A DNA stretch of 29,337 nt from a virus, in the IMG/VR virus record IMGVR_UViG_3300042261_000599, positions 1-29,337 of that record; one strand, given 5' to 3'. The position numbers were made by a program, and so were the translations under genes. Positions 1 through 29,337 of the stretch are shown in pieces. Below the pieces are notes generated by a model. That model was given only the letters and a program-made list of their open reading frames with translations. It searched no databases and was not told where the DNA came from. Every line of letters starts with the position of its first letter. Position 1 is the stretch's first letter.

Positions 1-66
1 CCTCTCAACGTATGCCTGGTCGATGGGTATATGGAACTACTGGATTAAACCAATAAGGGCTTAACG

Positions 67-606
67 ATGAAATTTCCCTGCCCCTACTGCCGGAAGGAAC
101 TGGATCTGATGGAACTGCACTTGGAGAGCGACCTGAATGCCATCATAAAGGCGATGCCCGCCTTCGGCCACCATGCACACGTCGTCATGGGGTACTGCTA
201 CCTCTTTGGCGTCAGCCCGCTCAAGCTGAAGGCGAAGAAGCTCCGGATCCTGCTGGAGGAGCTGAAACGACTGTTCGACGCCGAGGGGTTCAGCTTCGAA
301 AAGCAGAAATACGCCATCACCCGCCAGGGAATCGCCGAGGCCTTGGACATCGTGGTCAAGCGGGAATTTGCCAACCTTCTGCACAATCACAACTACCTGA
401 AGCAGGTCATGATCGGGATCTCGGAACGGGAGCGAGGACATGCGTCCCGCCAGGCGGAAAAAGATCTGAAGAAGAAGGAAGCTCAGATCATGCGAAAGAG
501 CGACGGCGAGTCAGATCTGGAACGCATCACACCGTCCGAGCTGCCCGCGGATGTCAAGGCCGGAATCGATGATCTGAAGCGCAGGCTTAAAATGGGAGAC
601 GAATAG
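67..606 (+). CDS. Zinc-finger hypothetical protein of the Mu-like middle region
   Basis: A 179-residue soluble protein that I cannot assign to a named family. It opens with a CPYC pair at residues 5-8, which looks like half of a zinc knuckle or a rubredoxin-like turn. The rest is helical and strongly charged, with a lysine/glutamate-rich stretch at about 118-145 that could be a coiled coil. The start codon ATG follows a weak purine-rich AAGGG. The gene ends with TAG directly before the next ATG. Its place upstream of the lysis cassette is where Mu keeps small middle-region genes, so a role in regulation or replication is possible but not shown. An upstream gene probably ends within the first 64 bases, but all three frames close there, so its reading frame cannot be chosen. 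Confidence 0.75.
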   Translation: MKFPCPYCRKELDLMELHLESDLNAIIKAMPAFGHHAHVVMGYCYLFGVSPLKLKAKKLRILLEELKRLFDAEGFSFEKQKYAITRQGIAEALDIVVKREFANLLHNHNYLKQVMIGISERERGHASRQAEKDLKKKEAQIMRKSDGESDLERITPSELPADVKAGIDDLKRRLKMGDE

Positions 607-696
607 ATGCTCACCTGGACGGATGTCGCATTAGTAGCAATCTGTCTGGCATTCATGTCTTTCGTCATGTGGCTGATGAACCCGCCGGGACATTAA
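607..696 (+). CDS. Possible 29-residue single-pass membrane peptide
   Basis: This very short frame starts at the base after the stop of the preceding gene and has GGGAGA about seven bases upstream, a usable ribosome binding site. The product is almost entirely one hydrophobic helix (from TDVALVAICLAFMSFVMWLM) followed by NPPGH. Such peptides are common but poorly annotated in phages and may modulate membranes. The length is short enough that chance cannot be excluded. No function is proposed. Confidence 0.4.
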   Translation: MLTWTDVALVAICLAFMSFVMWLMNPPGH

Positions 697-716
697 TTGA
701 TTGTTGGAGGTGGACT

Positions 717-1274
717 ATGCATTGCGATGATTGTTGTGACCAGCCGGTATGCGACGCACGCGAATCGTTCATCTTCGGCGATCAGCTCCAATTATGTTGT
801 GAATCCGGAAGGCCTGACTATCGTCCGGATGATTATTTTTTCTTTGACGAGGCAGTAGAAAATACACGGGAGGAGGTAGAAACTGAGATGAACAAGAAAG
901 GAACTTGCGTTAACTGCAATCGTGGTCCTCTCAATCTAGTCGGCGATCATTGCTATACTTGCTACAATGCCGCTAAGGGGAAAAGCGGCGATGATCGAGA
1001 AAAGGCGCTTCAAGACGTTAAACTGAGAATTCAGAGTGGAAGCATTCATTCCAACGGGAAGAAACCCGCATCAACAGAGGAAGAGAAAACGAATGATTCC
1101 CCTGCACCGGGCAACATTGAACCCGGCTTGAAAACCGGATTGATTAGTCTTGATTTGGATAGATATCCAAAAATCAAGTCAGCGATCGAGAAAGAGGCGG
1201 AGATGGAAATTCGGACGCTCGCAGAGCAAAGCCTCTACATTCTAAAAAAGCACGCAGAAGAGTCTGGGTTCTAG
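717..1274 (+). CDS. Cys-rich zinc-ribbon protein with ribbon-helix-helix-like C-terminus
   Basis: A 185-residue protein of unknown function. I start it at the ATG preceded by GGAGGT five bases upstream rather than at an in-frame ATG 48 bases earlier with no good ribosome binding site. The N-terminal 57 residues are cysteine-rich. A second zinc-ribbon candidate follows, with CVNC at residues 64-67 and CYTC at 79-82. The last 45 residues (about 141-185) have the short strand plus two helices expected of ribbon-helix-helix DNA-binding domains, which is an inference from pattern only. An internal in-frame ATG at 888 has its own strong GGAGGAGGT and would give a 128-residue form beginning at the second zinc ribbon. 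Base composition is richer in A+T than the structural genes, suggesting separate acquisition. A DNA-binding regulator is the best guess. Confidence 0.7.
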   Translation: MHCDDCCDQPVCDARESFIFGDQLQLCCESGRPDYRPDDYFFFDEAVENTREEVETEMNKKGTCVNCNRGPLNLVGDHCYTCYNAAKGKSGDDREKALQDVKLRIQSGSIHSNGKKPASTEEEKTNDSPAPGNIEPGLKTGLISLDLDRYPKIKSAIEKEAEMEIRTLAEQSLYILKKHAEESGF

Positions 1275-1289
1275 GGGAGGAAAATAGGC

Positions 1290-1493
1290 ATGCTAAACCC
1301 GGGGTATACGGTCATCGCCAAGAAGAAGAGAAGAGAGGACCCGGCGGAAACGCCCGGCAGGAGCTTTATTTGCCCGGCATGCAAGAAAATCTTCCTCGAA
1401 GTCGCTGAGGAACCGGTCATGTTTCTGACGAAATGCTCTCACTGTAAAAGTTGGATCTACGGTGAGAAAAAAGTTGCAAATAATTTAGGATAA
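1290..1493 (+). CDS. Small zinc-ribbon protein, Com-like
   Basis: A 67-residue protein starting at an ATG nine bases after GGGGAGG. It carries two cysteine pairs, CPAC near residue 28 and CSHC near residue 49, separated by about 17 residues, followed by a basic tail. The spacing and small size recall Com of phage Mu, the zinc-binding RNA-binding activator of mom translation. Com normally lies directly upstream of its modification gene, whereas here the only modification gene is at the far right end. The resemblance may therefore only reflect a generic zinc ribbon. It is the last gene before a strong terminator and so closes the middle transcription unit. Confidence 0.65.
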   Translation: MLNPGYTVIAKKKRREDPAETPGRSFICPACKKIFLEVAEEPVMFLTKCSHCKSWIYGEKKVANNLG

Positions 1494-1555
1494 CAGTAGT
1501 CTAGCTCAAATTTTAGAGGCGGCTGGACCGCCCTTTGTTAAAGCAAGGCTCATGA

Positions 1556-1599
1556 AGCCCGGTATCCGGAGACAGCTCTCCGGTGCCGGGCTTTTTTTA
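1556..1599 (+). terminator. Strong intrinsic terminator closing the middle region
   Basis: An AGCCCGG/CCGGGCT lower stem and a CCGGAGA/TCTCCGG upper stem with a CAGC loop are followed by seven T. A small internal loop separates the stems. It lies 63 bases after the zinc-ribbon gene and just before the lysis cassette, so the late genes probably have their own promoter between here and 1634. I could not recognise that promoter. A second small hairpin, GGCGG/CCGCC, sits at 1518-1532. Confidence 0.9.
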
Positions 1600-1633
1600 T
1601 TTGGAGCCGCACTGACGGAGGAAAAATGAAGCG

Positions 1634-1927
1634 ATGAAAGCTAAACTCAGGCAAACAGTCAAATACCTGCTTCGATTCGGTCTCCTCTTCATCATTGCCG
1701 CCCCGATTGTCTATTTCGTGATGGGTCCCCGCGCCATCGCAACCCTTACCTATAAATTGTGCCTGGTTTCAGTGTTCGCCGGTTTGGCCGAGTTGCTCTG
1801 GGCGATCGGCTACCGGCTCTTTTTCGGCAAAATGGAGGCCATGCAAAGCAATGAACGTTTGGGCGTCCTTATTTTCCGCGGCCTGTTTTACGGCTCAATT
1901 ATTATTGCCGGTACCCTCGGCCTGTGA
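1634..1927 (+). CDS. Putative phage holin
   Basis: A 97-residue membrane protein that would form the inner-membrane lesions letting the endolysin out. Three hydrophobic helices are visible at about residues 12-30, 36-60 and 78-96, with a basic N-terminus (MKAKLRQ), consistent with a three-helix holin. The sequence resembles holins found next to lysozymes in Mu-like phages of Gram-negative hosts. Its 3' end overlaps the endolysin gene by 77 bases in another frame. The GGAGG at 1617-1621 is 12 bases from this ATG but ideally spaced for an ATG at 1626 that opens a three-codon frame (Met-Lys-Arg-stop) whose stop overlaps the holin start, suggesting coupled or damped initiation. Confidence 0.8.
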   Translation: MKAKLRQTVKYLLRFGLLFIIAAPIVYFVMGPRAIATLTYKLCLVSVFAGLAELLWAIGYRLFFGKMEAMQSNERLGVLIFRGLFYGSIIIAGTLGL

Positions 1928-2450
1928 AACGACCATCGATCGCTGCCTCAAGTATTACCCGCAGGTGATACGCGAAGCGCATCACTTCGGCGGCCTGGAT
2001 GCACCGGCTCACGAGATGATGGCGCAGATCGAGCAGGAAAGCCGATGCGATGAGGGTATCACGGCCTTCGACGGCGGGGCCGGGCTCGGTCAGTTCATGC
2101 CTGCGACGGCGGACTGGATCCAGCAGAAAGAACCCGCCCTGCAGCAAGTATCACCGAAAGCAGCGCCATACGATCCCCGATGGGCGATCCGGGCGCTGGT
2201 TCTTTACGATATCGATCTGTACGGCGAGGTGCTCTGCCCGTCCTGGTGGAATGTGTACCGCGCTTACAACGGCGGCGCCGGGCAACTTAACCGGGAGATT
2301 CGGAGGTCCGGGTCCTGCAACCGGGACGCGATTGAAGCCGCCTGCAGCAGAAAGGTCATTAAAACGAAGTGGGGACCGCTGGATTTGTGCTGGGTCAACT
2401 GTGATTACCCCCGGCAAATCGAGAAGCGGAGCCGGAAGTATATGGATTGA
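1851..2450 (+). CDS. Endolysin, SLT-type lytic transglycosylase fold
   Basis: A 199-residue murein-degrading enzyme with a hydrophobic N-terminal segment (about residues 5-23, ending PVPSAC) that is a signal peptide or a signal-arrest-release anchor, so export may be Sec-dependent. The lysozyme-like transglycosylase signature is clear: EQES at 61-64 with the likely catalytic Glu63, GLGQFMPATA at 78-87, and AYNGG at 138-142. These match the ES, GLMQ-PATA and AYNAG motifs of the SLT family. Many cysteines suggest disulfides in the periplasm. The start lies inside the holin gene, 12 bases after GGAGG, so translation of the two is linked. Length fits phage endolysins of this class. Confidence 0.88.
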   Translation: MNVWASLFSAACFTAQLLLPVPSACETTIDRCLKYYPQVIREAHHFGGLDAPAHEMMAQIEQESRCDEGITAFDGGAGLGQFMPATADWIQQKEPALQQVSPKAAPYDPRWAIRALVLYDIDLYGEVLCPSWWNVYRAYNGGAGQLNREIRRSGSCNRDAIEAACSRKVIKTKWGPLDLCWVNCDYPRQIEKRSRKYMD

Positions 2451-2489
2451 TCTTGAGGAGAGCCCCCGGACCCCGCGCATAAGGAAGCC

Positions 2490-2879
2490 ATGACGTTCAT
2501 CATTAAGAACTGGAAACTGATCCTTGCCGCCGTTTTGGCTGCTGCCTGTATCACTGCAGGTTGGACGGCGGCCTGGAAGATTCGCGGTGTGGAAGTGGGT
2601 GAGCAGAAAGCTCAGGTCGTGCAACTCAATTCGGACCTGGATGAAGCCAAAAAAGCCAACAAGGAAAACATGAACACGATCGCCAGCCTGCAGGAGGAAC
2701 AAAAACGGTCGGACACGCTCTGCAGCGCACGGCTGAAAAAACGGGACCGGTTGACCGCCCGGATCCGCGAGATCGATGCCATCACAACATCGAAAGGAAA
2801 GAGCAATGAGAAAGGCCTTACTGCTGATCCTCTGCTTGATCGGCTTAACGGCATGTTCGGCGTCCCGGGCGGTCGTTAA
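2490..2879 (+). CDS. Rz-like inner-membrane spanin
   Basis: A 129-residue type II membrane protein: a short basic N-terminus, one helix at about residues 7-28, then a long charged, heptad-like periplasmic region (about 35-100) predicted to be a coiled coil. With the o-spanin encoded in a different frame inside its 3' end, it would span the periplasm and fuse inner and outer membranes at the last step of lysis. The start ATG has AAGGA a few bases upstream. The overlapping two-frame arrangement is the classic Rz/Rz1 design and the best evidence for the call. Confidence 0.85.
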   Translation: MTFIIKNWKLILAAVLAAACITAGWTAAWKIRGVEVGEQKAQVVQLNSDLDEAKKANKENMNTIASLQEEQKRSDTLCSARLKKRDRLTARIREIDAITTSKGKSNEKGLTADPLLDRLNGMFGVPGGR

Positions 2880-3099
2880 AACGGAATACATTCCGGCCAC
2901 GGTGCCGGAGTTACCGGCGGAGCCCACGTATTACTCGGTGCAATTACGGGGTTCGGCGATGCCCGGCTGGTACTGCCTGGACGAGGCAAATGCGAAGAAC
3001 CTGCTCAAGAATTTTGAAATCATGAAGGGCTACCAGGTCGATATGCGCCAGATCCTGGAGAGCCTGAAATCATCCGGAGACGTGAATGGACGAAATTGA
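2806..3099 (+). CDS. Rz1-like outer-membrane spanin lipoprotein
   Basis: A 97-residue lipoprotein. Its signal peptide ends in a textbook lipobox, LTAC, at residues 14-17, so the mature protein would begin at Cys17 and be anchored in the outer membrane. It overlaps the 3' end of the i-spanin gene by 74 bases in another frame. I chose the ATG with AAAGGAAAGAG just upstream. An in-frame ATG 30 bases earlier would spoil the signal peptide. The mature part contains a proline-rich stretch (ATVPELPAEPTYY) as in other Rz1 proteins and is longer than lambda Rz1. Its own 3' end overlaps the next gene by 14 bases. Confidence 0.87.
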   Translation: MRKALLLILCLIGLTACSASRAVVKTEYIPATVPELPAEPTYYSVQLRGSAMPGWYCLDEANAKNLLKNFEIMKGYQVDMRQILESLKSSGDVNGRN

Positions 3100-3334
3100 C
3101 GAGGCACAGGAACGAGCGGAACTATTCCTCAACAACGCTTTGCGCAAACATTTCGATCGGCCGGAGGAAACTGGACGGGACTTCAGGTTCTTCGATGACG
3201 ATAATCCCGTCATCTGCATCGACTGTGAGCAGCTCATGGATCCGGAGCGCCTGGAGGCAAATCCCAAAGCGATCCGTTGTGTCGAATGTCAGGCAAAACA
3301 CGAACGCAAGCTCAAGGTGGAGGGCATGGCATGA
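3086..3334 (+). CDS. TraR/DksA-type C4 zinc-finger protein
   Basis: An 82-residue protein with Cys44, Cys47, Cys65 and Cys68 forming a C4 zinc finger in the pattern ICIDC-(17)-CVEC followed by KHERK, which matches the C-terminal zinc finger of TraR/DksA family proteins. The middle residues (DPERLEANP) also match. Family members bind the secondary channel of RNA polymerase, and TraR-like short forms act without ppGpp. Phage copies sit at this same place in Mu-like late operons. It overlaps the o-spanin end and shares ATGA with the next gene, so it is co-translated with the lysis and packaging genes. Confidence 0.85.
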   Translation: MDEIDEAQERAELFLNNALRKHFDRPEETGRDFRFFDDDNPVICIDCEQLMDPERLEANPKAIRCVECQAKHERKLKVEGMA

Positions 3335-3663
3335 CGGGACACGAGGCTGACGGCTTTAACCAATGGGGGCTTTTCGGCGCCGTTTTAGCCCTGGTTGCGG
3401 CCTGGAGTCTGATCATCATCGCCGCCCTGCGTGTCATGTTTTCCCGGGGGATCAAGAATATTGAGGACAAACTGATTGCTTTCGGCGAGACGCAAAAAGC
3501 CTGCACGACGCTGCAGCGGGAACTTTTGGAACTGAAAGCGGATCTGGCCTTGTCATACGTAAGGCGCGAGGATTTTATCCGGTTTGACGTGGTCATCAAC
3601 TCTAAACTTGACAAGCTCCGCGACCTGGTTGTGGAGGCGCTGCGAGGAAAAAAAGAATGCTGA
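3331..3663 (+). CDS. Mu gp25-like (DUF2730-type) membrane-anchored protein
   Basis: A 110-residue protein with one strong membrane helix at about residues 12-35 and a downstream charged helical region. In Mu and its relatives a small single-pass protein of this layout (gp25, DUF2730) lies between the lysis genes and the small terminase. The assignment rests on position, size and topology rather than a diagnostic motif. I chose the ATG that overlaps the preceding TGA (ATGA), with GGTGGAGGG upstream. The function of the family is unknown. Confidence 0.65.
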   Translation: MTGHEADGFNQWGLFGAVLALVAAWSLIIIAALRVMFSRGIKNIEDKLIAFGETQKACTTLQRELLELKADLALSYVRREDFIRFDVVINSKLDKLRDLVVEALRGKKEC

Positions 3664-3962
3664 ATCTGGATATGGAACGGGCACGCCGTTTAGAGATGCG
3701 GTGGTACATTCTCCGGGCGCTTTACGCGGCACAACCGGTCGGCACGTCCGAGGCGATCGTCAAAAACGCCATTTCGGACATTGTCCCCGATATCACGGAT
3801 ATGGATGTACGCAGGGAACTCGATTATCTGGCCGAGCGGGATCTCGTGGAAATCGCAAAGAACCGGCCCGTCTGGTTTGCCAAGATCAATTATCACGGCA
3901 TCGACATTGTCGAATACACCGTCCCCTGCCATGCGGGCATCGCCCGGCCGGAAAAGTGGTGA
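3657..3962 (+). CDS. Mu gp26-like winged-helix-like phage protein
   Basis: A 101-residue protein with a probable winged-helix fold: an N-terminal helix (MERARRLEMRWYILRAL), a helix-turn-helix-like stretch at about 31-60, and DLVEI leading into a beta wing. It occupies the position of gp26 in Mu, just before DUF3486. It overlaps the preceding gene by seven bases. DNA binding in packaging or late control would fit the fold but is inferred. It ends eight bases before the next start. Confidence 0.65.
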   Translation: MLNLDMERARRLEMRWYILRALYAAQPVGTSEAIVKNAISDIVPDITDMDVRRELDYLAERDLVEIAKNRPVWFAKINYHGIDIVEYTVPCHAGIARPEKW

Positions 3963-3969
3963 ACAGAAC

Positions 3970-4509
3970 ATGCCGAAGCGTTCGAAGATCACACAACTCC
4001 CTCCGGATATAAAAGCCAAGCTCGATAAGATGCTGATCGAGGGAAGCTTTTCCGACTATGACCGCATGGCGGACTGGTTGAACGAGCAATTACTCGATCA
4101 GGATCTGGAGCTGACAATATCCAAATCGTCCATTCATCGCTACGGGCAAAACTTCGAGGAAAAAATGGTGGCGATCAAGATCGCCACCGAACAGGCCCGC
4201 GCCATTACGGAGGCGGTCGGCGACGGAGAGGGCGTCGTCGGTGATGCCCTGACCAGTCTTTGCCAGGAGAAGGCCTTCCAAGTCCTCGTCAAAATGGGCG
4301 AGCTCGATCCGGAGGATGTCGATTTCACGAAACTGACGGTGGCCGTCGCCAAGCTGAACAAGGCGTCGGTCGATCAGAAGAAGTGGCTGTCCGAGGTCAG
4401 GGTCAAGGCGAAAGCAACGGCCGAAGATGTGGTGAAGGCGGTCAAAAAAGGCGGCATGTCAGAAAAGACGGCGGAAGAGATCCGGAAGAAGATTTTGGGG
4501 ATCGTATGA
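3970..4509 (+). CDS. DUF3486 protein, Mu gp27-like, probable small terminase
   Basis: A 179-residue helical protein. The N-terminus (PKRSKITQLPPDIKAKLD) and the following segment with SISRYG-type spacing (SKSSIHRYGQNFEEKM, about residues 51-66) are typical of DUF3486. Its members lie immediately upstream of the large terminase in Mu-like phages and are thought to recognise DNA for packaging. The predicted helix-turn-helix in the first 65 residues fits DNA binding, and the remainder is helical, suitable for oligomer formation. The start is the ATG at PKRSK, since longer in-frame extensions run through the previous gene. The stop overlaps the terminase start (ATGA). Confidence 0.85.
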   Translation: MPKRSKITQLPPDIKAKLDKMLIEGSFSDYDRMADWLNEQLLDQDLELTISKSSIHRYGQNFEEKMVAIKIATEQARAITEAVGDGEGVVGDALTSLCQEKAFQVLVKMGELDPEDVDFTKLTVAVAKLNKASVDQKKWLSEVRVKAKATAEDVVKAVKKGGMSEKTAEEIRKKILGIV

Positions 4510-6047
4510 CGGACGCAAACCCGCAGAATGATTTTGACCAGGCGCGTACCGCGACAGGCGTCCTTTTGCCGTATCAGGTCAAGTGGGTCGCCGATCAGGC
4601 GTTGGTCAAGGTTATCGAGAAGTCTCGGCGGGTTGGTATCTCGTGGGCCGAGGCGGCGGACGACACCCTTTATGCGTCCGAAACGGGAAAGGGAGAGAAG
4701 CGCAACGTCTGGTACATCGGCTACACGAAAGACATGGCGCTGGAATTCATCAACGATTGCGCGAACTGGTCACGGGCCTATAACCTGGCCGTCTCGGCGA
4801 TCGAGGATTACGAGGAGATCGACGAGGAAGAAGTCGGCGGTATCGTCCAGGAGAAGAAGATCCTGGCTTATAAGATCACCTTTCAATCGGGATGGCGCAT
4901 CACGGCGCTCTCCAGCCGACCGACGAATCTCCGCGGCAAGCAGGGACGGGTGGTCATCGATGAGGCGGCCTTCCATGACGACTTGAAAGGGCTGATCAAG
5001 GCGGCGATGGCGCTCCTCATGTGGGGCGGCCAGGTGCGGATCATCAGCACCCATTTCGGCGACACGAACGAATTCAATTCTCTCATCCAGGATATCCGGG
5101 CAGGGAAAAAGCCCTACAGCCTCCATCGCGTCGACTTCGACGAAGCCCTGCAGGACGGTCTTTACCGGCGGATCTGCTCGGTCCTGGGACGAGAATGGTC
5201 AAAGGAAGAAGAGGAGGTTTGGCGTCAGGGTATCGTTGACTCCTACGGTGATGACGCGGACGAGGAGCTATTCTGCATTCCTGCCCAGGGATCCGGAACG
5301 TTTCTAACCCGCGCTTTGATCGAGACCTGTCTATCTCCCGAGATCCCAGTGATCCGCCTTGAACGGCCGTCATCGTTTGCGGAGCTCTCCGACCATCTAC
5401 GTCAGGCCGACATCAAGGACTGGTGCGATGAGGTGCTGCAGCCGCTGCTATCTGATCTGAATCCACACCGCAACACTGTGGTCGGCGAGGACTTCGGGCG
5501 GAGCGGAGACCTTTCCGTCTTCATTCCCCTGGAAGAGCAGCAGAACGCACATTGGCACGCCCTCTTTCAGTTGGAAATGCACAATGTCCCGTTTCAGCAG
5601 CAGGAACAGATCTTCTACTACATCTGCGATCGTCTACCCCGTTTTCGTTACGGTGCCCTAGACGCGCGCGGCAATGGGCAGTACCTGGCCGAGCGCGCCA
5701 TGCAGAAATACGGCGCCGACCGGATCGCCCAAGTCATGCTGACCGAACAATGGTACCGGGAAAATATGCCGCGGTTCAAAGCGGCGTTTGACGACAAGAC
5801 AATTCTCCTCGCCCAGGATGCGGATGTGATCGAGGATCTGCGCGCCTTCAAGTTCGTGCGCGGAGTCGCCAAATTACCGGACGTTCGGGTTAAGGGAAAG
5901 GACAACAAGAAGCGCCACGGCGACTCGGGCGTCGCCAGCACAATGGCTTGGTTTGCGGTCCATCAGGAATGGGGCGGCGGTCCGGTCGGGTATGAGACGG
6001 TGCAATCCCGGGAGACTGTCAAGGGAATGGGGCGGGGCGCCTGGTGA
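4506..6047 (+). CDS. Large terminase subunit (Mu gp28-like)
   Basis: A 513-residue ATP-driven DNA packaging motor and headful nuclease. The ATPase domain shows a Walker A-like KSRRVGIS at 39-46 (a degenerate P-loop, as is usual in Mu gp28 relatives), Walker B VVIDEAA at 149-155 with the catalytic Glu, and the coupling motif IISTH at 179-183. The RNase H-like nuclease domain follows, with acidic clusters in GEDFGRSGDLS, GALDARGNG and HGDSGVAS that supply the metal ligands. I start at the ATG overlapping the preceding TGA. Longer frames upstream only read antisense-like protein in the previous gene. It works with the DUF3486 protein and the portal. Confidence 0.93.
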   Translation: MTDANPQNDFDQARTATGVLLPYQVKWVADQALVKVIEKSRRVGISWAEAADDTLYASETGKGEKRNVWYIGYTKDMALEFINDCANWSRAYNLAVSAIEDYEEIDEEEVGGIVQEKKILAYKITFQSGWRITALSSRPTNLRGKQGRVVIDEAAFHDDLKGLIKAAMALLMWGGQVRIISTHFGDTNEFNSLIQDIRAGKKPYSLHRVDFDEALQDGLYRRICSVLGREWSKEEEEVWRQGIVDSYGDDADEELFCIPAQGSGTFLTRALIETCLSPEIPVIRLERPSSFAELSDHLRQADIKDWCDEVLQPLLSDLNPHRNTVVGEDFGRSGDLSVFIPLEEQQNAHWHALFQLEMHNVPFQQQEQIFYYICDRLPRFRYGALDARGNGQYLAERAMQKYGADRIAQVMLTEQWYRENMPRFKAAFDDKTILLAQDADVIEDLRAFKFVRGVAKLPDVRVKGKDNKKRHGDSGVASTMAWFAVHQEWGGGPVGYETVQSRETVKGMGRGAW

Positions 6048-6190
6048 TGATGAATGCTGATGATGATAGCAATGCGACGCGTTAAAACACCCGAGAATCG
6101 ATTTTCCGGTCAGTGGGGCGGCAACCTACCGCGGGCAGCATCGATAAAGCACATTTTCCGGACACGGAGCGCAGACGAGGGGAGTTTGTC

Positions 6191-8332
6191 ATGCTGTTAG
6201 ACCAGTACGGCAAGGAAATAAAACACAAGAAGCCCATCCTGAACGAAGTGGCCGTGCAGACCGTCCGGGACCGGTACAGCAATTACCCGTCCCAGGGGCT
6301 GACGCCGCAACGCCTGGCGACTATTTTCAAGGAAGCGGACCAGGGAAATGTAGAGCGCCAGGCCGAGCTCTTCGAGGAGATGGAGGAGAAAGACCTCCAC
6401 CTGGGCGGGATCCTGCAGACGCGGAAGCTCGCTGTAACGGGCCTCAGTTGGGAAATCATGCCCGCGTCCGATTCGGCCGAAGACAAGAAGATCGCCGCGG
6501 CCGCCAAAGAGATGATCGAGTACCTGGAAAACTTCGAGGATGCCCTGCTGGATACCCTCGACGCCGTCGGCAAGGGGTTCGCCGTCCAGGAGATCATGTG
6601 GGATCTGGCTGAGGGGCTGATCTGGGCGAAAGAGATCAAGTGGATCCACCAGCGTCGCTTCACTTTCAACTCCGATACGGCGCTCCTGGAGTTCCCGCGC
6701 CTGCTGACCGACGCCGACCCGAGCCGCGGGGAAGAGCTGCCGCCGAATAAGTTCATCGTGCACAAGTACCGCGCGCGTTCCGGCGCGACCGTCCGGGGAG
6801 GACTGCTCCGGCCGTGCTCGTACATGTACCTGTTCAAGAATTACGACCTCAAGGACTGGTTGATCTTCAACGAGCTTTTCTCGGTCCCCATGCGCGTGGG
6901 CAAATACAAGACGGGGGCCACTCCGGAAGATAAAGAGGCCCTGAAGCGGGCGGTCTTCAACCTGGGTGTCGATGCCGCGGCGGTGATCTCGGACAACACG
7001 TTGATCGAACTCCTCGAGTCAAAGCTCCGGGGCGATTCCGCGACGTTCTCCGGGCTCGCTGAATATTGCGAACGCGGCATGACGAAGTCGGTCCTCGGCC
7101 ACAGCGGCAGTGCGGACGGCACGCCGGGCAAACTGGGGAACGACGACCAGGCGAAGCTGGTCCGCCAGGATCTGCTGGAGGCGGACGCCAAGGCGCTGCA
7201 GAAAACGGTGAAGTTCCAGCTCCTGAAGCCCTGGGTGGAATTCAATTACGGCCCGGGCGCCGGGATCCCGATTTTTAAGCTGCACTACGAAACGGAAGAG
7301 GATCTGGAAAAGGCCGCGAAGGTCATCTCGACCCTGGTAAAAGACGCCGGCTTTGAAGGCGTCCCGGAAGATCATATCCACGAGCGCTTCGGGATCCCGA
7401 AGGCGGAAAACGGCCAGAAGACCCTGAAGCCTCCGGCGGCCCCGAGCGCCCCCCCTCCCGGGAACGACACAACCGCAGCCCAAAGTGCAAACAAGGGCTA
7501 CGTCATGGTCAAAAACACGGCGACGGGTGATGAGGACTGGGTGCAGCTCTACATGGAGAGCCTTGGGCCAACCTTGCAGAATGTCCGCGCCACGGCCCTG
7601 GACGATATCCAGGAGTGGCTGACGTCGCTTTCCTTGCCGCCCTCGCAGGACGAGTTTATCGCCAGGATCGAGGAAATTATTGGGGCTTCCTTTGTTATCC
7701 TGAATCGTAAGGTTATTACGGATGCGATTACCGACGTCTACCTCTTTTTCCGCGGGAAAGCAGGCTTGGTCGACCTGGCCTTCGGCGGTCCGGATACCCG
7801 GGCGATCCGGTTCCTGTCGAAGCTCGACAACTTCTACGTCTCCAGTTACCTGAAAAACCCGGAAGCACGGTCGCTCATCACAAATTTTATCAAGGAACAG
7901 TATCTCAAAAATGGCGCCGGGCTGTTCGGCCGGGGAAAGCCGGAGGATATCCAGGCGTTCCAGAATCTCCTGTCACAGAAGCTCTCCGATATGGAAGCCT
8001 GGCAGATTAGGCGCATTGTGGACACCTCCGTACAGCGTGTCCGTAACTGGGCCACCGTTTCCCAGTTCCATGAAGCGGGGATTGCCGAATTGGAGATCTA
8101 CGAGCCGACCCATGACTGTGCCTTCTGCGTATCCATGAACGGCCGGGTGATCAGCGTCCCCGTTGCCCACGCCAAAATGGAAGCCCAGATGGCCATGACG
8201 CCGGAGGAATACGAAGAGGATCTGCGGAGTCTCACGCCCGGCATCGGGAACGTTGATGAGGTCGTTGGAGCGGGAATGCTGCCGCCCTATCACCCGCACT
8301 GTCACGGTACGGTGATCAGGAGGATAAAATGA
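6191..8332 (+). CDS. Portal protein (DUF935, Mu gp29) fused to a MuF head-morphogenesis domain (gp30)
   Basis: A 713-residue protein, about 200 longer than Mu gp29. Residues 1 to about 410 match the DUF935 portal that forms the DNA gate. After a Pro/Ala-rich linker at about 412-430, the C-terminal part (about 450-713) ends in a Mu gpF-like minor head domain, with HDCAFC at 641-646 and PPYHPHCHG at 698-706, the usual metal-site-like CxxC and HPxCHG pattern. No separate gp30 gene is present, so one polypeptide seems to do both jobs. I start at the ATG with GAGGGGAG seven bases upstream. An in-frame GTG 78 bases earlier has no good ribosome binding site. The 3' end shares ATGA with the next gene. 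Confidence 0.92.
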   Translation: MLLDQYGKEIKHKKPILNEVAVQTVRDRYSNYPSQGLTPQRLATIFKEADQGNVERQAELFEEMEEKDLHLGGILQTRKLAVTGLSWEIMPASDSAEDKKIAAAAKEMIEYLENFEDALLDTLDAVGKGFAVQEIMWDLAEGLIWAKEIKWIHQRRFTFNSDTALLEFPRLLTDADPSRGEELPPNKFIVHKYRARSGATVRGGLLRPCSYMYLFKNYDLKDWLIFNELFSVPMRVGKYKTGATPEDKEALKRAVFNLGVDAAAVISDNTLIELLESKLRGDSATFSGLAEYCERGMTKSVLGHSGSADGTPGKLGNDDQAKLVRQDLLEADAKALQKTVKFQLLKPWVEFNYGPGAGIPIFKLHYETEEDLEKAAKVISTLVKDAGFEGVPEDHIHERFGIPKAENGQKTLKPPAAPSAPPPGNDTTAAQSANKGYVMVKNTATGDEDWVQLYMESLGPTLQNVRATALDDIQEWLTSLSLPPSQDEFIARIEEIIGASFVILNRKVITDAITDVYLFFRGKAGLVDLAFGGPDTRAIRFLSKLDNFYVSSYLKNPEARSLITNFIKEQYLKNGAGLFGRGKPEDIQAFQNLLSQKLSDMEAWQIRRIVDTSVQRVRNWATVSQFHEAGIAELEIYEPTHDCAFCVSMNGRVISVPVAHAKMEAQMAMTPEEYEEDLRSLTPGIGNVDEVVGAGMLPPYHPHCHGTVIRRIK

Positions 8333-8835
8333 AAGTCTTTTTCAGGTTCGAGCCTACACCTGAACAGATGGCGAAGTTGTTTGGAGCAGACGCTCAGGGC
8401 GCCCGACGGGCGGGGTTCATCAATGTCGTGACGATGATCGAGGCGGCGGCGGTCAAGAAGGCCCCAGTAAAGACGTCGAACCTCGCCGACTCGCATACGA
8501 GCGACGTCAACGCCAATGCGACCCGGGGCTTTGTCCGCTTCACCGCACCGTATGCGAAGTATGTTCATGAGGGGACGGGGCTCTACGGTCCGCATAAGAC
8601 GATGATTGTTCCCAAGGAACTCAGAAACGGCCGGGACGCACAGGGACGGTTCGTCAGCAAGGGAACTACCGGAAAAAAGGCCCTCTACTGGCCGGGCGCT
8701 TTGCATCCTGTCCGGGCCGTCAAGGGCATGGAAGGCCGGCCGTTCCTGCGCGAGGCGGCGGAAGAAGCAGACCTGCAGCGTTTGTTCTCGGACGGTGTGA
8801 ATAACTACATGGCGGGGAGAGGTAACAAAACATGA
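8329..8835 (+). CDS. HK97 gp10-like head-tail joining protein
   Basis: A 168-residue protein whose central part, with PYAKYVHEGTG at about 83-93, followed by an ALYWPG segment and a C-terminal GRPFLREAAEE, is the signature of the HK97 gp10 family (tail completion or neck proteins). Mu itself encodes the unrelated gpG at this position. It would complete the connector between portal ring and tail. It starts in an ATGA overlap with the portal gene and ends in an ATGA overlap with the protease gene, so all three are translationally coupled. Confidence 0.85.
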   Translation: MKVFFRFEPTPEQMAKLFGADAQGARRAGFINVVTMIEAAAVKKAPVKTSNLADSHTSDVNANATRGFVRFTAPYAKYVHEGTGLYGPHKTMIVPKELRNGRDAQGRFVSKGTTGKKALYWPGALHPVRAVKGMEGRPFLREAAEEADLQRLFSDGVNNYMAGRGNKT

Positions 8836-9839
8836 AGAAGAATGCGGCATTGATGATCGTCTGCACGGCGCTGGACGGCGCCCCTGCAGAGATCCAGGTG
8901 ATCCCTTACGGGAACGTCGATACGCCGAAAGGCCCTTATACGCTGGACGCAGAGAGCGCCCAGGCCGTTATGAAGGCGTTCGAGACTTCGCAGAACGACA
9001 TGGTCATCGACTACGAGCACCAAACCCTGCAGGGTGTCGAGGCGCCCGCCGCTGGGTGGATCAAAAAGCTGATCAACAAGGGCGAAGAGGGTATCTGGGC
9101 AGGCGTGGAGTGGACGGAGAGGGCGAAGCAGTACATCGCGAACAAGGAATACAAGTACGTATCGCCGGTATTTCTAAAGCGGATATCCGACAACAAGGTG
9201 GTCCGTCTCATTAACGTGGCCCTGACCAATCAACCGAACATCGACGGGATGGTCCCGCTGATAAACAAGGACTCGGAGTTTAGTTTCGAGACAAACGCCA
9301 AAAAGGAGAAGGAGGACGTAAATATGTTCAAAGAATTGTTGAAAATTTTGGGTCTGGCTGAGACCGCGACCGAGCAGGAGGCCATCGTCGCAGTGAACAA
9401 GTTGAAAGAGCCGGTGCAGGTGGTGGCGAACAAGGGTGTTCTGGATCTGCTCGGGCTTAAAGAGGGTGCGACGGAGGCGGAAGTCACAGGCACGATCCAG
9501 GCGATGAAACAGTCGCATGGACAGGTGGCGGAGCTTTCGACCCAGGTTGCCCAGCTCACAACCCGGCTGGGCGAAAGGGATGCGACCGATCTGGTCGCGA
9601 TGGCCATGAAGGAGGGCAAAATTACGCCGGCGCAGAAAGAGTGGGCGGACGAATACGCAAAGCGGGATCCGGCTGGGTTCAAGGTGTTCGTCGCGAAGGC
9701 GCCCGTCGTGGTGGTGATGGGGAAGGAGATCGCTCCCCAGAAGCCGGTCGAGGGCGCGATTGACGAGACGCAGTTGGCCGTCAACAAGGCAATGGGGCTC
9801 GACGACGAAACGTTCAAAAAATACAACAAGGCAAGCTAA
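8832..9839 (+). CDS. Mu-like prohead protease (gpI) with scaffold C-terminus
   Basis: A 335-residue head maturation protease of the Mu gpI type. The N-terminal domain (about 1-145) contains NDMVIDYEHQT at 55-65, YVSPVF at 109-114 and LTNQPNIDGM at 131-140, all conserved in Mu-like protease I. The C-terminal half is charged and helical and serves as the assembly scaffold. An internal start makes that half as a separate protein. The protease cleaves scaffold and head proteins during prohead maturation. A GGGGAGAGGT ribosome binding site lies inside the preceding gene, which it overlaps by four bases. Confidence 0.9.
   Translation: MKKNAALMIVCTALDGAPAEIQVIPYGNVDTPKGPYTLDAESAQAVMKAFETSQNDMVIDYEHQTLQGVEAPAAGWIKKLINKGEEGIWAGVEWTERAKQYIANKEYKYVSPVFLKRISDNKVVRLINVALTNQPNIDGMVPLINKDSEFSFETNAKKEKEDVNMFKELLKILGLAETATEQEAIVAVNKLKEPVQVVANKGVLDLLGLKEGATEAEVTGTIQAMKQSHGQVAELSTQVAQLTTRLGERDATDLVAMAMKEGKITPAQKEWADEYAKRDPAGFKVFVAKAPVVVVMGKEIAPQKPVEGAIDETQLAVNKAMGLDDETFKKYNKAS
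9324..9839 (+). CDS. Nested in-frame scaffold protein (Mu gpZ-like)
   Basis: An in-frame internal ATG at Met165 of the protease is preceded by AAGGAGAAGGAGG, with the last GGAGG eight bases upstream. That is stronger than many real starts in this window and is unexpected by chance inside a coding region. Initiation here gives a 171-residue helical, charged protein lacking the protease domain. Mu and lambda both make their scaffold this way, as the C-terminal part of the protease gene. The product would line the prohead interior and be removed before packaging. Confidence 0.8.
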   Translation: MFKELLKILGLAETATEQEAIVAVNKLKEPVQVVANKGVLDLLGLKEGATEAEVTGTIQAMKQSHGQVAELSTQVAQLTTRLGERDATDLVAMAMKEGKITPAQKEWADEYAKRDPAGFKVFVAKAPVVVVMGKEIAPQKPVEGAIDETQLAVNKAMGLDDETFKKYNKAS

Positions 9840-9840
9840 G

Positions 9841-9854
9841 CGGGGATTCCCCCG
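9841..9854 (+). other. Short GC hairpin between scaffold and decoration genes
   Basis: CGGGG and CCCCG are separated by ATTC and can form a five-pair stem just after the scaffold stop and upstream of the decoration gene ribosome binding site. There is no T tract, so it is not a terminator. It could protect or process the mRNA or be chance. Confidence 0.3.
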
Positions 9855-9868
9855 AGAAGGAGTGAAAC

Positions 9869-10759
9869 ATGTCTGCATTGGAACAAGACATCGCGATTCA
9901 GAGGAAGGACGGAGTAGAACTGCCGTTCCCGGTGATCAACGCGGATATCATTTACGGCGGTTCGCTCGTTTGCGTGAACGCCGCCGGCTACGCCCTGCCC
10001 GGCGCCGATACGGCAGGACTCATCTTCGAAGGCATCGCCACGGAGCGGGTCGACAATTCCCTCGGGTCGGCCGGGGACAAGACGGTAACGCTACTTCGCC
10101 GCGGGCTGATTAGAATGGCATTGGCGACGGCGATTACCATCGCCAACGTCGGCGACAATGTCTTCATCGTTGACGACCAGACCGTCGACCTGGCGGGCAA
10201 CTGCACCAACGATATTTTCGCGGGCATCATCGCGGGATTCATCGACACCACCCACGCCTGGGTGGATATCGAGCCGGCGATCAAGCAAGCGGACGTGGCG
10301 ACCCATATCGCCGATACCAGCGGCGCCCACAGTGCATCGGCGATTTCCCTGACGGATGCCGGCAACCATTTCGCGGCGGCGGAAAATACCGTCGAGGCCG
10401 CGCTGCAGAAACTGGCGAAGACCATCCCGATCACGATTCCCCGATTCACCGGGTGGACGAAAGACGGAGCGGATAAGGCAATCGCCCTCCCGAATCTGGA
10501 ACTACCCGTGGCTTGTGTGGTCAAACGGGCTTACGTCAACCTGGGTACGGCGCCCGGAGCGGGCAAGACGCTGGATCTGAAGCTGAACACGTCCGCCCTG
10601 GTGTCGATCGCCGGTACGGACACCCAGGGCGAGGGAGAGGCGTTGTCGATCGCGATCGCCGCGAATACGGATATCGCCATCACGGCCGCGGAAACGGCAG
10701 CCGGCGCGGGAGCGAACTGCGACATCATACTGATCGCCCAAGTAGACGACGGCGAATAA
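9869..10759 (+). CDS. Capsid decoration-type protein with extra C-terminal domain
   Basis: A 296-residue protein. The first ~125 residues (including VNAAGYALPGADTAG and KTVTLLRRGLIRMA) resemble the DUF2190 capsid cement or decoration family that trimerises on the head surface. Next comes a linker of the HIADTSGAHSASAIS...VEAALQKLAK type, found in phage fibres and decoration proteins. The last ~100 residues are beta-rich and of unknown type. It sits between scaffold and major head genes, where decoration genes are expected. A GAAGGAG lies upstream. A GGGG/CCCC mini-hairpin lies in the gap before it. Confidence 0.75.
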   Translation: MSALEQDIAIQRKDGVELPFPVINADIIYGGSLVCVNAAGYALPGADTAGLIFEGIATERVDNSLGSAGDKTVTLLRRGLIRMALATAITIANVGDNVFIVDDQTVDLAGNCTNDIFAGIIAGFIDTTHAWVDIEPAIKQADVATHIADTSGAHSASAISLTDAGNHFAAAENTVEAALQKLAKTIPITIPRFTGWTKDGADKAIALPNLELPVACVVKRAYVNLGTAPGAGKTLDLKLNTSALVSIAGTDTQGEGEALSIAIAANTDIAITAAETAAGAGANCDIILIAQVDDGE

Positions 10760-10792
10760 CCATAACCACCGACCGAAAGGAGGATTTTACCC

Positions 10793-11704
10793 ATGATAGT
10801 GAATAGTTCAACCATTGCGGCCATCTTTGTCACGTTGAAGACCACGTTTCTGAACGCCTTCGACGCTGCCCAGAGCCAGTGGCAAGAGACGGCCATGCTG
10901 GTCCCCAGTTCTTCCGGGCAGAACGACTACACCTGGCTTTCCCAGTTTCCCAAGATGCGCAAGTGGATCGGTGACAAGGCGATCAAGATGCTGGAGGCTT
11001 TCAAGTACACGATCGTGAATAACGACTTCGAGGCGACAGTAGAGGTCGACCGCAACCATATCGAGGACGACAATCTTGGTATCTACGCTCCCCAGGCTCA
11101 GATGGCCGGTTACAGCGCCAAGCAGCTCCCGGACGAAATTGTCGCGGATCTCAAAAACAACGCCTTTACCAGCAAGTGCTACGACGGACAGTACTTCTAC
11201 GATACGGACCATCCCGTTGGTGAAGCCAGGACTTCGACGTCCAACAAAGCTACGGCGGTTCTTTCCGGAGCGACGCAGGCCCTGGCTGCGGCGAGCTACG
11301 GCGCTGCAAGGACGGCGATCATGAGCTTCAAGGATGATGAAGGGCGACCTCTGGCGCTGGTCCCGAACATCCTGGAAGTTCCTCCCGCCCTGGAGACGGA
11401 AGGAAAAAGACTGGTTGAGATGGATAAGCTGGCCGACGATACGCCTAACCCCTACAAGGGAACGGCAAAGTTGCTCGTCAATCCGCGCCTTACCAGCACC
11501 ACCGCGTGGTTCCTGCATTGCACACAGATGCCGATCAAGCCGTTCGTTTACCAGGAACGGAAAAAACCGGTCTTTGTGGAGCAGACAGATGAGCAGGCCG
11601 AAGACGTCTTCATGAGACGTAAGTTCAAGTTCGGCGCCGAAGCGCGCGCGGCCGGCGGTTATGCTTTCTGGCAGATGTCCTTCGGTAGCACCGGTCTGGG
11701 TTAA
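10793..11704 (+). CDS. Major head protein (Mu gpT-like)
   Basis: A 303-residue major capsid protein of the Mu gpT family. The N-terminal region (TTFLNAFDAAQSQWQETAM and YTWLSQFPKMRKWIGDK) and the FEATVEVDRNHIEDD segment at about 80-94 are the conserved marks of the family. The later FYDTDHPVG and LLVNPRLTSTTAWFL segments also match. It builds the icosahedral shell. A very strong AAAGGAGG ribosome binding site nine bases upstream and a terminator right after the gene fit high-level expression. Length is close to Mu gpT. Confidence 0.93.
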   Translation: MIVNSSTIAAIFVTLKTTFLNAFDAAQSQWQETAMLVPSSSGQNDYTWLSQFPKMRKWIGDKAIKMLEAFKYTIVNNDFEATVEVDRNHIEDDNLGIYAPQAQMAGYSAKQLPDEIVADLKNNAFTSKCYDGQYFYDTDHPVGEARTSTSNKATAVLSGATQALAAASYGAARTAIMSFKDDEGRPLALVPNILEVPPALETEGKRLVEMDKLADDTPNPYKGTAKLLVNPRLTSTTAWFLHCTQMPIKPFVYQERKKPVFVEQTDEQAEDVFMRRKFKFGAEARAAGGYAFWQMSFGSTGLG

Positions 11705-11725
11705 GCGGCGGAATGTCCGATATAC

Positions 11726-11763
11726 AACGGCCCCTCTCCCAGGGGGGGCGGGGCCGTTTTTTT
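11726..11763 (+). terminator. Intrinsic terminator after the major head gene
   Basis: AACGGCCCC pairs with GGGGCCGTT, with CTCCC/GGGGG able to extend the stem, followed by seven T. It lies 22 bases after the major head stop, inside what is otherwise one long late operon. Either a new promoter serves the tail genes or readthrough sets the head:tail ratio. Confidence 0.88.
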
Positions 11764-11783
11764 AAGAGAACAAGGAGATGGAC

Positions 11784-12179
11784 ATGATCAGAATAAAGAG
11801 CAAACAAAACGGGTTTCGACGAGCCGGCGTGGCTCATTCCGATCAGTGGGTTGAGTATCCGGAGGGACGCTTTAACGCCGAGCAACTGGCGGCGCTACAG
11901 GCGGAGCCGATGCTGACGGTTGAAGTCGTCATTCCCGAGAAAAAAGATAATTCGGGATCCGGATCCGGCGACGGCCAGAATGGAGGCGAACTCACATCGG
12001 AGCCTGACCCCGGCTCTTCTGAGGACCAGTATGGCGGGGAGTTGGCATCCATGACGGTGGAACAGCTCAAGGCTGAAATCGAAAAATACCAGCCTACCGC
12101 ACCGCTCAAGGGCGTGAAAAAGGCGGATCTGATCGGCATCCTGGAAGCACACCGGGAAGCGGCATTGGCGAAGGGGTGA
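11784..12179 (+). CDS. Mu gp35-like (HI1506-related) protein with SAP/HeH-like C-terminus
   Basis: A 131-residue protein. The N-terminus (IRIKSKQNGFRRAG...WVEYPEGRF) matches the gp35/HI1506 group found after the major head gene in Mu relatives. A low-complexity Gly/Ser/Glu linker is followed by residues about 90-125 (MTVEQLKAEIEKY...KKADLIGILEAH), which look like the helix-extended-helix (SAP/LEM/HeH) fold. I use the second of two close ATGs because AAGGAG is seven bases before it and only one base before the first. It is the first gene after the terminator. The function is unknown; a neck or head-completion role is possible. Confidence 0.78.
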   Translation: MIRIKSKQNGFRRAGVAHSDQWVEYPEGRFNAEQLAALQAEPMLTVEVVIPEKKDNSGSGSGDGQNGGELTSEPDPGSSEDQYGGELASMTVEQLKAEIEKYQPTAPLKGVKKADLIGILEAHREAALAKG

Positions 12180-12270
12180 AGTTTCCGTACCATGAGCGAC
12201 TAAGGAAAATCGCTATGAAAACAGAATTCAGATTCATCTATACGGCTACAGTCGGCATCTCAGGTTGCTT

Positions 12271-12753
12271 ATGTACTACAAGATAAATCCAACAGGCTGC
12301 GGAGAAAAGAAAGGTTTAGTTGAAATTCGGTTCGACTGTTTTTTTGAGGAACATGAACCGGAATACGCCAAGCACTACTTCACCTTTCCTGTCTGGCCGG
12401 AAAGTGGCTATCCCGGCAAGGTAGATGAAGTGGGCGATCCTATCGATAATAATAATTACATAAAGTGGAGGGAAAGTCTTCCCACGGAATCACACGAGAA
12501 TCCTTTTGTCTGCCACTTCCGCTGCTTTGAGCCTGATATTACCGATGAGGATATTCTAAAGGCGGCCGAAGAGATTCTTACTATGTCCTACAAGAATTAC
12601 AAAGATGGTGATCTAGGCAAGAACAAGAACGAACCTATCGAGTTTTCAACCTCTATCGTGAAAATACAGGCCAGCCTGTCCAGGGCGGAATCCGTCAAGG
12701 CAGCGGATTATGCGGCCGTGGCCTTGGCTATTAAAAGCGAGGAGTTAATGTAA
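12271..12753 (+). CDS. Unknown protein, A+T-richer accessory gene
   Basis: A 160-residue soluble protein that I do not recognise. It is rich in aromatic and acidic residues in its first two thirds (HYFTFPVWPESGYPG, YIKWRESLPTE), followed by a helical C-terminus. No signal peptide or membrane helix is seen. Base composition and codons are visibly richer in A and T than the flanking head and tail genes, a sign of separate acquisition. The chosen ATG lacks a strong ribosome binding site. A 23-codon frame starting at 12215, after TAAGGAAAA, overlaps its start and could feed ribosomes in by coupling. It shares TAATG with the next gene. The position, between gp35-like and gp36-like genes, is not filled in Mu. 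Confidence 0.6.
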   Translation: MYYKINPTGCGEKKGLVEIRFDCFFEEHEPEYAKHYFTFPVWPESGYPGKVDEVGDPIDNNNYIKWRESLPTESHENPFVCHFRCFEPDITDEDILKAAEEILTMSYKNYKDGDLGKNKNEPIEFSTSIVKIQASLSRAESVKAADYAAVALAIKSEELM

Positions 12754-13253
12754 TGGCAGCGATTGATGTAGGTAGTGCAGCAAGTAACAGACCCGCGGCT
12801 ACTACTCAAGCATATACCTGGATCGACAAAGCCAATCCGGCGAACGATACGGGAGTGATTGATACAATTGCTGTGTACGCACCGGCGTCTATCACTGGAC
12901 TAGTGGTTGGCACACTCTATGGGTCGGGCCAGGTTTGGTCAGGGAGGGATCAGGAATCAATAGGCGCGGCGAGTGCGGGTTTGAATTCCTTTACGGGGAA
13001 AACTCTGAATGTCCAGACCAACGATGTCATTGGTTCCTATACAGCAACCGGAACCATCGACAAGGAAAATAGTGGTGGTGTGGATATTGTTTGGGGACCA
13101 GGAAACCACCTTGCTGACGCAAGTTACAAATATCCATCGGGCGGAGTAGCCCATCAAATATCCGTGTATGGGACGGGCGCAACAGAAGGTCAACCCGCTC
13201 GCAAGCGAATGGGTGGCGTGCAATTCACGCCTTTTGGAAAGGGAATATGGTAA
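12753..13253 (+). CDS. Unknown beta-rich protein of the accessory head/fibre block
   Basis: A 166-residue protein rich in Gly, Ser, Thr, Ala and Val with alternating hydrophobic residues, as in beta-sandwich or jelly-roll virion proteins. No catalytic motif, signal peptide or helix-rich region is seen. It starts in a TAATG overlap, with GAGGAG about eight bases upstream, and ends immediately before the giant repeat gene. The three genes are therefore a tight unit, and this one may be a structural partner or base for the fibre-like protein. The family was not recognised. Confidence 0.65.
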   Translation: MAAIDVGSAASNRPAATTQAYTWIDKANPANDTGVIDTIAVYAPASITGLVVGTLYGSGQVWSGRDQESIGAASAGLNSFTGKTLNVQTNDVIGSYTATGTIDKENSGGVDIVWGPGNHLADASYKYPSGGVAHQISVYGTGATEGQPARKRMGGVQFTPFGKGIW

Positions 13254-16200
13254 ATGGCAGAAATAACCGCGATGAGGAATAGCGTATTGCCTTTCCCGGT
13301 TTATGGAATGGCGTACACGATCACCTTTCCCATGCTTGATGCTGATGGTGATTTGGTAACAGGTGCGACCACGCCGGACAGCGAGATCAGCAAAAATGGG
13401 GACACCTTCGCCGACTGTACGAATGAGGCGACGGAAATTGCCACATCTTCTGGGATTTACTATCTCACCCTGACGGCGACCGAAATGACGGCGGACGTTG
13501 TTTCTCTTATTATCAAGAGCGCTACATCAGGGATGAAAACCACGGTGCTCACCTTGTACCCGGCGAAGCTCACCAAGGTTCACTCCGGTACGGCGACAGC
13601 GGGGGCGGCAGGTACAATCACCTTACAGAATACTTGCGTTCCTTTGGATGACGTTTACAACGGATGCCTCTTGTACACGACGGGCGGGACCGGACCGGAC
13701 CAGGCAAGACTCATTTCCGACTTTGTGGGCTCTACTTTGGTCGCTTCGGTAGGTGTAAACTTTGCGACCAACCCCGCAAACGGGACGACCTATGACATTT
13801 ATCTCACTCCCTACTCCAGCAATAGCCCTCTCTGTAACGTAACGGCCATTTCAGGAGATGCGACGGCGGCAGACAACTGCGAAGCACAGTTCGACGGGAC
13901 GGGGTATGTTGGCGGGTCAATCAAGCAAAAGGTCGATGTAGATACGATCAAGACTCAGACCGTAACCTGTGCGGCTGGCGTTACGGTTCGCGCCGATGTC
14001 GGGATGGCTTCGCAATGCACACCTCAGACGGGAGACGCTTACGCTATCGTGAATAACGGGGCGTACGGAAACAGTGCCATTAAGACACAGTTGGCCGACA
14101 TTCACGACACCGATCTTCCTGCGGTTAAATCTGATACAGGCAACATTAAGACAATGACAGACAAGATAGGGACGATTACGAATACTGGTGGAACCGCAAC
14201 TATCGGGGCTATTCTTGGTGACTTCGTAAATGCTTCGCTCGTTACTCGCGTGGCAGACCTTCATACGGATGTTGCCGATAACCATACGGACATAGGCACG
14301 GCCCTCGGATATATCGATACCGAAGTGGCCGCGATCAAGAGCGTCGTGGACAACATTCACGATACGGATCTGCCCGCGGTAAAGACTGATACGGCAGCAA
14401 TTCTCGCAGATACGAACGAGTTGCAGACCGACCTGGTCAATGGCGGCCGGGTGGACCTTCTGATCGATGCCATCAAGACCAAGACAGACACGCTCCCGGC
14501 TTCTCCTGCAGCAGTCGGTTCAGCCATGACCCTGACTGCAGCGTATGACGCTGCCAAAACGGCGGCGTCCCAGACCAGTGTCGATACAATCGACGGCATC
14601 GTGGACGCGATCCTGGAAGACACGGGAACAACCATCCCGGGCACGCTTTCGACAATCGCCGGCTACATCGATACCGAAGTCGCCGACATCCACACGGACA
14701 TCGGAACCGTGATCACAAATGTCGCTGATCTCCACACTGATGTGGGCACCGTCATTACCAACCTGGCCACGGTAGACGGCATCATCGACAACATTCACGA
14801 CACGGACCTCCCGTCCGTCAAGAGCGATACGGCCGCTATACTGGCGGATACGGGCACAGATGGCGTCGTCGTCGCCGCCGCAAGCAAGACCGGGTACGCC
14901 CTGAGTTCGGCGGGCGTCCAGGCCATCTGGGATGCACTCACCTCCGCCCTGACGACGGCCGGGTCAGTTGGAAAAAGGATCGTCGATTATCTGACCGGTG
15001 ATATATTCGCCCGGATCGGTGCGCCGGCGGGGGCATCTGTATCGGCAGATATAGCGGATCTTCACACTGACGTCGCCCATAACCACACGGACATCACGAC
15101 GGTAATCGGATACATCGACACGGAAGTCGCGGCCATCAAGGCCAAAACGGACAATCTGCCCGCAAGTCCTGCAGCAGTCGGCTCCGCCATGACCCTGACC
15201 GCGGCCTATGACGCTGCCAAGACCGCGGCCTCTCAGACCAGCGTCGACACGATCGACGGCATTGCGGACGCGATTCTAGAAGACACGGGCACAACCATTC
15301 CGGGCACACTTTCAACAATCGCCGGCTACATCGATACCGAAGTGGCCGACATCCACATGGACATCGGAACCGTGATCACGAATGTTGCGGACCTCCACAC
15401 CGACGTGGGCACCGTCATCACAAATCTGGCCACGGTAGACGGGATCATCGACAATATCCACGACACGGACCTCCCGGCGGTCAAGAGCGATACGGCGGCC
15501 ATCCTGAGTGACACAAACGAGCTACAGACTGACCTGGTCAACGGCGGTCGTCTTGACCTTCTGATCGACGCGATCAAAGCAAAGACCGACAACCTCCCGG
15601 CCTCTCCGGCGGCCGTTGGCTCGGCCATGACCCTGACCGCGGACTATGACGCAGCCAAGACGGCGGCCCAGGCGGGGGACAAGATGGACATAGTCGATAC
15701 CCCCAACGCAACGGCGGTAACAGCCATCCAAGACGGGCTCAGCACGTTCGACCCGGCCGCGGATACGGTCACTGTCGGCACAAATAACGACAAGACCGGC
15801 TACACTCTCAGCACGGCAGGGGTTTCTGCTGTACAGAGCGGCCTTTCGACCCTCACAGCCCAGCAGGTATGGGAGTATGCAACCAGGACTCTGAGCAGCT
15901 TCGGTACGCTGGCGTCGGAAATCTGGGGGAATGCGACCCGGACCCTGACGGCCATCTCGGATTCTGCTGGTGTGACGACGCTGCTATCGCGGATCAGTGC
16001 GGAAATCACCATCACCGGAGGCAAGGTGGACGTCAACGATAAGACGGGTTTTGTCCTGACTTCGGCCTATGATGCAGCCAAGACGGCGGCGCAGGCCGGG
16101 GGCAAGATGGACATAGTCGATACCCCCAACGCCACGGCGGTAACGGCTATCCAAGACGGGCTCAGCACATTCGACCCGGCCACGGATACGGTCACCGTCG

Positions 16201-16532
16201 GCACGATGCCCACGGCGGCAGAAATAAGGGAAGAGCTAGACACCAACAGCACGAAGCTGGCCCTCCTCGATGTAGCGGTGAGCACCCGCACAACAATGGG
16301 AACAGGCCGTATACCCTACGAGTACACCCTGACTGATACTATGACGGGCTTGCCCATCAGCGGCGCCACTGTACGGGCCAGCACTGACAACGCAGAGCAA
16401 AATGTGGTCGCCGAAGGAATAACCAACTCGTTCGGAAAGGTCATATTCCGGCTGGAACCGGGAAGATACTATTACTGGCGTTACGATGACGACCATCAGT
16501 ACAACAACCCGGATGTGGAGGACGTGGCATGA
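13254..16532 (+). CDS. Giant repeat-rich fibre-like virion protein
   Basis: A 1092-residue protein, the largest in the window. The N-terminal ~100 residues form a beta-rich domain (SVLPFPVYGMAYTITFPMLD...). From about residue 280 to 990 it is built of repeats: 14-residue units such as VADIHTDIGTVITN and VADLHTDVGTVITN, repeated NIHDTDLPAVKSDTAAIL and NLPASPAAVGSAMTLTAAYD segments, and a 221-residue superrepeat. These heptad-like units suggest a long trimeric coiled coil or shaft. The last ~80 residues (TLTDTMTGLPISGATVRAST ... LEPGRYYYWR) look like a carboxypeptidase-regulatory-like beta-sandwich. A head fibre or adhesin is the best guess. Its position among head-completion genes is not that of the Mu tail fibre. 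The start ATG follows the previous stop directly, and the 3' end shares ATGA with the next gene. Confidence 0.75.
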   Translation: MAEITAMRNSVLPFPVYGMAYTITFPMLDADGDLVTGATTPDSEISKNGDTFADCTNEATEIATSSGIYYLTLTATEMTADVVSLIIKSATSGMKTTVLTLYPAKLTKVHSGTATAGAAGTITLQNTCVPLDDVYNGCLLYTTGGTGPDQARLISDFVGSTLVASVGVNFATNPANGTTYDIYLTPYSSNSPLCNVTAISGDATAADNCEAQFDGTGYVGGSIKQKVDVDTIKTQTVTCAAGVTVRADVGMASQCTPQTGDAYAIVNNGAYGNSAIKTQLADIHDTDLPAVKSDTGNIKTMTDKIGTITNTGGTATIGAILGDFVNASLVTRVADLHTDVADNHTDIGTALGYIDTEVAAIKSVVDNIHDTDLPAVKTDTAAILADTNELQTDLVNGGRVDLLIDAIKTKTDTLPASPAAVGSAMTLTAAYDAAKTAASQTSVDTIDGIVDAILEDTGTTIPGTLSTIAGYIDTEVADIHTDIGTVITNVADLHTDVGTVITNLATVDGIIDNIHDTDLPSVKSDTAAILADTGTDGVVVAAASKTGYALSSAGVQAIWDALTSALTTAGSVGKRIVDYLTGDIFARIGAPAGASVSADIADLHTDVAHNHTDITTVIGYIDTEVAAIKAKTDNLPASPAAVGSAMTLTAAYDAAKTAASQTSVDTIDGIADAILEDTGTTIPGTLSTIAGYIDTEVADIHMDIGTVITNVADLHTDVGTVITNLATVDGIIDNIHDTDLPAVKSDTAAILSDTNELQTDLVNGGRLDLLIDAIKAKTDNLPASPAAVGSAMTLTADYDAAKTAAQAGDKMDIVDTPNATAVTAIQDGLSTFDPAADTVTVGTNNDKTGYTLSTAGVSAVQSGLSTLTAQQVWEYATRTLSSFGTLASEIWGNATRTLTAISDSAGVTTLLSRISAEITITGGKVDVNDKTGFVLTSAYDAAKTAAQAGGKMDIVDTPNATAVTAIQDGLSTFDPATDTVTVGTMPTAAEIREELDTNSTKLALLDVAVSTRTTMGTGRIPYEYTLTDTMTGLPISGATVRASTDNAEQNVVAEGITNSFGKVIFRLEPGRYYYWRYDDDHQYNNPDVEDVA
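14469..14848 (+). repeat. Long direct repeat, copy 1 (partner 15132-15511)
   Basis: About 380 bases here recur 663 bases downstream in the same frame. The amino acid sequence is nearly identical, while many third positions differ (for example GCAGCAGTCGGTTCAGCC versus GCAGCAGTCGGCTCCGCC). The unit encodes a KTD..LPASPAAVGSAMTLTAAYD segment through to the IHDTDLP segment. Confidence 0.9.
15132..15511 (+). repeat. Long direct repeat, copy 2 (partner 14469-14848)
   Basis: The second copy of the 221-residue superrepeat. Differences from copy 1 are mostly synonymous, so the repeat is held by protein-level selection and is old enough to have drifted. A third, partial copy of its beginning follows at about 15560-15669. 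Confidence 0.9.
15643..15781 (+). repeat. Second repeat family, copy 1 (partner 16066-16204)
   Basis: This stretch, encoding YDAAKTAAQAG.KMDIVDTPN through to FDPA.DTVTVGT, recurs 423 bases (141 codons) downstream at 16066-16204 with few changes, including the shared GACATAGTCGATACCCCCAA. The closeness suggests a more recent duplication than the 663-base pair. Confidence 0.88.
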
Positions 16533-17005
16533 ACGTCGGAACGGGAACGGGCACAAGAATCACGGGAACAACCCAGGCTGGACCCTATTGCGACCATGCA
16601 GATATCCTGGCGCAATTGTCGCCGGATGTCCTGATCCAGTTGACCGACGATACCAGCGACGGCGTGGCGAACATGTCCAGGGTAACGCAGGCCATCGCGA
16701 CGGCCGATGCGGAAATCGACGGTTATTGCGCGGGGCGTTACACCGTGCCGTTCTCTCCGGTCCCGGCGGTTATCAAGGGCCTTTCGGTGGAGATCGCCGT
16801 TTACTACCTCTACAAACGGCGGACGGTCCCCGAGCGGATCGAGAAAAGCTATGACAAGGCGGTTGCCCGGCTGAAGGATATCTCCCGGGGGCTGTTGACT
16901 TTGGGTACGACTCCGGATTCGACGCCCGCCCCCGCGAACAGCGGCGGCATCAGTGTCACGGAAAACGCCCGGATTTTCACGCGGGACACCATGAAAGGGT
17001 TCTGA
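16529..17005 (+). CDS. DUF1320 protein (Mu gp36-like), head-tail connector
   Basis: A 158-residue protein with the DUF1320 core: YCDHADILAQLSPDVLIQLTDD, then VTQAIATADAEIDGYCAGRY and VIKGLSVEIAVYYLYKRR, typical of helical connector proteins related to HK97 gp6-type adaptors. The N-terminal ~18 residues (Gly/Thr-rich) are longer than usual. It is expected to bind below the portal. It starts in an ATGA overlap with the giant gene and ends overlapping the next start by one base. Confidence 0.87.
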   Translation: MNVGTGTGTRITGTTQAGPYCDHADILAQLSPDVLIQLTDDTSDGVANMSRVTQAIATADAEIDGYCAGRYTVPFSPVPAVIKGLSVEIAVYYLYKRRTVPERIEKSYDKAVARLKDISRGLLTLGTTPDSTPAPANSGGISVTENARIFTRDTMKGF

Positions 17006-17520
17006 TGCTGACGGAAATCGAAGAGGCCATTGTCGCCCGGCTGAATCTCAAGATCGCCGCACCCAAGCGGGTCGATATCGACGAGGCCCATACCGCCCTG
17101 GGCGTCCCCGCCATCGATGTGATTGTGGGTGGAGGATCGTTCCGCAAGGTCGCACAGACGAAATACGAACTATCCCCGAGCGTCTACGTTGTCGTGACCT
17201 TCCAGCACCTGCGGAGCGTCCGGGACCGGCGGAAGGGCGTCTACCCGATTCTGGAGGCCATTGCTGCCACACTGATCGGGCAGAAACTTGGCCTGGCCAT
17301 CGATCCGCTCGCGCCCAAGCGGCTGGATAACATCACGGAGAAGGCGGAAGCGGAGGATGGGAAGATCGTCTTCCAGCTCGAATTCGAGACGGGCTTCATT
17401 CTTGAAAAGGTTTCCGACGAGGAGATTACGGAACTCCTGTCGGTCGGGTTCAACTATTACCTCAAGCCGGGAGACGACGTCGAGGATGCGACGGACCTGG
17501 TCGAATTGAGAGAAGCGTAG
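17005..17520 (+). CDS. DUF1834 protein (Mu gp37-like), neck/tail terminator
   Basis: A 171-residue protein of the gp37/DUF1834 type. It has an N-terminal helix (MLTEIEEAIVARL), a beta-rich core containing YELSPSVYVVVTFQHLRS, and a helix RKGVYPILEAIAATLIGQKL. Proteins at this position in contractile phages cap the tail tube and sheath and join them to the neck. It begins one base before the end of the gp36-like gene (TGATG) and precedes the gp38-like gene by 14 bases. Length matches the family. Confidence 0.85.
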   Translation: MLTEIEEAIVARLNLKIAAPKRVDIDEAHTALGVPAIDVIVGGGSFRKVAQTKYELSPSVYVVVTFQHLRSVRDRRKGVYPILEAIAATLIGQKLGLAIDPLAPKRLDNITEKAEAEDGKIVFQLEFETGFILEKVSDEEITELLSVGFNYYLKPGDDVEDATDLVELREA

Positions 17521-17534
17521 ACAGGAGGCAGACC

Positions 17535-17729
17535 ATGAAAGTGAAGGCGGCGCCGGGCTCAAAGTGCCCGATGGAAGGGAAGCCAAGGGCGTACATCACG
17601 GACGCCGAGGCATGCGAGGTTCCCGAAACGAGTTATTACAAGCGGCTGATCGTCGACGGATCCCTGGTGTTAGCCCCGGCCCCCGTCGGACAGAAGACCA
17701 AGAAGGAGGTAACCACCGATGGCCAGTAA
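17535..17729 (+). CDS. DUF2635 protein (Mu gp38-like)
   Basis: A 64-residue protein beginning MKVKAAPGSKCPMEGKPRAY and containing SYYKRLIVDGSLV, the two conserved blocks of DUF2635. It lies directly before the sheath gene in Mu relatives. AGGAGG sits eight bases before the ATG. The gene overlaps the sheath start by 11 bases. The function is unknown. Confidence 0.87.
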   Translation: MKVKAAPGSKCPMEGKPRAYITDAEACEVPETSYYKRLIVDGSLVLAPAPVGQKTKKEVTTDGQ

Positions 17730-19167
17730 GAATATTTCATTTGACGAGATTCCCGCTTCGATAAGAAAGCCCGGGAAATATTTCGAGTTCAACAAGAAAC
17801 TCGCGGTGCGGACGCTGCCGAACAACAAGCAGCGCATGCTCATCATCGGCCAGCGCATCGCGGCCGGTACCGTCGCGTCGGCAGTGCCGACGAAGGTATT
17901 CAGCGACGTGGAAGCTCAGACCTATTTCGGCGCGGGCTCCATCGCGCACCTGATGGTCAGGGCGGCGATCAAAGCCAATCCGTACCTGGACCTGACCGTC
18001 GTGGCCCTGGACGATGCTGCGGGTGTGCCGGCAGCGGGCACGCTGACCTTCACGGGACCGGCGACCGCCACGGGCGCTCTGACCGTTTATATCGGCGGCC
18101 AGAAAGTTACCATTCCGATCGGCAGCACCGACACGGCGGTAGCCATTGCCGCGGCCCTGGTGGCGGAACTGGCCAATCATCCGGATCTTCCGGTCAACGG
18201 CGCCGTGGGCGGCGCGGGAAGCACGCACATCGTCACGCTGACGGCGAAGAACGACGGCCTGTGCGGCAACGACATCGGCCTAGGTTACGACCTGATAAAC
18301 GCCACGGGTGTGGGCCTGACGATCGCGGCAATGGCATCCGGAGCCACGGATCCGGACATCCAGGATGCCCTGGATACAGTGACCGGCGAACAGTATGACA
18401 TCATCGCCACGCCCTTCAATAACCAGACCGCCCTGGTCGCCCTGGGCGAGCATCTGGACCTCGTGTCCGGACCGATGGAGCAGCGCCCCGGCGTCGGCGT
18501 CTATGCCATGAACGGCGCCCTTGCCGACGCGACAACGTTGTCCGGCCAGGTAAATCACGGCCGCATCCTCTGCGCCTATCTCCGTTGTACAACGGCGACA
18601 AAGCGCCGGAGCATGCCCTACCAAATTGCGGCGGCAATGGCAGCGGTGATGGCGTTCGAGGAGGATCCCGCCCGGCCCCTCAACACGCTGGAGCTGAAAG
18701 GCATCGCCCCGGCGAACATCGCCGATCGGCTTTCCCGGACGGAGCAGGAAAGCCTCTTATACAACGGTGTTACGCCGCTGGAAATCGGACCGGGGGAAAA
18801 GGTGCAGATCGTGAGAGCCATCAGCACCTACATCCACGACGCCCAGGGGATCGACGATGTATCGCTGCTGGATATCACGACCATCCGGACCCTGGACTAC
18901 GTGCGGAAAGCCTGCCGGGAGCGGATCGCCCTCCGGTTTCCCCGGGAGAAGCTATCCAGCAAAACCCCGCCGAAGGTCAAGTCCGAGCTGCTCGACGTCC
19001 TCGGTAAGCTCGAGGATCTGGAGATCGTCGAGGAGGTGGAGGCGAACAAGGATGGTCTGATCGTCGAGCGCGATGAACAGGACGTCAATCGTCTTAACGC
19101 GAAAATACCCTGCGACGTGGTCAACGGCCTGCACATCTTCGCCGGCCGCATCGATCTGCTGTTGTAA
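17719..19167 (+). CDS. Tail sheath protein (Mu gpL-like)
   Basis: A 482-residue contractile sheath protein. The N-terminus (ISFDEIPASIRKPGKYFEFN) and the C-terminal segment from the EIGPGEKVQIVRAISTY region through to the VRKACRERIALRFPREKL region are diagnostic of the Mu gpL family. The final GLHIFAGRIDLLL strand completes the sheath interlocking beta-sheet. The middle (about 100-200), with repeated TATGALTVYIGGQ-like strands, is a protruding outer domain. Contraction drives the tube through the envelope. A perfect AAGGAGGT lies eight bases upstream. Confidence 0.93.
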   Translation: MASKNISFDEIPASIRKPGKYFEFNKKLAVRTLPNNKQRMLIIGQRIAAGTVASAVPTKVFSDVEAQTYFGAGSIAHLMVRAAIKANPYLDLTVVALDDAAGVPAAGTLTFTGPATATGALTVYIGGQKVTIPIGSTDTAVAIAAALVAELANHPDLPVNGAVGGAGSTHIVTLTAKNDGLCGNDIGLGYDLINATGVGLTIAAMASGATDPDIQDALDTVTGEQYDIIATPFNNQTALVALGEHLDLVSGPMEQRPGVGVYAMNGALADATTLSGQVNHGRILCAYLRCTTATKRRSMPYQIAAAMAAVMAFEEDPARPLNTLELKGIAPANIADRLSRTEQESLLYNGVTPLEIGPGEKVQIVRAISTYIHDAQGIDDVSLLDITTIRTLDYVRKACRERIALRFPREKLSSKTPPKVKSELLDVLGKLEDLEIVEEVEANKDGLIVERDEQDVNRLNAKIPCDVVNGLHIFAGRIDLLL

Positions 19168-19198
19168 AACCTGACGGAAGACGGAAGGAGGATTGAAA

Positions 19199-19552
19199 AT
19201 GGAATACGTGAACCTGGTCACCCTGGAAGTGAACGGACAATCGATCGACGATTTCCAGAGCGTGACGGAAAAAGAGGTCGAGCTGCGCAAGGAAGTGCGG
19301 CTCGTTAATAAGACCGGCGTGGTGAAGGTCAAAGCCCGCTACGGCGTATCGGTGGACTACGTGGTCCCCAAGAGCGGCCCCGAGTTCGACTTCGAAACGG
19401 TCGAGGACGGCACCCTGACCATCGACCTCGAAAATGGCGTCCGTAAGCAGTTCACCGGCGTCTACACCCTCAAAGTCGGCGACGCCAAATACGGTGAAGA
19501 CAAGGAAGTCGTCCGCAACATCGAATTCGTCGCCATGAAAAGGAGCGTGTGA
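19199..19552 (+). CDS. Tail tube protein (Mu gpM-like)
   Basis: A 117-residue tube protein that stacks as hexameric rings inside the sheath. VNLVTLEVNGQSIDDFQSVT and the beta-rich pattern ending in VRNIEFVAMKRSV fit the Mu gp40 tube family, whose members are of this size. I start at the ATG after AAGGAGGATTG rather than at the TTG two codons earlier. The stop overlaps the next start (TGATG). Confidence 0.9.
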   Translation: MEYVNLVTLEVNGQSIDDFQSVTEKEVELRKEVRLVNKTGVVKVKARYGVSVDYVVPKSGPEFDFETVEDGTLTIDLENGVRKQFTGVYTLKVGDAKYGEDKEVVRNIEFVAMKRSV

Positions 19553-19911
19553 TGATCACCGAAAAATGCACCCTCCCCATTGGGATTGAATATGAAGGCA
19601 AGGTTCATCGGGATGTGGAGATGCGGCCGTCCCTGGTCCGGGACTCGATCGACGCGGTTGAAGATGACCGGGCGCAACGGAATGAAAGCTACCTCGGCCT
19701 GGTCATCCTGTCGAAACAGATCGTCAGCCTCGGCGCCATCCCGCATGACCGGATTACGCAGGAACTGTTGATGGGCATGTACGAACCGGATCTGGTCGCC
19801 ATCCGGAACGCTTCGGAGAGGTTGAAAAATCGGCTGCAATCGTTTCGAGGCTCAGATGCGGGAGCGGAGGGCGCTGGTGTTGGCGATGCTGAAACTGGGG
19901 TTTCGGCCTGA
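19552..19911 (+). CDS. Tail assembly chaperone, short form (Mu gp41-like)
   Basis: A 119-residue protein lying between tube and tape measure genes, where contractile-tailed phages place the tape-measure chaperone. It starts with ITEKCTLPIGIEYEGKVHRDVEMRPS and contains a helical EELLMGMYEPDL-like region. The last ~20 residues are Gly/Ala-rich low complexity. It starts at the ATG overlapping the tube stop, with AAAAGGAG eight bases upstream, rather than at the GTG one codon earlier. Its 3' end overlaps a second frame that may be read by frameshifting to make a longer chaperone. The product coats the tape measure during tail assembly and is absent from the virion. Confidence 0.82.
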   Translation: MITEKCTLPIGIEYEGKVHRDVEMRPSLVRDSIDAVEDDRAQRNESYLGLVILSKQIVSLGAIPHDRITQELLMGMYEPDLVAIRNASERLKNRLQSFRGSDAGAEGAGVGDAETGVSA

Positions 19912-20044
19912 CGAGGTGCTGGCCATGCCCTTCTCCGAAGTGGAAGGATACCTGGCAGCTTATGGCGATATTGTAAATGGGAAAGCTAAAGAGAAAACCT
20001 ATGTCGTGCGCAGAGACGAAAAAAGAAAAAAGTCCAGATCGTGA
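19856..20044 (+). CDS. Tail assembly chaperone second frame (P2 E-prime-like)
   Basis: A 62-codon frame, open back to 19826, that overlaps the chaperone gene in the -2/+1 frame. It reads MRERRALVLAMLKLGFRPDEVLAMPFSEVEGYL, which has the look of the short helical second chaperone frame preceding tape measure genes (TMP chaperones of the P2 E/E-prime class). It has its own ATG with a weak CGAGG, so independent initiation is possible, but production as a C-terminal extension by frameshifting is more in keeping with Mu, where a -2 shift is known. A GGGG run at 19897-19900 is a possible +1 site. The 3' end is overlapped by the minus-strand membrane protein gene. Confidence 0.7.
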   Translation: MRERRALVLAMLKLGFRPDEVLAMPFSEVEGYLAAYGDIVNGKAKEKTYVVRRDEKRKKSRS

Positions 20045-20267
20045 TGCCCGCGATGGCCGGGGCGAAGATCCAGGCTGTTTCCGTGAGACCGGCCGCCCGA
20101 AGGGGATAAAAACAGGCCATGTGCGCAACAAACGCCGCCAGGGCTGTGCCAACGGCAAACAGGACCGAAAGCATAAGGTGCGCACCGCGCACCCGCAACA
20201 GCAGCACCAACCCGCCGAGTCCGGCCGCAATGCCGATTGAAAAGGGATAAACCATGTCCAATGTCAT
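19986..20267 (-). CDS. Antisense three-helix membrane protein (putative moron)
   Basis: On the minus strand, a 93-residue protein with three clear membrane helices at about residues 8-25, 31-54 and 64-84, separated by short loops with Arg residues. The only competing + strand reading of 20045-20253 is a highly charged, compositionally odd shadow frame, so this gene is the best explanation of that stretch. It overlaps the second chaperone frame by 59 bases and the tape measure start by 14. GAGG lies three bases before the ATG. A second in-frame ATG is at 20255. Upstream on its strand is a TTGACT (20327-20322) with a poor -10, so promoter evidence is weak. Function unknown. A prophage-expressed membrane protein blocking DNA entry would fit the arrangement. 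Confidence 0.6.
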   Translation of the reverse strand: MTLDMVYPFSIGIAAGLGGLVLLLRVRGAHLMLSVLFAVGTALAAFVAHMACFYPLRAAGLTETAWIFAPAIAGITIWTFFFFRLCARHRFSL

Positions 20268-22008
20268 GAACCTCGCTATTCAAATCACGGCCATCGACAT
20301 GCTCAGTTCCGTGGTCGAGCGAGTCAAAGGCCGTGTATTGAGTCTAGGGTCCAGTGCCGGGAAAGTCAAGCAGGATTTTGAGGAAATGACGACCGGCATC
20401 ACCCGCGGCCTCAAGGCGATTGCTGTCGGTGCGTATGCGCTGCAGAAGACGCTGCCGGGTATTCAGACTGCGGCGAACATGCAGGAGGCCATGCTCAAGG
20501 TCAAGTCGAACCTGGTTTCCAGCGCGAAGGATGCCGCGGATCTGGACCGGTCCATGAAATCCGTTAAATCGTCGGCTATTGCCATCAGTGCAAACGCGCC
20601 TTTCTCGGCGGAACAGGTGGTCAACATCGAGGCGGCTTTGCTCAAGGCCGGCGTCGCGATGGGAAACGTGGTCGGCCAAAAGGGGGCCGCTTGGGCGGCG
20701 ACGGCCCTGGCCACGGTGTCTGGGGAAGCCCCCGAAATGATCGGTGACTCCCTGGCTCGGATCGGGGATATGTTCAAATTCAAGGGCGATCAGTACGGGC
20801 AGTTTGCCGACTGGATCGCCCGCGTGGATGACGCCTCGTCATCGAGCGTGCCGGAACTCGTCTACGGCCTAAGGCTGGCCGGAAGCAGTGCGGCAGCGCT
20901 TAAGATATCGGCCAATGATACCGTTACCGCTCTCGGCGCCCTGGCGCCCCTGGGCGATCGCGCGGGATCCTCGCTTTCGAACTTCTACATTGCCGTTGCG
21001 GCAAAGAGAAAAGAATTGATTGCGGGCAACATCCGGCTGTTCGAAAACGGGCAGTTTGTCGGCATGGGACGGGCAATCGACATTTTGAAAGAAAAATTCG
21101 GGGCGATTAAAGACGACCAGCGGCGGCTCGGTCAGTTGATCAAAATTTTCGGGGAGGAAGGCGGGCGGGCGGCCAATCAGTTCATCAATTCCGAAAAAGG
21201 GTTCAGGGGGCTGAATGCTGAGGCGCAGAAGGCGGCGGATCTGGGAAAGAAGCTGTCGATCTGGGGCGAAGGATTCAATGCGGCGATGAAAAAGCTGGGC
21301 GGCACGGCCAAGACAACACTGGCCAGTCTGTTCGATCCGCTCCTGGCACCACTGCGATCGGTCCTGGACCTACTCAACACTGTTACCTCAAAAGTCGGAG
21401 AATTTGCTGAGAAACACAAGGCCCTCTCCGGCATGGCCTCCGGAGGGGCTCTGGCTGTGGCGGGTGGCGCGGGCCTTTACGGCCTTTACAGCCTGGCCAA
21501 GGGCGGCATGGCCGGAGCTCGGGTATTGAAGGGCATTGGCGGAATCAAGGGCCTATTGAAGGGCTTTGGCGGGACCGCCGCGGGTATTGCCGAGGGCAAG
21601 GCGATTGAAGCCGCCACAGGCGTGACACCGGTCTTCGTCACCAACTGGCCGGGCAATATGTCGGGCGGCGGCGCGGTGCAGACGGCGGCGGATCTGGCCG
21701 GAAAAGGCGGTTGGCTCGCAAAAATAGCCAAATCCGCGCCGATGCTCCTGGGCGGCAAACTGGCCCTCGCGGGGGGCGCCGGATATGCTGCCGGGACGGG
21801 GATCAACATGATGCTGGGCGGAATATCCAATTGGGCAACAGACGGAAAATACGGCGGTTCCGGCTGGCTGGGAGACATGGTCTTTGACTGGCTGCACGGC
21901 GAAGGTGTGAAGAACACCATCAACATCACCGTCGACAAGGACGGCCGCGTCATCGCCAACTCCGACAACATGTCCACCACGGTCAACGCGAAGCGGGGTA
22001 AATTCTGA
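20254..22008 (+). CDS. Tape measure protein (Mu gp42-like)
   Basis: A 584-residue protein that sets tail length and is ejected with the DNA. The N-terminus (NLAIQITAIDMLSSVVERVKGR) and the region around LPGIQTAANMQEAMLKVKSNL are typical of the phage minor tail protein or tape measure family. Ala/Gly-rich hydrophobic stretches at about 395-430 and 490-515 look membrane-active. At the usual ~0.15 nm per residue it would fit a short tail of roughly 90 nm. The start has AAAAGGGA upstream. The stop overlaps the next ATG by one base. Confidence 0.88.
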   Translation: MSNVMNLAIQITAIDMLSSVVERVKGRVLSLGSSAGKVKQDFEEMTTGITRGLKAIAVGAYALQKTLPGIQTAANMQEAMLKVKSNLVSSAKDAADLDRSMKSVKSSAIAISANAPFSAEQVVNIEAALLKAGVAMGNVVGQKGAAWAATALATVSGEAPEMIGDSLARIGDMFKFKGDQYGQFADWIARVDDASSSSVPELVYGLRLAGSSAAALKISANDTVTALGALAPLGDRAGSSLSNFYIAVAAKRKELIAGNIRLFENGQFVGMGRAIDILKEKFGAIKDDQRRLGQLIKIFGEEGGRAANQFINSEKGFRGLNAEAQKAADLGKKLSIWGEGFNAAMKKLGGTAKTTLASLFDPLLAPLRSVLDLLNTVTSKVGEFAEKHKALSGMASGGALAVAGGAGLYGLYSLAKGGMAGARVLKGIGGIKGLLKGFGGTAAGIAEGKAIEAATGVTPVFVTNWPGNMSGGGAVQTAADLAGKGGWLAKIAKSAPMLLGGKLALAGGAGYAAGTGINMMLGGISNWATDGKYGGSGWLGDMVFDWLHGEGVKNTINITVDKDGRVIANSDNMSTTVNAKRGKF

Positions 22009-23282
22009 TGGACGACACCTATCTCACCATCCTGGATCAGGAATTTACCCTGGAGACGGAAACGATCGAGGACAGTTTCGAATCGTCGATCGCCCGGCAC
22101 GAACTTCCCTACCGCGATGGGGCGCTCCTGGAAGACATGGGGCAGAAGGCCCGCACCGTCCGTATCCGCTGCTACTTTATCAACGAAAACTACGCCGCCC
22201 ACAAGGATCTGATCAATTACCTGGGATATACCGATGACCTGCACGAGCTGCAGCACCCGGAATACGGCCTGATTAAAGGCAAAATCGAATCCATTATCGT
22301 CCGCCACGACGACCGCCTGCAGACGGCGGAGGTGGATCTGACCTACGTGGAAAACCTGCGGGGCGTCATCGATCCTGAACCGGCGACGTCCGTCGCCGCC
22401 GATGTCGAGGCCGCCTTTGTTGACGGCCAGACTGAGCTGACCGAAGAAATCCGGCGGGATCTGGCAGAGCAACTTGGGGCGGATGCCGCCGGGATCCTCG
22501 ATACGGTCGTGGCAGCCGGGGCCGGTCTTTACGAGCAGATTTCCGGATTGTCCGGCGCTGCCCAGGCGTATGTCCGGGCGGCCGACACCTACGTCAAGAC
22601 CCTGGACGCCAAGCTTCGGGCCATCACGAATCCCGCGAACGGCCTCATCGCCGTCATCGACTACGCGGCCAACCTGCCGGGCTACGTGGCCGGTTCGATT
22701 GCCAACACGGTGGAACGCTATGCCATCCTGGCCGAGTCCGCCGTGTCGTTTCCGGCACGCCTGGTGGACAACTTTCATAACGCCGTTGACGAGATTGCCG
22801 ACGCACCGGGTACATACCAGAAATATGCAAAGATCTCCTCGGCCCAGCGCTCCGCGCACCTGGCGGCAACGATATTCAAGGCAGACAAGGAAGTCTCGGA
22901 TAGACAAAAACGGGCACAGGCAACCGCCTCGTTCAGTCCCCTGGGCCGCCGCCTGTCGCCGCAGGAAACTGACCAGATCCTGACCGTAAACGAGATGGAG
23001 CGGATCCTCGCGGCGGTCCGGACCCAGCTGCAGGAGGCGATAAACCTGTCCCGGAACATGCCGAGCCTGAGAAAAATAGCGGAGGCACTGACCGACCATG
23101 TCCGCCAGATGAAGCTGGAGCGACCGAAGGTCATTGCCGTCGAGGTGGACAACAGTCTGCCCCTGCACCTGGTCTGCCTGAAATACGGGATGACGACGGC
23201 GGACGCCGAGCAGCTCATGACCATCAACACGATCCGGCACCCGAATTATGTCACGGGGGAGGTCAACGTCTATGCCCGATAA
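22008..23282 (+). CDS. DNA circularization/tail protein N (Mu gp43-like)
   Basis: A 424-residue protein with the DNA_circ_N-type N-terminal domain: FESSIARHELPYRDGALLEDMGQKARTVR-like residues at about 24-52, then YGLIKGKIESI and an AEVDLTYVE strand at about 107-115. Despite the historic name, members are tail or baseplate proteins, part of the hub with gp44. The middle is helical. The C-terminus (PLHLVCLKYGMTTADAEQL, IRHPNYV) resembles a LysM-like ending. It overlaps the hub gene by 11 bases. Confidence 0.88.
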   Translation: MDDTYLTILDQEFTLETETIEDSFESSIARHELPYRDGALLEDMGQKARTVRIRCYFINENYAAHKDLINYLGYTDDLHELQHPEYGLIKGKIESIIVRHDDRLQTAEVDLTYVENLRGVIDPEPATSVAADVEAAFVDGQTELTEEIRRDLAEQLGADAAGILDTVVAAGAGLYEQISGLSGAAQAYVRAADTYVKTLDAKLRAITNPANGLIAVIDYAANLPGYVAGSIANTVERYAILAESAVSFPARLVDNFHNAVDEIADAPGTYQKYAKISSAQRSAHLAATIFKADKEVSDRQKRAQATASFSPLGRRLSPQETDQILTVNEMERILAAVRTQLQEAINLSRNMPSLRKIAEALTDHVRQMKLERPKVIAVEVDNSLPLHLVCLKYGMTTADAEQLMTINTIRHPNYVTGEVNVYAR

Positions 23283-24291
23283 GATCTCCCTTCTGATCGG
23301 CGGGAAGAAGGTTGAAAACTTCAAGTCCTACAGTATCGAGGCGGATCTCTACACGGCCGACGACGCCTTCTCCCTGGAGTTGTCCAATCCCGGCACAAAG
23401 ATCAGCGCCGGGGCGCGCTGCGAGCTGTACGTCAACGACCGGCTGGTCTTGACGGGGATCGCCGATATGGTGGACAAGGGCGGCGACAAGTCCGGCACAA
23501 CGCTCAGGCTGGAAGGCCGGGACCTCATGGGCCTTTTGGTGGATTCCTACTGCGAGGAGTTTATCGATCTGCAGGGCATGACCCTCAAGGCGCTGACCGA
23601 GCGACTCATGAAGACGGTGCCCTATATAAACCGCAAGGCCGTGCAGTACCAGTCCGGCACCCTGAAGCGCATCGATACGGCCCGGAATCATACCAAGATC
23701 GAACCGGGCCAGACGGTCTTCGATGTGCTGAAGACCTACGCCCTCTCCCGGGGACTCATGTTCTTTGCCCTGGAAAACGGCACGTTCGTCTTCGGGCGGC
23801 CGAAAACCGGCGGTGCGCCGCTCTACCACCTGATCCGGAGAAAGAGCGATCCGCGGGAAAACAACATCGAATCGGGGAACCTATCGGACAACATCGCCCG
23901 GCGTTACAGCAAGATCGTTGTCACGGGCCAGCAGCAGGGCGCGGACGATATTGCCCCGGAAGACATCAACACGCCCCCGACAACGGTGACGGATCCGACT
24001 TTTCCCTTTTACAAGCCGTACTATGAAACGGATCAGAACGATGCCCTGAGCCCGATGCGGCACGCCCGGATGCGTCTGGAGCAGATGAAATTCGAGGGGT
24101 TTCAGCTCAAATACACGGTGCCCTTCCATAGCCAGAACGGGGAGCCTTGGCGGATCAACGAGATCTGCCACGTGATTGACGAGGATCTGGACGTGGACGG
24201 CGATTACCTCATCTACGGTCGCACCTTCCGGTTGGACAAAAGCGGGAGTTATACGGAGTTGAAACTGAGCTATCCGGGGGTGGTTCAATGA
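23272..24291 (+). CDS. Baseplate hub protein P (Mu gp44-like)
   Basis: A 339-residue hub protein of the Mu gp44/T4 gp27 class. The N-terminus has two barrel-like domains (KISLLIGGKKVENFKSYSIE, then FSLELSNPGTKISAGARCEL). RLEGRDLMGLLVDSYC and the KIVVTGQQQG strand also fit. It forms the trimeric ring between tail tube and spike. I start at the ATG ten bases after GGGGAGG rather than at an in-frame ATG eight codons earlier. The last seven bases are overlapped by the minus-strand gene that follows. Confidence 0.88.
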   Translation: MPDKISLLIGGKKVENFKSYSIEADLYTADDAFSLELSNPGTKISAGARCELYVNDRLVLTGIADMVDKGGDKSGTTLRLEGRDLMGLLVDSYCEEFIDLQGMTLKALTERLMKTVPYINRKAVQYQSGTLKRIDTARNHTKIEPGQTVFDVLKTYALSRGLMFFALENGTFVFGRPKTGGAPLYHLIRRKSDPRENNIESGNLSDNIARRYSKIVVTGQQQGADDIAPEDINTPPTTVTDPTFPFYKPYYETDQNDALSPMRHARMRLEQMKFEGFQLKYTVPFHSQNGEPWRINEICHVIDEDLDVDGDYLIYGRTFRLDKSGSYTELKLSYPGVVQ

Positions 24292-24629
24292 GGAGCGGCA
24301 ACGGCCTTGTAGCGGTCATTGAAAGGGCTTATTCGATCGGGCTCCAGGGTTGTCCGTTCGGATGCGCTGCAACGGCCGCGCCGGACGTCTCGCAGGAAGC
24401 GGAGGGATGCGGCACTGTCGGCCTCGATGTCGATGGTTTTGGTTCCAAGATCAAAGGTCATTACCTTGCCGGTTATAGATACGACGCGCTGGGCCTCCAG
24501 GGCAATGACCGACGGCCGATCCGCCGGCACGGACAAAAACGGCACGGCGCTCCGGTAACAGGGATACTCCCCGGCCGAAACCGTGCAGGCAATCAGAAGA
24601 ATAACGAAAGCGGCGACAAAGGTTTTCAT
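24285..24629 (-). CDS. Antisense putative lipoprotein or secreted protein (putative moron)
   Basis: A 114-residue protein encoded on the minus strand in the 352-base gap between gp44 and gp45. The N-terminus is an excellent signal sequence: MKTF, a hydrophobic core to residue 13, and LIAC at 12-15, a lipobox that would lipidate Cys15. Cleavage after VSA (17-19) by ordinary signal peptidase is an alternative. The mature part is a small alpha/beta-like domain with Cys24 and Cys87. A near-consensus promoter lies directly upstream and places transcription start at the ATG, so the mRNA should be leaderless. No + strand phage gene fits the gap. The product would reach the envelope from an integrated prophage, as superinfection-exclusion or conversion proteins do. 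The family was not recognised. Confidence 0.72.
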   Translation of the reverse strand: MKTFVAAFVILLIACTVSAGEYPCYRSAVPFLSVPADRPSVIALEAQRVVSITGKVMTFDLGTKTIDIEADSAASLRFLRDVRRGRCSASERTTLEPDRISPFNDRYKAVAAPH

Positions 24630-24635
24630 GTGAGG

Positions 24636-24664
24636 ATTATAGGATGATCCGGGCCAGAATTCAA
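24636..24664 (-). promoter_or_regulatory. Sigma-70-type promoter for the antisense lipoprotein gene
   Basis: Read on the minus strand, TTGAAT (24664-24659) and TATAAT (24641-24636) are separated by exactly 17 bases. The -10 is perfect and the -35 matches TTGA of the consensus. The expected start point, about seven bases on, is at or next to the A of the ATG at 24629. The promoter overlaps the ribosome binding site and start of the gp45 gene on the other strand. Confidence 0.75.
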
Positions 24665-25132
24665 CAGGTTATCGAGGGCGCAATCAAACGTTTCAATGCG
24701 CTCGGCCGGGCGAACGAGACGATCACGGACCGGGAATGCTTCCAGCATTACGGCTTTACCTCACGGCCCCTGGAGGGCGCGGAGGCTGTCCTGATCGCAA
24801 ACGGCAACCACATCGTCATGATCGCCGAGGATGACCGCCGGTACCGTATCGCCATCGAGGCGGGCGAGGTCTGCCTTTACACGGACGAGGGAGATCATAT
24901 CCGGTTCAAGCGCGGGAAGGAGATCTACATCCAGAGCGGTAATAAGTTGACAGCAGAGATCGCCAACGACGTTGCGGTCACCACGAAACGGATCGCCCTG
25001 ACGGCCTCCGAATCGATCACACTGACGTCGCCCAGCGTGACGGTTGACGGCGCCCTGTCCGCCACCGGGAATGTCACGTCACAGGGAAGTATTACGGATA
25101 CGACAGGCAATACCAACCACCACAGCCACTAG
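24644..25132 (+). CDS. Baseplate spike protein (Mu gp45/gpV-like)
   Basis: A 162-residue membrane-piercing spike. The N-terminal region (LGRANETITDRECFQHYGFTS) and OB-fold part with GAEAVLIANGNHIVMIAEDD match Mu gp45. The C-terminal part is a beta-helix of short repeating strands (ITLTSPSVTVDGALSATGNV). It ends TNHHSH, the His-x-His arrangement that in P2 gpV and related spikes binds a metal ion at the needle tip. GAGGA and the start lie within the promoter of the divergent antisense gene. Confidence 0.9.
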   Translation: MIRARIQQVIEGAIKRFNALGRANETITDRECFQHYGFTSRPLEGAEAVLIANGNHIVMIAEDDRRYRIAIEAGEVCLYTDEGDHIRFKRGKEIYIQSGNKLTAEIANDVAVTTKRIALTASESITLTSPSVTVDGALSATGNVTSQGSITDTTGNTNHHSH

Positions 25133-25141
25133 GATGGGGAC

Positions 25142-25522
25142 ATGGACTTTGCGATCGACATCGCGACCGACGGCAGCGCAGCAGGGCAGATGACGTTCAA
25201 CAAGGCGGAAGACAGCAACCTGCGGAACAACGTGTACTTGAGCCTGATGATTCGTCGCGGATCATGGTTTCAAAACTTGGACTTCGGGAGCCGCCTGCAC
25301 CTGCTCCAGCGGGAGAAGAACACCGAACAGACGGCTGTACTTGCCGAGGAATATTGCCGGGAAGCCCTCCAGTGGCTCATCGACAGTGGCCGGGCAAGGA
25401 AGATCGATATCGTTGCGGAGCGCGACCGGCTCCAGGATCTGCACCGGCTTAAGCTCCTGGTATCAGTAACGAAATCAAACGGGGACCAGGTCTCGTTTAC
25501 GACCTTTGTGGAGGTGGTATAA
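25142..25522 (+). CDS. Baseplate wedge protein (Mu gp46/gpW-like)
   Basis: A 126-residue protein of the GP46 family related to T4 gp25. It has ALVAGD-free but typical strands: MDFAIDIATDGSAAGQM, NVYLSLMIRRGSWFQNLDFGSRL and AEEYCREALQWLIDSGRARKID. These proteins start sheath polymerisation on the baseplate wedge. The stop is immediately followed by the J gene start. Confidence 0.9.
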   Translation: MDFAIDIATDGSAAGQMTFNKAEDSNLRNNVYLSLMIRRGSWFQNLDFGSRLHLLQREKNTEQTAVLAEEYCREALQWLIDSGRARKIDIVAERDRLQDLHRLKLLVSVTKSNGDQVSFTTFVEVV

Positions 25523-26722
25523 ATGCCCTTTCAAAAATCCTTTGACGAACTGCTGGACGGCATTCTGACCGATTACCGCAACCAGTTCCCCGAGGCGGAT
25601 ACCTCGCAGGGGTCGCTGATCTTCGTCAAGAGCGCCTGCATGGCTTCCGCCCTGTGGGGCCTGTATCACTACCAGCAGTGGATCAGTCGCCAGATATTTC
25701 CTGATACGGCGGCAACGGAAAATCTCGAACATCACGCCTGGGTGCGCGGCATTGCCCGGACGTACGGCGAGACGGATGCGGCGCTGCTGGCGCGGCTCCT
25801 GGAATACATCCGGCGTCCCCCCGCGGGCGGGAACCGCTACGATTATGTCAAATGGGCGACGGAAGTCGATAACGTGGCCAGGGCATGGTGTTTCCCCATT
25901 GCCCAGGGTCTCGGCACTGTCGATGTCGTCATTCTGGCCAATACGGATACGACCGGGAACGAGATTCCGTCGTCGTCGGCGCGGATCGGCATCACGACGA
26001 CGGCCACAACCGGTAAGCTGATCGATTCCGGAGCCGCTTTTTCCACCGGCCATGCCGTGACTGCGGGGGACATTGTCGAAAACCCGCTCCGGAGGACACG
26101 CACTACCGTCACGGCCATCGACAGCGCCACCCAGCTCTCCCTGGCCGACAATCTCTTTCTATTCGTCAACGAGCCGTATATCATCCACTGCCAGACGGGA
26201 ACCAATACCTCCGTGAGCGCGGGGAAACTGGTAAACAGCGCGGGTACGTTTGACAACGCCACCTACACCGTCAAGACAGGCGATGTGGCCGAGAATGTGA
26301 CCGACAATCTGGAGACGAAGATTACCGCCGTCGACAGCGCGACCCAGCTCTCTCTGGCGGAAGACATTTTTACGGCAACCGGCAAGACCTACGTTATTCG
26401 GGGCCTAGTCGGCGAAGTCAAAAAGCACATTGATCCGTTGCGTCCGGTTACGGCCTCCAAGGTGACCATCATTGCCCCCACAACCCTTTCTCAGGCGGTG
26501 ACCATGACGGCGACCGGATCCAATATCGATCGGACCCTCATTGCCGCAGACATCGAGGCCTATCTGCTGGGGATGATCCCCGGACAGGTGCTTTATACCG
26601 CCAAGCTGATACAGCTCGCAATGGACAATGGCGCCGACAATGTGTCGGTGGCGACACCGTCGGGCAATGTGACGCCGACTCCCTATCAAATGATCCGGCC
26701 GGGGGTGATCAGTGTCTCATAA
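25523..26722 (+). CDS. Baseplate J-like protein (Mu gp47) with inserted tandem beta-domains
   Basis: A 399-residue wedge protein related to P2 J and T4 gp6. The N-terminal helical part (FDELLDGILTDYRNQFPEAD, ATENLEHHAWVRGI) and the C-terminal part (KKHIDPLRPVTASKVTIIAP, LLGMIPGQVLYTAKLIQLAM) are conserved. Between them the usual short loop is replaced by two tandem copies of a ~70-residue beta-rich unit (about 154-224 and 225-294), each ending in A(I/V)DSATQLSLA. These probably form protruding domains on the baseplate. The start follows the previous stop directly. Confidence 0.9.
   Translation: MPFQKSFDELLDGILTDYRNQFPEADTSQGSLIFVKSACMASALWGLYHYQQWISRQIFPDTAATENLEHHAWVRGIARTYGETDAALLARLLEYIRRPPAGGNRYDYVKWATEVDNVARAWCFPIAQGLGTVDVVILANTDTTGNEIPSSSARIGITTTATTGKLIDSGAAFSTGHAVTAGDIVENPLRRTRTTVTAIDSATQLSLADNLFLFVNEPYIIHCQTGTNTSVSAGKLVNSAGTFDNATYTVKTGDVAENVTDNLETKITAVDSATQLSLAEDIFTATGKTYVIRGLVGEVKKHIDPLRPVTASKVTIIAPTTLSQAVTMTATGSNIDRTLIAADIEAYLLGMIPGQVLYTAKLIQLAMDNGADNVSVATPSGNVTPTPYQMIRPGVISVS
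25982..26404 (+). repeat. Tandem coding repeat within the baseplate J gene
   Basis: Two ~210-base units in frame encode matching segments: GKLIDSGAAF..VTAGDIVEN..TTVTAIDSATQLSLA, and GKLVNSAGTF..VKTGDVAEN..TKITAVDSATQLSLA. The DNA agrees best around the DSATQLSL codons. Divergence elsewhere shows that the duplication is old. Confidence 0.85.
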
Positions 26723-27236
26723 GGATGTATTGATACAGTTATTCCCGATTGAACTCGGAGGCGTCTTCTCCGGCGACACCGCCATCGAAGGAGAACACCT
26801 AGACGCCGTGCAGGAGCGGGCGGAGCAATTACTGAGGGAGTTCTTCCCGCAATCCTGTGACGAGCTGATCGCGTCCTGGGAGCGCGTATGTGGCCTGATC
26901 CCGGCATCAACGGATACGCTGCAGATGCGCCAGGTCCGGGTCATCGCCAAGCTGCGGGAGCGCGGCGGGCTGTCTCTACCCTTCTTCGTGTCGCTTGCGG
27001 AGGATTTTGGCTACAGCATTACGATCGAAGAGCTTCCCGCCGGCACGGACGGAACCGGCGCCGAGGGAATGTTCCGCTGGCGTGTGACGTTTACGGGAAC
27101 GCCGCTCTACTGGTTTCGCGCCGGACAATCGCAGGCCGGAGAACGCCTGGTCGACGGTCCCGTGGCCACGGCCTTGGAGGGTCTATTCACGGAACTGAAG
27201 CCCGCCCACACTCAAATCATATTTGCCTACGCATAG
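26712..27236 (+). CDS. Baseplate protein gp48-like (DUF2313)
   Basis: A 174-residue protein of the Mu gp48/DUF2313 type, equivalent to P2 gpI, that closes the baseplate wedge and connects the fibre. LDAVQERAEQLLREFFPQSCDEL and ERVCGLIPASTDTLQMRQVRVIAKLRERG are the conserved family blocks. The start is GTG with GGGGGTGAT upstream; no in-frame ATG is available nearby. It overlaps the J stop by 11 bases. Confidence 0.88.
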   Translation: MSHKDVLIQLFPIELGGVFSGDTAIEGEHLDAVQERAEQLLREFFPQSCDELIASWERVCGLIPASTDTLQMRQVRVIAKLRERGGLSLPFFVSLAEDFGYSITIEELPAGTDGTGAEGMFRWRVTFTGTPLYWFRAGQSQAGERLVDGPVATALEGLFTELKPAHTQIIFAYA

Positions 27237-27245
27237 GAGGTAACA

Positions 27246-28124
27246 ATGGCCAAAACAGTCTTTGTCGATACCCCGCCCCTGGGAACGATCGTAACCGCCG
27301 CTTTTCTCAATGCGGTTAATAATCACCGGCATACCGGCCAGGACGTCGACGGCGCGGGCGCCCTGGACTATGCCGTAGCCACGGGCAGCGGCAATGCCTA
27401 TGCCATCACGCTGGCCCCAGCGCTGACGGCCCATGTGGCCGGGATGCCGATCGTTTTTAAGGCAAACCACGCAAACAGCGGGGCATCAACGGTTGCAGTG
27501 AGTGGCATGGGTGCGGTGGCAATTAAGCGACGTGACGGTAGCGCTTTGGTGACCGGCGACATTCAAAATGGCCAGATCGTTATTATTTGCTATGACGGAA
27601 CGAATTACCAGTTAATGTCCCAGCATGCGGATATTTCTGATGTAGGCAAAATTGGCTGGTTTCCGACGGCCGCCGCCCCCGCAGGATGGTTGAAAGCAAA
27701 CGGGGCTGCCGTATCCAGGACAACCTACGCCAACCTGTTCGCCGTAATCAGCACGACATTCGGCGCGGGGAATGGTTCGACAACCTTCAATCTGCCGGAC
27801 ATGCGGGGCGAGTTTGTCAGAGGACTTGACGACGGCCGCGGGGTGGATCCGGACAGAACTTTGGGCAGCGCACAAGACGACCGATTTCAAACACATAAGC
27901 ATGCCTGGGACGACACCAAAGCGATAAACGCAGATGATAACCCGCCGAACGCGTCAAGTGGTTATCTGAGCGGTAACGGTGGATCTACGCAAGCTCTGTT
28001 TGCGGGAGGCACAATCAATAGCCGACAATATATTGGAGCGCCGACGGACAATGAATCAACCGTCAGAACCGGTACGGAAACACGGCCGCGCAACATCGCC
28101 CTGCTGGCCTGCATCAAATATTAA
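27246..28124 (+). CDS. Tail fibre with phage collar domain
   Basis: A 292-residue fibre protein, the likely host-recognition protein. The N-terminal ~30-130 region (LNAVNNHRHTGQDVDGAGAL; NSGASTVAVSGMGAVAIKR) is a shaft or attachment domain. The tail collar domain follows at about 134-200 (GKIGWFPTAAAPAGWLKANG, FGAGNGSTTFNLPDMRGEFV). The tip is Gly/Asn-rich and closes with RPRNIALLACIKY, the standard ending of collar-type fibres. AGGAGGTAAC precedes the ATG. No fibre-assembly chaperone or invertible segment follows, unlike in Mu. Confidence 0.88.
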   Translation: MAKTVFVDTPPLGTIVTAAFLNAVNNHRHTGQDVDGAGALDYAVATGSGNAYAITLAPALTAHVAGMPIVFKANHANSGASTVAVSGMGAVAIKRRDGSALVTGDIQNGQIVIICYDGTNYQLMSQHADISDVGKIGWFPTAAAPAGWLKANGAAVSRTTYANLFAVISTTFGAGNGSTTFNLPDMRGEFVRGLDDGRGVDPDRTLGSAQDDRFQTHKHAWDDTKAINADDNPPNASSGYLSGNGGSTQALFAGGTINSRQYIGAPTDNESTVRTGTETRPRNIALLACIKY

Positions 28125-28154
28125 TAGAAAGGAAAAAAGGCGGACAGTATTCCA

Positions 28155-28277
28155 GGGAGCTCCAACTCCCCAGACCATGTGCGTGCAGCACATAACGGGA
28201 TAACCCGCTACCATCCGCACAGAGAGCAACAGCCTTGTAGCAGGGTTACTCCCGAAAATCAACCTGAGGAGGAGCTC
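28155..28277 (+). promoter_or_regulatory. Possible RNA leader masking the dam ribosome binding site
   Basis: GAGCTCC at 28157-28163 is exactly complementary to GGAGCTC at 28271-28277, which is the distal part of the GAGGAGGAGCTC ribosome binding site of the methylase gene. The intervening ~107 bases include a CGGG-ATAA-CCCG hairpin at 28196-28207. If the ends pair, initiation would be blocked. Recognised by complementarity only. Confidence 0.35.
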
Positions 28278-28278
28278 T

Positions 28279-29067
28279 ATGAAAAGTTTTCTGGCGTACA
28301 TGGGCGGTAAATCTCTGCTTGCGAACAAAATCATACCGCGGATCCCGGCTCACCATTGTTACTGCGAAGTGTTTACTGGGGCCTCATGGCTGCTCTTTAA
28401 GAAGGAAGAATCACCCGTCGAAATTATAAACGACATCAATTCAGACCTGGTCACGCTTTACCGGGTAATCCAGAACCATTTGGACGAGTTCATGCGTTAT
28501 CTAAGATGGATACTGGTTGCGAGGCAAGAATTTGATCGCTTTAAGGCTGAGAATCCGGAGACGTTGACGGACATTCAGCGGGCGGTCAGGTTTTATTTCT
28601 TATTGAAATGTGGATATGGGGCAAAGATAAATTCGCCGGTGTTTAATATTGTGACCACGAGCCGACCGCGACTGAATCTGTTGCGCATCGAGGAGGAGCT
28701 GTCAGCCGTTCATTTAAGGCTGTGCCAAGTGTATATCGAGAATAAGGGCTATCAGAACGTTATTCAGCGGTTTGACAAACCGGATACGTTTTTTTATCTG
28801 GACCCACCCTATTACGGTTGCGAGGATTACTATGGGGCGGGGATATTCTCTAAGGAGGACTTCACCACGCTTAACGGCCTGCTGCGGGCGATTAGTGGCA
28901 AGTTCATTCTTTCAATCAACGACGTGCCCGAGATTAGATCATTGTTCAAGGACTTCATTATAGCAACCGTCGATACGTCATACAGCTCGGCAGGCGCAAA
29001 TAAAAAGAAGCGCGTTACAGAGCTGCTGATTATGAATTACGGTCCGAAAGGCCGGTTGGTAGGGTAA
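28279..29067 (+). CDS. Dam-type DNA N6-adenine methyltransferase
   Basis: A 262-residue MT-A70-unrelated, Dam/D12-class methyltransferase. YMGGKSLL at 7-14 and EVFTGAS at 30-36 correspond to the N-terminal and AdoMet-binding motifs. DPPYYG at 175-180 is the catalytic motif IV. The length and the motif order fit the D12 class, with GATC as the usual target. It is A+T-richer than the structural genes. It takes the right-end position that mom holds in Mu and probably modifies phage DNA against restriction or affects expression. AGGAGGAG precedes the ATG, and a long terminator follows. Confidence 0.9.
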   Translation: MKSFLAYMGGKSLLANKIIPRIPAHHCYCEVFTGASWLLFKKEESPVEIINDINSDLVTLYRVIQNHLDEFMRYLRWILVARQEFDRFKAENPETLTDIQRAVRFYFLLKCGYGAKINSPVFNIVTTSRPRLNLLRIEEELSAVHLRLCQVYIENKGYQNVIQRFDKPDTFFYLDPPYYGCEDYYGAGIFSKEDFTTLNGLLRAISGKFILSINDVPEIRSLFKDFIIATVDTSYSSAGANKKKRVTELLIMNYGPKGRLVG

Positions 29068-29088
29068 GAAATCAGGGAGAATAAGGAG

Positions 29089-29144
29089 AATCCTGCCGAT
29101 CTTGATGCCTAAAGAAAAATGGCGTCAAATCGGGCAGGATTTTT
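29089..29144 (+). terminator. Long-stem intrinsic terminator after the dam-type gene
   Basis: AATCCTGCCGAT (29089-29100) pairs with ATCGGGCAGGATT (29129-29141) with one bulged G, and the stem continues inward through TTGATGCC/GGCGTCAA with one G-U pair. A T run follows. The loop is A-rich. It ends the late transcript before the right prophage end. Confidence 0.85.
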
Positions 29145-29154
29145 GCGCCCTTCG

Positions 29155-29220
29155 TACAGTGATCGTGAGGTTGTCACCGATTTTGTTATTTTGTCGCAGA
29201 ATACGTTCAACTGTGTCGCA
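29155..29220 (-). repeat. Three 22-bp phased repeats, probable transposase-binding sites of the right prophage end
   Basis: On the minus strand, TGCGACA starts at 29220 and again at 29198, and a weaker TGACA starts at 29176, each exactly 22 bases apart. MuA sites at Mu ends are 22-bp units arranged in this way, and a terminal TG is universal in this class. If the outermost TG is the prophage end, the boundary is at 29220/29221 and the remaining ~117 bases are host DNA. The end could also lie slightly further out. Confidence 0.5.
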
Positions 29221-29305
29221 AAATAGCTTTTAGCGGACAAGGGTTTAATCGAATCGGTTTTTTTACAGCATTTTACAAGGGAGGAGATTATGGGGAAATG
29301 TGATT

Positions 29306-29336
29306 AAAAAAAGGCTGACTGATGTATCAGTCAACC
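29306..29336 (-). terminator. Intrinsic terminator on the minus strand at the window edge
   Basis: Read leftward, GGTTGACTGA, loop TACA and TCAGTCAGCC form a ten-pair stem with one G-U pair, followed by seven T. It would end a leftward transcript coming from beyond the window, so a minus-strand gene probably lies to the right, outside the prophage. Confidence 0.75.
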
Positions 29337-29337
29337 C

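What the first reader, a model, noticed from the sequence alone, without database searches (positions are those of the whole stretch)
24285..24629. Antisense lipoprotein-like gene with its own near-perfect promoter inside the baseplate operon
The sequence shows a minus-strand gene with a lipobox signal peptide filling a gap that Mu lacks. A TTGAAT-17-TATAAT promoter sits immediately upstream. Phage lipoproteins of this size are known to block receptors or DNA entry (superinfection exclusion). It is inferred that this gene is expressed in the lysogen while the late operon is silent.
Basis: partly seen in the sequence, partly recalled or inferred. Interest (0 to 1): 0.75.

Follow-up and report, generated by a model that had tools for sequence, protein, structure and literature searches.

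The report
Secreted prophage gene hidden antisense
A Mu-like phage carries, backwards inside its tail-baseplate genes, a small independently promoted gene for a protein exported out of the cytoplasm, whose relatives in bacterial chromosomes sit next to anti-phage restriction systems; this suggests, but does not prove, that it helps a dormant phage protect its host from other phages.

Summary
In detail: 24285-24629 (minus strand) is a real gene. Seven distinct Mu-like phages or prophages carry an intact homolog (42-53% identical to the window's protein) on the minus strand at exactly the gp44-gp45 (hub-spike) junction. Substitutions fall at minus-strand third positions (dN/dS 0.22-0.42). In relatives without the gene, gp44 and gp45 overlap by 4 bp.

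The promoter also holds. All carriers keep TTGAAT-like -35, 17 bp, TATAAT-like -10. The -35 comes free with gp45 codons; the -10 is seen only in carriers. In six of seven the -10 ends 6 nt before the ATG, predicting a leaderless mRNA.

'Lipoprotein' is not supported. The lipobox (C15) is unique to the window; all ten homologs have an ordinary Sec signal peptide and nine share a cysteine pair, indicating a soluble, disulfide-bonded periplasmic protein, modelled as an OB-like barrel. No Pfam, NCBIfam, PHROG or PADLOC family matches.

New: homologs also occur in three Nitrospirota chromosomes without nearby phage genes. All lie beside restriction-modification genes, same strand, two independent loci: weak support for anti-phage function.

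Best reading: a lysogen-expressed periplasmic moron, probably envelope-level exclusion (about 0.45); function unproven. Closest architectural precedent: minus-strand Tab gene of Mu-like phage JBD26.

The parts
24285..24629 (-). Antisense moron gene, 114 aa, Sec-secreted protein of an unnamed family
   Evidence: ORF; homologs at the same junction in six other phages; third-position divergence and dN/dS
24573..24629 (-). Signal peptide, residues 1-19 (predicted SPase I cut VSA|GEYP)
   Evidence: Hydrophobic core and small residues at -3/-1 in all ten homologs; inferred by inspection, no dedicated predictor run
24585..24596 (-).
   Evidence: Regex over ten homologs: 1 of 10
24558..24560 (-). Cys24, partner of Cys87 in a predicted disulfide
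   Evidence: Both Cys present in nine of ten homologs and both absent in L004
24369..24371 (-). Cys87, partner of Cys24
   Evidence: As above
24300..24512 (-). Compact beta domain, residues 40-110, order b-b-b-b-a-b-b, read as an OB-like barrel
   Evidence: AlphaFold2 pLDDT 81.4 and 83.7, domain about 92-95; Foldseek matches to OB proteins (RuvA, S1/eIF2-alpha, Lys/AspRS) are weak, E >= 0.037, TM about 0.39
24636..24664 (-). Promoter TTGAAT-17-TATAAT; -35 inside gp45 codons, -10 between the two genes; predicted +1 on the A of the ATG
   Evidence: same 17-nt spacer in 7/7 carriers and 6-nt -10-to-ATG distance in 6/7; -10 absent in 9/9 non-carriers
24632..24635 (+). GAGG, likely Shine-Dalgarno of gp45, on the other strand of the promoter/start region
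   Evidence: Sequence; 8 nt before the gp45 ATG
24288..24647 (+). Plus-strand frame, 119 codons, overlapping the gp44 stop (ATGA) and the gp45 start (ATGA); candidate bridging frame, not a conserved protein
23248..24291 (+). gp44-like baseplate hub (Mu gpP family), left neighbour
   Evidence: PF21683 E 3.5e-16, PHROG 177 E 9e-70
24644..25132 (+). gp45-like spike / baseplate protein, right neighbour
   Evidence: PF06890 E 1e-11

Best explanation
The feature is a moron: a single independently transcribed gene inserted at the ATGA stop/start overlap of the hub and spike genes of a family of Mu-like phages. SHOWN by sequence: real protein-coding gene on the minus strand; the same site in seven phages; Sec-type signal peptide in all ten homologs; co-conserved cysteine pair; conserved promoter layout; homologs in Nitrospirota chromosomes next to restriction-modification genes. 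INFERRED: in the lysogen host RNA polymerase reads it from its own sigma70-type promoter while the late operon is silent; the mRNA begins at or next to the AUG and is translated leaderless, as lambda cI is; the product is exported, cut by signal peptidase I and folds in the periplasm as a small disulfide-bonded OB-like domain; there it most likely interferes with entry of other phages (envelope-level superinfection exclusion). On induction, late transcription through the gene on the opposite strand would shut it off.
For: Homologs at the same junction and strand in L004, L010, L079, L080/L081, L083, L088; precise empty sites in L001, L002, L003, L007. Purifying selection on the minus frame. 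Signal peptide and cysteine pair. Promoter layout 7/7, -10 in 0/9 non-carriers, 6-nt -10-to-ATG in 6/7. Temperate Mu-like context. Chromosomal homologs: c086 and c089 downstream of a type IIG restriction-modification gene, c090 downstream of a type II methyltransferase and a BglII-like endonuclease, all same strand, c086 and c090 only 14 and 11 nt after the preceding gene. With about 7 and 14 methyltransferase loci per genome, a random gene would lie this near one about 2% of the time, so about 4e-4 for two independent loci. Precedents: Tab, minus strand with own promoter, in Mu-like JBD26 (PMC10884400); T4 Spackle, periplasmic with a disulfide, blocks the tail-spike lysozyme (PMC7677548).
Against: No expression or exclusion data. 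Restriction-modification adjacency is only two independent loci and accessory genes cluster anyway. No sequence or convincing structural link to any known exclusion protein. No terminator was found just after the gene, which a classical moron would have. The sigma70 consensus was judged by E. coli rules while the likely host is Nitrospirota.
Confidence: 0.45

Rival explanations
1. Lysogenic conversion gene that benefits the host envelope (stress, peptidoglycan or metal handling) without excluding phages; the chromosomal copies are ordinary host genes that happen to lie in accessory islands.
For: Chromosomal homologs are complete and under purifying selection (dN/dS 0.22-0.30); small periplasmic OB-fold proteins with stress roles exist in bacteria (own knowledge: the BOF/YgiW group).
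Against: The chromosomal copies are rare (3 genomes with a non-phage copy among 396 Nitrospirota genomes sampled) and both independent loci are restriction-modification neighbourhoods; no Pfam match to BOF.
Confidence: 0.3
2. Superinfection-excluding lipoprotein.
For: LIAC at residues 12-15 with Lys2 is a formal lipobox in the window.
Against: The Cys is absent at that place in the other nine homologs, which keep an SPase-I type site.
Confidence: 0.07
3. Lytic-phase function (for example lysis timing or envelope work late in infection), expressed from the same promoter on replicating phage DNA.
For: The promoter would also be available on replicating phage DNA; periplasmic phage proteins such as T4 Spackle and the anti-holin RI act in the lytic phase (the latter from own knowledge).
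Against: Transcription of the gene opposes the late operon, and the gene is missing from most related phages, so it is dispensable for growth.
Confidence: 0.1
4. The locus works mainly as an antisense RNA that damps leaky gp44/late expression in the lysogen.
For: No terminator close downstream, so the transcript may run antisense into gp44.
Against: The protein is conserved with dN/dS well below 1 and homologs exist where there is no gp44.
Confidence: 0.04
5. Shadow ORF: the true gene is the plus-strand frame 24288-24647, coupled by ATGA overlaps to gp44 and gp45.
For: The frame is open in the mirror register in 6/7 carriers and fits both overlaps.
Against: Substitutions concentrate at minus-strand third positions, the plus frame has dN/dS about 1.0-1.7, it has no family hit, and chromosomal homologs exist only as the minus product.
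Confidence: 0.02

Closest known systems
Tab / anti-Tab of Pseudomonas Mu-like phage JBD26 (PMC10884400)
   Same: Small moron on the minus strand inside the late operon of a Mu-like phage, with its own promoter, transcribed from the prophage
   Different: Tab lies between the terminase genes, is 83 aa, blocks tail assembly of invading phages and has a plus-strand anti-Tab partner; this gene lies between hub and spike, encodes a secreted protein, and has no conserved partner protein
T4 Spackle, gp61.3 (PMC7677548)
   Same: Small phage protein exported to the periplasm, disulfide-bonded, superinfection exclusion at the tail-spike stage
   Different: Spackle is an alpha-helical bundle, an early lytic gene of a virulent phage; here a beta-rich barrel is predicted from a temperate phage. 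No sequence relation
Superinfection-exclusion lipoproteins such as Ltp of TP-J34 (PMC3952083)
   Same: Prophage-encoded and secreted
   Different: These are true lipoproteins of Gram-positive hosts; the lipobox here is not conserved
Leaderless lambda cI (PMC4965119)
   Same: Prophage gene whose mRNA begins at the AUG; from own knowledge the PRM -10 also ends 6 nt before the ATG
   Different: cI is the repressor; this gene is not regulatory as far as can be seen, and its 5' end is predicted, not mapped

Membership tests
Moron (as defined in PMC4378225: a coding unit with promoter and terminator inserted between two genes adjacent in relatives) | Inserted between two genes that are adjacent in related phages | tested here: met
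   gp44 and gp45 overlap by 4 bp in L001, L002, L003, L007; carriers have 356-424 nt in between
Moron | Own promoter | tested here: met
   Predicted and conserved in 7/7 carriers, -10 absent in 9/9 non-carriers; not mapped by experiment
Moron | Own terminator | tested here: not met
   No minus-strand terminator-like site close after the gene; the nearest downstream one, 23420-23403, lies about 860 nt on and such sites are no commoner than chance
Moron | Base composition unlike its neighbours | tested here: not met
   GC 0.59 against 0.571 for the window
Moron | Expressed from the repressed prophage | not testable with these tools
   Needs RNA from a lysogen
Bacterial lipoprotein | Conserved lipobox cysteine | tested here: not met
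   1 of 10 homologs
Tab (tail assembly blocker) | Sequence relation to Tab and position between terminase genes with anti-Tab | tested here: not met
   Position differs and no conserved plus-strand partner protein; sequence not compared with Tab itself; no PADLOC hit
T4 Spackle | Alpha-helical bundle | tested here: not met
   Beta-rich model
Superinfection-exclusion protein (functional class) | Blocks infection of the lysogen by other phages | not testable with these tools
   No phenotype data; only indirect support from the chromosomal restriction-modification neighbourhood
OB-fold | Five-stranded barrel with helix between strands 3 and 4 | tested here: inconclusive
   Strand-helix order fits if 40-53 is one bent strand; Foldseek matches are OB proteins but weak, E >= 0.037, TM about 0.39
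BOF / YgiW | Pfam BOF profile match | tested here: not met
   No such hit in Pfam scans of all ten homologs

The most novel reading that the evidence does not exclude
A previously unnamed family of secreted, disulfide-bonded anti-phage proteins is shared between restriction-modification operons of Nitrospirota chromosomes and Mu-like prophages. In the phage the gene is packed antisense between the hub and spike genes, with a leaderless promoter overlapping the gp45 start, is turned off automatically by late transcription, and its opposite strand is kept free of stops so that ribosomes can still pass from gp44 to gp45 and keep hub and spike translation coupled.
Probability: 0.15. Interest if true: 0.72.

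Novelty: new variant of a known kind. Interest (0 to 1): 0.5.

Why it matters
If exclusion is confirmed, this would be an unnamed family of periplasmic anti-phage proteins, used both by prophages and by chromosomal restriction-modification operons, in a phylum (Nitrospirota) for which my literature search turned up no Mu-like phage work. It would also be a clear example of how a temperate phage fits a lysogen-only gene into an essential late operon without breaking it: precise insertion at a stop/start overlap, a promoter sharing bases with the neighbour's start region, a leaderless message, and an opposite strand that stays open. These are testable with standard strand-specific transcript mapping and reporter assays.

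Tried and rejected
Searches that found nothing: viral contigs and phage records with the single window protein, and phage records with the L004 protein; blastn of gp44 in phage records; PDB sequence profile; Pfam, NCBIfam, PHROGs and PADLOC for the family (best hits such as LSM12, acylphosphatase or defensin propeptide are sub-threshold and inconsistent). Rejected: the plus-strand frame as the real gene; lipoprotein. Considered and left open: the plus frame as a bridging frame. Its openness is unlikely from codon usage (six carriers, product about 9e-7 given the proteins, about 1e-4 from sliding windows of other genes), but the copies are related, one chromosomal copy (c086) is also open although it has no bridging role, the shared flank lengths fix the frame, and L004 breaks the mirror frame, with another frame open (probability 0.3). 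Direction of transfer: the tree cannot tell phage-to-host from host-to-phage. Other minus-strand genes at this junction: none convincing in more distant gp45 relatives; where gp44 and gp45 were cleanly identified the junction is tight. Wider genome sampling gave no further homologs.

Full report
WHAT IS THERE. The minus-strand frame 24285-24629 runs from ATG to TGA, 114 codons. It fills the space between gp44, a Mu-type baseplate hub (PF21683, PHROG 177), and gp45 (PF06890), with gp46 (PF07409), baseplate J (PF04865) and gp48 (PF10076) following. The window is a whole 29,337-base virus record holding the structural half of a Mu-like phage.

IS IT A GENE. Close gp45 relatives were fetched and their gp44-gp45 junctions read. 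Most have gp44 and gp45 overlapping or nearly abutting. L004 and L010 carry a homologous protein on the minus strand at this same place. Profile searches added L079, L080/L081, the prophage L083 in a Nitrospirota MAG contig and L088. All seven distinct phage copies are intact, on the minus strand, at the same junction. Across all ten homologs, including three chromosomal ones, differences pile up at the third codon position of the minus frame (for example window/L088: 42, 39, 74 at positions 1, 2, 3). dN/dS is 0.22-0.42 in the minus frame and about 1.0-1.7 in the mirrored plus frame. The minus gene is therefore the real one.

THE INSERTION. In phages without the gene the sequence reads gp44...CAATGATCCGG...gp45, with ATGA shared by the gp44 stop and the gp45 start (L001). 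In the window it reads gp44...CAATGA [356 nt] ATGATCCGG. The insert thus lies between two ATGA copies and leaves both neighbours whole.

THE PROMOTER. Aligned on the gp45 start, all seven carriers show a TTGAAT-, TTGTAT- or TTGAAA-like -35, a 17-nt spacer and a TATAAT-, TATGAT-, TATATT-, TATGCT- or CATAAT-like -10. Some non-carriers also have the -35, because it comes from gp45 Ile-Gln codons; none of nine has the -10. The gene-specific part is therefore the -10. In six of seven the -10 ends exactly 6 nt before the ATG, so transcription should start on or next to the A of the ATG and give a leaderless mRNA. L004 instead has a longer leader with AGGAG before the ATG. Leaderless translation is established for lambda cI (PMC4965119); that PRM has the same 6-nt distance is from my own knowledge. 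On the other strand the same 15 nt hold the likely gp45 Shine-Dalgarno (GAGG, 24632-24635). By consensus scan alone the promoter would not be significant (5 found, 4.7 expected); the comparison makes it so.

THE PROTEIN. All ten homologs begin with a Sec signal peptide. A lipobox exists only in the window (LIAC, residues 12-15), while small residues at -3/-1 before a W/G/E/N-x-P(C) start are general. Cys24 and Cys87 occur together in nine members and are both missing in L004, as expected for a disulfide. AlphaFold2 models from 5 and 10 sequences agree on b-b-b-b-a-b-b for residues 40-110 at pLDDT about 92-95. Foldseek's matches are largely OB-fold proteins (RuvA, S1/eIF2-alpha, Lys- and Asp-tRNA synthetases), but with E >= 0.037 and TM about 0.39, so the fold name is tentative. 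No library family matches.

CHROMOSOMAL RELATIVES. Of 396 Nitrospirota genomes sampled, four have the family. G001 holds both a prophage copy (L083) and a second copy elsewhere; G363 holds a prophage copy (L088); G301 and G269 hold a copy with no phage genes nearby. The non-phage copies lie among housekeeping genes (purA and serA-like; parA/parB-like; fatty-acid synthesis), named by inspection of the translations. All are near restriction-modification genes: a type IIG enzyme (PADLOC E 6e-172 in L091, 4e-130 in L092, apparently the same locus in related genomes) and a type II methyltransferase plus BglII-like endonuclease (L093). All these genes are on the strand of the homolog, which follows the previous gene by 14 nt (c086) and 11 nt (c090). 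With about 7 and 14 methyltransferase loci in the two genomes, I estimate about 2% per locus and about 4e-4 for both, without correcting for clustering of accessory genes. The tree puts the chromosomal copies together (84/84) but cannot say which way the gene moved.

TEMPERATE CONTEXT. L083 lies in a contig where a Mu-type transposase gene (PF09299) and an AAA ATPase gene mark the left end of the phage, and the right end, with a D12 adenine methyltransferase, meets host glnB. The window also ends with a D12 methyltransferase, so it seems to reach close to the phage's right end.

HOW IT MOST LIKELY WORKS. Shown: gene, site, secretion signal, cysteine pair, promoter layout, neighbourhood of relatives. 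Inferred: expression in the lysogen, leaderless translation, periplasmic disulfide-bonded product, and envelope-level exclusion of other phages, switched off by opposing late transcription on induction. Precedents are Tab of JBD26, also minus strand with its own promoter in a Mu-like late operon (PMC10884400), and T4 Spackle, a periplasmic disulfide protein that inhibits the tail-spike lysozyme (PMC7677548). I hold the exclusion step at about 0.45, because no phenotype exists and the restriction-modification link rests on two loci.

THE PLUS-STRAND FRAME. 24288-24647 overlaps the gp44 stop and the gp45 start by four bases each. Its protein is not conserved. It is nevertheless open in the mirror register in six of seven carriers, less expected from codon usage, which could reflect a need for ribosomes to cross the insert so that gp45 stays coupled to gp44. 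Relatedness, a shared frame and one open chromosomal copy weaken this; it stays a lead.

VERDICT. The family and its chromosomal relatives are, as far as these libraries show, undescribed. Kind: a known kind (antisense moron), with a new protein family and an unusual packing.

Noticed in passing
window 28279-29064 (+): D12-class adenine DNA methyltransferase near the right end of the record; the prophage L083 has one at its right end beside host glnB.
   Followed up: partly
window 13254-16532 (+): 1092-aa frame between head and tail genes with no PHROG or Pfam match.
   Followed up: partly
window 21486-23324 (-): 612-aa antisense frame (TTG start) opposite tape measure and gp43; no Pfam match, probably a shadow frame.
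   Followed up: partly
window 24288-24647 (+): Plus-strand frame with ATGA overlaps at both ends, open in 6/7 carriers in the mirror register; possible bridging frame for gp44-gp45 translation.
   Followed up: partly
L093:6865-7506 and 7583-8239: Two similar unknown proteins (213 and 218 aa), each ending in a hydrophobic stretch, between a type II restriction-modification pair and the chromosomal homolog; no Pfam or PADLOC match.
   Followed up: no
L091:3857-5881: Two unknown proteins (303 and 356 aa) between a type IIG restriction-modification gene and the chromosomal homolog; the 303-aa one recurs in L092.
   Followed up: no
L004:2229-2302: The L004 copy has a longer leader with short repeats (GGCTATGGGC / GGCCATAGGC) and a Shine-Dalgarno instead of the leaderless arrangement, and lacks both paired cysteines.
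   Followed up: no
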